64,000 nt of DNA. Source: Acidimicrobiia bacterium (GTDB lineage: Bacteria > Actinomycetota > Acidimicrobiia > IMCC26256 > PALSA-610). Where the stretch lies: NCBI GenBank assembly GCA_036271555.1, contig DATBAK010000008.1, positions 1 through 64,000 on the forward strand. The letters are read 5' to 3'. The notes beneath the pieces are model-generated. The model made no database searches. It had not been told where the DNA came from and worked only from the letters and a program-made list of their open reading frames with translations. Made by a program: the position numbers and the translations under genes. Of this stretch, positions 1-64,000 are shown piece after piece (within the stretch, counting starts at the first letter, position 1; each line of letters starts with the position of its first letter).

Positions 1-84
1 TCGTCCGGACTGAGGACCGCCGGGGGCATGCGGGTATTCTACCTACGTCCGTAGTGCAAATCCCCCGGCCATACGGAGACGCCG

Positions 85-1209
85 ATGCCGACCGAGGCCC
101 AAGTCGTCGAGGCCCTGCGGCCGGTCGAGGATCCCGAGATCCACCGCTCGATCGTCGATCTCGGCATGGTCCGAGGCGTTGCGTTCTCGGGTGATCGGGT
201 GCAGGTCACGGTCGCGCTCACGGTCGCCGGCTGTCCGCTCCGGAACGAGATCACCAGCCGGGTGAGCAACGCGGTCGTCGCGCTCGACGGCGTCGCCGCG
301 GTCGATCTCGATTTCACGGTCATGACCGACGAGGAGCGCCAGGCCCTCGCCCAGCGGCTGAGGTCGGAAGGTCCGACCGCGGGCGCCGGCGACGGCGGTC
401 AGCCCGGTCGCGTCAACCCGTTCACCGACTCCCGCACCCGAATCATTGCGGTCGCGTCGGGCAAGGGCGGCGTCGGCAAGTCGTCGGTCACCACGAACCT
501 CGCGGTCGCGCTCGCGCAGGCCGGCCACAAGGTCGCCGCGGTCGACGCCGACGTGTGGGGATTCTCGATGCCGCGCATGCTCGGCATCGACCGGCCGCCG
601 GTCGTGATCGACGACCTCATCGTGCCGCCCGAGGCCAACGGCGTCACGCTCATCTCGATGGGCTTCTTCGCCCGCGAGGACCAGCCTGTCGTGTGGCGGG
701 GGCCGATGCTCCACAAGGCGCTCGAGCAGTTCCTCACCGACGTGCACTGGGGCGAGCCCGACTTCCTCATCGTCGACATGCCGCCCGGCACCGGCGACAT
801 CGCGCTCTCGATGGCACAGTTCCTGCCCCGCGCGGAAGTGCTCATCGTCACGACACCGCAGCCCGCCGCGCAACGCGTCGCGCAGCGCGCCGCGTACATG
901 GCGAAGCGCGTGAACCTGCAAGTGATCGGCGTCATCGAGAACATGTCGTGGTTCCGCGGCGACGACGGCAAGGAGTACCGGCTCTTCGGCGAGGGCGGCG
1001 GTCACGAGCTCGCCGAGGATCTCGGAGTGCCGCTCATCGGTCAGGTGCCGCTCGTGCCCGAGCTGCGCGAGGGCGGCGACTCCGGTCGGCCGATCGTCGT
1101 GGCCGATCCCGACGACGAAGCCGCGCAGGTGTTCCGATCGATCGCTCACGCGCTCACGCACGAGCTCGCGCCGCACCGCGTGTATCGCACTGAGCTCAAG
1201 ATCGTCTGA
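85..1209 (+). CDS. mrp: Mrp/NBP35-family P-loop ATPase (iron-sulfur carrier)
   Basis: This 374-residue protein is a Mrp/ApbC-type ATPase, a family that carries and inserts Fe-S clusters in the cytosol. Residues 1-80 form a MIP18 (DUF59) domain with the typical start VVEALRPVEDPEIHRSIVDL. A P-loop GKGGVGKS lies at about residues 126-133, followed by the family segment ENMSWF and FGEGGG. Length and domain order match actinobacterial Mrp. The CxxC pair that many Mrp/Nbp35 proteins carry just after ENMSWF is absent here; the stretch reads RGDDGKEY. The ATG start has a weak upstream GGAGACGCCG. The downstream DUF3107 gene has its own promoter. Confidence 0.93.
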   Translation: MPTEAQVVEALRPVEDPEIHRSIVDLGMVRGVAFSGDRVQVTVALTVAGCPLRNEITSRVSNAVVALDGVAAVDLDFTVMTDEERQALAQRLRSEGPTAGAGDGGQPGRVNPFTDSRTRIIAVASGKGGVGKSSVTTNLAVALAQAGHKVAAVDADVWGFSMPRMLGIDRPPVVIDDLIVPPEANGVTLISMGFFAREDQPVVWRGPMLHKALEQFLTDVHWGEPDFLIVDMPPGTGDIALSMAQFLPRAEVLIVTTPQPAAQRVAQRAAYMAKRVNLQVIGVIENMSWFRGDDGKEYRLFGEGGGHELAEDLGVPLIGQVPLVPELREGGDSGRPIVVADPDDEAAQVFRSIAHALTHELAPHRVYRTELKIV

Positions 1210-1254
1210 GCCGCATCGGTTCGGCCCGGGGCAAGGGCACCGCGACCCATCCGG

Positions 1255-1260
1255 TAGGGT
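1255..1260 (+). promoter_or_regulatory. -10 hexamer TAGGGT, probable leaderless start
   Basis: TAGGGT ends 6 nt before the ATG of the DUF3107 gene, and no Shine-Dalgarno sequence lies between. Transcription would begin at or next to the start codon. Confidence 0.5.
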
Positions 1261-1266
1261 CGGCGC

Positions 1267-1494
1267 ATGGACGTCAAGATCGGCGTGGTCTACACGCCCA
1301 AAGAGCTGATCCTCGAGCTCCCCGGCGCAGCCGAAGACGTGCGCGCGACGATCGACGGCGCCGTCTCGGCGAAGCAGCCGATCGTCTGGCTGACCGACTC
1401 GAAGGGCCGTCGCGTCGGCGTGCCGACCGACAAGATCGCGTACGTGGAGATCGGCTCGGACGACTCGACGCCGAAGATCGGCTTCGGTCGCTGA
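1267..1494 (+). CDS. DUF3107 family protein
   Basis: A 75-residue soluble acidic protein of the actinobacterial DUF3107 family (mycobacterial counterpart Rv3208A/TB9.4). It starts MDVKIGVVYTPKELILELP and contains DKIAYVEIG near the C-terminus, both typical of the family, and the length is normal. Its function is unknown. It lies 58 nt after mrp and 9 nt before an ArsA-like ATPase gene, so it may be cotranscribed with the ATPase pair. Confidence 0.85.
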   Translation: MDVKIGVVYTPKELILELPGAAEDVRATIDGAVSAKQPIVWLTDSKGRRVGVPTDKIAYVEIGSDDSTPKIGFGR

Positions 1495-1503
1495 CGGATC
1501 GCC

Positions 1504-2469
1504 GTGGGTCCGGCGCCTGACCTGCTCGACTGCCGGCTGCTCTTCTTCACGGGGAAGGGCGGGGTCGGGAAGAGCACGATGGCGGCCGCGACCGCCATGC
1601 TCGCGGCCGACCGCGGTCGGCGGGTCCTGCTCGTCGACGTCGACGGGAAGGGCGATCTCGCGACGCTCTTCGAGCACGCGCCGGTCGGCTTCTCGCCGGT
1701 ACAGGTGCATCCGGGCGTGCTCGCGATGTCGATGGACACCGAGGCGTCGCTCCAGGAGTACCTGCGGCTCAACCTGAAGGTGCCGGTGCTCGGTCGCCTC
1801 GGCCCCCTCGCGCGCGTGCTCGACTTCGTCGCAACCGCGGCGCCGGGCGTGAAGGAGATCCTGACCATCGGCAAGATCTGCTGGGAGACGCGCGAGTCGA
1901 TCGAGGGTCGCGCCGACTTCGACATGGTCGTCGTCGACGCGTCGGCGAGCGGTCACATCGTCGCTCAACTCGGCGCGCCCACCGCGATCCAAGAGCTCGT
2001 CGACGTCGGTCCCGTGCGATCGCAGACCGACTGGCTCGTCGAGATCCTCTCCGACCCCGCGCTCACTGCGGTGAACGTCGTGACGACGCCTGAGGAGATG
2101 CCGGTCGCGGAGACGATCGAGCTCGTCGGGCGGCTGCGCACCGAGGTGACCGTTCCGCTCGGCACGGTCATCGTGAACCGCGTGCTGCCCGAGCTGTTCA
2201 CGGTCGCCGACGAGGAGACGTTCGCGGCACTGCGCGAGCCCGCGGTGTCCGGCGCGCTCGCGGGCGTCGCAGGTTCGGGCACCACGGAGGTGCTCGACGG
2301 CGCGCGCCTCGCGGTGTCGCTGCGGCGGACCGGCGCGACGCACCTCGCGGAGCTCGACGAGGCGGTCGACCTGCCGCTCCTCTACGTGCCGTACCTGTTC
2401 GCGCGCGTGCACGGCCGGCGCGTGCTGCGCATGGTCGCCGACGCTCTCGGCGAGGAGCTCGGTCTGTGA
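1504..2469 (+). CDS. ArsA-like ATPase, first subunit (Rv3679-like)
   Basis: A 321-residue P-loop ATPase of the ArsA/GET3 superfamily. The deviant Walker A GKGGVGKST is at about residues 18-26, LLVDVDGKGDL follows, and MVVVDASASGH is the switch region. It resembles the shorter partner of the actinobacterial pair Rv3679/Rv3680 (BagA/BagB), which is linked in mycobacteria to envelope integrity and glycerol or glycopeptide sensitivity. It starts with GTG, 9 nt after DUF3107, and overlaps the next ATPase gene by 4 nt (GTGA), so the two are probably made in equal amounts. No metalloid-binding cysteine cluster is seen, so arsenite transport is unlikely. Confidence 0.87.
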   Translation: MGPAPDLLDCRLLFFTGKGGVGKSTMAAATAMLAADRGRRVLLVDVDGKGDLATLFEHAPVGFSPVQVHPGVLAMSMDTEASLQEYLRLNLKVPVLGRLGPLARVLDFVATAAPGVKEILTIGKICWETRESIEGRADFDMVVVDASASGHIVAQLGAPTAIQELVDVGPVRSQTDWLVEILSDPALTAVNVVTTPEEMPVAETIELVGRLRTEVTVPLGTVIVNRVLPELFTVADEETFAALREPAVSGALAGVAGSGTTEVLDGARLAVSLRRTGATHLAELDEAVDLPLLYVPYLFARVHGRRVLRMVADALGEELGL

Positions 2470-3713
2470 GCCCGACCGCAAACGCGTCGAGCGCGGCGAG
2501 CGCGTCGAGCGCGTCGTCGGGCAACGGCCTCGAACAGCTGCTCGCAGCGAAGGAGATCGTCGTCTTCTGCGGCTCGGGCGGCGTGGGCAAGACGTCGGTC
2601 GCGGCCGCGTGCGCGCTCGGCGCGGTGTGCCGGCTCGGCGGCAAGGTGCTCGTGCTCACGATCGATCCCGCGCGCCGGCTCGCGACCGCGTTGGGTCTCG
2701 ACGGCGTCGGCAACCTCGCGCGCCGTGTTCCGGCCGACGTCTTGAAGGCCGCCGGGGTCGAGGCGCGCGGCGAGCTGTGGGCCGCGATGCTCGACACCAA
2801 GCAGAGCTGGGACGAGCTCGTGCTGCGCCACGCGCCCGACGACGAGACCGCGTACCGCATCCTCGACAACCGCCTGTACCACAACATCACCGCGCGCTTC
2901 GTGCAGAGCCACGACTACATCGCGATGGAACGGCTCTACGAGCTGCACCAGAGCGGCGAGTACGACCTCATCGTCATCGACACCCCGCCGACGCGCAACG
3001 CGGCCGACTTCCTCGAAGCGCCGAAGCGGATGGCCGACTTCTTCGGTGGTCGGTTGCTGCGCTGGCTCACGTTGCCGTATCGCGTCGGTGGCAAGCGCGG
3101 CAGCCGCGTCATCAACGTCGCGAGCCGGCCGTTCTATCAAGTCGCCGACCGCATCCTCGGCAGCAAGTTCCTCGAGGACATCGCCGAGTTCTTCCTCAAC
3201 TTCCAGTCGATGTACGCGGGGTTCAGTGAGCGTGCGCGGGCGGTCGAGAAGCTGCTGCACGATCGGCGCACGACGTTCGCAGTCGTGACGACGCTCGAAG
3301 CGGCACCGCTGCACGAAGCCGAGCACTTCCGAGACCTGCTCGACGCGGGCAAGTTCCACCTCGGCGCGCTCGTGCTGAATCGCACGCTTCCCGATTCGCT
3401 GCTCTCCTCCGAGGGCGCGCGCACGGCCGCCCGCTTCACCGACGACGCGCCCGCGGTCGCGGCCGACCTCGCACGCGCGATCGGCGACGAGCATCCGGTC
3501 GTCGCCGACGAGGCGCGTACGGCGCGCGTCCTGCGTACGGTCGGCAGCTCGTTCCAGAACTTCTCGCTCGTCGCAAAGCGCGAAGCGGAGCTGCGCGTCG
3601 AGCTCACGGGTCGGCCGGAGGTCGTCGCACGCGTGCCGTCGTTCGACGACGAGATCACCGACCTTTCCGGGCTCGCGCGCATCGGTCGCGCACTGTTCGG
3701 AGACGACGCGTGA
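2466..3713 (+). CDS. ArsA-like ATPase, second subunit (Rv3680-like)
   Basis: A 415-residue ArsA/GET3-family ATPase and partner of the preceding protein. A Ser/Ala-rich start of about 20 residues precedes the P-loop GSGGVGKTS (about residues 37-45). LTIDPARRLATALGL and VIDTPPTRNAADFL are the Walker B and switch signatures. The GTG start overlaps the stop of the first ATPase, and the stop overlaps the GTG of the histidine kinase gene, so all three are translationally coupled. The longer, second position in the pair matches Rv3680 (BagB). The coupling to a PdtaS-like kinase is not the mycobacterial arrangement. Confidence 0.87.
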   Translation: MSPTANASSAASASSASSGNGLEQLLAAKEIVVFCGSGGVGKTSVAAACALGAVCRLGGKVLVLTIDPARRLATALGLDGVGNLARRVPADVLKAAGVEARGELWAAMLDTKQSWDELVLRHAPDDETAYRILDNRLYHNITARFVQSHDYIAMERLYELHQSGEYDLIVIDTPPTRNAADFLEAPKRMADFFGGRLLRWLTLPYRVGGKRGSRVINVASRPFYQVADRILGSKFLEDIAEFFLNFQSMYAGFSERARAVEKLLHDRRTTFAVVTTLEAAPLHEAEHFRDLLDAGKFHLGALVLNRTLPDSLLSSEGARTAARFTDDAPAVAADLARAIGDEHPVVADEARTARVLRTVGSSFQNFSLVAKREAELRVELTGRPEVVARVPSFDDEITDLSGLARIGRALFGDDA

Positions 3714-5164
3714 CCCTGCTGCCGATCGCGCTGAGCCGAACCGAGCTGAACGCCAAGCAGCTCGACCACGTGCTGCGGCTCGCGGGCACATGGCGGCCGC
3801 TCGCCGACCTCTCGTTCTCGGATCTGTTGCTGCTCGCGCCGATCGCGGAGGAAGCCGGGCACCGTTTCGTCGTGCTCGCGCAGGTACGGCCGACGACCGG
3901 TCAGACGATCTACCCGACCGACATGGTCGGCACGATCGTCGACGAGGTCGAGCGCCCGTTGCTCATGCGCTCGCTGCGCACCGGCGAGATCGTCGAGAAC
4001 GACACGCCCGCGATCGGCACGAAAGAGCGTGTGCGCGTGCAATGCATCCCGGTGCGCTGCGACGAGGAGATCGTCGCGCTCGTCACGCGCGATCTCTCGA
4101 TGACGTCGTCGCGGCGACCGGGCGAGCTCGAGCGCACGTACCAGGAGACCTTCGAGCGTTTCGCCCGCATGATCTCGCAGGGTTCGTTCCCGTTCGCGCG
4201 CGAGGAGATCGAGCTCGAGACGTCGCCGCGCGTCGGTGACGGCGTGATCATCATCGACGACGAGACGCGCGTGAAGTTCGCGAGTCCGAACGCGGTCAGC
4301 TCGATGCACCGGATGGGCATCCACGCGTACGCGAACGGTCAGCTGCTGCGCGAGGTCGGCTTCGACGACGCCGCGCCGCACGCGGCGTTGAACGCGAGCC
4401 TGCCCGTGACCGAGGAGCTCGAACGCGGCGACGTGTCGGTGCTGCTGCGCGTGCTGCCGATGCTCGAATCGGGTCGTCCGATCGGCGCCATCATGATGAT
4501 CCGCGACGTCACCGACCTGCGCCGGCGTGATCGCATGCTCCTCTCGAAGGATGCGACGATCCGCGAGATCCACCACCGCGTGAAGAACAACCTCCAGACG
4601 ATCGCATCGCTGCTGCGGCTCCAGGCGCGCCGGTTGGGATCACCGGAGGCGCGCGGCGCGCTCGCGGAGTCGGAGCGCCGCATCCGTTCGATCGCGATCG
4701 TGCACGAGACGCTGTCGCGCGATGCCGGCGACGTCGTGCACGTCGGCGAGATCCTCCGGCCGCTCGTACGCGTCGTCGAGGAGAGCGTCGCGTCGCCCGA
4801 CCGCACGATCCACTTCAACGTCGAGGGTGACGCGGGCGACCTGCCCGGCGAGGTCGCGACGCCGCTCGCCGTCGTGCTCAACGAGCTGATGCAGAACGCG
4901 GTCGACCACGCGTTTCCCGACCGGCACGAAGGTCAGGTCACCGTGCGGCTCGCCCGCTCGGAGGACCACGTGCTCGTCGACGTCGTCGACGACGGCGTCG
5001 GCTTGCCGCCCGGCTTCTCGCTCGACGGCTCACGCGGCCTCGGCCTGTCGATCGTGCACGCGCTCGTGACCGGTGAGCTCGACGGCGCGATCGAGATGCG
5101 CGACGGCGACGGCACGACCGTGCACGTCCAGGTGCCGATCGCGATGCCGCGCGTCGAACTCTGA
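3710..5164 (+). CDS. pdtaS: PdtaS-like sensor histidine kinase (HisKA_2 family)
   Basis: A 484-residue cytosolic histidine kinase without membrane segments. Residues 1-150 resemble the GAF-like N-terminal domain of PdtaS (Rv3220c), about 180-270 are a PAS domain (DGVIIIDDETRVKFASPNA), and the HisKA_2 block IHHRVKNNLQTIASLLRLQA carries the phospho-acceptor at about residue 288. The HATPase has NELMQNAVDHAF (about 390), DDGVGLPPGF and GLGLSIV. In mycobacteria the partner PdtaR is an ANTAR antitermination regulator; no pdtaR is present in this window. The GTG start overlaps the ATPase stop. In mycobacteria pdtaS lies beside whiB1, and a WhiB1-like gene is 1 kb away here. Confidence 0.88.
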   Translation: MTLLPIALSRTELNAKQLDHVLRLAGTWRPLADLSFSDLLLLAPIAEEAGHRFVVLAQVRPTTGQTIYPTDMVGTIVDEVERPLLMRSLRTGEIVENDTPAIGTKERVRVQCIPVRCDEEIVALVTRDLSMTSSRRPGELERTYQETFERFARMISQGSFPFAREEIELETSPRVGDGVIIIDDETRVKFASPNAVSSMHRMGIHAYANGQLLREVGFDDAAPHAALNASLPVTEELERGDVSVLLRVLPMLESGRPIGAIMMIRDVTDLRRRDRMLLSKDATIREIHHRVKNNLQTIASLLRLQARRLGSPEARGALAESERRIRSIAIVHETLSRDAGDVVHVGEILRPLVRVVEESVASPDRTIHFNVEGDAGDLPGEVATPLAVVLNELMQNAVDHAFPDRHEGQVTVRLARSEDHVLVDVVDDGVGLPPGFSLDGSRGLGLSIVHALVTGELDGAIEMRDGDGTTVHVQVPIAMPRVEL

Positions 5165-5172
5165 GACTCGCT

Positions 5173-5231
5173 TTCTGGTCGGGCTCGCAAGCTTCACCCG
5201 TCCCTGACGCCTCAGGCTCCGAGTCGGGCGG
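5173..5231. repeat. Intergenic repeat, copy A
   Basis: TTCTGGTCGGGCTCGC (5173-5188), TCCCTGACGC (5201-5210) and GTCGGGCGG (5223-5231) recur in the same order and nearly the same spacing at 10771-10830. It lies just after the pdtaS stop, in the 144-nt gap before the sulfotransferase gene. It looks like a degenerate intergenic repeat family. Confidence 0.5.
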
Positions 5232-5308
5232 GACGCCCAGCGACCCGGCCGTTCCCGCGGGCTGAAGCACGTGGTTTAGTCGAGGCGCCCGACGTCAAGA
5301 ATCTCTTC

Positions 5309-6154
5309 GTGCGGGGGACACATGGGCGACGGCCCGTTGCGGCCTACTTCGGTCATCACAAGTGCGGCAGCCGCTGGATCGCCGAGGTCGTCGAGCAGGT
5401 CTGCGACGAGTCGGGGCTCTCGAACTGGAGCACCGCGGACGCCGGACCCTTTGCCGACGGCACGGTCGCGACCTGGGCCGAACGGGAGCGCATCGACGTC
5501 GTGTCGTTCACGAACGCGCACCCGCACTTCCTCCCGGCGGTGGGGCAGCTGCGCGGCTTTCACGTCGTGCGCGACCCACGCGACATCTGCGTCTCCGCGT
5601 ACTACTCGCACCGGCACTCGCACTCGACCGAGGTGTGGCCGCAACTCGCGCCGGTACGGACACGGCTCGGTGAGATCGGCGTCGACGAAGGTCTCGCGTT
5701 CGAGCTCGAGTTCCTCGCGCCCGTCTTCGAGTCGATGGAAGCGTGGGACTACACGCGCCCCGACGTCCTCGAGCTGCGATTCGAGGATCTCGTCGCCGAC
5801 GACGTCGGGGGTCTCACGCGCGCCATCGAGTTCATCGGCCTCGGTCCGGGCGGCGGACGCGCGCTCGACGGCCCGTCAGCCCTGCACGTCGTCGCGCAGA
5901 AGGTGCGGCGCCGGCTCGGCCTGGCTGCGTCGACCCGCCGCCTGAAGCGCGAGCGCCTCGCTTCGATCATCGGCGCGCACTCGTTCGCGGCGAAGGCCGG
6001 TGGGCGTCGGCGCGGTGACGTCGACGAGCAGAGCCACTACCGCTCGGGCACGCCCGGCGACTGGCGCACCCATTTCACCGCCGAGCACGTCACGCAGTTC
6101 AAGACCGCGTACCCGACGCTCCTCGCCCGCCTCGGCTACGCCGAGGACTGGTAG
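5309..6154 (+). CDS. Sulfotransferase family protein
   Basis: A 281-residue PAPS-dependent sulfotransferase-fold protein. The 5'-phosphosulfate loop is degenerate (FGHHKCGSRWIAEVV near residue 15), and the 3'-phosphate motif is RDPRDICVSAYYSH (about residues 90-103), which is the clearest family mark. RFEDLVADD follows at about 155. The substrate cannot be told; relatives act on glycolipids, carbohydrates or proteins. The only in-frame start near the first motif is GTG 5309, with no good Shine-Dalgarno. The gene stands alone, convergent with whiB. Confidence 0.82.
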   Translation: MRGTHGRRPVAAYFGHHKCGSRWIAEVVEQVCDESGLSNWSTADAGPFADGTVATWAERERIDVVSFTNAHPHFLPAVGQLRGFHVVRDPRDICVSAYYSHRHSHSTEVWPQLAPVRTRLGEIGVDEGLAFELEFLAPVFESMEAWDYTRPDVLELRFEDLVADDVGGLTRAIEFIGLGPGGGRALDGPSALHVVAQKVRRRLGLAASTRRLKRERLASIIGAHSFAAKAGGRRRGDVDEQSHYRSGTPGDWRTHFTAEHVTQFKTAYPTLLARLGYAEDW

Positions 6155-6166
6155 CGAGCTCGCGGT

Positions 6167-6457
6167 TCAGCCGACTCGTCTCTGGTCGGCGAGCCAGCTC
6201 TTGCGGAGCTTGCGGCGCTCCTCCTCGGTCGTCGCACCCCAGACGCCCGCTTCCTGGTTCGTCGCGAGCGCGAACTCGAGGCAGCGCTCGGTCACTGGGC
6301 AGGACTGGCAGACGTCTTTCGCCGCGTCGATCTGGTCGAGGGCGAGGCCGGTCGTGCCGATCGGGAAGAAGAGATCGGGGTTCGAGTCGCGACACGAAGC
6401 GTCGACCCGCCAGTCGTCTTCGTCCCAGTCGTGCGTCCGGATCCAGGTCAGTGCCAC
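6167..6457 (-). CDS. whiB: WhiB-family Fe-S transcription regulator (WhiB1-like)
   Basis: A 96-residue WhiB protein. Four cysteines that bind a [4Fe-4S] cluster are in ASCRDSNPDLFF, the pair CQSC and ERCLEFAL; the GVWGATTEEERRKLRK turn and basic tail follow. The DPELFFP-like region and spacing resemble WhiB1, an essential NO-responsive partner of the housekeeping sigma factor. The GTG at 6457 is chosen because GAGGGGGG stands 6 nt upstream; an in-frame extension to 6544 would add arginine-rich sequence not seen in the family. A promoter lies at 6545-6574. Confidence 0.9.
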   Translation of the reverse strand: MALTWIRTHDWDEDDWRVDASCRDSNPDLFFPIGTTGLALDQIDAAKDVCQSCPVTERCLEFALATNQEAGVWGATTEEERRKLRKSWLADQRRVG

Positions 6458-6544
6458 GGTGTTCCCCCCTCGCGGTCGCACAGCCCGCCGGCTTGTGCGC
6501 CTTCTCACGTATGCGGGGCGGGCGACTGCCCCGCAGTTACCCAC

Positions 6545-6574
6545 AGGCTATGAGGGTCCTTGACATTCCCGCAA
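6545..6574 (-). promoter_or_regulatory. Predicted whiB promoter
   Basis: On the minus strand TTGCGG (6569-6574) is followed after 18 nt by TAGCCT (6545-6550). This gives a leader of roughly 80 nt ending in the strong GAGGGGGG ribosome site. Confidence 0.4.
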
Positions 6575-6606
6575 GGCCTCTGACCTGCTGGTTTGCGCTC
6601 GGGGGT

Positions 6607-6618
6607 GGAACCGGTTCC
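6607..6618. promoter_or_regulatory. Perfect 12-bp palindrome GGAACCGGTTCC
   Basis: It sits between the whiB and GDPD promoters, about 34 bp upstream of the GDPD -10 hexamer, where an operator would be expected. The binding protein is unknown. Confidence 0.3.
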
Positions 6619-6651
6619 CGGTTCGCGGGCCGGTCGTCCCCACGGTGTGCG

Positions 6652-6657
6652 TAGCCT
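6652..6657 (+). promoter_or_regulatory. -10 hexamer TAGCCT, probable leaderless start
   Basis: TAGCCT ends 7 nt before the GTG of the GDPD gene, with no ribosome site between. It also supports GTG 6665 as the true start. Confidence 0.5.
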
Positions 6658-6664
6658 GACCCCC

Positions 6665-7372
6665 GTGATCCGTCGCCCGCTCGTGCTCGGCCACCGCGGG
6701 GCTTCACGGCAGGCAGCGGAGAACACGGTCGACGCGTTCACACGGGCGCGCGAGCTGGGCGCCGATGGTGTCGAGCTCGACGTGAGACGCACGCGCGACG
6801 GCGTGCTGGTCGTCAGCCACGATCCGATGGTCGCGGGTGCGGGCGTGCTCGTCGAGCACTCGTTCGCCGAGCTGCGGGCGACTGCGCCGTCGGTCCCGAC
6901 GCTCGCCGAGGCGTTCGACGCGCTCGAAGGGCTCGTGGTGAACGTGGAGATCAAGGGTTTCCCAACGGAACCCGACGCCGATCCCGAGCGCATCGTCGCG
7001 CGCGGCGTCGTCGAGCTGGTCGACGCGCGTGACCTGCGCGAGCGCGTGATCGTGTCGTCGTTCGAGCTCGACTGCGTCGACGCCGTGCACGGGCTCGATC
7101 CTCGCATCACGACCGCGTGGCTCACGATGAGCTTGCCGACGGCGACGTCGCTGCCCATCGCGGTCGAGCGCGGTCACACGTGGGTGCATCCCGACCGCGA
7201 GACGATGCGCGGCGCCGCGGCCGAGGCCACGATGCGCGCAGCCGTGTCGCTCGGCCGTCGCATCGACGTGTGGACGGTGGACGATCCCGACGAGATGCGC
7301 GCGCTCGCGGCCGCCGGTGTCGACGCGATCATCACGAACGTGCCCGACGTCGCGCTTGCGGTGTTGGGCTAG
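6665..7372 (+). CDS. Glycerophosphodiester phosphodiesterase
   Basis: A 235-residue GDPD-family TIM barrel that splits glycerophosphodiesters into an alcohol and glycerol 3-phosphate. It has the catalytic HRGASRQAAENT (about residues 9-20), ELDVRRTRDGVLVVSHDP with the metal-binding Glu/Asp and second catalytic His, VNVEIK near 95, and the C-terminal WTVDD and AIITNVPD. There is no signal peptide, so the enzyme is cytosolic. Its stop codon shares the CTAG tetranucleotide with the stop of the convergent lipid kinase gene. Confidence 0.9.
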   Translation: MIRRPLVLGHRGASRQAAENTVDAFTRARELGADGVELDVRRTRDGVLVVSHDPMVAGAGVLVEHSFAELRATAPSVPTLAEAFDALEGLVVNVEIKGFPTEPDADPERIVARGVVELVDARDLRERVIVSSFELDCVDAVHGLDPRITTAWLTMSLPTATSLPIAVERGHTWVHPDRETMRGAAAEATMRAAVSLGRRIDVWTVDDPDEMRALAAAGVDAIITNVPDVALAVLG

Positions 7373-8283
7373 GGAAGGACGAGCTCGAGCACGTCGGGCG
7401 CGTAGCCGAGCTCGAGCCGGGTCGCGATCGCGACGTAGTCGCCGTCGACCTGCCAGGGGAACGGACGGGTCGCGGTGATCTCGAGCTGCGTGAGCCCCGA
7501 GCGGTGCACGACGCCCGGCCGGCGCGCGAGGTAGTGGCCGCCGAGCATCGCCGAGCCCGCACCAGCGAGCAGCGTCACGGGGTCCATCGCCTGGAAGGCG
7601 TTCACCGAGAGCGGTGTGTCGAGGCCGGCTTCCGGTGCGACCACGAGTCCGCGCCGACCGAGATAGGTGTACGGGCTCGTCTTCGAGACGATCGCGAAGC
7701 CCGCGTCGGTGACGGTCTCGCCGGTGGGGAGGCGCACGTCGAAGCGCTGCCGCCGGCGGTCGTAGTGACGGAACCAGGTGTCGAGCGCGGCGGCGACGTA
7801 GAGCGGGTGTGCGAAGTAGCGCTTGAGCGGGCGCCGCCGCTCGACCCGTTTGATGACCGCGGCGTCGAAGCCGATGCCGCAGTGGAAGAGGAAGTGCCGG
7901 TCGTTGGCGACGCCGAGCCCGATGCGCAGCCGCGAGCCGCGCCGCAGCGACCCGAGCAGGCGCTCGGCCGCGACCGTCGGCGTGAGCGAGACGCCGAGCG
8001 TGCGCGCGTACACGTTCGTCGAGCCACCGGGCAGCGGCGCGAGCGCGGCGTCGGTTCCCGCGAGACCGTTCGCGGCCTCGTTGAGCGTGCCGTCGCCCGC
8101 GAGCACCGCGACGATGTCGAAGCCGCGATCGGCGGCCTCGCGCGCGAGCGTGGTCGCGTGCTGCGGTCGCTGCGTCGGCAGCAGCTCCACCGTGTGCTCA
8201 CGCGCGAGCACCGCGCGCACCGCGTCGCGATCGGTCGCGGTGACCTTGGACGCGGTGGCGTTCACGAGAAGGGCAACCCGCAC
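7369..8283 (-). CDS. Diacylglycerol/lipid kinase-family protein (YegS/DgkB type)
   Basis: A 304-residue DAGK-catalytic-fold protein that would phosphorylate a lipid such as diacylglycerol. The nucleotide loop reads LAGDGTLNEAANGL (the usual GGDGT is AGDGT here) at about residues 61-74, and PLPGGSTNVYAR follows. The C-terminal half has HCGIGFDAAVIKRVE and DGDYV, as in YegS/BmrU relatives. GTG start, with TACTCT 8 nt upstream on the minus strand. It is convergent with GDPD, and both genes fit phospholipid turnover. Confidence 0.85.
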   Translation of the reverse strand: MRVALLVNATASKVTATDRDAVRAVLAREHTVELLPTQRPQHATTLAREAADRGFDIVAVLAGDGTLNEAANGLAGTDAALAPLPGGSTNVYARTLGVSLTPTVAAERLLGSLRRGSRLRIGLGVANDRHFLFHCGIGFDAAVIKRVERRRPLKRYFAHPLYVAAALDTWFRHYDRRRQRFDVRLPTGETVTDAGFAIVSKTSPYTYLGRRGLVVAPEAGLDTPLSVNAFQAMDPVTLLAGAGSAMLGGHYLARRPGVVHRSGLTQLEITATRPFPWQVDGDYVAIATRLELGYAPDVLELVLP

Positions 8284-8291
8284 GGGCGGGC

Positions 8292-8333
8292 AGAGTATCG
8301 GGCTCGCTTCGCGAGACCGTGCGTTCGTAGCAT
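8292..8333. promoter_or_regulatory. Divergent -10 pair for lipid kinase and UDG genes
   Basis: On the minus strand TACTCT (8292-8297) ends 8 nt before the lipid kinase GTG. On the plus strand TAGCAT (8328-8333) ends 8 nt before the UDG ATG. Both transcripts look leaderless. Confidence 0.45.
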
Positions 8334-8341
8334 CCGGCTCG

Positions 8342-9031
8342 ATGTCGGCGGCCGGTGATCTCGACGCACTGGCGCGTGAGATCAGCGAGTGCCGCGCGTG
8401 CCCGCGACTCGTCGAGTGGCGCGAAGCCGTCGCGGCCGAGCCGCGTGCGTCGTTCCGGGGCGAGCGCTACTGGGGTCGACCCGTGCCGGGATTCGGCGAC
8501 CCGCGCTCGCGAGTGCTGATCGCGGGCCTGGCACCGGCCGCGCACGGGGGCAACCGCACGGGCCGCGTGTTCACGGGCGATCGCTCGGGCGACTTCCTGT
8601 TCGCGTCGCTGCATCGCATCGGGTTCGCGAACCAGCCGACGTCGACCGCGCTCGACGACGGCCTGCGATTGCGCGACGCGTTCGTCGCCGCCGCGGTGCG
8701 CTGCGCGCCACCCGCGAACAAGCCGACGCCCGCGGAGCGCGACCAGTGCCGTCCGTATCTCGTGCGCGAGCTCCAGCTGCTCACGCACCTGCGCGTGATC
8801 GTCGCGCTCGGTTCGTTCGCGTACGAAGCGCTGTGGACCGCGTTGCGCGCGGCGGGGTACGCGCTGCCGTCGCCGCGGCCGAAGTTCGGCCACGCGCGCG
8901 AGGTCGATCTCGACGGGCTGGTCGTGATCGGCTGCTACCACCCGAGCCAGCAGAACACCTTCACTGGCAGGCTGACACCCGAGATGCTCGACGCGGTGTT
9001 CGCGCGCGCGCGAGCGCTTGCCGTTACTTGA
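8342..9031 (+). CDS. Uracil-DNA glycosylase, family 5 (UdgB-like)
   Basis: A 229-residue Fe-S uracil-DNA glycosylase that removes uracil and related damaged bases. The active-site block GLAPAAHGGNRTGRVFTGD has the family 5 Ala where family 4 enzymes have an acidic residue. Cluster-type cysteines are in ECRACPRL, VRCAPPANKPTPAERDQC, and the distal motif is HPSQQNTFTGRLT. It matches mycobacterial Rv1259. ATG 8342 is chosen because the conserved N-terminus begins there and TAGCAT lies 8 nt upstream. The 3' end overlaps the convergent TauE/SafE gene by 8 nt. Confidence 0.9.
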   Translation: MSAAGDLDALAREISECRACPRLVEWREAVAAEPRASFRGERYWGRPVPGFGDPRSRVLIAGLAPAAHGGNRTGRVFTGDRSGDFLFASLHRIGFANQPTSTALDDGLRLRDAFVAAAVRCAPPANKPTPAERDQCRPYLVRELQLLTHLRVIVALGSFAYEALWTALRAAGYALPSPRPKFGHAREVDLDGLVVIGCYHPSQQNTFTGRLTPEMLDAVFARARALAVT

Positions 9032-9833
9032 CGACCGCGACGATCTCGACGATCGCGTACACGATCGAGATCGAGCCGAGCACCAAGCCGGTGATCCGTC
9101 GCAGCGAGCGGTCGGCCGCCTGGATCGCGAAGCGCGCGCCGATGCGCGCGCCGGGAATGACGCCGATGCAGAGCGGCACCGCGAAGGTCCAGTCGATGTG
9201 GTGCTTCAGCGTGTGCGTGATCGTGCCCGGGATCGCGAAGAGCCCGACGCACGCGAGCGACGTCGCGATCGTCTCCTTCAAACCCATGCGCAGCCAGCCC
9301 TGGAACGCCGGGACCATGAGGATTCCGCCGCCGACGCCGAGCAGACCGGAGAGCATTCCCGCGCCGGTTCCGATGAGCGCGTACTTCCACCATGTCGCCC
9401 ACGTTCCGAGCACGTCGGCTTGGGGCTCGACCGCCGGCGCGCCGACCGGCGCGGGCTTCGGCGCCGGGACCTTCGACATTCGGTACGCGGTCAGCCCGAC
9501 GAGCGCCGCGGTCGCGATCATCTGGAGGTGACCCTTGCCCGGGATCGCGCCCGTCGCGAGTGAGCCGACGACGGCCGCGGGCACGCCGAAGCTCGAGATC
9601 CACGCGACCGCGCGCCACGTCACGAATCCTTCGCGTTGGTAGCGCCACGTTCCGATGAGCGCGGACGGAAACGTCGACGGCAGTGTCGAGCCGACTCCTT
9701 GCAGAGGCGTCGCACCCAACGCGCGGATGCCGGGTGTCGACACGACCGCGCCGCCGAGGCCGAACATCGCAGAGAGCATTCCGGTCACGACGCCGAGGAT
9801 CAGCGTCAGCACGACTTGCAACCATGCGCTCAC
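9024..9833 (-). CDS. TauE/SafE-family membrane transporter
   Basis: A 269-residue polytopic protein with about eight membrane helices arranged as two inverted halves. Family hallmarks are GMLSAMFGLGGAVVSTPGIR at the start and the matching GMLSGLLGVGGGILMVPAF in the second half. The family exports or takes up small organosulfonates, sulfite or related anions; the substrate here is unknown. GTG start, with TAGTCT 8 nt upstream, divergent from dapA. Confidence 0.88.
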   Translation of the reverse strand: MSAWLQVVLTLILGVVTGMLSAMFGLGGAVVSTPGIRALGATPLQGVGSTLPSTFPSALIGTWRYQREGFVTWRAVAWISSFGVPAAVVGSLATGAIPGKGHLQMIATAALVGLTAYRMSKVPAPKPAPVGAPAVEPQADVLGTWATWWKYALIGTGAGMLSGLLGVGGGILMVPAFQGWLRMGLKETIATSLACVGLFAIPGTITHTLKHHIDWTFAVPLCIGVIPGARIGARFAIQAADRSLRRITGLVLGSISIVYAIVEIVAVVK

Positions 9834-9841
9834 GGATTTCG

Positions 9842-9862
9842 AGACTACAAGGGGGGTACGCT
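9842..9862. promoter_or_regulatory. Divergent -10 pair between tauE/safE-like and dapA-like genes
   Basis: Minus strand TAGTCT (9842-9847) precedes the transporter GTG by 8 nt. Plus strand TACGCT (9857-9862) precedes the dapA-like GTG by 6 nt. AAGGGGGG (9849-9856) is upstream of the latter hexamer and is probably not a ribosome site. Two promoters share 35 bp. Confidence 0.45.
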
Positions 9863-9868
9863 GCCCTC

Positions 9869-10789
9869 GTGGCCGGTGATCTCGATCTCCGCGGTGTGTG
9901 GATTCCGCTGATCACACCCTTCGCCGCCGACGGTTCCGTCGACATCGACGCGATCGAGCGCCTCTGCACCGAGTACCTCGACGCGGGCGTCACCGGCATC
10001 GTCGCGCTCGGCACGACCGGTGAGCCGACGGCACTCGACGCCGCGGAGAAGCAAGCCGTCGTCGACACGTGCGCGCGCGTCTGCTCGCAGCGCGGCGCGC
10101 CGCTCATCATCGGCACCGGAACGAACAGCACCGCGGCGACGATCGGTGCGACGCAGGCGATCGCAGGCACTCCGGCGCTCGCCGCCGCGTTGGTCGTCGT
10201 GCCGTATTACGTGCGGCCGTCGGAGGCCGGGATCGTCGAGCACTTCAAGGCGGTCGCGGCCGCGAGCTCCGTACCGATCGTCGTCTACAACATCCCGTAC
10301 CGCACCGGTCGCGCGCTCGGCAGCGCGGCGTTGCTCGAGCTCGCCGCGACGGACAACGTCGTCGGCCTCAAGCAGTCGGTCGGCGCGCTCGACGTCGACA
10401 CGCTCACGGTGATCCGTGACGCGCCGCGCGGTTTCCATGTGCTCAGCGGCGAAGACTCGATCCTGTACCCGATGGTGTTGATGGGCGCGTACGGCGGGAT
10501 CAGCGCGCCCGCGCACGTGTGTACCGCGCGCTTCGTCGAGATGGTCGAGTGCGCGCTCGCGGGCAAGCTCGACGACGGGCGCGCGCACGCGGAGGCGCTC
10601 CTTCCGGTCGTGCAGGCCGGGTTCGTCGAGCCGAATCCCGCGGTGTGGAAGGGCGTGCTCCACGCGCAGGGGAAGATCGCGTCGCCCGCGCTGCGGCTGC
10701 CGATGACCGCGGCGGCGCCGGCCACGATCGACGCGTGCCTCGCCGCGATCGCGGCTTCATCCGCTGAGTCTTCTGGTCGCGCTCGCTGA
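9869..10789 (+). CDS. dapA: 4-hydroxy-tetrahydrodipicolinate synthase-like lyase (DapA family)
   Basis: A 306-residue class I aldolase-type TIM barrel. GTTGEPTAL is at about residues 50-58, VVYNIPYRTG carries the catalytic Tyr near 140, and NVVGLKQSVG holds the Schiff-base Lys near 170. In lysine and diaminopimelate synthesis it would condense pyruvate with aspartate semialdehyde. No other dap gene is nearby, so a related lyase of the same family is also possible. GTG 9869 starts just before the conserved GDLDLRGVWIPLITPF. The last codons lie in intergenic repeat copy B, giving an unusual SSAESSGRAR tail. Confidence 0.85.
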   Translation: MAGDLDLRGVWIPLITPFAADGSVDIDAIERLCTEYLDAGVTGIVALGTTGEPTALDAAEKQAVVDTCARVCSQRGAPLIIGTGTNSTAATIGATQAIAGTPALAAALVVVPYYVRPSEAGIVEHFKAVAAASSVPIVVYNIPYRTGRALGSAALLELAATDNVVGLKQSVGALDVDTLTVIRDAPRGFHVLSGEDSILYPMVLMGAYGGISAPAHVCTARFVEMVECALAGKLDDGRAHAEALLPVVQAGFVEPNPAVWKGVLHAQGKIASPALRLPMTAAAPATIDACLAAIAASSAESSGRAR

Positions 10790-10830
10790 CGCTCGCGCGC
10801 TCCTGACGCGGGATGGGAGCGGTCGGGCGG
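10771..10830. repeat. Intergenic repeat, copy B
   Basis: TTCTGGTCGCGCTCGC (10771-10786), TCCTGACGC (10801-10809) and GTCGGGCGG (10822-10830) match copy A at 5173-5231 in order and spacing. The left block runs into the 3' end of the dapA-like gene. Confidence 0.5.
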
Positions 10831-10888
10831 CCCGCGAAGCCAGCCGCCCGTTCTGGCCCCCGACCGGAGCCCACTCGTACCGCGTCGT

Positions 10889-10894
10889 TAGGCT
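10889..10894 (+). promoter_or_regulatory. -10 hexamer TAGGCT, probable leaderless start
   Basis: TAGGCT ends 7 nt before the ATG of the small membrane protein gene, with no ribosome site between. Confidence 0.5.
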
Positions 10895-10901
10895 CGGTCG
10901 C

Positions 10902-11162
10902 ATGACGCGCCGCCAGAGCAACCTGCTCATCGCCGCCGCGGTCTGGACGATCTACGTGTGGATCAGCTTCGTCGTGATCCAGACCCGACAGAACACATCC
11001 GTCGGCTTCAAGGTCGTGCACGGGGTGCTCGCGCTGATCTCGATCTGCTTCGGCATCGCGATCGGCGTCATGGGCTGGCGGGCCCGGCGATCGGCGGCCG
11101 GTGCACCCGCGGTCGACGCCCCGTCGGCGCCGGCGGAGGCGGTCGGCTCCCGCCGGGTGTGA
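10902..11162 (+). CDS. Small two-helix membrane protein (resembles SCO4848 family)
   Basis: An 86-residue protein with two predicted membrane helices, LLIAAAVWTIYVWISFVVI (about residues 8-26) and VLALISICFGIAIGVMGW (about 42-59), and a charged Ala/Pro-rich tail. The spacing and the IGVMGWRARR end resemble the actinobacterial SCO4848 family, whose function is unknown. This family call is by eye. It precedes the MFS-TetR pair but has its own promoter. Confidence 0.65.
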   Translation: MTRRQSNLLIAAAVWTIYVWISFVVIQTRQNTSVGFKVVHGVLALISICFGIAIGVMGWRARRSAAGAPAVDAPSAPAEAVGSRRV

Positions 11163-11169
11163 CACCCGA

Positions 11170-11247
11170 CTCATTTCGATACGAGTCGGTTGCGTTTCGG
11201 AAATCTCCTCGGTAACGTCCAATAACGAAACGACAGTGTCTCGTTAT
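11170..11247 (+). promoter_or_regulatory. Promoter and TetR-type operators for the MFS exporter
   Basis: TTGCGT (11190-11195), 17 nt, then TAACGT (11213-11218) form a good promoter. Just downstream, 11222-11247 is an inverted repeat with perfect ATAACGA/TCGTTAT ends and matching AC/GT inside. A second, 18-bp imperfect palindrome (ACTCatttcgatacGAGT, 7 of 9 pairs) lies upstream at 11170-11187. The placement suits binding by the TetR repressor encoded after the exporter. Confidence 0.6.
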
Positions 11248-11266
11248 GGGATGACGGAGGGGACCG

Positions 11267-12880
11267 ATGACGGACGTGACGGTCGACCGGGAGAGTGCGG
11301 CCTACCAGCGCCGCTGGCTGATCCTCGGCGTGCTGTGTCTCAGCCTGCTCGTGATCGTGGTCGACAACTCGATCCTCAACGTCGCGCTGCCGACCCTCGT
11401 GCGCGACCTGCACGCGAGCAACAGCCAGCTCCAGTGGATGGTCGACTCGTACACGCTCGTGTTCGCGGGTCTGCTGCTGACCGCGGGCAGCCTCGGTGAC
11501 CGCTTCGGGCGCCGCGGCGGACTGCAGGTCGGCCTGTCGATCTTCGGGCTCGGCTCGCTCGCGTCCGCGTTCGCGTCGACACCGACCCAGCTGATCTCCA
11601 CCCGCGCGCTCATGGGCGTCGGCGGCGCGTTCATCATGCCGGCGACGCTGTCGATCATCACGAACCTCTTCCCCGACGACGAGCGCGGCAAGGCGATCGG
11701 GTTGTGGGCATCGGTCGCGGGTGTCGCGGCCGCGCTCGGACCGATCAGCGGCGGCTTCCTGCTCGAGCACTTCTACTGGGGCTCGATCTTCACGGTGAAC
11801 CTGCCGATCGTCGCGTTCGCGCTCGTGTGCAGCGCGTTCCTCATCCCGACCTCGAAGGACCCCTCGCACCCGCGTCAGGATCCCGTCGGCGCGGTGCTGT
11901 CGATCGTCGGTTTGTGCTCACTGCTCTACGCGATCATCGACGGCCCGGTGTCCGGGTGGACCGCGCCGCGCATCGTCGGTGCGTTCGTCGTGGCCGCGGT
12001 CGTCCTCGGCGCCTTCGCCTGGTGGGAGTCGTACGTCGACCACCCGATGCTCGACACGAACTTCTTCAAGAACCCGCGCTTCACCGCGGCCAGCTCGGGC
12101 ATCACGCTGGTGTTCTTCGCGATGTTCGGCGCCACGTTCCTGCTCACCGAGTACCTGCAGTTCACACTCAACTTCTCACCCCTGAACGCGGGTCTTGCGC
12201 TGCTGCCGTGGGCGGCTGTGATGATGGTGACGTCGGCGAGCAGCGCCCGCATCGTCGATCGCTACGGCACGAAGGTCACGGTCGCGACGGGGCTCGCGAC
12301 CGTCGGTGTGGCGCTCGTGCTCATGATGAGCCTGCCGGTGAACGGTCACTACGTCACCGACGTGATGTGGCGGATGATGCTGATGGCCGCGGGCATGGGC
12401 CTTGTGATGGCCCCCGCGACCGAGTCGATCATGGGCTCGCTGCCGCTCGGCAAGGCCGGGGTCGGCTCCGCGGTGAACGACACGACCCGACAGGTCGGTG
12501 GCGCGCTCGGTGTCGCGATCATCGGCAGTGTGATGTCGTCCGTGTACCAGGACCGCGTCGCGGGCCGTATCGCAGGGCAGGGGCTCCCGCACGCCGCGGC
12601 CGCGCAGATCCGCAGCTCGCTCGGTGGCGCGCTCGAGGTCGCGCAGCGCGCGGGCGGACACACGGGTGTGCTCGTCGCCGCGCAGGCGAAGGCCGCGTTC
12701 GTCGACGGGCTGCACCTCGCGGTGCTGGTCGGTGCGGTCGCCGCGTTCCTCGGCGCGTTCATCGCGGCGAAGTGGCTGCCGGCGCGCGCGGTGGCGCGTG
12801 TCGCCGACGTCGAGGCTGCCGGTCCGACGACCGACGAGGTCGCGGCGGTCATCGGCGCGCCGGCGCTGGTGGAACCGTGA
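11267..12880 (+). CDS. MFS drug exporter, DHA2/EmrB-QacA type
   Basis: A 537-residue protein with about 14 membrane helices, the count for DHA2 drug:proton antiporters. Helix 1 carries VVDNSILNVALPTL, the loop motif GSLGDRFGRRGGLQ is at about residues 77-90, and antiporter motif C appears as AGVAAALGPISGGFLL near 150. It should export hydrophobic or cationic compounds across the inner membrane. ATG 11267 is preceded by GGAGGGGACCG. The stop overlaps the tetR start by 4 nt. A TetR operator overlaps its promoter region. Confidence 0.9.
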   Translation: MTDVTVDRESAAYQRRWLILGVLCLSLLVIVVDNSILNVALPTLVRDLHASNSQLQWMVDSYTLVFAGLLLTAGSLGDRFGRRGGLQVGLSIFGLGSLASAFASTPTQLISTRALMGVGGAFIMPATLSIITNLFPDDERGKAIGLWASVAGVAAALGPISGGFLLEHFYWGSIFTVNLPIVAFALVCSAFLIPTSKDPSHPRQDPVGAVLSIVGLCSLLYAIIDGPVSGWTAPRIVGAFVVAAVVLGAFAWWESYVDHPMLDTNFFKNPRFTAASSGITLVFFAMFGATFLLTEYLQFTLNFSPLNAGLALLPWAAVMMVTSASSARIVDRYGTKVTVATGLATVGVALVLMMSLPVNGHYVTDVMWRMMLMAAGMGLVMAPATESIMGSLPLGKAGVGSAVNDTTRQVGGALGVAIIGSVMSSVYQDRVAGRIAGQGLPHAAAAQIRSSLGGALEVAQRAGGHTGVLVAAQAKAAFVDGLHLAVLVGAVAAFLGAFIAAKWLPARAVARVADVEAAGPTTDEVAAVIGAPALVEP

Positions 12881-13443
12881 GCCCGGGGCGGCCTCGGAGC
12901 GCCGCGTGCGACGAGGCGATCCTGCGCGCCGCGCTCGACGAGTACGCGGAACGCGGTTACGAGGCGCTCTCGGTCGACGCGGTCGCGGCCCGCGCGGGTG
13001 TGAGCAAGGCCACGATCTATCGGCGCCACGACAGCAAGACCGATCTCGTGCTCGCGGCGGCGGCCGCGCTGGTGGAGGAGAGCTGGCAACCGCCGGCGAG
13101 CGACGACCTCCGCACGATTCTGCGCGGGGTGCTCGACAAGCTGCATGCGCTCTTCGGAAGCGAGCACGGACGCGCGGCGCGCATGCTCGTGGCCGATGCG
13201 CAGTCGCATCCTGAGCTCGCCGACGAGTTTCACCGACTCGTCGCCGAGCGACGCGCGTTCACGCGCGACCGGATCCGCGCCGCGGCCGCGAGTGGTGAGA
13301 TCGCCGCGAACGTCGACGTCGACCTCGTGGCCGACCTGCTCGCCGCGCCCGTCTTCTACCGCCTGTTCGTGAGCGGAGATCCCGTCGACGACGCCTTCCT
13401 CGACGCCGTCGTCGACAACGTGTTGCGGGCCGCCGGCGCGTGA
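12877..13443 (+). CDS. TetR-family repressor of the MFS exporter
   Basis: A 188-residue TetR/AcrR regulator. The helix-turn-helix is at about residues 10-55: AILRAALDEYAERGYEALSV then VAARAGVSKATIYRRHDSK. A ligand-binding C-terminal half resembles TetR_C domains. GTG start within the exporter stop (GTGA), so both are made from one transcript. Known family logic predicts that it represses the shared promoter by binding the ATAACGA inverted repeat at 11222-11247 and is released by an exported compound. Confidence 0.88.
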   Translation: MSPGRPRSAACDEAILRAALDEYAERGYEALSVDAVAARAGVSKATIYRRHDSKTDLVLAAAAALVEESWQPPASDDLRTILRGVLDKLHALFGSEHGRAARMLVADAQSHPELADEFHRLVAERRAFTRDRIRAAAASGEIAANVDVDLVADLLAAPVFYRLFVSGDPVDDAFLDAVVDNVLRAAGA

Positions 13444-13469
13444 GCGAGTCGCTCCCGCTCTCGGCGCGG

Positions 13470-13522
13470 CGCACCTTGCGACATCCGATATCCCTCGAGG
13501 GCACTCAACGTCGCAAAGTGCG
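13470..13522. terminator. Bidirectional stem-loop between tetR and kgd
   Basis: GCACCTTGCGAC (13471-13482) pairs with GTCGCAAAGTGC (13510-13521) at 11 of 12 positions, extended by one outer C-G pair. The 27-nt loop holds the perfect palindrome CCCTCGAGGG (13492-13501). It lies between convergent genes and has no U-tract, so a terminator or end-protecting hairpin is inferred. Confidence 0.45.
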
Positions 13523-13570
13523 GCCGCTTGCGTGCTCGTGCCCGGCTCGCGGCCGGACGCGCGGCAGCGT

Positions 13571-16500
13571 CTAGAACGTCGCGGGCGACTCGAGCGGTGC
13601 GAAGGCGGCTTCGAGGATGTGCTGTTGCTCGACGTCGTGAACCTTGGAGCTCCCGCTCGCGGGGCTCGCGCTCGCCTTGCGGGCGACCCAGCTGATGCGG
13701 ATGCCGTCGCCGGCGAGCTCCTTGAGCAGCGGCAACGCGAAGATGCGCGCGCCCATGTTCTCGGGCTCTTCCTGGACCCATACGATCTCGCGCAGCGAGC
13801 CGTAGCGGGCCACGATCTCGGCGAAGTCGCGGTCGGCGACGGGATACAGCTGCTCGACCCGCACCACCGCGGCGGTCGCGCCGAGCTCGTCGCGCTTCGC
13901 GATCAGCTCGTGCCCGATCTTGCCGGTACACGCGACGATGCGCGTGACCGAAGCGGCGTCGGCGCCGCCGTCGTCGACGAGGGTCTCGTGGAACGAGCCG
14001 TCGGTGAGCTCGGCGACCGGCGAACGCGTCGCGGGCATCCGCAGGTAGCGCTTCGGCGTCAGCACGACGAGCGGCCGGCGCCGCGGCGCGAGCACCTGGC
14101 GCCGCAGCACGTGGAAGTACTGCGCGGCGGTCGTCGGATACACGACGCGCAGGTTGTCCTCGGCGCACAGGGTGAGGAACCGTTCGAGGCGCGCGCTCGA
14201 GTGCTCGGGGCCCTGGCCCTCGAACCCGTGGGGGAGGAGCAGTACGAGCCCGCTCTGCTGACCCCACTTGTCGTGGGCCGCGACGATGAACTGGTCGATG
14301 ATCGTCTGGCCGCCGTTCGCGAAGTCACCGAACTGCGCTTCCCAGCACACGAGCGTGTCGGGTGCGGCAACGGAGTAGCCGTACTCGAACCCGAGCGCGG
14401 CGAACTCCGACAGCACCGAGTCGTAGATCATGTACGGCGCTTCGGGACCCTCGCCGTCGGCGGACGCGATGTGCGCGAGCGGCGTGTATTCGTGCTCGTC
14501 GTTGAAGTCGACGAGCACCGCGTGACGCTGGCTGAACGTGCCGCGCCGCGTGTCCTGACCCGCGACGCGCACCGGCGTTCCCGACTCGAGCAACGTGCCG
14601 AAGGCGAGCGCTTCGCCGAGCGCCCAGTCGACGTGGCCGTCGTCGAAGCCCTTCGTCTGCTGCGCGAACAGCCGTGCGAGCTTGGGGTGCGGTGTGAACG
14701 ACTCGGGGAACGTCGACAGCGCGGCGACGATCGGTCGCAGGCGCTCGAGCGCCACCGCGGTCGCGACCGCAGGCTCGGGCGTTGCGGGGCGGGGTGACCC
14801 GGTGTCGAACACCGGTGCCGACGGCGGCTTCGAGTCGTGCGTGCTCTCGAACGCGGCTTCGAGGCGCGCGCGGTAGTCCTCGAGCGTCCGCTCGCACTCG
14901 GGCAGCGTGAGGTCGCCGCGGTTCACGAGCGTCTCGGTGTAGATCTTGCGCACCGACCGGCGGTTCTCGATGAGCTCGTACATCCGCGGCTGCGTGAACG
15001 CGGGTTCGTCGCCCTCGTTGTGGCCGTAGCGGCGGTAGCAGACGAGATCGACGACGACGTCCTTGGCGAACGCCTGCCGGAACGCGTACGCGAGCTCGAT
15101 CACGCGGCACGCGGCTTCGGGGTCGTCGCCGTTGACGTGGAAGATCGGTGCCTGCACCGCCTTGGCGATGTCGGTCGCGTAGACGGTCGAACGCGCGAAG
15201 TCGGGCGCGGTGGTGAAGCCGAGCTGGTTGTTGACGACGATGTGCACCGTGCCGCCGACGTCGTAGCCGGGGAGCTCGGAGAGGTTGAGCGTCTCCGCGA
15301 CGACGCCCTGGCCCGCGAACGCGGCGTCGCCGTGGATGAGCACCGGCAATACGAGCCGGCGGTCCTGGTCGCCGAGCCGGTCCTGCTTCGCGCGCACGAT
15401 CCCCTCGACGACGGGGTCGACGGCTTCGAGGTGGCTCGGGTTCGCCGCGAGGGTGACCGCGATCGAACCACCGTCGCGCCCCTCGTACTTGCCGGTCGCG
15501 CCGAGGTGGTACTTCACGTCGCCGCTGCCGCCGGGCACGTTCGGGTCGAGCTCGCCCTCGAACTCGCGGAAGACCTGCGCGTACGCCTTGCCGACGATGT
15601 TCGTGAGGACGTTCAGCCGACCGCGGTGCGACATGCCGATCACGGCCTCCTGCATCCCGTCGTCGACGGCGGAGTCGAGCAGGAAGTCGAGCATCGGGAT
15701 GAGCGTCTCGGAGCCTTCGAGGCTGAAGCGCTTCTGCCCGAGGTACTTCGTGTGCAGGAAGCGCTCGAACGCCTCCGCCGCGTTCAGCGCGGTGAGGATC
15801 GCCTCGCGCTCGTCGCGCGTGATGTCGTTCTGCACGCCTTCGACGTGATCCTGGATCCAGTTCTTCTGGTCGACCTCCTGGATGTGCATGTACTCGACGC
15901 CGACGGTGCGCGCGTACGCGTCGCGCAGGAGACCGAGGATGTCGCGCAGCGGCATCGTCCGTTTGCCCGCGAGGCCGCCGGTCGGGAACTCGCGGTCGAG
16001 GTCCCAGATCGTGAGACCCCAGTGCATCGGGTCGAGCTCCTCGTGCGTCTTCGGCTCCTTGCGGCCGAGCGGGTCGAGGTTCGAGATGAGGTGACCGCGC
16101 ACGCGGTAGATGTTGATGAGCTGCTGGACCTTCAGTGCTTTCTCCGCCCAACCCTGCTCGTCGTCGAGCGGTGAGCGATCGCGACTCCAGCGCGCAGGCT
16201 CGTAAGGAATCGAGAAGCTCTGGAACATCGCGTCGTAGAAGCCGTGCTCGCCGAGCAGGTAGTCGTGCACCGCGGCGAGGAACTCGCCGCTCTCCGCGCC
16301 CTGGATCACGCGGTGGTCGTACGTGCTCGTGAGCGTGACGACCTTGCTCACGGCGACGCGCGCGATCGTGTGCGGGTCCGCGCCCTCGTACTCGGGTGGG
16401 TACGCGATCGAGCCGACGCCGACGATGAGGCCCTGCCCGGGCATGAGCCGCGGCACCGAGTGCTCGGTGCCGATGACGCCGGGGTTCGTGATCGAGACGG

Positions 16501-17251
16501 TCGTGCCCGCGAAGTCGTCGACGGTGATCTTGTTGTCGCGGACACGCCGGAGGACGTCTTCGTACGCCGTGTGGAACTGGAAGAAGTCGAGGGTGTCGGC
16601 GCCCTTGATGTTCGGCACGAGCAACGTGCGCGTGCCGTCGGACTTCGAGAGGTCGATCGCGATGCCGAGGTTGACGTGCTGGTGGCGCACGACCGACGGC
16701 TTGCCGTCGGTGACACCGAAGCCCGAGTTCATCGCGGGCACGTCGCGCAGCGCGCGCAGCACCGCGAACCCGATGATGTGCGTGAACGAGACCTTGCCGC
16801 CGCCGCTGCGCGCCAGCTGGTTGTTCAGGATCTGCCGGTTGATCTCGAGCAACTTGGCGGGCACCGTGCGCACCGACGTCGCGGTCGGCACGCCGAGACT
16901 CGCCTCCATGTTCGACACGATGCGCGCCGCGGCGCCGCGCAGGATCGCGGGCGTCTCGCCGTCGAGCACGACGGGCGCGCCCGCGGCGACTGGGGTGCTC
17001 GACGGACTCGGTGCCGACGTCGGTGTGGGCGCGGGCGGTGCGGCCGCCGTGGCCGGTGGAGGTGCGGGCGCGGCTGAAGGCGGCGCGGAACGAGTCGTCG
17101 CCGGCGCGGGCGCGGTCGGCGCGCTCGCCTCGCGTGGCACGTAGTCCGCGAAGAACTCGCGCCACGCCGCCGACACCGACTCCGGATGCTCGACGTACTC
17201 GCGGTACATGTCCTCGACGATCCCGGCGTTGCTGCCGAGGTCGGTGATCAT
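13571..17251 (-). CDS. kgd: Multifunctional 2-oxoglutarate metabolism enzyme (Kgd/SucA type)
   Basis: A 1226-residue actinobacterial Kgd/OdhA protein: an E2-type succinyltransferase domain fused ahead of a thiamine-diphosphate E1 domain, without a lipoyl domain. Residues 1-40 (GIVEDMYREYVEHPESVSAAW) are the usual E1 N-terminal helix. An Ala/Pro/Thr linker of about 60 residues follows, then the E2 core ending DHRVIQGAESGEFLAAVHDY (about 290-310). The E1 part has MSHRGRLNVL, HGDAAFAGQGVVAE and RRYGHNEGDEPAFTQP. It decarboxylates 2-oxoglutarate in the TCA cycle. ATG 17251 is chosen because the family N-terminus begins there, with GGAG 4 nt upstream inside an intercistronic repeat. An in-frame ATG at 17335 would add 28 residues encoded by that repeat. 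Confidence 0.93.
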   Translation of the reverse strand: MITDLGSNAGIVEDMYREYVEHPESVSAAWREFFADYVPREASAPTAPAPATTRSAPPSAAPAPPPATAAAPPAPTPTSAPSPSSTPVAAGAPVVLDGETPAILRGAAARIVSNMEASLGVPTATSVRTVPAKLLEINRQILNNQLARSGGGKVSFTHIIGFAVLRALRDVPAMNSGFGVTDGKPSVVRHQHVNLGIAIDLSKSDGTRTLLVPNIKGADTLDFFQFHTAYEDVLRRVRDNKITVDDFAGTTVSITNPGVIGTEHSVPRLMPGQGLIVGVGSIAYPPEYEGADPHTIARVAVSKVVTLTSTYDHRVIQGAESGEFLAAVHDYLLGEHGFYDAMFQSFSIPYEPARWSRDRSPLDDEQGWAEKALKVQQLINIYRVRGHLISNLDPLGRKEPKTHEELDPMHWGLTIWDLDREFPTGGLAGKRTMPLRDILGLLRDAYARTVGVEYMHIQEVDQKNWIQDHVEGVQNDITRDEREAILTALNAAEAFERFLHTKYLGQKRFSLEGSETLIPMLDFLLDSAVDDGMQEAVIGMSHRGRLNVLTNIVGKAYAQVFREFEGELDPNVPGGSGDVKYHLGATGKYEGRDGGSIAVTLAANPSHLEAVDPVVEGIVRAKQDRLGDQDRRLVLPVLIHGDAAFAGQGVVAETLNLSELPGYDVGGTVHIVVNNQLGFTTAPDFARSTVYATDIAKAVQAPIFHVNGDDPEAACRVIELAYAFRQAFAKDVVVDLVCYRRYGHNEGDEPAFTQPRMYELIENRRSVRKIYTETLVNRGDLTLPECERTLEDYRARLEAAFESTHDSKPPSAPVFDTGSPRPATPEPAVATAVALERLRPIVAALSTFPESFTPHPKLARLFAQQTKGFDDGHVDWALGEALAFGTLLESGTPVRVAGQDTRRGTFSQRHAVLVDFNDEHEYTPLAHIASADGEGPEAPYMIYDSVLSEFAALGFEYGYSVAAPDTLVCWEAQFGDFANGGQTIIDQFIVAAHDKWGQQSGLVLLLPHGFEGQGPEHSSARLERFLTLCAEDNLRVVYPTTAAQYFHVLRRQVLAPRRRPLVVLTPKRYLRMPATRSPVAELTDGSFHETLVDDGGADAASVTRIVACTGKIGHELIAKRDELGATAAVVRVEQLYPVADRDFAEIVARYGSLREIVWVQEEPENMGARIFALPLLKELAGDGIRISWVARKASASPASGSSKVHDVEQQHILEAAFAPLESPATF

Positions 17252-17326
17252 GCGGCTCCGACCTCCGGCGCTCGATCCCGACGGTTTGAGGTCGTTCGAG
17301 CTGACCGCGCCTTCGGTCTCCGCCTG
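17249..17326 (-). repeat. Intercistronic repeat before kgd
   Basis: Two conserved blocks, 17300-17326 (GACCGAAGGCGCGGTC can fold as a 5-bp hairpin) and 17249-17279 (ending GGTCGGAGCCGCATG), are separated by 20 nt. The same blocks with 1-2 changes each, 23 nt apart, lie before the SDR gene at 20079-20158. Each copy fills almost the whole 80-82 nt between an upstream stop and a downstream ATG, and carries the ribosome site. Confidence 0.65.
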
Positions 17327-17331
17327 ATCTG

Positions 17332-18687
17332 TCATCGCACGAGCTCCGCGACGCGGAACGCGAGGTCGAGCGCCTGGCGCGCGTTGAGGCGCGGATCGCA
17401 GATCGTCTCGTAGCGGCGCTCGAGCTGCGTGCCGAGGACCTCCTCCGCGCCTCCGAGGCACTCGGTCACGTCGTCGCCGGTGAGCTCGACGTGCACGCCG
17501 CCCGGCCACACGTTCGCGGCGCGGCACACGCCGAAGAACGACTCGAGCTCGGCCATCACGTCGTCGAAGTCGCGCGTCTTGAAGCCGCTCTCGTGCACGA
17601 ACGTGTTGCCGTGCATCGGGTCACACGCCCACACGACCGGGTAGCCGGCCTGCTCGACGGCGCGCACGATGGGCGGCAACCTCGACTCGATGTTCGCGCG
17701 ACCCATACGACTCACAATCGTCAGGCGACCGGGCTCTCGAAGGGGATCGAGGCGGCGGCAGAGCTCGATGGCCTCTTCCGGTGTCGTCTTCGGTCCGAGC
17801 TTGACCGCGACCGGGTTCTGCACGCCTTCGAGGAAGTGGACGTGCGCGCCGTTCGGCTGGCGCGTGCGCTCACCGAGCCAGACGAGGTGCGCGCTGCAGT
17901 CGTACCAGTCGCCCGTGATCGAGTCGCGCCGGGTGAGCGCCTCTTCGTATCCGAGCAGCAGCGCCTCGTGCGACGTGTAGAAGTCGACCTCGTGCAACTG
18001 CGCCTCGGATTCGATCTCGATGCCGCACGCGGCCATGAACCGAAGGGCGCGGTCGATCTCCGCGGCGAGCCGGTCGTAGCGCTGACCTTCCTTGCTCGTC
18101 GCCACGAACTCGAGGTTCCACTGGTGCACGCGCGACATGTCGGCGAAGCCGCCCTTCGTGAACGCGCGCAAGAGGTTCAGCGTCGACGCCGACTGGTGGT
18201 ACGCCTGTACGAGCCGCCGGGGATCGGGCCGGCGCGCCGACGCCTCGAACACGAAGTCGTTCACCATGTCGCCACGGAACGACGGCAGCTCGAGCCCGTC
18301 GCGCTGCTCGGTCGGTTCCGAACGCGGCTTCGCGAACTGGCCGGCGATGCGTCCGACCTTCGTCGTCGGCACGCCCGTGCTGTAGGTGAGCGCGACCGAC
18401 ATCTGGAGGATGACCTTGAGCTTGTCGCGGATGTTGTCGGCCGAGAAGTCGGCGAACGACTCCGCGCAGTCGCCCGCGTGCAGGAGGAAGCCCTCGCCGG
18501 CCGACACGCGCGCCAGCGACTCGCGCAACGTGCGCGCCTCACCCGCGAACACGAGTGGCGGCTGGCGCCGCAGCTCGTCGAGCGCGGCCTCGAGCGCGGC
18601 GGGATCCGGCCAGTCGGGTTGCTGGAGCGCGGGCAGTGCCCGCCAGCTCGTGGGCTCCCAGTCGGAGACGGGTTCGAGCACGCTCAT
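17332..18687 (-). CDS. aroG: Class II 3-deoxy-7-phosphoheptulonate (DAHP) synthase
   Basis: A 451-residue class II (plant/mycobacterial type) DAHP synthase, which joins phosphoenolpyruvate and erythrose 4-phosphate at the start of the shikimate pathway. Diagnostic stretches are LLHAGDCAESFADF near residue 70, KVGRIAGQFAKPRS (about 110), SFRGDMVNDF, FYTSHEALLLGYEEALTR, the Lys region VAVKLGPKTTPEEA and WACDPMHGNTF. Length is normal. It lies 19 nt downstream of bpa, 81 nt upstream of kgd and on the same strand, so one transcript is likely. Confidence 0.94.
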   Translation of the reverse strand: MSVLEPVSDWEPTSWRALPALQQPDWPDPAALEAALDELRRQPPLVFAGEARTLRESLARVSAGEGFLLHAGDCAESFADFSADNIRDKLKVILQMSVALTYSTGVPTTKVGRIAGQFAKPRSEPTEQRDGLELPSFRGDMVNDFVFEASARRPDPRRLVQAYHQSASTLNLLRAFTKGGFADMSRVHQWNLEFVATSKEGQRYDRLAAEIDRALRFMAACGIEIESEAQLHEVDFYTSHEALLLGYEEALTRRDSITGDWYDCSAHLVWLGERTRQPNGAHVHFLEGVQNPVAVKLGPKTTPEEAIELCRRLDPLREPGRLTIVSRMGRANIESRLPPIVRAVEQAGYPVVWACDPMHGNTFVHESGFKTRDFDDVMAELESFFGVCRAANVWPGGVHVELTGDDVTECLGGAEEVLGTQLERRYETICDPRLNARQALDLAFRVAELVR

Positions 18688-18706
18688 CCGCGCTGCGCGT
18701 TCCCGA

Positions 18707-19195
18707 TCAGAGGTACGCGCCGGGCGTGCGTTCGCCGAGCGCGCGCCGCTGGCGCACCTCGTCGAGCTGGCTCTGCGCCTGCGCCTGCTGCGTGAACAGC
18801 GTCGCCTGGATGCCGTGGAACAAGCCTTCGAGCCAGCCGACGAGCTGGGCCTGCGCGATGCGCAGCTCCGACTCGCTCGGCGTCTCGCTCGTGAACGGCA
18901 GCGACACCTCTTCGAGCTCGGCCTTGAGGTCGTCGGAGAGGATCCCCTCGAGCTCGCGCACCGAACGCTCGTGGATCTCGCGCAGCAGGCGGCGGCCGGC
19001 GTCGTCGAGCGGCGCGCGCCGCGCCTCGTCGAGCAGCGCCCGCACCATCGCGGCGATACGGATCAGCTTGGTCGGGCGCGCGACCTGCTCGAGGCCGTCC
19101 TGGTCGTCGTCGGCGCCCGGCGCGTCGAGCACCTCGGGCACTTCGGCGCGGTGGCCGTCGGCGCTCGGTGGGAACGTGGCTTCGGTGTCCGACAC
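18707..19195 (-). CDS. bpa: Bacterial proteasome activator (Bpa/PafE, DUF2587)
   Basis: A 162-residue protein of the ATP-independent proteasome activator family (Rv3780). It contains the conserved TKLIRIAAMVRALLDEARRAP helix start, REIHERSVRELEG, and the core AELEEVSLPF, then RIAQAQLVGWLEGLFHGIQ. The C-terminus GAYL keeps the hydrophobic-Tyr-X tail that docks into the 20S proteasome alpha ring. GTG 19195 is chosen because AAGGAG stands 7 nt upstream. Its presence implies a 20S proteasome elsewhere in the genome. It is followed by aroG. Confidence 0.9.
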   Translation of the reverse strand: MSDTEATFPPSADGHRAEVPEVLDAPGADDDQDGLEQVARPTKLIRIAAMVRALLDEARRAPLDDAGRRLLREIHERSVRELEGILSDDLKAELEEVSLPFTSETPSESELRIAQAQLVGWLEGLFHGIQATLFTQQAQAQSQLDEVRQRRALGERTPGAYL

Positions 19196-19222
19196 CGGCA
19201 AACTCCTTGGCTGGTCCTGACC

Positions 19223-19228
19223 ATCGTA
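19223..19228 (-). promoter_or_regulatory. -10 hexamer TACGAT for bpa-aroG-kgd
   Basis: On the minus strand TACGAT lies 27 nt before the bpa GTG, leaving a leader of about 20 nt that contains the AAGGAG ribosome site. Confidence 0.4.
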
Positions 19229-19262
19229 CGCGGGACCGACGCGCGAGCTGCCCCTGGAGCGG

Positions 19263-20081
19263 CTACGACCGCGTGGCCCAGGACTCCTCGTCGGCTGCGA
19301 AGGCGGGCATCCGCCGCCCCTCGGTGCCGCCGCCGCGCGGACCCGGGACGTCGCGGAATGCATAGGGCACCGCTTCGCGTCCGGGTTGGCATACCCAGCA
19401 CTGTCCGGTGACACCCGACGTGACGAGGCCGTGCACCGCGTCCGCGATCTGCGAAGGCTCCATGATCGGGAACCCCGCGCCACGCAGCGCGTCCTTCGCC
19501 GCCTGCGTGAGGATGTTCGTGTCGACGATCCCGGGGTTCACCGTGTTCACGGTGATGTTCTTCGCGACGAGCGTCGGCGCGGCGGAGCGGACCAGGCCGA
19601 CGACCGCGTGCTTGCTCGCGTCGTACACGGGATCCGGAGGGAACGGGATGATGCCCGCGAGCGACGACGTCGCGACGATCGCGCCGCCGCGCGCTTCCAT
19701 CGCGCGGATCGCGGCGCGCAGCCCGAAGACGACACCGTCGACGTTCACGCGCATGAGCCGGTGGTAATCGTCGTCGACGAGCGTGGTGAGATCCGCGACG
19801 CCGATCGAGATGCCCGCGTTGAGGAACGCGATGTCGACCACATCGAACGTCTCGACGCACGCGCCGAACGCGGCGTTCACCTCGGTCGAGTTGCCCATGT
19901 CGGCGACGAAGAAGGAACCGCCGACTTCCTCGGCGACCGCGCGGGCCGATGCCTCGTCGCGGTCGACGACGAAGACGCGTGCGCCCGCGTCCGCGAGCCG
20001 GCGGCAGGTTGCCCGGCCGATGCCGGAACCCCCGCCCGTGATCAGCGCGACCTTGCCGTCGAGGCGGCCGTCGGCGCTCAT
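19263..20081 (-). CDS. Short-chain dehydrogenase/reductase (SDR)
   Basis: A 272-residue classical SDR with the Rossmann motif TGGGSGIGRAT (about residues 15-25), DRDEAS after strand 2 (Asp points to NAD(H) preference), LNAGIS (about 88), and the catalytic set Ser (ATSSLAG), YDASKHA with Tyr and Lys. The C-terminal 40 residues are unusual, with CWVCQPGREAVPY and a Gly/Arg-rich tail. The substrate is not evident. It lies 82 nt after an aldehyde dehydrogenase gene on the same strand, so an alcohol/aldehyde oxidation pair is plausible. Confidence 0.88.
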   Translation of the reverse strand: MSADGRLDGKVALITGGGSGIGRATCRRLADAGARVFVVDRDEASARAVAEEVGGSFFVADMGNSTEVNAAFGACVETFDVVDIAFLNAGISIGVADLTTLVDDDYHRLMRVNVDGVVFGLRAAIRAMEARGGAIVATSSLAGIIPFPPDPVYDASKHAVVGLVRSAAPTLVAKNITVNTVNPGIVDTNILTQAAKDALRGAGFPIMEPSQIADAVHGLVTSGVTGQCWVCQPGREAVPYAFRDVPGPRGGGTEGRRMPAFAADEESWATRS

Positions 20082-20158
20082 GCGGCTCCGACCGCCGGCG
20101 CTCGATCCGATGGACGCCCCATCATTCGTGCGCTGACCGCGCCTCCGGTCTGCGCCTG
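20079..20158 (-). repeat. Intercistronic repeat before the SDR gene
   Basis: Second copy of the element at 17249-17326. Block 20132-20158 contains GACCGGAGGCGCGGTC, where the change from the kgd copy falls in the hairpin loop. Block 20079-20108 ends at the SDR start codon as GGTCGGAGCCGCATG. Confidence 0.65.
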
Positions 20159-20163
20159 GCCGC

Positions 20164-21594
20164 TCACGGGTTCAAGATGACGAGGCGCGACTCCGTCATC
20201 TCCTCCACCGCGTATCGCGGGCCCTCGCGTGTGTTCCCGCTGTCGCGCAGGCCGCCGTACGGCTGCTGGTCGGCGCGGAACGTCGGCACCTCGTTCACGA
20301 GCACGCCGCCGTAGTCGAGCGTGCGCGCGGCACGCAGCGCGGCGTCGAGCTCGCGCGTGAAGACCGCGGCTTGGAGGCCGTAGCGCGAGTCGTTCGCGAG
20401 GCGCAGGGCCTCGCCGTAGTCGGTGTAGGTCGCGACGCCGACCACCGGGCCGAACACCTCGCCCGCGCACACCTTCATCTCCGGCGTCACGTGCGTGAGG
20501 ACCGTCGGCCGGAGCACGCCGTCCTCGCCGATCTTGCCGCCGCACGCGAGCTGCGCGCCCTGGCTCAGCGCTTCCTCGACCCACGACGCGACGCGGTCGC
20601 GCTCGCCCGCCGAGATCAACGCCGACACGTCGGTCGCCTCGTCGAGCGGGTCACCGACGTTCAGCGCCTCGACCAACGGGGTGAGCGCGTCGAGGAAACG
20701 ATCGCCGATCGACTCGTGCACGTAGATGCGCTGCGTCGAGATGCACGACTGGCCCGCGTGACTGAAGCCCGCGACCGAGACCTTCTTCGCGGCGGTCTCG
20801 AAGTCGGCGGAGGGCTCGAGGATCAGCGGCGCGTTGTTGCCGAGCTCGAGCCCGACCTTCTTGCGCGCGGCCTTGGCGCGGATGCCCCAGCCGACGTCGG
20901 GTGACCCCGTGAACGTGATCATCGCGATGTCGTCGTGCTCGACGATCGCGTTGCCGACGCTGCCGCCGCTGCCGGTGACGAGGTTGAGGTGCCCGCGCGG
21001 CAGTCCGCACTCGTCGAGGAGGAGCCGCGCGAGCGCGATCGCCGACAGCGGTGTCTGGCTCGCCGGCTTCAACACGACCGGGCACCCGGCTGCGATCGCG
21101 GGCGCGAGCTTGTGCGCGACGAGGTTGAAGGGGAAGTTGAACGGGCTGATCGCGCCGACGACGCCGATCGGGACCCGCAGGGTGAACGCGAGCTTTCCCT
21201 CACCCGCGGCGCTCGCGTCCATCGGCACCATCTCGCCGGTGAGGGAGCGTGCGGCGACCGCCGCGAACGTGAAGGTCGAGATCGCGCGTTGCGCCTCGAC
21301 GCGCGCCGTCTTGATCGGTTTCGCCGACTCGGTCGCGATGATGCGCGCGAACGGCTCGATCCGTTCCGATATCAGGCGCGCCGCGGTGTCGAGGATCTCG
21401 GCGCGCTTCCAGGCGGGCAGGGGATCGGCCTGGTAGACCGAGCGCGCCGCGGCCACCGCGGCGTCGACCTCGCGCGCGCCGCACGCGGGGACGCGGCCGA
21501 GCAGCTCGTTGTCGTACGGCGCGCGCACCTCGATCCACTCGCCGGTGGTGACCTCGTCGGAACCGATCGGCAGCGCGTGGTCGGTGCTCGTCAT
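20164..21594 (-). CDS. NAD(P)-dependent aldehyde dehydrogenase
   Basis: A 476-residue ALDH-superfamily enzyme. PFNFPFNLVAHKLAPAIAAG is the cofactor cleft, VLKPASQTPLSA carries the cofactor Lys, FTGSPDVGWG the Gly motif, LELGNNAPLI the general-base Glu and GFSHAGQSCISTQRI the catalytic Cys (about residue 283). The sequence is closest in feel to lactaldehyde or phosphonoacetaldehyde dehydrogenases (GQSCIS, GLQAAVFTREL), but substrate cannot be fixed. ATG 21594 has GGAGGAGCGACG upstream. It is the first gene of a probable operon with the SDR. Confidence 0.9.
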   Translation of the reverse strand: MTSTDHALPIGSDEVTTGEWIEVRAPYDNELLGRVPACGAREVDAAVAAARSVYQADPLPAWKRAEILDTAARLISERIEPFARIIATESAKPIKTARVEAQRAISTFTFAAVAARSLTGEMVPMDASAAGEGKLAFTLRVPIGVVGAISPFNFPFNLVAHKLAPAIAAGCPVVLKPASQTPLSAIALARLLLDECGLPRGHLNLVTGSGGSVGNAIVEHDDIAMITFTGSPDVGWGIRAKAARKKVGLELGNNAPLILEPSADFETAAKKVSVAGFSHAGQSCISTQRIYVHESIGDRFLDALTPLVEALNVGDPLDEATDVSALISAGERDRVASWVEEALSQGAQLACGGKIGEDGVLRPTVLTHVTPEMKVCAGEVFGPVVGVATYTDYGEALRLANDSRYGLQAAVFTRELDAALRAARTLDYGGVLVNEVPTFRADQQPYGGLRDSGNTREGPRYAVEEMTESRLVILNP

Positions 21595-21639
21595 CGTCGC
21601 TCCTCCCGTCGCGTCGTCGCTTCGTCGCGGCGCGCGGCC

Positions 21640-21645
21640 ACCCTA
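21640..21645 (-). promoter_or_regulatory. -10 hexamer TAGGGT for the ALDH-SDR unit
   Basis: On the minus strand TAGGGT lies 45 nt upstream of the ALDH ATG. The leader holds the GGAGGAG ribosome site. Confidence 0.35.
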
Positions 21646-21677
21646 ATGGCGGCGGAGGGCCTTCCGATCGGGTCGGA

Positions 21678-22994
21678 TCAGGCGTGCGTGGGGAGATCGA
21701 AGCCGCTGCGCTCCGCGTGCTCACGCAGGATCAGCCAGTCTTCGAAGTCGGCCTCGGCACTCTCCTCCGGGCAGGCGACGCCGACGACCTCGGGCACGTT
21801 CCACTTCGGCGCGTGGAGGTCTCGGTTCTTGAAGTCGAGGACCTCGGCGATGTTGTTCGCCGCGGCGTCGCGCACGGTCAGCGGCTCGAGACCCCAGCGC
21901 CACTCGATCATCTTGAGCACCGACGTGTGGTCGTAGAGATCGTGTGCGACGTGATGACGACGAGCGAACGGCGAGATCACGAACGCGGGGACGCGGAAGC
22001 CGCGCAGGCGCGCGTCGGGATTGGCGTCGGGGGCCTTGCGCGGTCGCACGTGGTCGAAGAAACCGCCCCACTCGTCGTAGTTGATCACGAGCACGGTGCT
22101 GTCCCAGGCGGGGCTGTTCGTGATCGCGTCGTAGACCTGGTTCAGCCAGTACTGGCCGACGCGGATGTCGGAGTGCGGGTGGTCGTCGCCCGCGGTGCCG
22201 GAACCCTCGTCGAGGAACTTGGGATCGACGAACGAGACCGCGGGAAGGTTGCCGCTCGCGCAATCGTCCTGGAACTGCGTGTACGGATGCGTGATATCCG
22301 AGTACTTCGACCCCCACAGCGCGATGAACGGGAGGTCGGTGTAGTAGTACGCGGCGCTCACGTCGGCGGCGGCCAGCGAGTCCCAGATGGTGGGCAGCGT
22401 GGTGGGGTACGTACCGCCGTTGTTGAGTCGGTCGGTCTGCGCCGCGTGCATGAAGAAGCGGTTCGGGTACGTCGACGCCATGATCGCGGCGAAGTACTTG
22501 TCGCAGACGGTCCAGTACGGCGCCGCATGACGGTAGAAATCGAGATCGGCGCCCTTGTAGTAGCCGATCGAGTATTCGTCGTTGGCGCCGAGCAGCCATC
22601 CGTCGCACGCGCCGCCGTTGAGCTGGGTGCGGCCGCCGTCCCACGAGTGGTCGGGATCCGGGTGGCCGCAGCCCTGCCACTCCGTGAGGTGCTGGGTGCG
22701 ATGGCGCTTGCCTGCGGGATCCGCGAACGAGAGCCCGGCTTGGGTGCCGTTCGCGCCGGGCAGCCATCCGAGGAAGTGGTCGAAGGAGCGGTTCTCCATC
22801 ATCACCACGACGACGTGCTCGATACCGGACTTCTTGGGCTGCGGCAACGCCGTCCGCCGGGGCAGCAGCATGTCGGCCGCCGAGCTGCCCGTCGTCCCGA
22901 GCAGCGATGCGACACCGGCCACGCCCGCCAGCCCGGCACCCCGCGCGAGCAGCTCGCGCCGGCTGAGACCTGAATCCGCACGATCGTCCGTCAT
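21678..22994 (-). CDS. Tat-exported phosphoesterase (phospholipase C/AcpA-like)
   Basis: A 438-residue alkaline phosphatase-superfamily phosphoesterase (PF04185). The twin-arginine signal SRRELLARGAGLAGVAGVAS (about residues 10-29) sends it across the membrane folded. The family signature IEHVVVVMMENRSFDHFLGW follows near residue 60, with the metal-binding NYDEWGGFFDHV at about 305, and YDHTSVLKMIEWRWG near 365. Relatives hydrolyse phosphatidylcholine-type lipids or phosphate monoesters. It stands alone; the divergent gene at 23085 has its own promoter. Confidence 0.9.
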   Translation of the reverse strand: MTDDRADSGLSRRELLARGAGLAGVAGVASLLGTTGSSAADMLLPRRTALPQPKKSGIEHVVVVMMENRSFDHFLGWLPGANGTQAGLSFADPAGKRHRTQHLTEWQGCGHPDPDHSWDGGRTQLNGGACDGWLLGANDEYSIGYYKGADLDFYRHAAPYWTVCDKYFAAIMASTYPNRFFMHAAQTDRLNNGGTYPTTLPTIWDSLAAADVSAAYYYTDLPFIALWGSKYSDITHPYTQFQDDCASGNLPAVSFVDPKFLDEGSGTAGDDHPHSDIRVGQYWLNQVYDAITNSPAWDSTVLVINYDEWGGFFDHVRPRKAPDANPDARLRGFRVPAFVISPFARRHHVAHDLYDHTSVLKMIEWRWGLEPLTVRDAAANNIAEVLDFKNRDLHAPKWNVPEVVGVACPEESAEADFEDWLILREHAERSGFDLPTHA

Positions 22995-23071
22995 CGGGCG
23001 AGAGTCGCGCGCCGCGTCACGCCCGGTCAACGCCGGCGCGCGCCGTGAGGTGAGAAGCGGCGCCGTTTGGG

Positions 23072-23077
23072 TAGCCT
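23072..23077 (+). promoter_or_regulatory. -10 hexamer TAGCCT, probable leaderless start
   Basis: TAGCCT ends 7 nt before ATG 23085, with no ribosome site between. Confidence 0.5.
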
Positions 23078-23084
23078 CGTCTCG

Positions 23085-23522
23085 ATGCCGAGTGCTCCGG
23101 TCAAGCCGTATCTGCCCGAAGGGCGCGTGCGTCGACGGCTTCCGTTCGATCTCTGGATCCCGATCGCGATCGTCGTCGCCGTGGCTGCGGTCGCCGTGCT
23201 CGCGTCCGCGCTGCGCACCGGTCCCTACGTATCGAGCGTGACGTTCGACAACCCGAACACCTACGCGTTCGAGGCATCGGTCTCGGGTGGGTCGCACGGC
23301 GCGACGCTGCTGCTCGGCAACATTTCGGCGAAGAATCACACGACCGTGCGGTCCGTCTTCGACGAGGGCTCGACGTGGACGTTCCGGTTCTCGTCGCAGG
23401 GCCGTTCCGTCGGCGCGGTCGTCATGAGTCGCGCCGACCTCGCGGCCGCGAACTGGCACGTGCAGCTGCCCGACCGCTTCGGCGATTCGCTGACGCGCGC
23501 CGGCGTCCCGCAGACGTTCTGA
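23085..23522 (+). CDS. Membrane-anchored protein of unknown function
   Basis: A 145-residue protein with one N-terminal membrane helix (LWIPIAIVVAVAAVAVLASAL, about residues 25-45) and an outside domain of about 95 residues. The domain starts VSSVTFDNPNTYAFEASVSG and ends in VQLPDRF, which looks like a small beta-sandwich. No family is recognised. It ends 10 nt before an AraC-type regulator, so the two may be cotranscribed. Confidence 0.75.
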   Translation: MPSAPVKPYLPEGRVRRRLPFDLWIPIAIVVAVAAVAVLASALRTGPYVSSVTFDNPNTYAFEASVSGGSHGATLLLGNISAKNHTTVRSVFDEGSTWTFRFSSQGRSVGAVVMSRADLAAANWHVQLPDRFGDSLTRAGVPQTF

Positions 23523-23532
23523 CGGCGCCGGC

Positions 23533-24309
23533 GTGAGCACGCCCGCATACCGAGAGGACGCGCCGTCGTCGGCGCTGCGCGCCGTCGTGGTGTGCACGTG
23601 GTCGCGCGATGGATCGCAGAGCGAGCGCGACGTGATCCTGCCCGATGGCTGTGTCGACATCGTGTGGGACGGCGAGTCGCTCTTCGTCGCCGGTCCCGAC
23701 ACCGGACCGGTCGTGCTCGACTCACTCGAGGCTCGGCGCGCGCACAGCGGGTTGCGGTTCCGTCCCGGTGTGTCGCCCGCGTTCCTCGGCGTTCCTGCGA
23801 GTGAGATCCGCGATCAACGCGTCCCGCTCGACGCGTTGTGGGACGGATCACGCGCGCGGCGACTCACCGACGATCTCGTGACGGGTTCGATGCCCGCGAC
23901 CTCGATGCTCGAGCGCGCGGTGCTCGAGCACGCGTACGAGCCCGTCGACGCGCTCGCGACCGGGGCCGTGCGCGCGATCGCGCGTGTGCCGTCGACCCAC
24001 GTCGACGCGCTCGCCGATCGACTCGGTGTCAGCGAGCGCACGCTGCACCGACGCGTGCTCGGGGCCGTGGGCTACGGGCCGAAGGTGCTGGCCCGCATCG
24101 TGCGTTTCCGTCGCTTCCTTGCGCTCGCGTCGCGCCGCGACGCGCTCAGCCTCGCCGATCTCGCGCATTCCGTCGGCTATGCCGACCAGGCCCACCTCGC
24201 GCGTGAGTGCCGCGCGCTGGCGGACCGGACGCCCGCGGATCTCGCCGGCGCGCACTCCGAGCGCGATGTCCGATTCGTACAAGACGGGTTGACGGTCGCG
24301 CGCGGATGA
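23533..24309 (+). CDS. AraC-family transcription regulator
   Basis: A 258-residue regulator. The first 110 residues (VILPDGCVDIVW, GLRFRPGVSPAFLGVPASEI) are the DUF6597-type sensor domain common in actinobacterial AraC proteins. The C-terminal half has two helix-turn-helices, DALADRLGVSERTLHRRVL and LADLAHSVGYADQAHLAREC. GTG start, 10 nt after the membrane protein gene. The following VOC gene, 34 nt downstream with its own ribosome site, may be a target. Confidence 0.85.
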   Translation: MSTPAYREDAPSSALRAVVVCTWSRDGSQSERDVILPDGCVDIVWDGESLFVAGPDTGPVVLDSLEARRAHSGLRFRPGVSPAFLGVPASEIRDQRVPLDALWDGSRARRLTDDLVTGSMPATSMLERAVLEHAYEPVDALATGAVRAIARVPSTHVDALADRLGVSERTLHRRVLGAVGYGPKVLARIVRFRRFLALASRRDALSLADLAHSVGYADQAHLARECRALADRTPADLAGAHSERDVRFVQDGLTVARG

Positions 24310-24343
24310 TGGCGGCAGGAACGCCTGACTGAAAGGTGCCGTC

Positions 24344-24745
24344 ATGAACGTCCGTTTCGTTGCCAGCTTCGCGCCCATCGTCCGTGATGTCCCGGCGACC
24401 CGTGCGCTCTACCGCGACACGATCGGCCTCACGTTCGAAGGCGAGGCCGACGACTACTCCTTCACCGAGAAGCTCGACGGTGTGAAGCACTTCGGGCTGT
24501 GGCCGCTCACCGAAGCCGCGAAGGCGTGCTACGGCACCGCCGAGTGGCCCGCCGACGTGCCCGTGCCGCAGGCGTCGGTCGAGTTCGAGGTCGACGACGT
24601 GCCCGCCGCCGCAGCCGAGCTCCAGGCCGCGGGCTACGAGCTCGTGCACGAGACGCGCACCGAGCCGTGGGGTCAGACGATCGCGCGTGTGCTCGACCCG
24701 AACGGCCTCATCGTCGGCGTCTGCGTCACACCGCATCTGCAATGA
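24344..24745 (+). CDS. VOC-superfamily (glyoxalase/dioxygenase-like) protein
   Basis: A 133-residue vicinal-oxygen-chelate protein made of two beta-alpha-beta modules: FAPIVRDVPATRALYRDTIG at the start and ARVLDPNGLIVGV at the end. Such proteins are often metal-dependent lyases or binders of small compounds, and no substrate is evident. AAAGGTG lies 5 nt before the ATG. It follows the AraC regulator closely. Confidence 0.82.
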   Translation: MNVRFVASFAPIVRDVPATRALYRDTIGLTFEGEADDYSFTEKLDGVKHFGLWPLTEAAKACYGTAEWPADVPVPQASVEFEVDDVPAAAAELQAAGYELVHETRTEPWGQTIARVLDPNGLIVGVCVTPHLQ

Positions 24746-24755
24746 GACGCTCGTA

Positions 24756-25316
24756 GTGCGCGCGGCTGGGAGTGATGCCGACGAGACCTGGCGCGCGTTG
24801 TCGGACTCCCTCGAGCAGACGTGGACGCAGCTCGACGCGCGGCTCGCGGGCCTGACCGACACCGAGGCGCTCTGGGAACCGGTCGCGGATTGCTGGTCGG
24901 TGCGCGCGAGCCCCAACGGCTCCGTGACCGCCGACTGGCTCGACGGGCCCGACGATCCCGATCCGGCACCGGTCACGACGATCGCGTGGAGGCTGTGGCA
25001 CATCGCGGTCGACTGCCTCGACTCGTACTCGGCGCGCGCGTTCGACCGGACCGGAACCGGGCTGCACGCGACCGCGTGGGTGCTCGAGACGTCACGCGCT
25101 CGGGATCTCCTGAGGCAGGCGTGGCAGGTGTTCGTCGCGGGGCTCGAGACGCGGGCGCCCGACGGCCTGTACGAGCTGCTCGGTCCGCAGTGGCGCGGTG
25201 ACGCAGACAAGACCTACCTCGCGCTCGCCCTGCACGCGCAACGCGAGGTGGTGCACCACGGCGCCGAGATCGCGCTGCTGCGCGACTTGTACCGCGGGCA
25301 CGGTCTCGGTTCATAG
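24756..25316 (+). CDS. DinB-family metal-binding protein
   Basis: A 186-residue DinB/YfiT-like four-helix bundle. The expected His ligands are in WRLWHIAVDCLDSY (about residue 81) and REVVHHGAEIALLRDL (about 169), with DSLEQTWTQLDARLAGLTD at the N-terminus. The family includes thiol S-transferases, but the activity here is unknown. GTG 24756 is taken as the start because it lies just before the conserved helix, 8 nt after the VOC stop. Confidence 0.78.
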   Translation: MRAAGSDADETWRALSDSLEQTWTQLDARLAGLTDTEALWEPVADCWSVRASPNGSVTADWLDGPDDPDPAPVTTIAWRLWHIAVDCLDSYSARAFDRTGTGLHATAWVLETSRARDLLRQAWQVFVAGLETRAPDGLYELLGPQWRGDADKTYLALALHAQREVVHHGAEIALLRDLYRGHGLGS

Positions 25317-25345
25317 GCGCATTTCCCGTGCGAAACGCCCGCCGC

Positions 25346-25351
25346 TAGCCT
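25346..25351 (+). promoter_or_regulatory. -10 hexamer TAGCCT for the secreted repeat protein gene
   Basis: TAGCCT lies 46 nt before ATG 25398. Unlike the leaderless promoters, the leader here carries AAGGAGGA. Confidence 0.4.
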
Positions 25352-25397
25352 GCGCCGCCGGAGGCCCGTCGGGGGTTGCATCAAGGAGGATGGGAAC

Positions 25398-26204
25398 ATG
25401 CGACGCATGACTTCGCGCGCGGTGAGCGCGTTCGGGGCGGTCACACTCGCCGCCGCAGTGTGGGGTGCGGGTGCGGTTCCCGCAGGTGCGCGCGTCGCGA
25501 CGCGACCGGCGCATGCCACACCGGCCGGCGCGCACCTCAGCGCGGCCGGAAGCTACGAGGCGACGGTGCCCGCGGCGCGGATCAACAGCCACCTCGTGAT
25601 CACGCAAGGTCCCGAGGCCGCCAACTCCGGGACGTTCGAGTTCACCGACATCGGTGACTACGGCAACTGGATCACGCAGGGCCACTCGATCGCGATGATG
25701 ATCGCGTCGTCGGAACAAGGGCACGCGGGCGTCGTGCTCGTCGGCCACGTCACGCCGCACGGCATCGCCGGTTGGGTCGACATCCCGGGTTGGGGCCAGA
25801 TCACGTGGTCGGCGACGCGCGACGGCTCGACCGCGAGCGCGGCGAAGCGCGTCGCGAGTGAGCGGAACCAGCTCGCGGCGCAGGAGCAGCAGCCGCCGGG
25901 TAACGCGTCGGGCACGTACGGCGTGCAGTTCCCGCAGGGTCCGACGTTCTCCGACACGCTCGTGCTCAGCCACGACCGGTTCTCGTCGCGTTCGGGTCGC
26001 TTCTCGCTCGTGAACCTCGCCGACACCGGCAATTGGGTGCAGATGGGCAAGCACGTCGCGCTCGGCATCTCGAGTGGTGAGGACGCGGGCGTCGTCATGA
26101 TCGGCACGCGCACGACGAGCGGCTTCAACGGCGCGGGCACGCCCGGGCACTACTTCCAGCCGACGAGCGGCGTGTTCGACTGGTACGCGACGAAGACGAG
26201 CTGA
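25398..26204 (+). CDS. Secreted protein with two internal repeats, function unknown
   Basis: A 268-residue protein with an N-terminal export signal (charged start, then AFGAVTLAAAVWGAGAVPAGA). The mature part holds two homologous modules of about 80 residues: GSYEATVPAARINSHLVITQ with DIGDYGNWITQGHSIAMMI, and GTYGVQFPQGPTFSDTLVLS with LADTGNWVQMGKHVALGIS. Each has the pattern (D)xGNWxQ-G then GVVMIG/GVVLVG, so it is a duplicated beta-rich fold. No enzyme motif is seen. AAGGAGGA precedes the ATG. It stands alone. Confidence 0.8.
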   Translation: MRRMTSRAVSAFGAVTLAAAVWGAGAVPAGARVATRPAHATPAGAHLSAAGSYEATVPAARINSHLVITQGPEAANSGTFEFTDIGDYGNWITQGHSIAMMIASSEQGHAGVVLVGHVTPHGIAGWVDIPGWGQITWSATRDGSTASAAKRVASERNQLAAQEQQPPGNASGTYGVQFPQGPTFSDTLVLSHDRFSSRSGRFSLVNLADTGNWVQMGKHVALGISSGEDAGVVMIGTRTTSGFNGAGTPGHYFQPTSGVFDWYATKTS

Positions 26205-26276
26205 CGGCCGATCGCGTACTCGCTTCGGCCGGCGCGCGCCGATTGCGACGCCGCCGAATCGGGTACGCGGCCCGAT

Positions 26277-26708
26277 ATGGCCGAGAGGATCGTCGTCGGG
26301 TTCGACAACTCACCGGCGGCCCTGGCCGCGCTCGAATGGGCGAAGTGCCAGGCGCAACTCGTCGGCGCCGAGCTCGTCCTCGTGTACGTCTCGTCGGCCG
26401 CGCGTGCGTGGGAGCTCGCAGCCGCGCAGATCAACACCGACCCGATGCGCGCCGAGGCGAAGCGCCGGCTCGCGGGGGAGTGGACCGCGCCGCTGCGGGA
26501 GGCGGGGGTGCCGTACCGAGCGCGCGTGACCGAAGGTCGAGTCGCGGACGAGCTCATGAAGGTCGCGCGCGCCGAGGACGCTTCGCTCATCGTGGTCGGC
26601 ATGACGGCGCGCGGCACGCTCACCGAGTTGGTGTTCGGCAGCACGCGCCACGACCTCTTGCACCACGCGGTCCGGCCCGTCGTCGCGGTGCCCGCACCCG
26701 CCGCGTAG
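26277..26708 (+). CDS. Universal stress protein (UspA family)
   Basis: A 143-residue single-domain Usp. IVVGFDNSPAALAALEWA opens the fold, and VGMTARGTLTELVFGSTRHD carries a G-x2-G-x9-G-S type nucleotide loop in slightly altered form, so ATP binding is likely. It stands alone 70 nt before the acyltransferase block. A weak TACGCG lies 7 nt before the ATG. Confidence 0.87.
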   Translation: MAERIVVGFDNSPAALAALEWAKCQAQLVGAELVLVYVSSAARAWELAAAQINTDPMRAEAKRRLAGEWTAPLREAGVPYRARVTEGRVADELMKVARAEDASLIVVGMTARGTLTELVFGSTRHDLLHHAVRPVVAVPAPAA

Positions 26709-26768
26709 CCGGCCCGGCACCGGCGTCGTCTCGGCCGCGGGCGATGGTGGACGTTTCGGGGTGCCGGA

Positions 26769-26774
26769 TAACCT
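26769..26774 (+). promoter_or_regulatory. -10 hexamer TAACCT before acyltransferase copy 1
   Basis: TAACCT is 6 nt before GTG 26781 (TTCGGA between). The same arrangement is duplicated at 28755-28766. Confidence 0.5.
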
Positions 26775-26780
26775 TTCGGA

Positions 26781-28700
26781 GTGGAGGGGGCCGAGCGAGG
26801 CGGTGAAAGGATCGAGCGCGGGGGCGCCAAGATCGCCCACATCTCCGCGCTCGACGGCGCTCGCGGCCTCGCGGTCGCGGGGGTGCTGCTCTTCCACGGC
26901 AACCACTTGCGGGGCGGCTACCTCGGGGTCGACTTCTTCTTCACGCTCTCTGGGTTCCTGATCACGACGCTGTTGCTCGCGGAGTCGAGTCGCAGCGGCG
27001 CCGTGAGCCTGGGCAACTTCTGGGCCCGGCGGGCGCGACGACTGCTGCCCGCGCTCGCGGTGCTGATGGTCGGCGTCGTCGTCTACGCCCAGGTGCTCGC
27101 CAAGCCCGGTGAGCTCTCACAGATCCGCGGCGACGCGTTCGCGACTTTGCTCTACGCGGCGAACTGGCACGAGATCTTCTCGCACACGAGCTACTTCGCG
27201 TTGTTCAGCGCGCCGTCGCCCCTGAACCACACGTGGAGCCTCGCGATCGAAGAGCAGTTCTACGTGATCTGGCCGCTGCTGTTCGTCGTGCTGCTCACGC
27301 GGTTCAAGCGCGCGACGCCGAAGGCGGTGCTGGCGACGTCGCTCGGCCTCGCGACCGTCTCGAGCGTGTTGATGGTGGTGCTCTACGACCCCGCGCACAA
27401 CAACCGCGTGTACTTCGGGACCGACACGCGCGCGGCCGCGATCCTGTTCGGTGCCGCGCTCGCGGCGGCGCTCGCGGCGTACGGACCGCCGACGAGGCGC
27501 AGCGATCGGATCGCACTCGAGATCTCGGGCCTCGCGGGGCTCGCGGTGCTCGCGATCGCGTGGACGCGACTCGACGGGCAGTCGTCGACGCTCTATCGCG
27601 GTGGGTTCCTCGTGTGCGGCCTCGCGGCCACGGCGATCATCGCGACGGCGGTGCATCCCGACCGGATGCTCGTCGCCCGCGCGCTCTCGTTCGGTCCACT
27701 CTGCGGGCTCGGCCTCATCAGCTACGGCGTGTACCTGTACCACTGGCCGATCGACGTCGCGCTCGACGCGCAACGCGCCCATCTGAACGGATGGCCGCTG
27801 TTCGGATTGCAGACCGCCGTCGCGCTCGCCGCCGCGGTGTTGTCGTACCGCTACATCGAGCAGCCGATCCGGCGCGGGCGCGTGAACACCGTGCAGCTCC
27901 GCCGGCTCACGCCCGTGGTCGCGGTCGCGCTCGCGCTCGCGCTCTTTGCCACGACGAGCGGAGCGAGCTCGGCGCCGGCGGTGGCGGCGCCGAACACGCC
28001 GAGCTCGGCGAACCTCATGGTCGAGAGCGCGCTCGTGGCGCGCCAACGAGCGACAGCCGACGCGCCGCGCGTCATGGTCGTCGGGAACTCGGTCGCGTTC
28101 CTGCTCGCGCGCGGCTTCGTCGATCTGCAGGCGACGCCGAAGCCGGTCGTGTTCAACGGCTCCGTGCTCGGATGCATCTTTCCGCCCGAGATCCTGCGGC
28201 CGCCGGCCGAGGTGAACGGCGGCATCGTCGACCTCGCCCCGTGCCATCCGGCATGGGAAGCGCGCGCGGTCGCGGCCTTCCGTCCGACCGTCGTCTACTG
28301 GATCGCGAGCACGCGCGGCGCGATCGGCGGTAAGTACCGCGGGCAGACGATGACCGGCTGCTCACCTCTGTTCGACGAGGTGTACGAGCGCGACCTCCGG
28401 CGCGAGATCGCGCAGCTGGGCCGGTTCGGCGCCAAGGTCGTGATCACGACGTCGGCGTACTCACGCCGCGACGGCGCCGCGAACGATCCTGCACAGGACG
28501 ACTGCGAGAACGCGATGCGGCGGAGCGTCGCGGCGGCGACGGGTTCGCAACTCGTCGACCTGTTCTCATACGTCTGCCCCAAGGGCGAGTGCCGGTCGAA
28601 GATCGACGGTGTCACCCTGCGGTCCGACGGTCTGCACTACGAGGGTGCAGGGGCGGATCTCGTCGCGCGCTGGCTCTACTCGCAGGTGCGCTCGCCGTAA
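26781..28700 (+). CDS. Acyltransferase-3/SGNH fusion, copy 1 (OafA-like)
   Basis: A 639-residue integral membrane O-acyltransferase. Residues 20-390 are an Acyl_transf_3 domain with about ten helices: HISALDGARGLAVAGVLLFH, the catalytic-type motif GGYLGVDFFFTLSGFLITTL and HTWSLAIEEQFYVIWPLL. The C-terminal 210 residues are an extracytoplasmic SGNH domain with the nucleophile block RVMVVGNSVAF (about 430; Asn replaces the usual Asp of GDS) and the RSDGLHY Asp/His block (about 615). Such fusions acetylate surface polysaccharides. Start GTG is leaderless. The neighbour at 28767 is its near-identical tandem copy except in the SGNH part. Confidence 0.9.
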   Translation: MEGAERGGERIERGGAKIAHISALDGARGLAVAGVLLFHGNHLRGGYLGVDFFFTLSGFLITTLLLAESSRSGAVSLGNFWARRARRLLPALAVLMVGVVVYAQVLAKPGELSQIRGDAFATLLYAANWHEIFSHTSYFALFSAPSPLNHTWSLAIEEQFYVIWPLLFVVLLTRFKRATPKAVLATSLGLATVSSVLMVVLYDPAHNNRVYFGTDTRAAAILFGAALAAALAAYGPPTRRSDRIALEISGLAGLAVLAIAWTRLDGQSSTLYRGGFLVCGLAATAIIATAVHPDRMLVARALSFGPLCGLGLISYGVYLYHWPIDVALDAQRAHLNGWPLFGLQTAVALAAAVLSYRYIEQPIRRGRVNTVQLRRLTPVVAVALALALFATTSGASSAPAVAAPNTPSSANLMVESALVARQRATADAPRVMVVGNSVAFLLARGFVDLQATPKPVVFNGSVLGCIFPPEILRPPAEVNGGIVDLAPCHPAWEARAVAAFRPTVVYWIASTRGAIGGKYRGQTMTGCSPLFDEVYERDLRREIAQLGRFGAKVVITTSAYSRRDGAANDPAQDDCENAMRRSVAAATGSQLVDLFSYVCPKGECRSKIDGVTLRSDGLHYEGAGADLVARWLYSQVRSP

Positions 28701-28754
28701 CGCCCGCAGATCCTGCCCGGGCGCGCGCGATGGTGCCGTTTTCGAGGGCGCGGA

Positions 28755-28760
28755 TACCCT
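28755..28760 (+). promoter_or_regulatory. -10 hexamer TACCCT before acyltransferase copy 2
   Basis: TACCCT, then TTCGGA, then GTG 28767. The surrounding 20 nt match the promoter of copy 1, so the duplication carried its promoter. Confidence 0.5.
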
Positions 28761-28766
28761 TTCGGA

Positions 28767-30668
28767 GTGGAGGGGGCCAGGGACGGGGCCGCGAGAATCG
28801 CGCACATCTCGGCGCTCGACGGCGCGCGCGGGATGGCGGTCGCGGGGGTGCTGCTCTTCCATGGCGACCACTTGCGGGGCGGCTATCTCGGCGTGGATTT
28901 CTTCTTCACGCTCTCTGGGTTCCTGATCACGACGCTGTTGCTCGCGGAGTCGAGTCGCAGCGGTGCCGTGAGCCTGGGCAACTTCTGGGCTCGGCGGGCG
29001 CGACGACTGCTGCCCGCGCTCGCGGTGCTGATGGTCGGCGTCGCGATCTACGCGCAGGTGCTCGCCAAGCCCGGTGAGCTCTCACAAATCCGTGGCGACG
29101 CGTTCGCGACGTTGTTCTACTTCGCGAACTGGCACGAGATCTTCTCGCACACCAGCTACTTCACTCTGTTCCTCGCGCCGTCGCCGCTGAACCACACGTG
29201 GAGCCTCGCGATCGAAGAGCAGTTCTACGTGATCTGGCCGCTGCTGTTCGTCGTGCTGCTCACGCGGTTCAAGCGTGCGACGCCGAAGGCGGTGCTGGTC
29301 ACCTCGCTGGCGATGGCGAGCATCTCGAGCGGGTTGATGATCGCCTTGTACAACCCGGCGCACACGAACCGCGTCTATTTCGGGACCGACACGCGCGCGG
29401 CCGCGATCCTGTTCGGTGCCGCGCTCGCGGCGGCACTCGCTGCGTACGGACCGCCGACGCGCCGCAATGATCGGATCGCACTCGAAGCCGTCGGTCTCGT
29501 CGGTGTCGCGGTGCTCGCGGTCGCGTGGACGGGGCTCGACGGGCAATCGGCCGACCTCTATCGCGGTGGCTTCCTCGTCTGCGGCCTCGCGGCGACGGCG
29601 ATCATCGCGACCGCGGTGCATCCCGACCGGATGCTCGTCGCGCGGGCGCTGTCGTTCGGTCCGCTGTGTGGTCTCGGTCTGATCAGCTACGGGCTGTACC
29701 TGTACCACTGGCCGATCGACATCGCGCTCGACGCGCAACGCGCGCACCTGCACGGTTGGCCGCTGTTCGGATTGCAGACCGCGGTCGCGCTCGCCGCCGC
29801 GCTCGTGTCGTACCACTACATCGAGCAGCCGATTCGTCGTGGCCGTGTGAGCGCGCTCCAGCTGCGCCGCTTGTCACCGGCAATCGCGCTCGGGCTCGCG
29901 GTCGCGTTGTTCGTCACGACGGCCGGCACCGGCAGCAGCGCGAGCGCGAGCGGGAGCGGCGCGATCACGGGCAAGTCGGCGCAGCTCGAGCTGCTCGCCG
30001 CGCACCGCGCACGAGCGCTTGCGTCGGCGGACGAGCCCCGCGTGATGATCGCGGGCGACTCGGTCGCCGATCTCCTCGCGCAGACGCTCCAGAGCATGCG
30101 GACCACGCCGCCCGTCGCCGTGTACAACGCGGGATATGCAGGCTGTAACTCGCTGCCGGGCGTGACGGAGAATCGGTCGCGACGTACCGACGGCTCGACC
30201 GTCGTCGAACCGACCGCGCCGTGCGATCCGGCGTGGGAGCTCCCGGCACTGGAGGCGTTCGATCCCGACGTCGTGGTGTGGCTCACGAGCAGCCCGGCCG
30301 ACGACCTGATGCAGCACGGGCACTGGATCTCGACGTGCGGCGCGCGGTACGCGGACGAGTTCCGGCGCGAGCTCACGCGCGTCGTCGGCGTGCTGGGCTC
30401 GCACGGCGCGCATGTCGTGCTCACGACGTCGGCGTACCCGCGGTTCCGGAACGCCGACAACGACGCCGCGGCCGACTGCCAGAACCGGCTGCGGCGCCAG
30501 GTCGCGTCCGCCACCGGCACCAAGCTCGTCGATCTGTTCTCGTACGTCTGCCCGCACGGCAAGTGCCGCACGAAGCAGGACGGCGTGTTCCTCCGCTCGG
30601 ACGGCATCCACTACGCCGGGCCCGGCGGACGGCTCATCGGCGCCTGGCTGCTGAAGCACCTCCGTTGA
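28767..30668 (+). CDS. Acyltransferase-3/SGNH fusion, copy 2 (OafA-like)
   Basis: A 633-residue tandem paralogue of the preceding gene. The membrane acyltransferase half (residues 1-385) is almost identical to copy 1 in protein and DNA. The C-terminal SGNH half is clearly diverged: it keeps the classical nucleophile block VMIAGDSVADLLAQ (about 425) where copy 1 has GNS, adds about ten residues before the Asp/His block, and ends RSDGIHYAGPGG. This suggests the same membrane acyl donor machinery with a different acceptor or esterase specificity. GTG start. Confidence 0.9.
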   Translation: MEGARDGAARIAHISALDGARGMAVAGVLLFHGDHLRGGYLGVDFFFTLSGFLITTLLLAESSRSGAVSLGNFWARRARRLLPALAVLMVGVAIYAQVLAKPGELSQIRGDAFATLFYFANWHEIFSHTSYFTLFLAPSPLNHTWSLAIEEQFYVIWPLLFVVLLTRFKRATPKAVLVTSLAMASISSGLMIALYNPAHTNRVYFGTDTRAAAILFGAALAAALAAYGPPTRRNDRIALEAVGLVGVAVLAVAWTGLDGQSADLYRGGFLVCGLAATAIIATAVHPDRMLVARALSFGPLCGLGLISYGLYLYHWPIDIALDAQRAHLHGWPLFGLQTAVALAAALVSYHYIEQPIRRGRVSALQLRRLSPAIALGLAVALFVTTAGTGSSASASGSGAITGKSAQLELLAAHRARALASADEPRVMIAGDSVADLLAQTLQSMRTTPPVAVYNAGYAGCNSLPGVTENRSRRTDGSTVVEPTAPCDPAWELPALEAFDPDVVVWLTSSPADDLMQHGHWISTCGARYADEFRRELTRVVGVLGSHGAHVVLTTSAYPRFRNADNDAAADCQNRLRRQVASATGTKLVDLFSYVCPHGKCRTKQDGVFLRSDGIHYAGPGGRLIGAWLLKHLR

Positions 30669-30684
30669 CTCCGGACGCGGCGCG

Positions 30685-31491
30685 ATGAAGGTGTGGGTCG
30701 CGACGACCGCGCTCGTGGCGTTCTTCGCTGTGGGTGGCTGGTACATGTGGCACGGCGACACGCCGTACACGCCTCCCGCGCCGACTGCCGCCGCGGTCGA
30801 GAAGGGGGCCGCGGCACGGATCACGGCCGCACGCTCCGCCGCCGAGACCGCGCCCACCGGATCGACGCGGGTGCTCCTCGTGGGGAACTCACTCGCGTAC
30901 TACATCGGCAGCTCGTTCAAGGCGATTCCGTCGGTCGCAGTTCTCGACGCCGCGGTCACCGCGTGCACGTTTCCCCCTCAGATCGTCGGACAGCGAATCG
31001 CGCTCGCCGATGGTGCGTCCCTGTCGCGGGAGCCGTGTGCGCCCGCGTGGGAGTCCGATGTCGTGAGGGCCTTCCACCCGTCGATCGTGTTCTGGCTCGA
31101 CGATGACCCGCCCCGTGGCGGGGGCACCTATCGCGGCAAGCCGATTGCGCCGTGCTCGGCGACCTACGACGCGCTGTACGAACGCGACCTGCGCGCCGAG
31201 ATCGCGAAGCTCGGCGCGACGGGTGCAACGGTCGTCGTGACCACGTCGGCGTACTCGGGTATCGCCGGACACGGCGATGACCGCGCCGACGATTGCCAGA
31301 ACCGCGCGAAGCGCGCGGCCGTGGCGCGGTCGACGGCTCGCCTCGTCGATCTCGCGGCGTTCGTGTGCCCGAGCGGACACTGCGTGACGAAGCGCAACGG
31401 GTTGGTGCTCCGGCCCGACGGTTTCCATTACGAAGGCCCGGGAGGCGAGTTCGTCGCGCGGTGGCTGCTCGGGCAGGTCCGTGGTACCTAG
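30685..31491 (+). CDS. Membrane-anchored SGNH-hydrolase-like protein
   Basis: A 268-residue protein: an N-terminal helix (VATTALVAFFAVGGWYMW), the short outside motif HGDTP, then an SGNH domain homologous to the C-terminal halves of the two acyltransferases 17 nt upstream. Nucleophile block VLLVGNSLAYYIG (about residue 62) and Asp/His block RPDGFHYEGPGG (about 244). Family knowledge suggests transfer or removal of acyl groups on exported glycans. A close paralogue with the same anchor lies at 52977-53792. The downstream gene is convergent. Confidence 0.82.
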   Translation: MKVWVATTALVAFFAVGGWYMWHGDTPYTPPAPTAAAVEKGAAARITAARSAAETAPTGSTRVLLVGNSLAYYIGSSFKAIPSVAVLDAAVTACTFPPQIVGQRIALADGASLSREPCAPAWESDVVRAFHPSIVFWLDDDPPRGGGTYRGKPIAPCSATYDALYERDLRAEIAKLGATGATVVVTTSAYSGIAGHGDDRADDCQNRAKRAAVARSTARLVDLAAFVCPSGHCVTKRNGLVLRPDGFHYEGPGGEFVARWLLGQVRGT

Positions 31492-31492
31492 C

Positions 31493-33544
31493 TCACGACG
31501 AGAGCGGGAAGCACGTGACCTTGTTGCAATACGCCGAGTAGAACGCGTCGAGCAGATGTACATCGACCTGATCGTTGCCGTAGGTGCCGCGGCGGCTGTA
31601 CGGCGGGATCAACGCGAGCTGGAGCAGCTTGCCCTGGTCGAGCGTGGGCGACTGCACAACGCCTTGCCGCAGCAGCTTCTGCACCGTTGGTGACGCGAGC
31701 GCGGCGACGGGGTCGGTCTGCATGCGGCCGAGCGCGCGGGTGAGCGCGAGCGCTTCGAGCGCGGGATAGGCGCGGTCGATTCGTTCGATCGCACCGGGCG
31801 CGAGGACGATCTCCTTGCCCTTCACCTCGCTCGCGAGCTCGTCGAGGAGCTTCGTGCGACGCGCCACGAGATCGTTGAACTCCGCGGTCCGACCGGGTCC
31901 GTACGGTTCCCACAGCAAGAGCGCGCCGGGGCCCGTCGGGGTGCGCGCGAGCTCGCTCGAGACCTGGATCGTCTGGATCTTCTTGGTCCAGTGGTAGCTC
32001 CGCTGCTTGCCGTAGATGGTGTCGGCATCGCTTTGGGGCACCTCGACGCGTACGCCGGCTTGCACGAGGCGGAAGATGAGCTGCGGCGCGAGCGAGAGGG
32101 TGGCGTCGGTGCCGACTTCGGTCACGAGCACCGGAGCGTTGCGGTTGATGTGCGAGAGCACCGCGCGGTCGAGACGGCGCTCGATCGCGAACTCCTTGAC
32201 CTCTCGGTTGTGATCGTCCTTGTCGTTGACGACGACGACGGAACCGGCGATCAGCGCGGACACGACGAGGAGCGCCGGAGCAACGACGCGCCAGGTTCGA
32301 GCGCTCGGCGCGCGCTCGAGCGCGCGTCGGAGCAGCGGCGCGACGGCGATGCCGATCGCAGCCCAGGTGAGCAGGGCTGCGGTCCACGTCCAGCGGTAGA
32401 GGTTGACGCGGCTCGACTCGAAGCTGCGCGGCACGTTGCTGCCGTTGACGGCGCCGGCGACGAGCAGCACCAGCGCGACCCCCGCCAGTCGCGCCAGCGC
32501 GGGGGAACGGCGCCGCTGGCCCACGAGGATCGCACCCAGCACGACGACGACCGCGATCGCGAGGACCGTGCGCAGCGCACCGGCGGAGAAGATGAAGAAG
32601 TTCCCGGTTGTGTCGGTTCGCGTCAGCACGCCGTTCGGCGCGATCGCGTGCACGACCTGGTGCAGGCCGGCCGAGAAGCCCAGCGTCGGCCGCGTGTTGT
32701 CGCGCGCGAAGCGGACGATCGCGGTGAGGTTGCCGGGGTGACCCGTGAACTGTTGAACGAGCACGGGCGACCAGCACACGGCGAAGATCGCGGTCGAGAC
32801 GAGCAACCATGGTCGCAGCGTTCCGCGCGGCGCGGACACGTGCTTGCGTCGGGCTGCAGCGAGCTGCACGACGATCGCGATCAGCATGACGGCAACGAGT
32901 ACGAAGACGAGCAGCGCGTTCGCAAGATGTTGTTGCGCGGCGTAGCTCGCCACGAACGCGGTCAGCGGCAGGAGCCGGAAGTCGCCGTCGATCACCGCCC
33001 ACACGAGCACGGCCGTACACAACAGCGAGTACATGGTCATGTTCGAGCTCAGCGTGTCGACGAGCACCGCAGTGCCGCCCGAGAACATGACCGCGAGGAG
33101 CAACACGCCGGCCCACAACATTGCGTTGAGGCCGAGGCGGCGGAAGAACACCCACGCGGCGATGAGCACGCCCGCCGCGTTGATCGCGGCGGCGGTGAGC
33201 AGCGGCCCCCACGTCATGCCGAGCAGTCGCAACGGGATCGCGAGGAGGTAGAACTCCATCGGACCCGGGTGGTTCGTCGAGATCAGGTCTCCGTAGAGCC
33301 CGGATGTCGACGGCAGGCCGGTGAGCGGCGGATGCCGGCTGAACACGTCGAGCGCACGCGTCGCGATGTTCGCCTCGTCGCCGCTGGGGATCCAGTGGTC
33401 GTGGTAGGAGCGGACGACCGCGACGACGAACGGCACGACGAGCAGGACGAACATCGCGATCGCGAGCTGCCGATCGCGGCCTACGAGATCGCGCAAACGG
33501 CGCGACGGCCGCGCGAACCAATTCGTCTCCGTCAGGTCGTTCAC
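31493..33544 (-). CDS. Polytopic membrane protein, GT-C-like glycosyltransferase
   Basis: A 683-residue protein with about ten or more membrane helices and a C-terminal outside domain of about 230 residues ending YNK-type CNKVTCFPLSS. The first outside loop has HDHWIPSGDEANIATRA, an acidic loop typical of GT-C polyprenyl-phosphate-sugar transferases, and TNHPGPMEFYLLAIPLRLLG, reminiscent of ArnT/PMT-like loops. The sugar cannot be told. The GTG start overlaps the stop of the preceding membrane protein gene (TCAC on the plus strand), so the two are coupled. Confidence 0.72.
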   Translation of the reverse strand: MNDLTETNWFARPSRRLRDLVGRDRQLAIAMFVLLVVPFVVAVVRSYHDHWIPSGDEANIATRALDVFSRHPPLTGLPSTSGLYGDLISTNHPGPMEFYLLAIPLRLLGMTWGPLLTAAAINAAGVLIAAWVFFRRLGLNAMLWAGVLLLAVMFSGGTAVLVDTLSSNMTMYSLLCTAVLVWAVIDGDFRLLPLTAFVASYAAQQHLANALLVFVLVAVMLIAIVVQLAAARRKHVSAPRGTLRPWLLVSTAIFAVCWSPVLVQQFTGHPGNLTAIVRFARDNTRPTLGFSAGLHQVVHAIAPNGVLTRTDTTGNFFIFSAGALRTVLAIAVVVVLGAILVGQRRRSPALARLAGVALVLLVAGAVNGSNVPRSFESSRVNLYRWTWTAALLTWAAIGIAVAPLLRRALERAPSARTWRVVAPALLVVSALIAGSVVVVNDKDDHNREVKEFAIERRLDRAVLSHINRNAPVLVTEVGTDATLSLAPQLIFRLVQAGVRVEVPQSDADTIYGKQRSYHWTKKIQTIQVSSELARTPTGPGALLLWEPYGPGRTAEFNDLVARRTKLLDELASEVKGKEIVLAPGAIERIDRAYPALEALALTRALGRMQTDPVAALASPTVQKLLRQGVVQSPTLDQGKLLQLALIPPYSRRGTYGNDQVDVHLLDAFYSAYCNKVTCFPLSS

Positions 33545-35100
33545 TTGTCAGGTGGAAGGGCGTAGACGGTGACGGATTCCTTGACGTTCTTGAACACGTG
33601 GCGGATGAGCGTGGCCTTGCAGACCGGCTTGTACCGCTGGAAGAGGAAGTACCAGGCGTTGTTCTCGACCTTCTTCTTCGAGAAGTAGCCCGCACGATGC
33701 GTCTCGAAGATGTCGTCGACGGTCAACACCGCGACGCGCGGTGGCCGGTTCTTGAACGTGGTCGCGAGCTCGACGTCGTTGATGATCTTCAGCTGCCGGG
33801 CGCGCTGCGTGGAGACGTCCTCGTAGGAGAACGGGCCGAGCGTGACGTTGGGCACCGGGCGACGGTGCGCCTGCAACACGACCTCTTCGAGCGAGAGCGC
33901 GAAGACCGTGTCGTGAGGCTTCGAGAATTCCTGCACGCAGCGCACGACTTCGTTCAGACCGGCGGGACTGCCGCCCCACCCCGGCGCACCGAGATAGTAC
34001 TGATGCCCGCCGGTGATCGCGGAGATGACGATGCCGACCGCGAGCGCGCCCGACGCGAGCCGTGCGAAGACCCCGCTCGTCGGTCGCGGCACCCTTGATG
34101 CCGCGCGCATGAGCACGATCGTCGACATCACGATCACCGGCGCGGCGACCGGTGCGAAGTACTCCTCGGAGAAGAACTGCGCGGCAGTCTCGTGCAGGAA
34201 GACGAAGAGCACGACGCCGACGACGAGCGCCACGAGATCCAGGCGGCGGCGCAGCGTCGCTCGGATGTCGGCGTTCACGAGCACGGCGACGAGCGCGAGC
34301 GCGCCGAGCAGGAAGGGTCCCGGCCACGAGTGCGCCATCGCGTAGCTCCGCGACCAGTAGCGGCCGATGCCCGCGCTGCCGTGCGAACCGAGGTGGTGAT
34401 AGGCGAGCAGGCCCCACGACGACCGGCTCCACTCGAGCAGCACGAGCACCACGACCGGGAAGATCGCGGCCGCGCTGGCGAGAACGACCCGGACGCGTGT
34501 CCGCTCGTCCGGCGAGAGCACGAGCAGGGCCAGGACCAGCACCACCGCGAGCGCGAAGCCCGTCGACCGGGTCTCGGCGAATCCGACCGCGAGCGCGGCC
34601 GCGACCGGATAGCGCACGCCCGGCGACGTGTTCGACGTGAGCGTGAAGAACACGGCCGACAGGAAGAGGCACGCGAGCGAATAGGTCTTCGTGATCGACA
34701 GCCAGTACGGCAGCGACGGGACCGTCGCCAGGAGGGCTGCGCACGAGACGAGTGCCGTCCACTTCCCGCCGATGCGGCGCGCCGCCGCGATCAGGAGCCC
34801 GATCGACACCGCCGTGCACACGACCGACACCGCCCGCGCGGTGTAGACGTCCGGTAGCAGCCGCACGAAGGGCGCGAGCACGTAGAGGTACGCGGGACCC
34901 TGCGTGAACGCGAAGTCGCGGTAGGGGAGCCGGCCCTGGCTGACGAAGCGCGCGCCGAGCGCATACCAGCCCTCGTCGCCGTTGACGACGCCGAGCCACG
35001 CGAAGACCGCGCCGATCGCAGCCGCGACGATGCCCGCGCCGAGTCCCGCGCGGAGGACTGCGCCGCTGCGCGGCGCGAGCGCTTGTTCCCGCCCCTCCAC
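33541..35100 (-). CDS. Polytopic membrane protein, GT-C/PMT-like glycosyltransferase
   Basis: A 519-residue protein with about ten helices. The first outside loop VVNGDEGWYALGARFVSQG followed by PYRDFAFTQGPAYLYVLAPF is the acidic-loop pattern of GT-C (ArnT/PMT-like) enzymes that use polyprenyl-phosphate sugars. The C-terminal 110 residues are soluble. GTG 35100 is a tentative start: the helical part begins about 15 residues later. It is coupled by 4 nt overlap to the next GT-C gene, and divergent from the AftD-like gene. Confidence 0.72.
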   Translation of the reverse strand: MEGREQALAPRSGAVLRAGLGAGIVAAAIGAVFAWLGVVNGDEGWYALGARFVSQGRLPYRDFAFTQGPAYLYVLAPFVRLLPDVYTARAVSVVCTAVSIGLLIAAARRIGGKWTALVSCAALLATVPSLPYWLSITKTYSLACLFLSAVFFTLTSNTSPGVRYPVAAALAVGFAETRSTGFALAVVLVLALLVLSPDERTRVRVVLASAAAIFPVVVLVLLEWSRSSWGLLAYHHLGSHGSAGIGRYWSRSYAMAHSWPGPFLLGALALVAVLVNADIRATLRRRLDLVALVVGVVLFVFLHETAAQFFSEEYFAPVAAPVIVMSTIVLMRAASRVPRPTSGVFARLASGALAVGIVISAITGGHQYYLGAPGWGGSPAGLNEVVRCVQEFSKPHDTVFALSLEEVVLQAHRRPVPNVTLGPFSYEDVSTQRARQLKIINDVELATTFKNRPPRVAVLTVDDIFETHRAGYFSKKKVENNAWYFLFQRYKPVCKATLIRHVFKNVKESVTVYALPPDK

Positions 35101-35150
35101 CGAGGCAGTGTCATCGACGTGCGCGTTGGCGCGCAAGACGGGGCGAACGG

Positions 35151-35156
35151 TACGGT
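35151..35156 (+). promoter_or_regulatory. -10 hexamer TACGGT before the aftD-like gene
   Basis: TACGGT ends 8 nt before ATG 35165, with no ribosome site between, so a leaderless transcript is likely. Confidence 0.45.
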
Positions 35157-35164
35157 CTGCGCGT

Positions 35165-38100
35165 ATGGCGGGCGGCCGAGCGGGAGCTCGTGAGACGCTC
35201 GCTCGCGGTGCCCCCCGCGTCCGCGACGTTGCTCGCGAGCCGTCCGGCACTGGTGGGGCTCGATGGTGGTTGTTCGCCGTCGTCGCGTACGTGCCGCTCC
35301 TGCTGACCGATCCCGGCAAGGTCGCGTCGGACACGAAGTCGTACCTGTATCTCGATCCGTCGCGCATGCTCGCGGCGGCGCCGTCGATGTGGGATCCGCA
35401 CGTCGGACTGGGCACGGTCACCCACCAGAACGTCGGCTACCTGTTCCCCATGGGGCCGTTCTTCTGGGTCCTCGAGCAGATCCTGAGAATGCCCTCATGG
35501 GTCGCGCAACGGCTCTGGCTCGGCACCTTGCTCTTCGCCGCGGGCATGGGCATGCGGTACCTGCTGAAGACGCTCGGCGTCGCCGGACCCGGCCTGCCCG
35601 TCGCGATGCTCGCCTACGCGTTCACGCCCTACGTCCTCGAGTACTCGGACCGGTTGAGCGTGCTGCTCGGTCCGTGGGCGGCGCTGCCGTGGCTGATCGC
35701 CTTCACCGCGCTCGCGTTGAGAACGCGCGGCTGGCGTTATCCGGCGTTGATCGCGCTGACGGTGCAGCTCGTCGGCGGCGTCAACGCGACCGCGCTGCTG
35801 TACGCGCTCATCGGACCGTTCGTGTACGCGATCTTCGCGGTCGCGGTCACGCGCGAGACCGACCGCCGCCGGCTGTGGTCGGCGCTGTGGCGGACCGCGT
35901 TGCTCACGACGATCACCTCGCTGTGGTGGCTCTCAGGTTTGTTCGTCGAATCGCGTTACGGGCTCGACGTGCTGCGCTTCACGGAGAAGATCACCGACGT
36001 CTCCGCGACCGCGTACCCCTTCGAGATCGTGCGGGGGCTCGGGTACTGGCTGTTCTACGGCCGCAACCCGGTGAACTGGTGGGACCGCGGGCTGCTCGAC
36101 TTCACGCGCGACCCGGTGATCCTGCTCGCGAGCCTGTTGATCCCCACGCTCGCGATGCTCGCGTCGGCGATCGTGCGCTGGCGCTACCGGCTCTATTGCG
36201 TGATCCTCATCGTGCTCGGTGTCGCGATCGCCGTCGGCGCGGCGCCGTACAGCCACCCGTCGATCGTGGGCGGCGCGTTCAAGTCGTTCGCGACGTCGTC
36301 GACGCTCGGGCTCGCGCTGCGGAGCACCTCGCGCGCGACGCCGCTCGTGGCACTCGGCTTCGCGGCGCTGCTCGCCGCGGGCATCAACGCATTCGTCGTA
36401 CGCATGCGCACCACGAGCCGTCCCGGTCTCGGCGTCGGTGTCGCCTTCGTCGTGGGCGCGCTGTGCCTCGTGAACGCGGTCGGCAGCTGGAAGGGCACCT
36501 ACTACACGCCGAACTACGAGCGCGGCGCGGTGCCCGCATACTGGCGCAGCGCGCTGAAGGCCGCGAACGCGGGTCCGCAGGACACGCGTGTGCTCTCCAT
36601 GCCCGGCTCCGGCGAGGCCGCGTACACCTGGGGCAACACGATCGACCCCATCGAGCCGGGACTCATCGACCGTCCCTTCGACGCGCGCGAGCTCGTGCCG
36701 ATGGGTTCGGTCGCGGGCGCGGAGCTCCTGCAGGCACTCGACGGGCGCCTGCAGGACGGCACGCTCGACGCGAACGCGGTCGCGCCGATCGCGCGCCTGA
36801 TGGCGGTCGGCGACGTGTTGTTGCGCAACGACCTGCAAACCGACGCGTTCAACCTCGTGCCCGCCGATGTCGCGTGGCGACTCTTCACCGCCCCGCAACC
36901 GTCGGGTCTGGCGACACCGCAGCACTACGGCACGAAACCCAAGGGCCGCCACATCGCGCCCGCGCTGCCCGACTTCACCGCGGTCCCGTCGTCGAACGAC
37001 ACGCCACCGCCGGTCGCGATCTTCCCGGTCGAGAACCCGCAACCGATCGTGCGCGTACAGGGCGCCGACGCGCCGGTCGTCGTCGCGGGGGATGGTGAAG
37101 GACTCGTCGATCTCGCGTCCGCGGGACTCCTCGACGCTGCGCGACCGATCCTCTACTCCGCGTCCTACGCGAAGCAGCCGAGCGCGTTGCGCGCGCTGCC
37201 CCAGAACGCGGTGCTCGTGCTCACCGACTCGAACCGTCGGCGCGCGCAACGAGGCGGGCTCACCGACGTGTACGGCCTGACCGAGACCGCCGGCGAGAAG
37301 CCGCTCGTGACCGATCCGAGCGATCAGCGCATCGAGGTGTTCCCCGGCGAGACCGACGCGTCGCGCACGGTCGCCGAGATCCCCGGCGTCCGCTCGGTCG
37401 AGGCGACGAGCTACGGCTCGATCTTCGGCTACACGCCGTCGCGCCGACCCGCCAACGCGTTCGACGGCGATCCGTCGACCGCGTGGGTGCCGTCGAACGC
37501 ACGCAAGCAGAAGCTCGTCATCACGCTCGACAAGCCGATCACGACGGACCACGTCGACATCGCACTCACCGCGGGCGCGTCGTACATCGGCGCGGTGACG
37601 CTCCGCTTCGACGGCGCGCACCCGGTGCGCGTGAAACTCGACCCGTCGGCGCAGCAGCTGTCAGGGGAGCGCGCACAGTTCCCGACGCGCCAGTTCTCGA
37701 AGCTCGAGATCGACGTCGACCGCGTGCACAAGGGCCACGGCCTCGCCGCGTTCAATCCGGTCGGCATCTCCGAGGTGCGGATGGGTGACAACGGGCCGGG
37801 GGAGGCTCGGCTCGTGCGTGCCGTCGAGTCGATGCGACTGCCGACCGATCTGCTCGCCGCGCTCGGCACGTCGTCTTCACAGCACCCGCTCGTCGTCGTG
37901 ATGTCGGCTGAGTCGACGATGGATCAGCTCGCGGTGCGCCGCACGTTCACGCTGCCGACCGCGCGCACGTTCTCCGTCTCGGGGAGCGCGGTTCTGTCGG
38001 ACGCCGCCACCGACGGCGCGATCGACGCGATGCTCGGACGGCCGGATGCCGCGCACGGCGGGGTCACGGTGACGGGCTTCGGAGAGCTCGCGAGCCCGGC

Positions 38101-39562
38101 CGGCCGCGCGTTCAACGCGCTCGACGGCGACGCCACGACTGCGTGGAACACGCCCGTCGACCACGTCGACGGCGCACGGATGAGCGTCGCGCTGCCTACG
38201 GCGCGCACGATCGATCATCTCGATCTGAAGCTGCGCGCCGACGGCCGGCATTCGTTGCCGACGCAGTTGCGCATCACCGGCGACGACGGCACGCGAGTGG
38301 TGAAGCTCCCGTCGGCGCCCCTTGTGGCGACGAGCGGTGTCGACTCGGAATCGGTGTCGTTCGCGCCGCTGCACACGCGCCGGCTCAGCGTCACGATCAC
38401 GAGGGCAAAACCGTTCGTGATGCGCAGTAACGACGGTGTGCACCTGTTGCCGGCCGGCGTCGCGGAGCTCGGGATTCCGGGTGTTTCCCTTGCACCCGCG
38501 CCCGCACAACTTCCCGGAACGTGCACGTCGGGACTCGTCACGATCGATGGTCACGAGGTCTCGGTTCGCGTCACCGGCTCCACTGTCGACGCGCTCCAGG
38601 GACGACCGGTCGCGGTCTCGGCGTGCGGTTCCTCCGAGGCGTCCGAGGCGGCCGAGTCGGTCGCGCTCGGCTCGGGATCGCACCAAGTGGTGTCGCTGCG
38701 CAACCGCCACGGCGTCACGAGCTCGACGCCGTTCGATCTTTCGCGCGTGGTGCTCGCGTCGGCGGGCGGCGGTTCGGCCGCGCCGGCGGCGTCGATCATG
38801 ACGGCGCCCGATCGGTCGGTGACCGCGCCGGTGACCGTGCAGCATCAGACGCGCACGTCGATGAAGCTGCTCGTTCCCGCGTCCGACTCTCGCCGTTGGC
38901 TCGTGCTCGGCGAGAGCCTGAACTCGGGGTGGCATGCGACGATCGCCGGCCACGATCTCGGCCCGCCGCAACTCGTCGACGGCTACGCGAACGGTTGGTT
39001 GTTGCCGGCGAGCACCGTCGGGCACGCGGTGACCGTGTCGGTGGTGTGGACTCCGCAGCGGTACGTGTGGATCGCGCTGTGGCTGTCGCTCGTCGGCGGC
39101 ATCGCGTGTCTCGTGATCCTCGGGTGGTCGTTGCTCACCGCGCGCCGACGGGTTGCCGCGGTCGCGCCGGTGCCGAGCGAAGATGCGTCGATCACCGTGC
39201 GCCCGCCGCTGCTCGAGCCCGCGTTGACGAGCGATACGCGGTTGTCCGTCGGTGCGGTCGTCGTCCTCGCGGTGCTCGCCGGCGTCGTCGTGCATCCGTG
39301 GGTCGGACTGCTGGTCGGCGCGCTGACGTATGCCTCGATTCGCGATCGTCGCGCGCGGCTCGTCGTCCGCTACGCGCCGGTCGCGATCGTCGCGTTCATC
39401 GCGCTGTACATGGCGGGCGCGCAGGCGATCGAGCACTACGCCACCGGCACGCACTGGCCGTCGATCTTCTCGTGGGCGCGCGTGCCGATGTGGATCGCGC
39501 TGTTCCTGCTGCTCGTCGACGCGACCGTCGAGTGGCTGTGGCGGCGTACCTCGCCGCCGTAG
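35165..39562 (+). CDS. aftD: AftD-like arabinofuranosyltransferase with two discoidin-type modules
   Basis: A 1465-residue membrane protein of the DUF3367/AftD family. Residues 35-470 hold about 11 helices with the family loop DPGKVASDTKSYLYLDPSRM and GYLFPMGPFFWVLEQI. A long outside part contains two F5/8 type C-like modules, each with an NAFDGD-type core: RRPANAFDGDPSTAWVP (about 757) and GRAFNALDGDATTAWNTP (about 980). Three to five helices close the protein. Mycobacterial AftD adds alpha-1,3-arabinofuranose to arabinan from decaprenyl-phosphoarabinose. Length fits. It may instead use another polyprenyl sugar if this organism lacks arabinogalactan. Confidence 0.85.
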   Translation: MAGGRAGARETLARGAPRVRDVAREPSGTGGARWWLFAVVAYVPLLLTDPGKVASDTKSYLYLDPSRMLAAAPSMWDPHVGLGTVTHQNVGYLFPMGPFFWVLEQILRMPSWVAQRLWLGTLLFAAGMGMRYLLKTLGVAGPGLPVAMLAYAFTPYVLEYSDRLSVLLGPWAALPWLIAFTALALRTRGWRYPALIALTVQLVGGVNATALLYALIGPFVYAIFAVAVTRETDRRRLWSALWRTALLTTITSLWWLSGLFVESRYGLDVLRFTEKITDVSATAYPFEIVRGLGYWLFYGRNPVNWWDRGLLDFTRDPVILLASLLIPTLAMLASAIVRWRYRLYCVILIVLGVAIAVGAAPYSHPSIVGGAFKSFATSSTLGLALRSTSRATPLVALGFAALLAAGINAFVVRMRTTSRPGLGVGVAFVVGALCLVNAVGSWKGTYYTPNYERGAVPAYWRSALKAANAGPQDTRVLSMPGSGEAAYTWGNTIDPIEPGLIDRPFDARELVPMGSVAGAELLQALDGRLQDGTLDANAVAPIARLMAVGDVLLRNDLQTDAFNLVPADVAWRLFTAPQPSGLATPQHYGTKPKGRHIAPALPDFTAVPSSNDTPPPVAIFPVENPQPIVRVQGADAPVVVAGDGEGLVDLASAGLLDAARPILYSASYAKQPSALRALPQNAVLVLTDSNRRRAQRGGLTDVYGLTETAGEKPLVTDPSDQRIEVFPGETDASRTVAEIPGVRSVEATSYGSIFGYTPSRRPANAFDGDPSTAWVPSNARKQKLVITLDKPITTDHVDIALTAGASYIGAVTLRFDGAHPVRVKLDPSAQQLSGERAQFPTRQFSKLEIDVDRVHKGHGLAAFNPVGISEVRMGDNGPGEARLVRAVESMRLPTDLLAALGTSSSQHPLVVVMSAESTMDQLAVRRTFTLPTARTFSVSGSAVLSDAATDGAIDAMLGRPDAAHGGVTVTGFGELASPAGRAFNALDGDATTAWNTPVDHVDGARMSVALPTARTIDHLDLKLRADGRHSLPTQLRITGDDGTRVVKLPSAPLVATSGVDSESVSFAPLHTRRLSVTITRAKPFVMRSNDGVHLLPAGVAELGIPGVSLAPAPAQLPGTCTSGLVTIDGHEVSVRVTGSTVDALQGRPVAVSACGSSEASEAAESVALGSGSHQVVSLRNRHGVTSSTPFDLSRVVLASAGGGSAAPAASIMTAPDRSVTAPVTVQHQTRTSMKLLVPASDSRRWLVLGESLNSGWHATIAGHDLGPPQLVDGYANGWLLPASTVGHAVTVSVVWTPQRYVWIALWLSLVGGIACLVILGWSLLTARRRVAAVAPVPSEDASITVRPPLLEPALTSDTRLSVGAVVVLAVLAGVVVHPWVGLLVGALTYASIRDRRARLVVRYAPVAIVAFIALYMAGAQAIEHYATGTHWPSIFSWARVPMWIALFLLLVDATVEWLWRRTSPP

Positions 39563-39675
39563 CGGTCCCGTCGCCGCCGGTTGTCCCTCGCAAGACGAGC
39601 CGATCGACCTATTGGCCCGGCCGCTCGAGTGCCTCAGAGTTGCGGCGCGGGTTGACGGACGAGAGGGACGCCACG

Positions 39676-40011
39676 ATGAAACTCCGCATTTTCGGGCTGA
39701 TCGCTGTCGCCGGCCTGACGGTCGCGGGCTGTTCGAGCTCCGGTACGCACGCGCAAGCGAAGTCCGACGCGCACGCGAAGCCCAACGCGTACGCGCAGGA
39801 GGCGACCGCGTGCAAGACCTTGCTCGCGTCTCAGTCGAGTGGCCCGGCGACGACGGCCGCGATGTCGAAGGCCCGCCGACAAGCGGCGGGCACGCACCTC
39901 GCCGAGCTCATCGACGGGCTCAGCGTGAGCGACTCGACGACGAACATCTCGCAGCTCGACGACGCGGCGACCGCGGTCGAAGCCGAGTGTCATCGGGCCC
40001 TCGGCACCTGA
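39676..40011 (+). CDS. Small lipoprotein of unknown function
   Basis: A 111-residue lipoprotein: signal FGLIAVAGLTVAGC with lipobox VAGC at residue 18, then a Ser/Ala/Lys linker and a short helical domain with two cysteines (ATACKTLLA and VEAECHRAL) that could form a disulfide. No family recognised. ATG 39676 has GAGAGGGACG upstream. It lies 113 nt after the aftD-like gene and next to the tRNA. Confidence 0.75.
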   Translation: MKLRIFGLIAVAGLTVAGCSSSGTHAQAKSDAHAKPNAYAQEATACKTLLASQSSGPATTAAMSKARRQAAGTHLAELIDGLSVSDSTTNISQLDDAATAVEAECHRALGT

Positions 40012-40052
40012 TCGTCGCGGTGCCTTCGCCGATCACGTTCGCTGTCGATTTG

Positions 40053-40125
40053 TGCCCTCGGCAGGATTCGAACCTGCGACACACGGTTTAGGAAACCGAT
40101 GCTCTATCCCCTGAGCTACGAGGGC
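40053..40125 (-). tRNA. tRNA-Arg (anticodon CCU)
   Basis: A 73-nt cloverleaf on the minus strand. The acceptor arms GCCCTCG/CGAGGGC pair fully, the D arm is GCTC/GAGC, the anticodon loop is TTCCTAA (anticodon CCT), and the T arm is GCAGG-TTCGAAT-CCTGC. CCA is not encoded. The lowest anticodon-stem pair is a T-T mismatch. tRNA-Arg genes are common sites for integrated elements, and accessory sequence lies on its 5' side. Confidence 0.95.
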
Positions 40126-40133
40126 GGGCGGAT

Positions 40134-40169
40134 GTGACAAACTCGGTGACAAACCTGTTGACAAACCTA
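40134..40169. repeat. Three tandem 12-bp repeats beside tRNA-Arg
   Basis: GTGACAAACTCG, GTGACAAACCTG and TTGACAAACCTA follow one another without gaps, 9 nt from the tRNA 5' end. They share TGACAAAC at a 12-nt period. On the minus strand each gives a TTTGTCA, so they could act as stacked binding sites in the tRNA promoter. Confidence 0.75.
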
Positions 40170-40227
40170 CCGGGCAGGCTCTTCGGCTCGAAGGGAGCGC
40201 GGCGGTCCAGCTCAGGGGAGCAGATCG

Positions 40228-40241
40228 GGCAGTTATGGGCG
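40228..40241. repeat. Direct repeat GGCAGTTATGGGCG, copy 1
   Basis: Exact 14-bp match to 40599-40612. The two copies bracket the 71-residue gene at 40267-40482. Confidence 0.6.
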
Positions 40242-40266
40242 CTGCGGACGGGCCGCGTTCGCCGCG

Positions 40267-40482
40267 CTACTTGGCCGGAGCGGGTCCCAGCCAAATGAGT
40301 GCGCCGTCCGCACCCGGTCGGTAATCACCGTGCTCGTCGCACCTGTACACGGCGATGGGCCGTCGATGCCGCGGCCTGTCGTCGACGCGTGCGGGCGGAC
40401 CGAAGAGCCGGGCGAAGTGCATCGGCACTCCGCATCCCGGGCACGGTTCGCCATCTGCGCGACTGAAAATCGAGGCGATCAC
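40267..40482 (-). CDS. Small zinc-ribbon-like protein
   Basis: A 71-residue protein with CPGCGVPM (Cys 14 and 17) and YRCDEHGDYRP (Cys 48, His 51), a plausible C2-CH zinc ribbon. The end reads GALIWLGPAP. No family recognised, but the even spacing of metal ligands and clean GTG start with GAAGG upstream argue that it is real. It sits alone between two copies of the 14-bp repeat. Confidence 0.6.
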   Translation of the reverse strand: MIASIFSRADGEPCPGCGVPMHFARLFGPPARVDDRPRHRRPIAVYRCDEHGDYRPGADGALIWLGPAPAK

Positions 40483-40598
40483 ACCTTCAGAATGGCCTGC
40501 CTGACGCTCGTTCGGCGAGCGCGGCTCAGTCGAGCAGCTCCGTGAAGTGGAACGCGGACCCGACGGGACCCTTACCGGCGAGCGCCGAGCGGCCGAGC

Positions 40599-40612
40599 GG
40601 CAGTTATGGGCG
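40599..40612. repeat. Direct repeat GGCAGTTATGGGCG, copy 2
   Basis: It lies 5 nt from the 3' end of the lipoprotein gene. On its left (40579-40598) is a GCGCCGAGCGGCCGAGCGG tract whose inverse occurs beside copy 3. Confidence 0.6.
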
Positions 40613-40616
40613 GAGA

Positions 40617-41108
40617 TCAGACGGTGAACCAGACGTCGCCTGACGCATCACGCCTCGCAAGGTGGATGTGCCAACAGCCGCTGGCGTCGAACTCGAAGCC
40701 GGTGCCCCATTCATCGCCGGGACGGTGGTAGCTGCTGGCGAGATGAGCTTCGGGGCCAAAGATCAACGGGCGCTGTCGGCCGTCCGGCGCGGTGAACGAC
40801 ACTCGCAGAGGTCCGCTGCCGGTCACACGCCACACGATCTTGAGCTGCTCGCCGACCCGAGGCGGTAGTGGACCCTGAAGCAGCCCCCAGATATCGCCGT
40901 CCGAGCGCGCAGGATGAATCTCGTTCGAGGCGCCACCGTCGCCGCCGATCCGGGTGGGACGGGTACACGAGACAAGAAGCCGGCTGCGAGGGGCGCTCGT
41001 AGTGCTGGTGCGAGACGCCGCGGCATCGCGCACATGTGAGCAGCCGGGAGCCGCAGCGATCAGTGCGCCAGCGCACGCGATTGCCCGTAAGGATCTGCTC
41101 ATTCCCAC
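40617..41108 (-). CDS. Lipoprotein of unknown function
   Basis: A 163-residue lipoprotein with signal LRAIACAGALIAAAPGC, where GC closes the lipobox (about residue 23). The mature part is a small beta-rich domain with VGEQLKIVWRVTGSGPLRVS in the middle and GCWHIHLARRDASGDVWFTV at the very end, which looks like an Ig- or jelly-roll-type fold. No homologue is recognised. It is flanked on both sides by GTTATGGG motifs, like a cassette. Confidence 0.65.
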   Translation of the reverse strand: MGMSRSLRAIACAGALIAAAPGCSHVRDAAASRTSTTSAPRSRLLVSCTRPTRIGGDGGASNEIHPARSDGDIWGLLQGPLPPRVGEQLKIVWRVTGSGPLRVSFTAPDGRQRPLIFGPEAHLASSYHRPGDEWGTGFEFDASGCWHIHLARRDASGDVWFTV

Positions 41109-41133
41109 CAGCGCATGATGCCCGCTCGGCGCT

Positions 41134-41159
41134 CGTTATGGGAGGCAGTTCATGCGGCG
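41134..41159. repeat. GTTATGGG motif, copy 3 with degenerate second copy
   Basis: CGTTATGGG (41134-41142) is followed by GGCAGTTCATGCGGCG (41144-41159), a two-insertion variant of the 14-bp repeat. On the minus strand CCCATAAC is followed by GAGCGCCGAGCGGGC, the inverse of the tract beside copy 2. Confidence 0.45.
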
Positions 41160-41375
41160 TCGGCGAGCCGCGCCGCATGGCCCTTCCGGTACCTGAATAA
41201 CGCGAGTGCGTTCGCGGTGCGCGCGTAGGCGAGGTAGTCGTACAACTGTCGCTAGGCGCCGACACTATGTGCGCGCCGGAGGTAGAGGTCGTCGTCGCGA
41301 TGCCGGTTGATGCTCTCCGAGTCGCTCCGTCGTCCCGCGACCTTCTTGTAGTCCGGGTCCCGAGGACGGGCGTGG
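41150..41375 (-). pseudogene. Transposase C-terminal remnant
   Basis: Reading the minus strand in one frame gives DPDYKKVAGRRSDSES, then NRHRDDDLYLRRAHSVGA, a TAG stop (41252-41254), and RQLYDYLAYARTANALALF up to a TGA at 41150. RRSDSES...LYLRRAHSVG...ANALAL is the C-terminal region of DDE transposases found in actinobacteria. The rest of the gene is missing, as the thioesterase gene starts its 3' end at 41395. It fills an otherwise empty 286-nt gap. Confidence 0.6.
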
Positions 41376-41394
41376 TGGTCACGCTCGTCACAAG

Positions 41395-42225
41395 TTAGCG
41401 AGTCGGGTTCGAATCGAGGCCCGTCCGGCGCTTGCGAAGCAGCACCTCTTGGCTGATCGTCGCGATGTGCCGGCCCGACTCGGTATACACCTGGCCGCTC
41501 GCCAGTCCTCGCGAACCGCCGACGCCGTGCGACGTGAAGTCGTGCAGTTGCCATTTCGACGGATCGGCGAGGCCGTGGAACCAGATCGAGTGGTCGAGGC
41601 TCGCGGAGCTGAGCATCTCGTGCGGGTTCGCGACTTCGTGCGGGAAGCCGCTCGGCATATCCGGGTGCACCGTGAACACCGCGTCGGTCGGCAGGTCATC
41701 GGATACGTACGCCAATCCGCACGCGTGCAGGATCGGATCGTCGGCGACCGAGTCGTGGAGGCGGAGCCACGCAGTCGCCCGCCCGGTCGGACTGCCGGTC
41801 GTCGTGACGAAGCGCCGCTCGAACAACTCGCTCCAGCTGGGACTCGCGAGCGTCTCCGGAGTATCCACGTCCGGCATCGCGATGGCTTGCGCGAAGGGTG
41901 CCTGCTCGACGATGTGGAACGACGCGGCCATGTTGAGGATGACGCCGGTCGACTGGCGTACGACGACCCGCCGGGTGCAGAACGAACGGCCGTCGCGGTC
42001 GCGGTCGACCTCGAACCGAATCGGCTCGGTGGCATTGCCGGCGCGGATGAAATACGCGTGGAGCGAATGCGGCAGGAAGCGCGCGTCGACACTGTGCCCG
42101 GCCGCGCGCAGCGCTTGCGCCACGATCTGTCCGCCGTAGAGGCCGCCCCACGGGTACTCCGGTCCGGTACCGACGAACGTGTCGGGGCCGTGAGGTTCGA
42201 GCGCCATCATCGTCGCGAAGTCCAA
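41395..42225 (-). CDS. tesB: Acyl-CoA thioesterase II (TesB family, double hotdog)
   Basis: A 276-residue acyl-CoA thioesterase II. The N-terminal hotdog has YGGQIVAQALRAAGHSV and HSLHAYFIRAGNATEPIRFE, and FCTRRVVVRQ. The C-terminal hotdog has SLDHSIWFHG with the conserved Asp-His, and GSRGLASGQVYTESG. It hydrolyses medium to long acyl-CoA in the cytosol. ATG 42225; length is normal for the family. Confidence 0.9.
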   Translation of the reverse strand: MDFATMMALEPHGPDTFVGTGPEYPWGGLYGGQIVAQALRAAGHSVDARFLPHSLHAYFIRAGNATEPIRFEVDRDRDGRSFCTRRVVVRQSTGVILNMAASFHIVEQAPFAQAIAMPDVDTPETLASPSWSELFERRFVTTTGSPTGRATAWLRLHDSVADDPILHACGLAYVSDDLPTDAVFTVHPDMPSGFPHEVANPHEMLSSASLDHSIWFHGLADPSKWQLHDFTSHGVGGSRGLASGQVYTESGRHIATISQEVLLRKRRTGLDSNPTR

Positions 42226-42437
42226 GGGTTGCGATTCTGCCAGGACCAGGCGTTCGCCCTCTCGACTGCGGACGGCGCTCTGGTGTGTCTGCTCCTTCGG
42301 TAGTCGGACCCCGCGGCCGCCGTCCGTTGTGTTTGTTGCTCAGTCGTAGCGGACAGTCGGCAACCGCGGATGCCGATGAGTCGAGAGACTCGACCGCGCT
42401 CACCGCGCGGCGAGCGAGGCAGCGGGACGGGAAGCGC

Positions 42438-44624
42438 GTGGGCCATCGACGGGCACGGAGCGGATCGCATCTGATCGCGACGACGGCGTTCGTCGCGGTG
42501 ATCGCGCTCGCTGCGCTCGCGGTCCTGGCGTACTCGGCGGTCACGGTGTCGAGCAACGCGGTGCAAGGCGAGGCGAAGCGCGAGGTCGCGGCGTCGGCAC
42601 AGGCGAGCGCGGTCGCGGTGAACGACGAGCTCGGCGGCCTGTCGGAACTGGTGCAGTCGTACGCGCGCCGACCGCAACTCGTGGCCGAAGTCGGCGACGG
42701 TCGGAGTGGATCGATCGCGCGCGCGGGTCTGCACGCCGACCTCGACGAGCTGCGCCGCACTCGATCGAACATCGCGCTCGCGTTCGTGAGCAACGACGCC
42801 GGCGTGCTCCTCGACATCCTGCCCGAGACGCCGTCGATTCTCGGGAAGGACTTCTCGTATCGCGACTGGTACCGCGGCGTCACCGCAACCAACGCGCCCT
42901 ACGTCTCGAGCGTCTACCGGACGGCCGCGACCGGGCATCCGCTCGTCGTCGCGGCCGCGGCGCCGATCTTCGCGCCGGGCACGTCGTCGCGGGTCGGCAT
43001 CCTCGTCGTCGCCTACCGACTCGACACCCTGCAGGACTACGTCGATCACTTCTCCGGAGCGCAAGGCGTCTCGATCACCGTGACCGACCAAACGGGCGTC
43101 GAGGTCGCGACACCGGGATCGTCCGTACGCACAACGTCATCGTTGCGGCGCGATCCGCAGATCGCGGCGGCGTTGCGCGGGCGCTCCGTCGTCTCGGTCC
43201 GACACGCGTCGACCGGGGCGACCATCGCGGCGTCGGTGCCGATCCATCCGCTCGGGTGGACCTTGCTCGCCGAGGTGCCCCGGCGGAGCGTGCTCGGTCG
43301 CGTCAACGGTCTGCGCAAGACGGTCACCCTCGTCGCCATCCTGCTCGCGTTGATCGTCGGAGCCGGAGTGCTGCTCATGTTGCGAGCCGTTCGGCGCCAG
43401 GCACGCGCCGACCGCGAGCTTCGCGAGAGCCGGGACGAGCTCCGCGCGGGCGAAGAACGTCTCGCGCTCGCCCGCGACGCGGCGGAGCATGCGAACCAAG
43501 CGAAGAGCGAGTTCCTTTCGCGGATGAGCCACGAGCTCCGCACGCCGTTGAACGCGATCCTCGGCTTTTCGCAGCTACTCGAACACGACGCGCTCGACGA
43601 CGATCAGCGGGAAAGTGTGGCGCTCATCCGGCGCGCCGGACGCCACCTGCTCGAGCTCATCAACGAAGTCCTCGACATCTCGAGGATCGAGGCCGGTCGC
43701 CTCAGCGTGTCGATCGAGCCGGTGAACCTGGCCGACGTCGTGACCGAGGCGATCGAGCTCGTGCGCCCGATCGCCGCGGACCGGGGCATCGAAGTCCCTG
43801 CGCGCGCCCCCGAAGGGTGCGATCGATTCGTCCGCGCCGACCGTCATCGGCTGCGGCAGATCCTCGTCAACCTGCTCGCCAACGCGGTCAAGTACAACCG
43901 GGATCACGGCCGCGTCGACATCGGCTGCGAGGAAGCCGACGGACGCGTGCGCGTGTCGATCACCGACACCGGCGGCGGCATCTCGGCCGAGAACCAGACG
44001 CGCCTGTTCCGCCCCTTCGAGCGCCTCGGCGCCGACGAGACCGACATCGAGGGAACCGGGCTCGGCCTCGCGGTCACGTCCCGGCTCATCGATGCCCTCG
44101 GCGGGACCATCGGCGTCGACAGCGAGGTGGGAACCGGGAGCACGTTCTGGATCGAGCTCCCGAACGACGAAGCGCCCATCGCCGCACTGAACCGCGAACC
44201 GGGCCGAGCCGAGATTCCGATCACCGACGGTGCGGCCCGCACGGTGCTCTACGTCGAGGACAACCCCGCCAACATCATGCTCGTCCGCCGCCTGCTCGAC
44301 CGCCGTCCGCACATCACGCTGCGCACGGCCAAGTTGGGCGCCGAGGGAATCGCCGCGGCGACCGATTCACCACCCGATCTCGTGCTCCTCGACCTGAACC
44401 TGCCCGACCTCTCCGGCGAGCTCGTGCTCCAACGCCTCCGTGCCGATCCGCGGACGCGCGCCATCCCGGTGATCGTCGTGAGCGCCGACGCCACGCCCAC
44501 CCAGATCGAGCGTCTGCGCGCGCTCGGCGCCGCCGACTACGTCACGAAGCCATTCGACATCGGCGCGCTCCTCGCCGCGATCGACCGCGCCGCGTCCACG
44601 TACGACGGCGCGCTGGTTCCCTGA
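42438..44624 (+). CDS. Hybrid sensor histidine kinase (dCache-HisKA-HATPase-REC)
   Basis: A 728-residue membrane sensor. Helix 1 (LIATTAFVAVIALAALAVLA, about 12-31), an outside dCache-like sensor (about 45-290, with DFSYRDWYRG), helix 2 (about 295-317), HisKA with MSHELRTPLNAILGFSQLL (His near 365), HATPase with NLLANAVKYN (about 478), DTGGGIS and GTGLGLAV, then a receiver domain with VEDNPANIML, VLLDLNLPDLSG (acceptor Asp about 652) and KPFD. No HPt is present, so the output partner is elsewhere. GTG 42438 is chosen for a GGGAAG site and closeness to helix 1; an in-frame GTG at 42285 would add 51 residues. Confidence 0.87.
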   Translation: MGHRRARSGSHLIATTAFVAVIALAALAVLAYSAVTVSSNAVQGEAKREVAASAQASAVAVNDELGGLSELVQSYARRPQLVAEVGDGRSGSIARAGLHADLDELRRTRSNIALAFVSNDAGVLLDILPETPSILGKDFSYRDWYRGVTATNAPYVSSVYRTAATGHPLVVAAAAPIFAPGTSSRVGILVVAYRLDTLQDYVDHFSGAQGVSITVTDQTGVEVATPGSSVRTTSSLRRDPQIAAALRGRSVVSVRHASTGATIAASVPIHPLGWTLLAEVPRRSVLGRVNGLRKTVTLVAILLALIVGAGVLLMLRAVRRQARADRELRESRDELRAGEERLALARDAAEHANQAKSEFLSRMSHELRTPLNAILGFSQLLEHDALDDDQRESVALIRRAGRHLLELINEVLDISRIEAGRLSVSIEPVNLADVVTEAIELVRPIAADRGIEVPARAPEGCDRFVRADRHRLRQILVNLLANAVKYNRDHGRVDIGCEEADGRVRVSITDTGGGISAENQTRLFRPFERLGADETDIEGTGLGLAVTSRLIDALGGTIGVDSEVGTGSTFWIELPNDEAPIAALNREPGRAEIPITDGAARTVLYVEDNPANIMLVRRLLDRRPHITLRTAKLGAEGIAAATDSPPDLVLLDLNLPDLSGELVLQRLRADPRTRAIPVIVVSADATPTQIERLRALGAADYVTKPFDIGALLAAIDRAASTYDGALVP

Positions 44625-44660
44625 AACGGGGCGAGATGCGCGCGACGGCGGGGCGGTCGT

Positions 44661-45110
44661 TCAGTCGTCGTTGAGGATCACGGAGCTGCCGGTGGCGCGG
44701 CCGATGGTCGCGCGCCCGTCGACGCGCTGAGCGTGAGCGAGAGCGTCTCGTCCGCCTCGACGGCCGTGTCGCCCTTGACGACGACACCGACGGTCTTCGA
44801 GGTCGTTCCGGCAGGAAACGAGACGGTTCCCGACGCCGACGCGTCGTCGGCTCCCGCCTTCGCGGTTCCCGGCGCGGTCGACCACGCAACGGTCACCGTC
44901 GACGCGGACGCGTCATCCCGCGTCACGTCGAACGCGGCCCTGCTCGTACCGGCATCGCCTTCACGTCACCGACGGAGACCGCGGGGAGCTCGGTCCGGTC
45001 AGGGTCGATGATCGTCCCGGTTGCCGACGCGCGGCCGAGGCCGGCGCCGGTCGGTGAGGACAGGTCGACGCTGAACGTCTCGTCGGATTCGCGCCGGCGA
45101 TCGTTCCGAG
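44661..45110 (-). pseudogene. Degenerate Calx-beta domain gene
   Basis: Pieces of two Calx-beta repeats are spread over three minus-strand frames. ESDETFSVDLSSPTGAGLG to AVSVGDV is in one. A shift near 44960 leads to FDVTRDDASASTVTVAWSTA through ADETLSLTLSASTG. Another shift near 44710 leads to ATIGRATGSSVILNDD and a stop at 44661. Joined, they read as the end of a Calx-beta surface protein. At least two frameshifts and no start make it a relic. It fills the 590-nt gap after the kinase gene; nothing else is seen there. Confidence 0.6.
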
Positions 45111-45214
45111 GGCCGTGGTGCGCCAGGCGAGGTCGTCGCGCGCCGCGCGCGGCGTTCGTCGCGAGCGAGCATGATGGTCGCGATCGATCGCGCCGGAAAC
45201 GAGCGGGGGCACGG

Positions 45215-46357
45215 ATGGACGGCGGCAAGATGGGACGCCGCGAGCTGATCGAGCTGCTCGGCGGCGTGGCGTTTCTCGCGGCGTGCTCGGGTACCTCGGC
45301 GAAGGCCCGCGGCACCGCATCGTCGGGCGCGCCCGGTTCGACCGCAGCGGGATCGCCGGTCACGTTCACGATGAACGGTCCGGCGCAACCGGCGTCGAAA
45401 CGGTTCACCCGCGCGCAGCTCACGCGGTTTCGCAATCAATACGCGGGAGCATGGACGAGCGCGTGGATCGAGGAGGGCGGACGACGCGGAACGGCGGACG
45501 CCACGCTCGCGCTCGACGTCGCCCGGCGCGTCGCGACGTACACGGTCACCTTCGACGGACCACTGCTCGGTGGGGAGAGCCCGAAGCCCACGACCTATGT
45601 CGTCAACGTCGACCAGTACGACGCGACGTCCGACCACGCGGTCGCGGTGACCCCGCAGCTGGGCCGGGTCGAGGTGACCGTCGACGGGTTCGGCCATGTC
45701 CAGTTGCGCGCGACCGACATTCCCGATCATCGCGACATCGTTTCGGTCGACGTCAAGGCGGTGATCGAGACACCGACGGCGGCGAACATCACCTACACGA
45801 TCGCCATGGCCGGCGGCTCGACCCAACGGGGCGCGCTCGCGGCCGCGAAGGGCTCGACGCGCCCCGCGTATCCCTCGCTCGACCAGGCAACGAGCGCGAC
45901 GGCGTTCGTCACCGGCGACTATGCCGCCTCCTTGATGACGGCGGACACTGCGACCCGCCTGCTCGGAGAACCGTGCAAGACGCCCGTGGCCAACGGCGGC
46001 CGTGTCGCGTACGCGCCCGGCATCGACGTGAGCAACGGGCGCGTCGAAACGGTTGCGGACAGCCTCAACGGATCGGGCGCGGTGATCCAGTACTCCGTCT
46101 ATCGCGCGCCCGACGCGGCGGCGATGCGCGCCTTTTTCCAACGCTACGCGGGATACCGAACGATGCCCGACGTCGGGGACGCGGCGGTTGCCTACCCGCC
46201 GGGAACGTCGCCGATCACGATCTTCGACGCGCGGAAGGGCCGGTTCGGTCTCGAGGTGACGATTGTCGGCGGCGCGCACGCGACGCCGCTGCCGGCGCCG
46301 CAGAGCAACGCCCGGTTCGTCGCCGTCGCCAAGGCGATCGTGGCGAAGTTGCCCTGA
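45215..46357 (+). CDS. Lipoprotein of unknown function
   Basis: A 380-residue exported protein. The start GRRELIELLGGVAFLAACSG has paired arginines and a lipobox AAC at about residue 21, so export may be Tat-dependent with lipidation. A Gly/Ser/Ala linker leads to a domain of about 150 residues (FRNQYAGAWTSAWIEEGGRR) that looks like a lipocalin-type beta barrel, and a second of about 160 (DADTATRLLGEP-like start) with VIQYSVYRAPDAAAMRAFF. No family recognised. ATG 45215 follows GGGGGC. It is not in an operon. Confidence 0.75.
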   Translation: MDGGKMGRRELIELLGGVAFLAACSGTSAKARGTASSGAPGSTAAGSPVTFTMNGPAQPASKRFTRAQLTRFRNQYAGAWTSAWIEEGGRRGTADATLALDVARRVATYTVTFDGPLLGGESPKPTTYVVNVDQYDATSDHAVAVTPQLGRVEVTVDGFGHVQLRATDIPDHRDIVSVDVKAVIETPTAANITYTIAMAGGSTQRGALAAAKGSTRPAYPSLDQATSATAFVTGDYAASLMTADTATRLLGEPCKTPVANGGRVAYAPGIDVSNGRVETVADSLNGSGAVIQYSVYRAPDAAAMRAFFQRYAGYRTMPDVGDAAVAYPPGTSPITIFDARKGRFGLEVTIVGGAHATPLPAPQSNARFVAVAKAIVAKLP

Positions 46358-46393
46358 CGCTCACCGCCCGAGGGCTGACGAGGGGCGTCGCGG

Positions 46394-46963
46394 TCAGAGT
46401 CGCGTGAGCCACGGATGGCCCGGATGAGTCGACGCGAGCGCGCGGCGGAGCCACTCAACGGATGCATCGTCGAGCATCGGACGCGCGACTTCGAAATCGT
46501 GCTGGTTCTTCGGTTCCTCTGATTTCGCCATGTACAGCAACTGCACCGCGGGATCGACGATCGGGATGCCGGCGCGCGTCGTTGTGAGCTCGTCGATCGG
46601 CCGCTGCACGCGCGCGTCTCGCCGGAAGACCCACGTCTCGCGGCGGGTCGATTCGAGGAAGAGATCGAACTCGAGCGAGCGTGCGTGCGCCTTGAGCTGG
46701 AACGACGGTGGTTCGATGCGTCGGGAGCGCGGCCACGGGGACCAGCCGCTCGCCGGCGGGTCGATGCACGCGAGCTCCCAGTCGTCGTGTAGCGCTTCCC
46801 ACACCGTGGCCTGATCGACTCGGCGCACGACGACCTCGACGTCGTGGTGCTCGCGCGTCTGCTCACCGAGCCAGAGATCGATCGCCCATCCACCGGCGAT
46901 CGCCCACCAGACGTCGACCCGGCGCATGACGGCTGCGACCTGTTCGACCACCGCCGACTCCAC
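46394..46963 (-). CDS. Nucleotidyltransferase-fold protein (aminoglycoside adenylyltransferase-like)
   Basis: A 189-residue protein of the ANT(2'')/LinA-like nucleotidyltransferase superfamily. The hallmark is AIAGGWAIDLWLGEQTREHH followed by DVEVVVRR, where GGW and the Asp/Glu metal-binding pair sit at about residues 23-45. The C-terminal part has YMAKSEEPKNQHDFEVARP. Relatives modify aminoglycosides or lincosamides, but many chromosomal copies have no known role. GTG start. Monocistronic. Confidence 0.75.
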   Translation of the reverse strand: MESAVVEQVAAVMRRVDVWWAIAGGWAIDLWLGEQTREHHDVEVVVRRVDQATVWEALHDDWELACIDPPASGWSPWPRSRRIEPPSFQLKAHARSLEFDLFLESTRRETWVFRRDARVQRPIDELTTTRAGIPIVDPAVQLLYMAKSEEPKNQHDFEVARPMLDDASVEWLRRALASTHPGHPWLTRL

Positions 46964-47008
46964 CCGCGCATCATCGCAGGGCGCAGCGCGCGGCGCGCGT
47001 CGGAGCCG

Positions 47009-47569
47009 TCAGGTCAGAACGCGATGGCGGACGTACACGACGCCGTTGTCGAACCGGCGCTCGTCGAGTAGCTCGAGCTCGACGCGCTGATCAGTGGGGA
47101 GCGCAGGCTTGCCCCGGCCGACGACGACGGGCGCGATGAAGAGGTGGCACTCGTCGACGAGCCCGGCGCCGAACGCCTGCGCTGCGAAGTTCGCGCCGCC
47201 CACCATTACGTCACGCGTTGCCGCGCGTTTCCTCTCGCGGACGGAGTCCGCATCGAAGCGGCGCTCGAGCCGGCTGTTCGCGGTCGAGACCGCGTCGAGC
47301 GTCGTGGAGTAGACGACCTTGTCCGCCGCCTGCCACACCTGCGCGAAGTCGGCCCGCAGCTCCGACTGCGCGGCCAGCGCGGGCATTGTCTCCCACACGG
47401 CCATCGTCTCGTAGAGCCGCCGCCCGTAGAGGTAGGTGCCGATCGGGCGCACGAGGTCGGTGATGAACGCGAACTGGTCGTCGTTCGGCTCGGTGAAGTC
47501 GAACGCGCCGTGCTCGTCCTCGATGAAACCGTCGAGCGACACGTTGGTCACGTAGATGAGCTCGGCCAT
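47009..47569 (-). CDS. Dihydrofolate reductase-family protein (RibD-C type)
   Basis: A 186-residue DHFR-superfamily reductase of the YwjB/RibD-C kind. YVTNVSLDGFIEDEHGAFDF opens it, TYLYGRRLYETMAVWE is the nucleotide-site region (about 45-60), and VMVGGANFAAQAFGAGLVDE with PVVVGRGKPAL closes it. NADPH use is expected. The substrate is unknown. ATG 47569 is followed at once by the family start MAELIYVTNVSLDG. Confidence 0.85.
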   Translation of the reverse strand: MAELIYVTNVSLDGFIEDEHGAFDFTEPNDDQFAFITDLVRPIGTYLYGRRLYETMAVWETMPALAAQSELRADFAQVWQAADKVVYSTTLDAVSTANSRLERRFDADSVRERKRAATRDVMVGGANFAAQAFGAGLVDECHLFIAPVVVGRGKPALPTDQRVELELLDERRFDNGVVYVRHRVLT

Positions 47570-47607
47570 GCGCGACCCATCCTGCCCGCTCGCGCGACGC
47601 CGCGCGC

Positions 47608-49110
47608 TCAGGTCGCGAGCGGCGTCTCGGTCGCGTAGACGATGACGTTGTCGACGTAGTGACCGGTCGCGCGATCGAACGCGCCACCGCACGTCACGAG
47701 GCGAAGCTCGCGGTCGGGTGTCGGCCCGAAGACGGCCGCGGTCGGGAACGTGGACTTGGCGACCGTCTCGACCCGCTCGACACGGAAGTCGTGGCGGACG
47801 GCGCCGTCCCACACGTCGAGCTCGGCGCCGCGGGTGAGCTCGCGGAGCCGGTAGAAGACGCCGGGACCCGATTTGGAGTCGACGTGGCCGAGCACGACGG
47901 CCGGTCCCGGCTGCCCCGGCGCCGGTCCGTCGGCGAACCAGCCGATCTGGTCGGCGGTCGACGGGACCTGCGCGGTGCCGTCGGCATTGACGCCGAGCGC
48001 GACGAGCGGACCGTCGACTCCGAGTGAAGCGATGCGCAGTCGCGTCGGTCGGGCCGCGGCGCTCGCGGCCGCGAGATCGACCGCAGGTCGCACGCGCGGT
48101 GTCGGTGCTGCGGTCGTCGTCGCGGTCGAACGCGCGCTCGCCGCCTCACGCGGGTTCGAACGCGCACGGCCGTGCGTCGCGGTGATCGTGAGCACGGCGG
48201 TCGCGAGCACCAATGCAGTCCCCGTCGCGACCAGTGCGCGTGTCGAACGACGACGCGTTGCACCGAACGCGATGGCGACCGCAGCGACGCCGACGACGAT
48301 CGCGATACCGACGGGCCAGGGCGACGGGGAGCCGGTGGCGCCCGCCATGCCTCCGAAGCCGGTCTGCATGCCGCCCGCCGGTGTGACCGACGCGCCCGCG
48401 GCGTCGCTCACGACCTCGAGGGTCGCACCGGTCGCGCTCGGGAGCACCACGAGCGATGCGACCGTGCCCGCGGCGACCGGCCAGTGCGAACCGGCGACCA
48501 CCGTCGAGCCGGCCTGGTCGACGACCGTGACCTGGTACTGACCGGCGGGCACCGCGACGTACGAGGAGGCGTGGCCGAACGGCACGGCCGCGATCCCGAA
48601 CACGGAGTCCGATACCGGCGCGGCCCCCGTCGTCTGTCCGTCGGGGCGGAACTCCGCCGCCAGCGTGCGCGCCACGCCCTCGACGTCGATGATCCGTACC
48701 TTGGCGCGTCCGGCCGGCGCGGCCGCGAGGTTGTCGTGGAAGACCGCGAGATGCGGACCGCCCGACTGCTCGACTGCGCTCGCCGTCACGGCCTGGTTCG
48801 CACCGATCGTCACGGCCTCCTGCCGCGGCGTGAGCCCGCCGCCGGAGATCGACACGACGTGCCGACCGGCCGCCACGGAGCGGTACGGCGTCACGGTCTT
48901 GTAGGCCGCGGCCGGATCGACGAGCGTGCCGTCGACGGCGACGCGCACGGGACCGACGCCCATCGCGAAGTGCGCGAACCTCAGCCACCCCGTTCCGGTC
49001 GTCGCGGTTGCCGCGTTCGCCGCCGTCGACGGCACGATCACCAACGCGAGCACGGCTGCCGTGCTCGCGAGCATCGCCACGATGCGCGCGCGTGCGCGTC
49101 GTCCGTTCAT
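47608..49110 (-). CDS. DUF4397-class F sortase fusion protein
   Basis: A 500-residue surface protein: signal peptide (LASTAAVLALVIVPSTAANA), a DUF4397 domain (about 40-240, WLRFAHFAMGVGPVRVAVDG and YVAVPAGQYQVTVVD), a helix at about 270 (PVGIAIVVGVAAVAIAFGA), a second helix near 297, a Ser/Ala/Thr linker, and a class F sortase domain (about 350-500). The sortase His is in VVLGHVDSKSG (about 408) and the Cys in LRLVTCGGAF (about 473). Sortases cut a sorting motif and attach surface proteins. DUF4397 and class F sortases are usually separate proteins. GGAGGAAGGGG precedes ATG 49110. Confidence 0.87.
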   Translation of the reverse strand: MNGRRARARIVAMLASTAAVLALVIVPSTAANAATATTGTGWLRFAHFAMGVGPVRVAVDGTLVDPAAAYKTVTPYRSVAAGRHVVSISGGGLTPRQEAVTIGANQAVTASAVEQSGGPHLAVFHDNLAAAPAGRAKVRIIDVEGVARTLAAEFRPDGQTTGAAPVSDSVFGIAAVPFGHASSYVAVPAGQYQVTVVDQAGSTVVAGSHWPVAAGTVASLVVLPSATGATLEVVSDAAGASVTPAGGMQTGFGGMAGATGSPSPWPVGIAIVVGVAAVAIAFGATRRRSTRALVATGTALVLATAVLTITATHGRARSNPREAASARSTATTTAAPTPRVRPAVDLAAASAAARPTRLRIASLGVDGPLVALGVNADGTAQVPSTADQIGWFADGPAPGQPGPAVVLGHVDSKSGPGVFYRLRELTRGAELDVWDGAVRHDFRVERVETVAKSTFPTAAVFGPTPDRELRLVTCGGAFDRATGHYVDNVIVYATETPLAT

Positions 49111-49176
49111 CTGTTCGCCCCTTCCTCCGACGCGAATCGCGCCTGCCTGCACAATGCCGTCTCTCGTGTTCCTGAT

Positions 49177-49488
49177 TCAGCCGTCCCGCACCGTGAGGAC
49201 CATCGCGAACGCGACGATCGCCGTGGCCACGACGATGACGCCGAGGCCCGCAGCGTCGAATCCGGCCGGCGCCGACGTGCGCGCGCTCGTCCGGAGGTCG
49301 TGCGCGGCCGACACGCGACTCGGTGCGGAGGTGGTCGTGCTCGGAGTCGTCGCGCACGGTCCGAACCCGCCGTCGGGCGTCAGGCACGTCACGCGCGCGC
49401 CCGCCGGCGCGGCGATCACGATCGGGGCGGCGAGCAGTGCGCACACCGCGGCCGCTCGCCACGCTCGAGCGCACCGCGCGCGACTCAT
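49177..49488 (-). CDS. Small exported membrane protein next to the sortase
   Basis: A 103-residue protein with an N-terminal signal (AAAVCALLAAPIVIAAPAGA), a short outside part with two cysteines (VTCLTPDGGFGPC) and a Ser/Thr linker, and a C-terminal helix (GLGVIVVATAIVAFAMVLTV) with a short RDG tail. The layout resembles a sortase substrate, but no LPxTG-like motif is visible. Its ATG overlaps the stop of the ferritin-like gene (ATGA), and the sortase gene follows after 66 nt, so the three form an operon. Confidence 0.65.
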   Translation of the reverse strand: MSRARCARAWRAAAVCALLAAPIVIAAPAGARVTCLTPDGGFGPCATTPSTTTSAPSRVSAAHDLRTSARTSAPAGFDAAGLGVIVVATAIVAFAMVLTVRDG

Positions 49489-50306
49489 GCGGCCTCGGCC
49501 TCGGCCTCAACTCGCTTCGCCAGCGCGCGGCGGACCAGCGCGAGTCCCTCGAGACCGGGCAGCCGCTCGATCGTCGCGTCGAGCTGCGCCACGAGATCGG
49601 GCTGCATCGCGCAGGCTGCGCGCATCAGCCGGGTGATCTCCGCGGGCGGCTGCAGTCCCGAGCCGACGACGTCCCACGCGTGTCCGAGCAGCCACCGCGT
49701 GACGACCCGACTGACTCGGCTGCGCTCGAGCTCTCGCGTCGCCGCGGAGCGGTAGTACGCGTAGTGCGCGGACTCCTGGCGAATGACGTCGGCGAGAAGG
49801 TCCCGCAAGAGTTCGTTGCCCGTGTGCTCGCGGATCAGTGAGTACAGGCGCAACGTCGTCAGCTCGTTGATCGCGCCCCAGCTCATGTGCACCGCCGTGA
49901 AGCGCCGCCCCAACACGCGAACCGCGAAGCCGTTCACCCACCGTCCGCGCCGCGCCGCGAGCCGTTGGCGCGGAGTGCGATGACGGGGCTCGACATAGAC
50001 GCCGTGCTCGGAGAGGAACTTGCGCAGGAGCACGGCATGCATGCGCTCCTGCGTCAGCCAGACGTCGAGAAATCGCCGGGTCTCGACATCTTTGGTGACG
50101 GCGAGGCTCAGATAGGTGCCCTCGGTCGCCCACTCGACCTGTGCCGCGAACGTCAACTCGAACAGCTCGTCGTCGCGCACCGGCGTGCGTGTGGCTGCGG
50201 CCCAGTCGTACGCGTCGACGTCGAGCGCGCCGGCTTCGGCCGGTCCGCCCTCGGACCGGTCACCGAGGTGTCGGGTGTCGTCGATGATCTCCGCAGCTGC
50301 CCGCAT
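49485..50306 (-). CDS. Ferritin-like/acyl-ACP desaturase-like protein
   Basis: A 273-residue all-alpha protein. The four-helix bundle has EWATEGTYLSLAV, QERMHAVLLRKFL (a Glu-x-x-His pair), INELTTLRLYSLI and RQESAHYAYYRS (a second Glu-x-x-His), which match a di-iron centre like that of acyl-ACP desaturases or ferritin-like oxidoreductases. Substrate is unknown. It is the first gene of an operon with the small membrane protein and the DUF4397-sortase. Confidence 0.75.
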   Translation of the reverse strand: MRAAAEIIDDTRHLGDRSEGGPAEAGALDVDAYDWAAATRTPVRDDELFELTFAAQVEWATEGTYLSLAVTKDVETRRFLDVWLTQERMHAVLLRKFLSEHGVYVEPRHRTPRQRLAARRGRWVNGFAVRVLGRRFTAVHMSWGAINELTTLRLYSLIREHTGNELLRDLLADVIRQESAHYAYYRSAATRELERSRVSRVVTRWLLGHAWDVVGSGLQPPAEITRLMRAACAMQPDLVAQLDATIERLPGLEGLALVRRALAKRVEAEAEAA

Positions 50307-50411
50307 CTCCGCGTCTACGAGGCCATCCGCGCTGCCGGACGGTCACAGACGCGTCGCGCTCGGAATCAGTGCCCGGTCGGTCCGCGTCGAGCCGGTGCCG
50401 CTTCGGCCAGA

Positions 50412-51257
50412 TCAGGCCTTCGTGCCGACGATGCAGCGCGCGACGCCCGGCACGTTCACCGCGCCGTCGTGCTCGTACGCGCGGATCTCGGCGATGACCG
50501 TGTTCGCGATCCGCTCCCGCGCCGCGTTGTCGACCTGCTGGAGCGCCGCGACCGCGAGCGAGACGTGCTCGCTGATCATCTCCCAGTACTCCTCGGGTGA
50601 CCGCGTCACGAGCTCGACGTCGACTTCCCACTCGCCGACATCACGCAATCCCGCGCCTTCGTACAAGGCACTGACAGAGCCCGGTGCCGCGCACCGGAAC
50701 ATGTTCGGCCCGCTCGGGTCGGGTGGTGCGAACGCCACCTCCGACGCGACGGCCCGCGTCACGATCGTCGTCCACGGATTCTTCTCGGGATCGACCCAGA
50801 CCGACGCGCAGAGCCGCCCGCCCACCTTCAGCACGCGCGCGAACTCGGCGGTTGCGCGCGCGAGATCTGGAAAGAACATGTAACCGAACCGAACCGAGAC
50901 ACTGTCGAAGGTCGCGTCCGCGAACGGCAGGTCGTCGGCGCTGCACACCTTGGTCGTGACGTTCGCAACCCGTTGCGCGGTCGCTCGGCGCATCGCGATG
51001 TCGAGCATCTCCGCGACGAGGTCGGTCAGCATGACGTGTCCGCGCGGCGCGAGCTTCGCGATCGTCAGTCCCGGCTCACCCGTCCCCGCGGCGACATCGA
51101 GATGCTGCTGATCATCCGCGACTTCGAGCCGCTCGATCATCGCGGTCCCGACGGGACCGAGCTGATCCATGATGATCGAGTCCCACTTCTCCCAGCCCGC
51201 CGACAGCCCGGTCCACGCGGCGCGCTGACGGTCTCGGATCTCGTCGCCACTCGACAT
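50412..51257 (-). CDS. Class I SAM-dependent methyltransferase
   Basis: A 281-residue methyltransferase of the UbiE/Methyltransf_11 type. LDVAAGTGEPGLTIAKLAPR is motif I (about residues 52-71), SADDLPFADATFDSVSVRFG motif II/III, and RVLKVGGRLCASVWVDPEKN the post-motif. The rest resembles ubiquinone/menaquinone-type or arsenite-type relatives without their special cysteines. ATG 51257 is chosen because the conserved helix RDRQRAAWTGLSAGWEKWD follows; longer in-frame sequence upstream belongs to a relic gene. Monocistronic. Confidence 0.85.
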   Translation of the reverse strand: MSSGDEIRDRQRAAWTGLSAGWEKWDSIIMDQLGPVGTAMIERLEVADDQQHLDVAAGTGEPGLTIAKLAPRGHVMLTDLVAEMLDIAMRRATAQRVANVTTKVCSADDLPFADATFDSVSVRFGYMFFPDLARATAEFARVLKVGGRLCASVWVDPEKNPWTTIVTRAVASEVAFAPPDPSGPNMFRCAAPGSVSALYEGAGLRDVGEWEVDVELVTRSPEEYWEMISEHVSLAVAALQQVDNAARERIANTVIAEIRAYEHDGAVNVPGVARCIVGTKA

Positions 51258-51289
51258 ACGTGTCGGCGACGGTACCGCGCCCGTCGTCG

Positions 51290-51566
51290 CCGACGCACCC
51301 GGCGTCGGTACATCTCGGCGGCGACGATCACGCCGTTCTGAACGTCGACGTTGATCCGGTTCGGTCGCAAATCCCGCGTGACGGCGCGCGGCGCGCCGGC
51401 CCCGCGCACGACGCGAAACCCGACGCGGTCGGCCAGCGCGCGGCCTCGCCGCCGACACGCTCAGGCCGACGAGCGTCGGCGCGAGCCGGCGGGCGACCTC
51501 GGCCGCCGCGTTCCAGTCGGCTTCCGGGTTACGCGCCGCGAGCCGGCGCGCGAGGTCGTCGTCCAT
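51290..51566 (-). pseudogene. Frameshifted I78 peptidase-inhibitor-like gene
   Basis: From ATG 51566 one frame reads LARRLAARNPEADWNAAAEV then RRLAPTLVGLSV. After about 51445 another frame continues ALADRVGFRVVRGAGAPRAV and TRDLRPNRINVDVQNGVIVA. GLS..ALADRVGFRVVR and DLRPNRINVxVxNGVIVxA are the pattern of the small potato-inhibitor-fold I78 family. A frameshift separates the halves and no stop follows the usual end, so the gene is probably broken. This and the inverted repeat at 51676 are all that the 478-nt gap holds. Confidence 0.4.
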
Positions 51567-51675
51567 GTCGCGAAGCTTGCCCCCGCACCGCCACGCACAC
51601 GCGCGCAGGGCCGTCTCCTTGGCGCGAGCACCTCGGCGCGGGGCGAAGCACCCGACCGGGGACTGGACCGGAGCT

Positions 51676-51707
51676 CGTCAACAGAACGGCTCGTCATTAT
51701 GTTGACG
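51676..51707. repeat. Inverted repeat upstream of the recombinase-like gene
   Basis: CGTCAACA (51676-51683) and TGTTGACG (51700-51707) form a perfect 8-bp inverted repeat around a 16-nt centre that contains CATTAT, a possible -10. It ends 28 nt before the recombinase ATG. It could be a core site for that protein or an operator. Confidence 0.45.
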
Positions 51708-51735
51708 ATGAGCCCGTGGTGGGAATGATGCGCCC

Positions 51736-52596
51736 ATGACGCCGCCGGCCCGTCGCGACGCCGAGACCCTCGCGGTCGTCGCGTTCCTCGACAGCTGCCG
51801 ATCGATGAACACCCGTTCGGCGTACCGCAGCGATCTCGGTCATCTCGCCGCGTGGTGTCACGAGCACGGCTCGCTCGAGCTGCTCGGGCTCACGACCGAA
51901 GACCTCGCGCGCTACCGCGCCGCCTGCGAGGGAAGTGGCGCGAGCTCGGGCACGGTGGCCCGCCGGCTCTCTGCAGTCTCGTCCTTCAGTACCTTCGCGC
52001 GCGGCGGCGAGGCCGCGTCGCTCGCGATGCCGCAGCGAACGGTGCGACCCTGCCGACCCACCATTGACGCGCACACCACGACCGAGCTGCTCGACGACGA
52101 CGACGCCCGCGCGTTGCTCGACGCGGCCGACGGGCTCAGTGATCGAACGTCGTCGGTGATCCGACTCCTGATGCTCGACGGTCTCAAGGTCGGCGAGCTC
52201 ACGCGCACGAACGTCGGCGACGTCGCGTTCGCGCGCCGGTCGGCGCAGCTCGAGATCCGCGACGCGCGTCACGCGCGGCGGCTCGAGTTGCACGCGACGA
52301 CGGTCAACCGGTTGCGTCGGTATGTCGGCGTGCGCCGACGCGGCCCGCTCGTCCGGAGCGAGCAGCGCGGCAACGAGACGCAACGCATCAGCCGCTTCGG
52401 CGTCGATTTCATCATCAAACAGACGGCGGTGTCGGCGGGCCTGACGCAGAGCATCTCCGCGAACGTATTGCGCCGCCGCTACGTCGTCGCCGCGCATGCG
52501 CGCGGAAGCGATCTCGAAGCGATCCGGTACCGCGTCGGACACCAGCAGTCCCGCACTACCCGCCGCTACCTCGACTCCGATGTCGAACCTGACTGA
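51736..52596 (+). CDS. Tyrosine recombinase-like protein with altered catalytic residues
   Basis: A 286-residue XerC/D-like protein. The N-terminal SAM-like domain has MNTRSAYRSDLGHLAAWCHE. The catalytic domain keeps the fold, but the first Arg (usually in GLRxSEL) is Lys in MLDGLKVGEL (about 153), and the HxLR His is Asn in NVLRRRYVVAAHARG (about 242). The second Arg, the later His (RVGHQQSRTTRRY) and the Tyr are present. Loss of two of six residues suggests a DNA-binding protein or a very weak recombinase. ATG 51736. A STAS gene follows 19 nt after. Confidence 0.75.
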   Translation: MTPPARRDAETLAVVAFLDSCRSMNTRSAYRSDLGHLAAWCHEHGSLELLGLTTEDLARYRAACEGSGASSGTVARRLSAVSSFSTFARGGEAASLAMPQRTVRPCRPTIDAHTTTELLDDDDARALLDAADGLSDRTSSVIRLLMLDGLKVGELTRTNVGDVAFARRSAQLEIRDARHARRLELHATTVNRLRRYVGVRRRGPLVRSEQRGNETQRISRFGVDFIIKQTAVSAGLTQSISANVLRRRYVVAAHARGSDLEAIRYRVGHQQSRTTRRYLDSDVEPD

Positions 52597-52615
52597 GCCG
52601 AACAGGAGGATGGTC

Positions 52616-52945
52616 ATGGAACTCACCGATCCCGTCGTATCGGTCGACGTCTCGCAGGGTCCGGACGTTCTCGTGCTGTCGTTGCGCGGCGAGCTCGACA
52701 TCACCTGCCGGGAGCACGTCGAGCCGGCGCTGACGGCCGCGCTCGCAACCGCTCACGAAGTGATCGTCGACCTCGGAAACGTGACGTTCTGCGACTCGAT
52801 CGGGCTCGCGATGTTCCTCCGGGCGCACGAGACGGCGGACGGCGCGCGCAAGCGTCTCCTGCTTCGGAACCTGCTCCCCAATGTGTGGCGGGTCTTCGAC
52901 GTGACCGGCGTGCACGAGCGTCTGAACATCGCGCGCGAGCAGTAG
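52616..52945 (+). CDS. STAS-domain anti-sigma factor antagonist
   Basis: A 109-residue single STAS protein of the SpoIIAA/RsbV kind. SLRGELDITCREHVEPALTA and VIVDLGNVTFCDSIGLAMFL are the family blocks, with the phosphorylatable Ser in CDSIGLA (about residue 62). It would bind an anti-sigma kinase of the RsbW type, which is not in this window. ATG 52616 is chosen over 52610 because AGGAGG (52604-52609) then stands 6 nt away. It follows the recombinase-like gene on the same strand. Confidence 0.88.
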   Translation: MELTDPVVSVDVSQGPDVLVLSLRGELDITCREHVEPALTAALATAHEVIVDLGNVTFCDSIGLAMFLRAHETADGARKRLLLRNLLPNVWRVFDVTGVHERLNIAREQ

Positions 52946-52976
52946 GGGGCGACCACGGTCGCTGCAAGCGGGACCG

Positions 52977-53792
52977 TCAGCGGATCTGGTCGAAGATCCA
53001 GCGCGCCGCGAGCGTGCCGCCCGCGCCGGAGTAGTGCAGTCCGTCGGGTCGCAACGTGACGCCGTTCGTTCGCACGATGCATTCGCCGTTCGGGCACGTG
53101 TAACCGAACAGATCCACGATCGTGGAGTGCGTCTTCGTCGCGACCGCGCGTCGAAGTCGGTTGTTGCAGTCGACCGTGCGATCGGGGAGCGACGCGGCGC
53201 CCAGCCCGCCGCCGGGCACGACGAACCGCACGTACGCCTCGGTCGTGAGGACGACGGACGCGCCCGTCGAGCGCAGGCGCGTGATCTCGTGCTCGAGGCT
53301 CGATTCGTAGATCGAGTCGTACGGCTGCGAGCACGCGTGCAGCGCCTTCCCGTTCGAGCTCCACGGCTCGGGCGGATCGCTCACGAGCCAGAGCACGATC
53401 TTCGGCCGGAAGGCCTCGAGCTCGGCCGACTCGCCGCTCGGGTGACACGGCCGCTCCGCGATCTCGGCGCGGGTCGCCGGGTTGCGGTAGGTCGCGGTGA
53501 CCGACGGCGGGAACGCGCACGCGACGACCGCGGCGTCGAAGGTGTTCGCACCGGGCAACGCCTTGAACGCGGGCGCGAGCTCGTACGCGAGGGAGTTGCC
53601 GACGAGCATGATCCGCGTCGCGTCGGGAGCGCCGTTCACGCGTGCGTCGGTGGCGGCCTGCACCGCCACATTGGGAACGGTGACGGGTGTCGGCGTCGCC
53701 GTCGGGTTGGTGGGCGTGTCGCCGTGCCAGAAGTACCAGCCGCCGACGGCGAAGAACGCGACGAGCGCGGCGGTCGCGGCCCAGGCCTTCAT
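52977..53792 (-). CDS. Membrane-anchored SGNH-hydrolase-like protein (paralogue of 30685)
   Basis: A 271-residue paralogue of the protein at 30685-31491. Both start MKxWxATxALVAFFAVGGWY and continue WHGDTP. The SGNH blocks are IMLVGNSLAYELAPAF (about residue 63) and RPDGLHYSGAGG (about 250), and cysteines in VVACAFPP, LHACSQ, TVDCNNRL and YTCPNGEC match those of all four SGNH proteins in the window. Acyl-ester chemistry on an exported glycan is inferred. It lies 22 kb away from the cluster with no related neighbour, so the copy was dispersed. ATG 53792. Confidence 0.82.
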   Translation of the reverse strand: MKAWAATAALVAFFAVGGWYFWHGDTPTNPTATPTPVTVPNVAVQAATDARVNGAPDATRIMLVGNSLAYELAPAFKALPGANTFDAAVVACAFPPSVTATYRNPATRAEIAERPCHPSGESAELEAFRPKIVLWLVSDPPEPWSSNGKALHACSQPYDSIYESSLEHEITRLRSTGASVVLTTEAYVRFVVPGGGLGAASLPDRTVDCNNRLRRAVATKTHSTIVDLFGYTCPNGECIVRTNGVTLRPDGLHYSGAGGTLAARWIFDQIR

Positions 53793-53838
53793 CGGAGCAG
53801 GGTGGCGGCAGCGCCGCGCGTCCGTCAAGACGCGGCGG

Positions 53839-54321
53839 TCAGCGGCGGATCGGGCCGCCGAAGCGAATGAGGTTGCCGTCGGGATCGACGTGCCGGCCCT
53901 CGCGTTTGCCGTACTCCTCGTCGACCGGACCGACGACGTTCATCCCCGCGCTGCGCCACGCGTTCGCGACCCGATCCGCGTCGTCGACGTGGATGTACAG
54001 CGCGCTGCTCGTCGGCGGGTCGGCCTGCTGCGCGAGCTGGATGACGAGCGAGCCGAGCTGCGCGAACGCATACGTGTCGTCGTGAAAGCGGGTCTGAAAG
54101 CCGAGCCGCTGGTAGTGCTCGACCGCGCGGCCGACGTCGGCGACGGAGAAGATCGGATCGAAGCCGGCGACTTCCTGCCGTTGCGGTCGCCCGGCGGTCT
54201 GGCGCGCACGCTGGTCGTTCATCCAATCGAGACACTCGTAACAGATCCACAGATCGCGATCCGACCAGAGCCGGATCGCGCCCGGGCTCTGCTCACAGTT
54301 CGCGCAGATCGTCGAGGTCAT
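53839..54321 (-). CDS. VOC protein with N-terminal zinc-finger-like segment
   Basis: A 160-residue protein. Residues 1-35 carry CANCEQSPG and WICYECLDW, two CxxC pairs likely to bind zinc. A VOC domain follows: FDPIFSVADVGRAVEHYQRL, then HDDTYAFAQLGSLVIQLAQQ and VDPDGNLIRFGGP, close to bleomycin-resistance-type domains. The role may be binding of a small ligand with the ribbon contacting a partner. It has a 33-nt leader from TAGGCT (54354-54359) and is divergent from the GNAT gene. Confidence 0.8.
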   Translation of the reverse strand: MTSTICANCEQSPGAIRLWSDRDLWICYECLDWMNDQRARQTAGRPQRQEVAGFDPIFSVADVGRAVEHYQRLGFQTRFHDDTYAFAQLGSLVIQLAQQADPPTSSALYIHVDDADRVANAWRSAGMNVVGPVDEEYGKREGRHVDPDGNLIRFGGPIRR

Positions 54322-54353
54322 CGCGACTCCACTCCACCCACCGCCGCGCCGCG

Positions 54354-54369
54354 AGCCTAGGGGTACGGT
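54354..54369. promoter_or_regulatory. Divergent -10 pair between VOC and GNAT genes
   Basis: Minus strand TAGGCT (54354-54359) serves the VOC gene. Plus strand TACGGT (54364-54369) ends 9 nt before the GNAT ATG. Only 4 bp separate the hexamers, so the two promoters must compete. Confidence 0.4.
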
Positions 54370-54378
54370 GCTCGCGCG

Positions 54379-54996
54379 ATGGCACACGCGCAGAAGAAGG
54401 CCGGTGGGATCGAGATCGTTCCCGCGAACGAAGCGTCGTGGGACGACCTGCAGCTCGTGTTCGGCACGCGCGGCGACCCCGCGCGTTGCTCTTGCCAGTG
54501 GAACAAGACGCCGGCGAGCGAGTGGCGTTCGATTCCGATCGAGGAACGCAAGGCGCGCCTGCACGAGCAGACCGCGTGCGGCGACCCGCGCTCGCCGGAG
54601 ACCAGTGGTCTCGTTGCGTACCTCGACGGTGAGCCCGTGGGCTGGTGCGCGGTCGAGCCGCGGAACGTCTACGTGCACCTGCGCGGCTCGCCCGTGGCCT
54701 GGAAGGGGCGCGCCGAGAATGCGGACGACGACGGCGTGTGGGCGATCACGTGTTTCGTGACACGCGTCGGCTTCCGTCGACGCGGAGTCAGCGCGGCATT
54801 GGTGCACGCGGCCGCGGAGTTCGCGCGCGAGCGTGGCGCGCGTGCGGTCGAGGGCTATCCGATGATCACGCACCCCGAGCAAGTGATCACGTGGGGTGAG
54901 CTGCGCGTCGGTAGTCGGAGCAGCTTCGCGGATGCGGGCTTCACCGAGGTGAGCCACCCGACGACGCGCCGCTTCGTGATGCGCATCGACTTCTGA
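54379..54996 (+). CDS. GNAT-family N-acetyltransferase
   Basis: A 205-residue GNAT protein. The acetyl-CoA loop is CFVTRVGFRRRGVSAALVHA (about residues 132-151), a Q/R-x-x-G-x-G/A variant. The N-terminal part with CSCQWNKTPASEWRS and WCAVEPR is typical of an actinobacterial subfamily of unknown substrate. The end TEVSHPTTRRFVMRIDF is a normal closing strand. Confidence 0.83.
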   Translation: MAHAQKKAGGIEIVPANEASWDDLQLVFGTRGDPARCSCQWNKTPASEWRSIPIEERKARLHEQTACGDPRSPETSGLVAYLDGEPVGWCAVEPRNVYVHLRGSPVAWKGRAENADDDGVWAITCFVTRVGFRRRGVSAALVHAAAEFARERGARAVEGYPMITHPEQVITWGELRVGSRSSFADAGFTEVSHPTTRRFVMRIDF

Positions 54997-55015
54997 GATC
55001 GCGCGTCGCTCGCGT

Positions 55016-55399
55016 CTACGACGAACCGGACATCGCGGCGGTGATCTGCGCCATGTCGAAATAGTCGCGCCACGCGGCGATCTTGCCGTCGCGGATCTCG
55101 AAGGTGCCCATGACCGGCAGCGGCGCGACGACGTCGCCGATCGTGAACGTGTCGATCCGCTCGGTCAGCACGATGTCGTCGCGCACGGCGAGGTGCAGGG
55201 TCTCGATCGTCATGCTGTCGCACATGCCGAAGAACCCGGCGATGAACCCGACGGTCGCGTCCGCGCCGACGACGGGGTCCATCGGGATGTTGTGGTACAC
55301 GACGTCGTCGGCGAGGAAGGGTCGCATCGCCTCGGCGTCGTGCTTCGCGAACGCGTCGCAGAAGTCGCGGACCAGTCGTTCGTTCGCTTCGGCGCTCAT
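55016..55399 (-). CDS. SnoaL/limonene epoxide hydrolase-like NTF2-fold protein
   Basis: A 127-residue NTF2-fold protein. LVRDFCDAFAKHDAEAMRPF and LADDVVYHNIPMDPVVGADA resemble limonene-1,2-epoxide hydrolase-like proteins, with ERIDTFTIGDVVAPLPVMGT in the middle and DGKIAAWRDYFD near the end. Activity on an epoxide or polyketide is possible but not shown. GGGGAGCGAGCG precedes the ATG. A minus-strand TAGGGT is at 55428-55433. Confidence 0.8.
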   Translation of the reverse strand: MSAEANERLVRDFCDAFAKHDAEAMRPFLADDVVYHNIPMDPVVGADATVGFIAGFFGMCDSMTIETLHLAVRDDIVLTERIDTFTIGDVVAPLPVMGTFEIRDGKIAAWRDYFDMAQITAAMSGSS

Positions 55400-55427
55400 C
55401 GCTCGCTCCCCGGTCGTGAGTCTCGTG

Positions 55428-55474
55428 ACCCTAGGTTCCGGCCGTCAACGGGGCCAACGCACGGTCGCTACCGT
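55428..55474. promoter_or_regulatory. Divergent -10 pair between SnoaL-like and LigD-polymerase genes
   Basis: Minus strand TAGGGT (55428-55433) gives the SnoaL-like gene a leader of about 28 nt. Plus strand TACCGT (55469-55474) ends 6 nt before ATG 55481, a leaderless layout. Confidence 0.45.
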
Positions 55475-55480
55475 CTGGAG

Positions 55481-56437
55481 ATGGCCGGCGAGGAACGCGA
55501 GGGCGTCAGCTTCACTCATCTCGACGAGCCCTTGTTCGATGGTGCGGGTGCGACGAAGCGCGATCTCGTCGAATACCTCGACGCCGTGCGCGATCGGATC
55601 GTGCCGGTGCTCGAGCAGCGTCCGCTCTCGGTGATCCGCGTGCACCGCGGGCAAGAGGCGTTCATGCAGAAGAACGTCCCGAAGTACACGCCGGAATGGG
55701 TGCAGCGGGTCACGATGTGGGCGGAGAGCTCGAAGCGCGAGGTGAGCTACGCGCTCTGCAACGACCGGCGCACGCTGCTGTGGTTCGCGAACCAGCGCGC
55801 GGTCGAGTATCACCCCGCGCTCATGCGCATGGAGGATCCGGACCGCGCGACGCACATCGTGCTCGACCTCGATCCACCCGAGGGCGACTCGTTCGCGATG
55901 GCCGCGCGCGTCGCGCACCTCGTGCGGCGGGCGCTCGCCGATGTCGGGCTCGTGGGCGCGCTGAAGACCAGCGGCGCGAAGGGTGTGCACGTGTTCGTGC
56001 CGATCGCGACGACGACATCACCGCACGACGCGGCCGCGGCGACACGCGCGATCGCGGCGCGCACCGAGCAGCTCGATCCCGACATCGCGACGACCGCGTT
56101 CATCAAGGACGACCGCGGCGGCAAGGTGTTCGTCGACTCGACCCGCGCCGGCGGCGCGACCGTCGTCGCGGCCTACAGCCCGCGCGTGCGGCCGGGCGCG
56201 CCGGTCTCGTTCCCGCTCTCGTGGGACGAGCTCGACTCCGTCACCCCCGCCGATTTCACCGTGCACACCGCGCTCGACCGGCTCGGCGACGCCGACCCGT
56301 GGGCCGAGCAGATGCCCGAACCGCAGGAACTTCCCGCCGACCTGCTCGACGAAGGTCACGAGATCCCGATCGCGCGCGTGGAGGCGATGCACGAAGGCAA
56401 GCGCCGCGCCCGGTCGCGCCGCGCGTCGGAGTCCTAG
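55481..56437 (+). CDS. Stand-alone LigD-type primase-polymerase domain protein
   Basis: A 318-residue archaeo-eukaryotic primase-fold protein matching the polymerase domain of bacterial LigD, which fills ends in Ku-dependent break repair. The metal-binding aspartates are in VLDLDPPEG (about residue 132), the phosphate-binding His in SGAKGVHVFVP (about 170), and the third Asp in VFVDSTRAGGATVV. The N-terminal LSVIRVHRGQEAFMQKNVPK is also conserved. No ligase or nuclease domain and no Ku gene are present in the window. Such split forms are common in actinobacteria. Confidence 0.88.
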   Translation: MAGEEREGVSFTHLDEPLFDGAGATKRDLVEYLDAVRDRIVPVLEQRPLSVIRVHRGQEAFMQKNVPKYTPEWVQRVTMWAESSKREVSYALCNDRRTLLWFANQRAVEYHPALMRMEDPDRATHIVLDLDPPEGDSFAMAARVAHLVRRALADVGLVGALKTSGAKGVHVFVPIATTTSPHDAAAATRAIAARTEQLDPDIATTAFIKDDRGGKVFVDSTRAGGATVVAAYSPRVRPGAPVSFPLSWDELDSVTPADFTVHTALDRLGDADPWAEQMPEPQELPADLLDEGHEIPIARVEAMHEGKRRARSRRASES

Positions 56438-56536
56438 GTCGCGAGACGCAGATCGAGCGGATGGCGGCCGCTCGGTGCGACGACCGCGCCGTTCTGCTCA
56501 CGCGCGACGAACGTCGCCGGAGGTTCGGCCCAGGCC

Positions 56537-56559
56537 TAACATGCAACCGTCGAGTTGCA
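56537..56559 (+). promoter_or_regulatory. Promoter hexamer and overlapping inverted repeat
   Basis: TAACAT (56537-56542) is followed by TGCAAC (56542-56547), CGTCGA, GTTGCA (56554-56559), a perfect 6-bp inverted repeat covering the expected transcript start. AGGAGG (56565-56570) then serves GTG 56579. A repressor site is plausible. Confidence 0.35.
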
Positions 56560-56578
56560 GATTCAGGAGGCCGGCAAC

Positions 56579-57295
56579 GTGGAGATCCGAGACATCGAAT
56601 ACGAGGTCGGCGACACGACGATGATCGGCCGGCTCGCGGTGCCCGACGGCGACGGCCGCCGGCCCGGCGTGCTCATCGCGCACGAGGGCAACGGGCTCGA
56701 CGACTTCCAGAAGGAGCGGGCGGAGCACTTCGCCGCGCTCGGTTATGTCGCGTTCGCGCTCGACTACCACGGCGGGGGCGTGCCGCTCACCGAGCGCGCC
56801 GCGATCAGCGCGCGCATCACCGAGCTGGCCGAAGACGCGATGCTCGCCCGCGCGACCGCGCAGGCCGGTCTCGACATCCTGCTCGCCGACGAGCACACCG
56901 ACGCGGCACGCGTCGCCGCGGTCGGCTACTGCTTCGGCGGCGCGCTCGTGCTCGAGCTCGGGCGCAGCGGCGCGGACCTGAAGGCAATCGTCGGGTTTCA
57001 TCCCGGGCTGATGACGTCACGACCGCAGGACTCCGCCCGAATCCGCGGCTCGGTGCTCGTGTGCATCGGCGCCGACGATCCGTTGATCGGCATCGACGCG
57101 CGTACGGCGTTCGAAGCCGAGATGCGCGCCGCAGGGATCGACTGGCGGATGTACGTGTTCGGCGGCGCGCAGCACAGCTTCACGCACCCGCGTTCGGCGA
57201 ACACGGGTCTGCCCGGCCTCGCGTATCACCGGCCGACCGACGAGCGTTCGTGGCGCGCGATGCGCGATCTCTTCGCGGAGACGATCGACGCGTGA
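56579..57295 (+). CDS. Dienelactone hydrolase-family protein
   Basis: A 238-residue alpha/beta hydrolase of the dienelactone hydrolase family. The nucleophile is Cys in VGYCFGGAL (about 122), the acid is in GADDPLIG and the His in AQHSFTHP. ALDYHGGG and LIAHEGNGLDDFQKERAEHF are typical of the YghX/ClcD-like branch. It would open lactones or esters in the cytosol. GTG 56579 is chosen because AGGAGG stands 8 nt upstream. Confidence 0.87.
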   Translation: MEIRDIEYEVGDTTMIGRLAVPDGDGRRPGVLIAHEGNGLDDFQKERAEHFAALGYVAFALDYHGGGVPLTERAAISARITELAEDAMLARATAQAGLDILLADEHTDAARVAAVGYCFGGALVLELGRSGADLKAIVGFHPGLMTSRPQDSARIRGSVLVCIGADDPLIGIDARTAFEAEMRAAGIDWRMYVFGGAQHSFTHPRSANTGLPGLAYHRPTDERSWRAMRDLFAETIDA

Positions 57296-57381
57296 ACGAA
57301 TCGCGAAAATTGAGATCGCGCGCGCGGACACGGGCGTAACCGCGCGCGAGATTGGGCAGGGTCCGAGCCGAGGAGGTCGCG

Positions 57382-57876
57382 ATGTCGGAGCCTGCCGATC
57401 GCGTCGAGTCGGCCACGCGCGAGTCGGAGCCGCCGGCGCGGCGCCGGCGTCGGCTGCGGAGCGCGAGCACGCCGGGTCAGGACGACTTTCGCCGGCGCGA
57501 GCCGCTGCCCTGGGCCGAGCTGAGCCGGGTGATGTCGGAGCGCCGCGAGGATCTGGGCCTCAGCCGCAGGGAGGCGGCGCGCCGCGCACACGTGTCCGAG
57601 CGCGAGTGGAAGCTGTTGGAGAGCGGCACCGGCGTCACGCGGGGGTCGGTGCGCATCATGCCGAACGTCGGTCACGCGGAGCTCGAACGGATCGCCGACG
57701 CGCTCGAGCTCCCGCCCGCACACCTCGCCGGGACGTTGGAGGCGCACCTCGGCGGGGTCTCGGCCGATTCGCTCTGCGCCCGCATCACGAGGCTCGGCCC
57801 CGCCGACCGGCGGCTCGTCGAGCAGCTCATCGACCGGCTCGTCGTGACCGATCGGAGCGTCGACCGCACGGAGTGA
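57382..57876 (+). CDS. XRE-like helix-turn-helix regulator
   Basis: A 164-residue protein. A basic N-terminal stretch (PARRRRRLRS) leads to a helix-turn-helix at about 55-120: MSERREDLGLSRREAARRAH, then VSEREWKLLESG and AELERIADALELPPAHLAG. The C-terminal 45 residues (RLGPADRRLVEQLIDRLV) resemble the tail of many XRE proteins. The helix-turn-helix has an insertion of about 15 residues (TGVTRGSVRIMPNVG). ATG 57382 with AGGAGG 5 nt upstream. Confidence 0.78.
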   Translation: MSEPADRVESATRESEPPARRRRRLRSASTPGQDDFRRREPLPWAELSRVMSERREDLGLSRREAARRAHVSEREWKLLESGTGVTRGSVRIMPNVGHAELERIADALELPPAHLAGTLEAHLGGVSADSLCARITRLGPADRRLVEQLIDRLVVTDRSVDRTE

Positions 57877-57892
57877 CGCCGTCCGCGAGGCC

Positions 57893-58489
57893 TCAGCGCG
57901 ACGGCAGCCGCGCGTGCACTTCGTCGACGGTCGGTTCGCCATCGAGGAACGCTTCGTGCAGCTCGACCGCGAGGCCCGCGATCGCGGTCGGGTTGCGGCC
58001 GATCCCGAGCTCGTCGGCGTGCGATCGCAGGAAGCGCGCCGCGGCGCGCAATGCCTCCTCGCGGACGCGCGTGTCGTCGTCGCCGACGCGGAAGCGCCAG
58101 CGCCGCACGCGCGCGAGCACCTCGGCCTTCGTGGGGTCGTCGAGCTCGACGCCGGTCGCCGCGAACACGCGGCAGTCGTAGGCGCGGCACGCCCGCGGCC
58201 GATGCGCGTAGATCGAGCAGCGATCGTCGACGAGCATCGGGCAGTGTCCGTGCTCGTCGTAGCCGAGCACGCGACGACCACGCGGCATCTGAGGTGCGGC
58301 GAACAGGAGCTCGGACGGGATGTGCGCGAGCGCGTCGTGCTCGTCCGGCTCGACCAACACGAACTGCGACGCGCGACAGCACGCGGTACAGCCGTCGCAC
58401 GGTACGTCGGAGCCGCCCTCGCCGCGCACCGCGCGCGTCATCACGGGCAGCCACGCGCCGAGCTCACCCGCGTCGAGCGTCTCGCTCAC
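57893..58489 (-). CDS. YkgJ-family cysteine cluster protein
   Basis: A 198-residue protein of the YkgJ/CxxCxxCC family, thought to bind Fe-S or zinc. VPCDGCTACCRAS (about residues 30-42) carries four cysteines, and HCPMLVDDRCSIYAHRPRAC with YDCRVF carry four more. Its GTG overlaps the stop of the TauD-like dioxygenase gene (GTGA), so the two are made together. It may help assemble or protect the iron enzyme, which is an inference. Confidence 0.86.
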   Translation of the reverse strand: MSETLDAGELGAWLPVMTRAVRGEGGSDVPCDGCTACCRASQFVLVEPDEHDALAHIPSELLFAAPQMPRGRRVLGYDEHGHCPMLVDDRCSIYAHRPRACRAYDCRVFAATGVELDDPTKAEVLARVRRWRFRVGDDDTRVREEALRAAARFLRSHADELGIGRNPTAIAGLAVELHEAFLDGEPTVDEVHARLPSR

Positions 58490-59577
58490 GTCGTGGGGGC
58501 GTCTGAGTTCCGCAAGAACGAGCGGGTCGCTGGCGAGCCCGCCCGGGAGGCGGAGGGGCGGTCGACCGCGGCGACGTGGCTGACCGATCGCCGTTCGGCC
58601 CAGTGCGCGACCCCGCGCGCCTGGAAGAGCAGCGGCCGGTCGGTGAGCCGGTGCGTCGCGAGCCAGAGCCGCTTGAGGTGCCGCTTGTGGCCGCTCGCGG
58701 GGTCGTCCTCGTACGCGGTGCGGCCGTGGAGCACGTGATAGTTGTTGATGAACTGCATCTCGCCCGGCTGCAGGTCCATGTAGACGTTGAAGTCGGGGTC
58801 GTTCGCCAGCTGGATCGCGGCGGTGATCGCTTCCTTCGCGTCATCGGAGAGCCGCGGCGCGTCGGCGTGGCGCTGCGACGCGTAGATGTACGGCGGGATG
58901 AACCGGACGAAGAGTCGACCGTGGTGCTCGGTGAACGCCGGGATCGTGAAGAACGGGCGCGTGCCGTCCTTCTCCTCACCGCGCAGGTCGTAGGGAAGCG
59001 GCTCGTAGAGGAGCGCGGCGAGATCGGGTCGTTCGCGGACGAGCGCGTTGTGGATGGCGACCGCGTTCGCGACGCACGAGAGGCCGCCGCGGCGCGCGGT
59101 GCGCAGACACAGCAGCCCGACGAGATCCGAGCCGTCGGTGTGGTAGTCGAGCGCGATCGCGCCGAGCTCGTTGCCGCGCGCGGTCGGATCGTCGTACGAC
59201 TTGCCCTGATCGGTGACGTCGCCGAGCACGTGCCCGTGCTTGTTCTGCGGCCACGGCTCGCCGAGGTGCAGCCCGATGCCCCAGTAGAGAAGGCTCAGGT
59301 CGTCGTCGGAGTAACGGTCGACGTCGAGCGCGCTGATCCGGACGAAGCCGCGCCCGTCGAGCAGCGTGGTGACCGCGTCGGAGAGCTTCGTCGCGAGCGC
59401 TTCGAGCGGAAAGTCCTCGCGCCGGATCGCGAGCGGGTCGCCGCCGACCGCGCGCGCGGCGCGCAGCGCGGCGTCGAGCTCCTCGTGGTCGGCGGCCTCG
59501 AGCCGCAGCGTCCAGCGCTCGGGATCGGCGACGTCGGCGGCGCGCCACTCGGCCGCGGGTTCGAGCTCACACACCAT
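58486..59577 (-). CDS. TauD/TfdA-family Fe(II)/2-oxoglutarate dioxygenase
   Basis: A 363-residue non-haem iron oxygenase. The facial triad is His and Asp in ALDYHTDGSD (about 145) and a distal His in NNYHVLHGRTAYED (about 280), with the 2-oxoglutarate-binding Arg in KRHLKRLWLATH. GFVRISALDVDRYSDDDLSL and IGLHLGEPWPQNKHGHVLGD are usual in the family's gamma-butyrobetaine/clavaminate-like members. Substrate is unknown. The C-terminal 50 residues after the Arg are long and probably disordered. ATG 59577. TATCGT lies 10 nt upstream. Coupled to the YkgJ gene. Confidence 0.88.
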   Translation of the reverse strand: MVCELEPAAEWRAADVADPERWTLRLEAADHEELDAALRAARAVGGDPLAIRREDFPLEALATKLSDAVTTLLDGRGFVRISALDVDRYSDDDLSLLYWGIGLHLGEPWPQNKHGHVLGDVTDQGKSYDDPTARGNELGAIALDYHTDGSDLVGLLCLRTARRGGLSCVANAVAIHNALVRERPDLAALLYEPLPYDLRGEEKDGTRPFFTIPAFTEHHGRLFVRFIPPYIYASQRHADAPRLSDDAKEAITAAIQLANDPDFNVYMDLQPGEMQFINNYHVLHGRTAYEDDPASGHKRHLKRLWLATHRLTDRPLLFQARGVAHWAERRSVSHVAAVDRPSASRAGSPATRSFLRNSDAPTT

Positions 59578-59649
59578 GCGGTGCCAACGATACGGCGAGC
59601 GCTCGGGCGCGCGCCGCCCGGCGGCCCCGCCATTGCGAGGGCGAATTCA

Positions 59650-60183
59650 ATGCGGCAACCTGCACGGATGCTCCGATGGAACGCCTTCGCCGAGCTCCGG
59701 CCCGATCTGGCGGCGCAGGGGCGCAAGCTCTTCTACGACCACGATGTCGGGCTCGGCTTCCTCGCGACGGTGCGGCCCGACGGCGGACCCCGGGTCCACC
59801 CGATCTGCCCGGTGTTCAGTGAGGCCGGGCTCTTCGCCTTCATCGTCCCGGGCCCGAAGCTGAACGACCTGCACCGCGACCCGAGGTACTCGCTGCACTG
59901 CGAGACGTACCCGCCGCCGAACCACGACGACGCGTTCATGATGAGTGGGGTCGTCGACTGGGTGCGCGACGGCGAGCTGCGGAACCTGCTCGCGCGCCAG
60001 TTTCTCGGCGAACGTCAGCTCTCGGAGCCGTGGCCGGGCTTCGACCAGCAGGACCTGATCGAGTTCACATTCGACCGTTGTCTGCTCACGCTCACGAACA
60101 CGCGTGACGGACTCTCCGACGGGCACACCGTGTGGCGCGAGGAACCCGCGCGCGTCAAGCGGCGGTTTCGGCAGTCAACGTAA
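59650..60183 (+). CDS. Pyridoxamine 5'-phosphate oxidase-family (split-barrel) protein
   Basis: A 177-residue FMN-binding split-barrel protein. GLGFLATVRPDGGPRVHPIC, FAFIVPGPKLNDLHRDPRYS and CETYPPPNHDDAFMMSGVVD are typical of actinobacterial F420- or FMN-dependent relatives. ATG 59650 has GAGGG about 9 nt upstream; ATG 59668 would remove 6 residues. Its last 29 nt overlap the convergent GGDEF-EAL gene. Confidence 0.83.
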   Translation: MRQPARMLRWNAFAELRPDLAAQGRKLFYDHDVGLGFLATVRPDGGPRVHPICPVFSEAGLFAFIVPGPKLNDLHRDPRYSLHCETYPPPNHDDAFMMSGVVDWVRDGELRNLLARQFLGERQLSEPWPGFDQQDLIEFTFDRCLLTLTNTRDGLSDGHTVWREEPARVKRRFRQST

Positions 60184-62599
60184 AGGGCCGCACGCGCGCG
60201 AGCAGCTCGCGCGTCGAGTCCGCGTCGAGCGGGCGACCGAGCAGGAAGCCCTGTGCGAGATCGCAGCCGAGCCCGCTGAGCGCGGCGACCTGCGCGTCGG
60301 TCTCGACGCCTTCGGCGATCGGCACCAACCCGAGGGTGTGCGCGATCTGCACGATCGCGGCGGCGAGCGATGCGCCCGATCGGGCCATGTCGCTCACGAA
60401 CGAGCGGTCGATCTTCAACATGTCGATCGGGAACTGCTGCAGATAGGCGAGCGACGAGTAGCCGGTGCCGAAGTCGTCGACCGCGAGGCGCACGCCGAGC
60501 CGGCTGAGGCACTGGAGCTGCGCGGCCGCGGCCTCGGGATCCTTGATGAGCGCGTGCTCGGTGATCTCGAGGATCAGCCGGCCCGGCTCGAGCCCGCAGC
60601 GCCGCAGCAGCGCGTCGACGCGCGCCGGAAGGTCGGCGTCGAGTAGCTGACGGGGCGACATGTTCACGGTCACTGCGGGCGCAGCCTGGCCGTGCGCGCG
60701 CACCCAGTTCTGCGCTTCTTCGCATGCGGTCGCCAGGACGTGGTTGCCGATCTCGTCGATGAGCCCGCCCGACTCCGCGAACGGGATGAACGCCATCGGC
60801 CCGAGCAGCCCGCGCTCGGGGTGGTTCCAACGTACGAGCGTCTCGAACGCGGCGATGCGCTGGCTCGTGAGCTCGTAGATCGGCTGATAGTGCAGGACCA
60901 GCTCGCCGCGCTCGGCCGCGCCGCGAAGGTGCACCTCGAGATCGAGGCGTTCGATCGCGGCCTCGTGCATCTCGCGCGCGTACGCGCGGACGCAGTTCTT
61001 GCCGTTCGCCTTGGCGGTGTACATCGCGAGGTCGGCGTTGCGGAGCAGCTCGTCGGCGTTCGAGCCCGCGGCACCGAACGCGATGCCGATGCTGGCCGTC
61101 GCGGCCACCGGCTTCGTGCCGAGCGCGACCGGCTGTTGCAACGCGGCGACGATGCGCTCCGCGATCTCGGTCGCGTGCTCGGGCGCTTCGAGGTCGTCGA
61201 TCAGCACCGCGAACTCGTCGCCACCGAGGCGCGCCGCAGTGTCGCCCTGCCGCAGGCAGCTCGTGAGCCGGTCGCTCGCGACGCGCAGCAGGTCGTCACC
61301 CGCGGAGTGGCCGAGGCTGTCGTTCACGGTCTTGAACTCGTCGAGGTCGATGAACAGCACCGCGAGCTGCCCGTCCGAGCGCTCGAGCCGCGTCGTCGCG
61401 TGGTCGACCCGGTCCCGGAACAGCGCCTGGTTGGCGAGCCCGGTGAGCGGGTCGTGGAACGCCTGGTGGATCAGCTCGCTCTGGAGCCGCCGGTGCTCGG
61501 TGACGTCCCGGAAGCTCCAGACCCGGCCGACGACCTGACCGTTGATCCATTGCGGGAGCGAGTCGCGCTCGTAGACCCGGCCGTCCTTGAAGTCGAGCGT
61601 GTCGTGGCTCGACGCCTCGGGATCCGCGTAGAGCTCGTGGATCTTGGCGACGAACGCGGCCGGGTCGCACAGTTGGTCGAGGAGGAACGCGAGCGCCGCG
61701 ACGTCGTTGCGGTCGTCGAGCGCGTCGGGCGGCAGCTTCCACATCTCGGTGAAGCGCCCGTTCACGCTGGTCATGCGGCCCGACTCGTCGACGACCAGGA
61801 TGCCGTCGGCGGTCGACTCGAGCGTCGCCGCGAGCACCGAGTTGGTCGCGCGCACGTCTTCCTCGGCGGCCACGCGATCGGTGATGTCGTGCCCGGTGAC
61901 GACGAGCCCTTCGACCGTCGGGTCGTCGAGGAGGTTCGTGAAGGTCAGCGCGAACGGGATCGCATCGCGACTGATGTGGCGGAGCCTGAGGTCGACGGTC
62001 ACCGGCACGCGCGGCGCGCCGTCCTCGTCGCTGCAGACGTCGCGTAGCGCGGCGTCGAGGATCGCGCGGTCGTCGCCGTCGACGAGCGCGTCGAGCGTGC
62101 GCCCCTCGAGCCATTCCTGGTCGTGTCCGAGCTGACGCGTGAGCGCGCCGGAGGACGCGGTCACGACGCCGTCGCCGGTGAGGAGCATCGTGAGCGACGC
62201 GGAGTTCTGCATCAACGATCGGAAGCGCGCGACCTCGTCGCCCGCGACCTCCCAACGCCGACGCTCCGTGACGTCGCGCACGCTCAGCAACAACTCGTCG
62301 CCGAGCGGGGCGCCGATCATCTCGACGAGGCGCCAGCCGTCACCGCTGCGCACGCGCAGCTCGAGCAGCGAACCGACCTCCTTCTGCTGCACGCTCGCGA
62401 TCGCGAGCGCTGCGAGCTGGAGATCCTCGGGGTGGATGAAATCGAGACCGTTCGCCCCGATCGCCTCGTCGAGCGGCAGGCCGAAGATGCGCTCGGCCGC
62501 CCGGTTCGCCCACCGGATCCGTGCGTCGGCGCCGATGACGAGCACCGCATCGGGAAGTGCGCCCGCGATGTCGGCGAGCGCGAAGAAGTCGTGCGGCAC
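60155..62599 (-). CDS. Diguanylate cyclase/phosphodiesterase with three PAS domains
   Basis: An 814-residue cytosolic c-di-GMP enzyme. Three PAS domains (about 7-115, 125-240 and 245-370) precede GGDEF (about 385-540) and EAL (about 560-805). The cyclase motif RLGGDEFAVLID is intact. In the phosphodiesterase, FETLVRW replaces EAL with ETL, while VDDFGTGYSSL, the NMSPRQL block and the ITEHALIKD Glu are kept, so both activities are possible. No receptor or membrane segment is visible. GTG start. Confidence 0.92.
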   Translation of the reverse strand: MPHDFFALADIAGALPDAVLVIGADARIRWANRAAERIFGLPLDEAIGANGLDFIHPEDLQLAALAIASVQQKEVGSLLELRVRSGDGWRLVEMIGAPLGDELLLSVRDVTERRRWEVAGDEVARFRSLMQNSASLTMLLTGDGVVTASSGALTRQLGHDQEWLEGRTLDALVDGDDRAILDAALRDVCSDEDGAPRVPVTVDLRLRHISRDAIPFALTFTNLLDDPTVEGLVVTGHDITDRVAAEEDVRATNSVLAATLESTADGILVVDESGRMTSVNGRFTEMWKLPPDALDDRNDVAALAFLLDQLCDPAAFVAKIHELYADPEASSHDTLDFKDGRVYERDSLPQWINGQVVGRVWSFRDVTEHRRLQSELIHQAFHDPLTGLANQALFRDRVDHATTRLERSDGQLAVLFIDLDEFKTVNDSLGHSAGDDLLRVASDRLTSCLRQGDTAARLGGDEFAVLIDDLEAPEHATEIAERIVAALQQPVALGTKPVAATASIGIAFGAAGSNADELLRNADLAMYTAKANGKNCVRAYAREMHEAAIERLDLEVHLRGAAERGELVLHYQPIYELTSQRIAAFETLVRWNHPERGLLGPMAFIPFAESGGLIDEIGNHVLATACEEAQNWVRAHGQAAPAVTVNMSPRQLLDADLPARVDALLRRCGLEPGRLILEITEHALIKDPEAAAAQLQCLSRLGVRLAVDDFGTGYSSLAYLQQFPIDMLKIDRSFVSDMARSGASLAAAIVQIAHTLGLVPIAEGVETDAQVAALSGLGCDLAQGFLLGRPLDADSTRELLARVRPFTLTAETAA

Positions 62600-62702
62600 T
62601 CCACCTCATCGGCGCGCCGGGCTGGTCAATTGACCCAATTGCCCCGAGACCGTGGGCGCCCGGCGTGACGCCGTTGGGACGCGATGCCCGGGCGCCGGGG
62701 GA

Positions 62703-63293
62703 CTACGCCTGGGTGGCCGCCGGCATCGATTGCGCGCAGACGATCTGCCGCAACTCCTCGACCGCGCGGCACACGGTGTCGATCTTCTCCTCGAGCCCGC
62801 CGAGCCGGTCGCCGTCGGCGACTTCCGCGCGCCTCGACTTCGCCGCGGCCTTCAACTGTTCGTAGCAACCGCGCAGCAGTCGACCGCTGTCGCGCTCTTC
62901 CGCGATGTAGCGGCCGAGCAGCGCGCCGGTGTGGATGTCGATCGAGTGGTCGTGGAAGAAGTTGTCGAACACGTCGGGACGATCGCCGGTGTCGATGCGG
63001 TGCAGACCCAACGCCTTCATCTTCTCGAGGTCGCTGCGATCCGAACGCGCGATCTCGAGCTTGCGCGCGTGGTCGGCGTCGTCCTTCGCCCAACGCACTT
63101 CGTAGCCGAGCTCGTTGATGCGCTTCGCGAAGGTCATGCCGTGCTCGCCCTCGCGCGCCGCAACGGTGCGCAGCACCGCGCACACGTCGGCGCTCGGCGT
63201 CACGTCGATCCACGCGCGGAGGTACTCGTGTGCGTTCGTCTCCGCGACGGCGACGGCGTTCAGGAGTCCGAGATAGCTGGGCTTGTCGGACAC
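62703..63293 (-). CDS. Ferritin-like domain protein
   Basis: A 196-residue helical protein. ETNAHEYLRAWIDV (about 17) and REGEHGMTFAKRINELGYEV (about 45) give two Glu-x-x-His-type segments as in rubrerythrin- or ferritin-like proteins, and EERDSGRLLRGCYEQLKAA lies on a later helix. A second half with VFDNFFHDHSIDIHTGALL is His-rich. The full di-iron set cannot be assigned. The C-terminus is a coiled-coil-like helix. GTG 63293 has GAGGAG 6 nt upstream. Confidence 0.72.
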   Translation of the reverse strand: MSDKPSYLGLLNAVAVAETNAHEYLRAWIDVTPSADVCAVLRTVAAREGEHGMTFAKRINELGYEVRWAKDDADHARKLEIARSDRSDLEKMKALGLHRIDTGDRPDVFDNFFHDHSIDIHTGALLGRYIAEERDSGRLLRGCYEQLKAAAKSRRAEVADGDRLGGLEEKIDTVCRAVEELRQIVCAQSMPAATQA

Positions 63294-63457
63294 GGCGCAC
63301 TCCTCTGCGGTCAGCGGCTCGTTCGTGAAAACCCTCTCATGCCCTTTCGAGCCGGGCAACCGGGCGTCGGGCGGGCGCGCGTGAACTCCGGAGCCGCCGC
63401 GACCGTATGTGTTCGCCGGAACCTCAGGTGGAGACCCTTGAAAGTCGTAGGTATGCG

Positions 63458-64000
63458 ATGAACACAGTTGGGCGACTCAAGACGGGCGGTGTGCGCGGTG
63501 TGCGCGGGAAGCGCGGTGTCACGATGGCCGCGATCGTGGGCATGGCCGTGATCGCGTTGGCCGCGTGCGGATCGTCGTCGTCGAGTGGTTCGGGAACCCC
63601 GGCGACGTCGGGGCAGCCGGCCGCGACCACGCCGTCGACGACGGCCGCCGGGAATGGAGCGACGAGCGCGACGGTCAAGACCGCGACCGACTCGAAGCTC
63701 GGCACGATCCTCGTCGACGACGCCGGGCGCACGCTCTACACGCTCACGAACAACGGCAAGGCCGTCGCGTGCACCGGCGGCTGCCTGAGCGCGTGGCCGC
63801 CACTGCTCCTCGCGTCCGGCGCGACCAGTGCGACACCCGGATCCGGCGTGACCGGACTCGGTGCCACTTCGGCCGCCGGCGGCACGCAGGTCACCGAGAA
63901 CGGTCTGCCGCTGTACCACTTCTCGGGTGACACGAGCGCCGGCGACACGAACGGTGAGGGCATCACGAGCTTCGGCGGAACCTGGCACGCGGGCACCGCG
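63458..64000 (+). CDS. COG4315-type lipoprotein with secreted repeats (3' truncated by window end)
   Basis: 181 codons run to the window edge. The N-terminal signal (MAAIVGMAVIALAACG) has a lipobox LAAC at about residue 36, then a Ser/Thr/Gly linker. From about residue 78, TILVDDAGRTLYTLTNNGKA and CTGGCLSAWPPL, then LPLYHFSGDTSAGDTNGEGI, are two copies of the conserved Y-x-(FWY)-x-x-D repeat of COG4315 lipoproteins. The family has been linked to extracellular electron-related or copper-binding roles without proof. ATG 63458 is the first usable start. The end is missing. Confidence 0.8.
   Translation, partial: MNTVGRLKTGGVRGVRGKRGVTMAAIVGMAVIALAACGSSSSSGSGTPATSGQPAATTPSTTAAGNGATSATVKTATDSKLGTILVDDAGRTLYTLTNNGKAVACTGGCLSAWPPLLLASGATSATPGSGVTGLGATSAAGGTQVTENGLPLYHFSGDTSAGDTNGEGITSFGGTWHAGTA

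Follow-up and report, generated by a model that had tools for sequence, protein, structure and literature searches.

Organization of the locus

The window analysed here, i.e. the whole stretch of 64,000 nucleotides, lies on contig C8 of a MAG of an Acidimicrobiia bacterium (4.68 Mb, 104 contigs) and carries four genes encoding SGNH domains, hereafter A to D. A (26781..28700, forward strand) and B (28767..30668, forward strand) encode fusions of an AT3 domain with a C-terminal SGNH domain, both domains exceeding the Pfam cut-offs (31 bits for PF01757 and 27 bits for PF19040): A matches PF01757 with 80.2 bits and PF19040 with 35.3 bits, B with 79.1 and 40.4 bits, and B displays an additional weak DUF459 match. 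Within A, the AT3 part spans about 26838-27900, the 11th helix about 27900-27960 and the SGNH part about 28060-28700. C (30685..31491, forward strand), starting after a gap of 16 nt from the end of B, encodes a stand-alone SGNH protein with one N-terminal membrane helix, and D (52977..53792, reverse strand) encodes another with the same N-terminal helix. PF19040 matches D with 29.3 bits and C with 20.2 bits, the latter below the cut-off. Open reading frames and Pfam matches thus reproduce the arrangement given in the initial annotation, i.e. two fusions and one anchored SGNH protein in tandem and a fourth gene apart, and PF19040 relates the four modules to each other, C through a match below cut-off, as that annotation had read from the sequence.

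Downstream of C are found two genes for membrane proteins, a large possible GT-C (31493..33544, reverse strand; PF25592, 25.2 bits for a cut-off of 31) and a possible PMT-type GT-C (33541..35100, reverse strand; PF13231, 23.5 bits for a cut-off of 26.1), followed by a gene for a homologue of AftD-like arabinofuranosyltransferases with carbohydrate-binding modules (35270..39562, forward strand; PF11847, 295.7 bits; PF24607, 65.2 bits). These three genes serve as context only. The two GT-C proteins and the AftD-like protein were already proposed from the letters; judged by its profile matches the AftD-like assignment is firm, whereas the GT-C matches remain below cut-off and both genes run on the opposite strand, convergent with A-B-C, which rules out a common operon.

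The GTG start of A lies 6 nt past a TAACCT box (TANNNT at -12; 26769-26781) and that of B 6 nt past a TACCCT box (28755-28767). Such a TANNNT box precedes the GTG or ATG start by 11-14 nt in 7 of the 9 AT3-SGNH genes of the host, as seen in the window and at the loci L061, L063, L065 and L066, versus 35 of 238 called genes in general. This looks like leaderless transcription of each AT3-SGNH gene from its own promoter.

Conserved residues of the SGNH domains

Alignment of the four SGNH domains revealed an invariant Ser block, an invariant D-G-x-H-Y motif and six invariant cysteines (C447, C470, C509, C557, C581 and C586 in A), in line with the shared blocks and cysteines first recognised by eye, while pairwise identities of 39-46% agree with the wide divergence reported together with them. 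R10, H21, S419, D598 and H601, i.e. the R-x10-H of helix 1 and the Ser/Asp/His triad residues of the SGNH domain, are the same in 15/15 aligned fusions, and neither the R-x10-H nor the Ser block nor DxxH varies across paralogues and relatives.

GNS is found in A, C and D and GDS in B, as initially noted for three of the four proteins. This is no peculiarity of the locus: GNS occurs in 14/56 related SGNH domains and the host's own clade contains both states, which rules out GNS as a special catalytic change. In another Actinomycetota MAG (L148, 10159-14047, reverse strand), two tandem AT3-SGNH proteins, adjoined by an intact copy, have neither the catalytic Ser (GDE, GDA) nor the His (NGVN, DGFN); their SGNH heads, although joined to AT3 as before, are apparently dead.

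Expansion of the family and origin of the stand-alone heads

The family is larger than the four genes initially annotated. The host genome encodes 18 AT3 domains, at least nine of them with an SGNH domain (A, B, three on contig C61 and one each on C87, C19, C12 and C85), and at least five stand-alone SGNH proteins, namely C, D, two encoded in tandem on contig C1 (C1a and C1b) and, less closely related, one on C30. A tree built from 56 SGNH domains unites ten of the host (A, B, C, D, the three of C61, that of C87 and the two of C1) in one clade with a support of 98/96, indicating that the AT3-SGNH family has expanded within the host lineage. C groups with D and C1a (95/88), the last two being sisters (100/99). 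Since the C, D and C1 heads nest inside the AT3-fused clade, the stand-alone heads arose there, the simplest route being that the AT3 part was lost. Four relatives (G034, G007, G008 and G011) also have anchored SGNH genes of the stand-alone type, and in another genome (G023; L080, 8234-10138) an in-frame stop separates the AT3 part of an AT3-SGNH gene from the part encoding helix 11 and the SGNH domain, which may represent a step on the way to detachment of the head.

A tyrosine recombinase gene (51736-52596) lies at a distance of about 0.4 kb from D, and an N-terminal fragment of a phage integrase (L067, 12803-13150) about 2 kb from the C1 heads; mobile elements may have relocated the stand-alone heads. 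A single-protein scan with D found no relative in the genome collection, which includes no close species, and an alignment-based scan recovered distant named relatives only.

Separate histories of the AT3 and SGNH halves of A and B

A and B share 90% amino-acid identity in their AT3 halves and 46% in their SGNH halves. At the DNA level, their identity per 60 nt is 0.75-1.00 from the promoter box onwards and drops to 0.5-0.6 near 27,910-27,960; this profile and an upstream alignment delimit a nearly identical tract in A (26735..27940, forward strand), comprising the promoter box, the AT3 part and the start of helix 11, and the matching tract in B (28725..29905, forward strand). Counted only where the amino acid is unchanged, 4-fold sites are identical at 162/203 positions (0.80) in AT3 versus 35/69 (0.51) in SGNH (Fisher p 8e-6), with 0.47 expected by chance from codon usage alone: the synonymous sites are saturated in the SGNH halves and unsaturated in the AT3 halves. 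In orthologous fusions of other species, the two halves have diverged to the same extent (4-fold identity of AT3/SGNH 0.785/0.790, p 1.0, and 0.709/0.702, p 0.9), so the synonymous sites of AT3 are under no intrinsic constraint, and orthologues with 90% AT3 identity still have 91-95% identical SGNH parts. The contrast between the halves of A and B, which the initial annotation had not described, is thus far outside the orthologue range.

The trees of the two domains also disagree. A and B group together in the AT3 tree (100/100), while in the SGNH tree B stands beside C61b and A falls with C61a, C61c and the stand-alone heads. AU tests reject an A+B clade for SGNH (p-AU 0.027, a value reflecting the modest resolution inside the host's own SGNH clade) and a B+C61b clade for AT3 (p-AU 6e-5). 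The synonymous-site contrast, together with these trees, supports well that the AT3 and SGNH halves of A and B had separate histories, probably through gene conversion or module exchange, and gives substance to the early reading of SGNH modules on shared or swapped membrane anchors.

A plain tandem duplication followed by fast divergence of the SGNH proteins under relaxed or diversifying selection would require no recombination and could draw on the generally lower conservation of SGNH halves, the mean SGNH identity being 0.40 among fusions with an AT3 identity of 0.6-0.7. It is nevertheless improbable, as selection at the protein level does not saturate the synonymous sites of one half alone, and the orthologous pairs lack any such difference. 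Between the two forms of separate history, the evidence leans towards conversion of the AT3 tract over exchange of an SGNH part, because A and B have SGNH halves that seem similar in age to those of other paralogues. By bootstrap, the excess of A-B identity over that of A or B with other paralogues is 0.00-0.10 for SGNH and 0.19-0.26 for AT3, again in line with separate histories. The host genome offers no donor for the SGNH half of B (at best 45-46% identity to A and 41% to C61b), so that either direction of exchange may apply. Other paralogue pairs of the host display the same synonymous contrast weakly (p about 0.08 for the C61 pairs), so that one clear exchange is documented rather than a general process. 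Our literature search found no paper on gene conversion in AT3-SGNH genes.

Anchor, fold and possible partners of C and D

The N-terminal anchor of C (27 aa; 30685..30765, forward strand) is identical to that of D (27 aa; 53712..53792, reverse strand) at 23/27 positions (E 4.3e-13), in agreement with the repeated anchor first noticed in the translations. Its consensus is MKxWxATxALVAFFAVGGWYxWHGDTP, and its identity of 85% compares with 46% for the SGNH parts of the same two proteins. A third copy is found in C1b (17/27 identical to both C and D), and the anchor of C1a, whose SGNH domain is sister to that of D, is another one. The 4-fold identity of the C and D anchors, 7/13, is near saturation; what has been kept seems to be the amino-acid sequence and not the DNA, though 13 sites are a weak basis. 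Since a plain signal anchor is not expected to be better conserved than the catalytic domain that it holds, the anchor of C, D and C1b might replace helix 11 and dock varied SGNH heads on a common AT3 protein, with AT3 halves kept uniform by conversion. We regard this proposal as speculative and rather unlikely; if true, a single donor machine would serve changing acceptor specificities.

In the AlphaFold model of D (pLDDT 85.8, pTM 0.79), a helix at residues 3-22 and a second, short one precede an SGNH domain, giving D the anchored SGNH fold of a PatB-type protein. Although a sequence search of the PDB gave no match, the fold search placed first PatB of Campylobacter (8tlb, Z 19.2 over 192 residues, 15% identity) and PatB of Neisseria (Z 18.2), followed by sialate and xylan acetylesterases, OatA (6vjp, Z 15.0) and OafB (Z 14.8). 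Neither C nor D is linked to an MBOAT partner gene: the sole MBOAT gene found in the host genome lies on C54, with its own SGNH gene adjoining, which makes AT3 proteins the likelier partners. By analogy with PatB, C and D are most likely acylated in trans by an AT3 protein, either A, B or an AT3-only protein.

Partnership with an MBOAT protein of the PatA/AlgI type would fit the best fold match, as PatB works with the MBOAT PatA, and AT3 and MBOAT partners can be swapped, the AT3 protein WecH being able to replace PatA (PMC7448272). With the single MBOAT gene already adjoined by an SGNH gene, we judge it very improbable for C and D. That C and D are instead anchored carbohydrate esterases, removing the acyl groups added by A and B, is unlikely but deserves more weight: the SGNH fold is also that of esterases, which make up much of the list of PDB matches, while the leading matches are PatB transferases and both proteins nest within the AT3-fused SGNH clade. 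Acylation in trans by an AT3 protein remains our preferred reading for C and D.

Glycan setting

The link with glycan genes proposed in the initial annotation was surveyed in related genomes. Within 10 kb of an AftD-like gene, 12 of 101 PF19040-type places were found, in 10 genomes, where at most 1.2 were expected; this is about tenfold above expectation (Poisson P 8e-9, the places not being fully independent). On contig C61 of the host, four AT3-only and three AT3-SGNH genes are located among GT87, PMT_2, GT2 and polysaccharide deacetylase genes. The four AT3-only genes are consecutive (L061, 5450-10468), about 400 aa each, and upstream of the three AT3-SGNH genes. In a genome of the same order as the host (G030; L078, 5439-13767), four AT3-SGNH genes, two of which have shortened SGNH parts, adjoin two AftD-like genes. 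Stand-alone SGNH genes occurring apart from AT3 and glycan genes in relatives had been named as an observation that would speak against the link, and part of this is seen in the host itself, as neither D nor the C1 copies have genes for AT3 or glycosyltransferases as neighbours. The recurrent co-location with AftD-like genes and the C61 block support the glycan setting, and the family likely acylates a glycan of the envelope.

A and B could be arabinan succinyltransferases, counterparts of SucT (Rv1565c), which is required for mycobacterial arabinan succinylation (PMC10503756): SucT is their nearest NCBIfam model and an AftD-like gene lies close by. The scores of 99.5 and 105.5 bits are far under the equivalog cut-off of 1275 (NF058601), the match covers the AT3 part only and two AT3-SGNH proteins from mycobacteria have SGNH halves of another clade, so that we give this identity little credence. 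The literature searched held nothing on point about AftD or arabinogalactan in Acidimicrobiia.

Proposed mechanism

In the Salmonella acetyltransferases OafA and OafB, the AT3 domain carries the acyl group across the membrane, the SGNH domain performs the last transfer and the SGNH extension constrains the acceptor (PMC7448272). Similarly, in A and B, the AT3 half would accept an acyl group from a donor in the cytoplasm, move it through the membrane and deliver it to the SGNH half outside; with its Ser-His-Asp triad, the latter would then acylate a hydroxyl of a glycan in the envelope. C and D, which are heads of the same clade fixed by a single helix, would be supplied with the acyl group in trans, in a PatB-like manner, by an AT3 protein. 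The AT3 halves of A and B would have been homogenised by gene conversion, or one SGNH half exchanged, with the SGNH heads remaining distinct. Divergent heads on a uniform AT3 could mean that one donor machine was kept and the acceptor varied, possibly resulting in several acyl patterns on one polysaccharide. We consider this account as a whole, i.e. AT3-SGNH acyltransferases with in-trans heads, a lineage expansion and halves of separate histories, to be reasonably probable. Exchanged halves and detached heads suggest a mix-and-match diversification of surface decoration.

Why some AT3 proteins have a fused SGNH domain and others seem to need none, or another partner, is an open question (PMC9558356, PMC9833829). 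With fused and detached heads of one clade and halves of separate histories, this genome offers natural material for asking which half determines the acceptor and if heads can be served in trans.

Comparison with known systems

The Gram-positive OatA and OatB, which act on peptidoglycan, resemble A and B as AT3-SGNH fusions, and the OatA fold also matches that of D; we know of no detached heads of the same clade for them. SucT represents the nearest curated family for the AT3 part of A and B, close to which lies an AftD-like gene of the arabinan type, but its family cut-off is far from reached and the SGNH half belongs to a different clade. PatB (peptidoglycan O-acetyltransferase B) is, like D, a stand-alone anchored SGNH protein and its best fold match; unlike PatB, D is nested by sequence in an AT3-fused clade, has no adjacent MBOAT partner and carries a conserved 27-residue anchor. 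OafA and OafB (PF01757 and PF19040) share with A and B the domain order, a helix 11 between the domains, the R-x10-H in helix 1, the Ser and DxxH triad residues and the lack of an obvious GxND block. A and B differ from them by their actinobacterial SGNH clade, six common cysteines, multi-copy occurrence and AT3 and SGNH halves of different age. The proteins of this locus are thus enzymes of a known kind, set apart as a variant by the mosaic structure of A and B and the conserved anchor of the detached heads.
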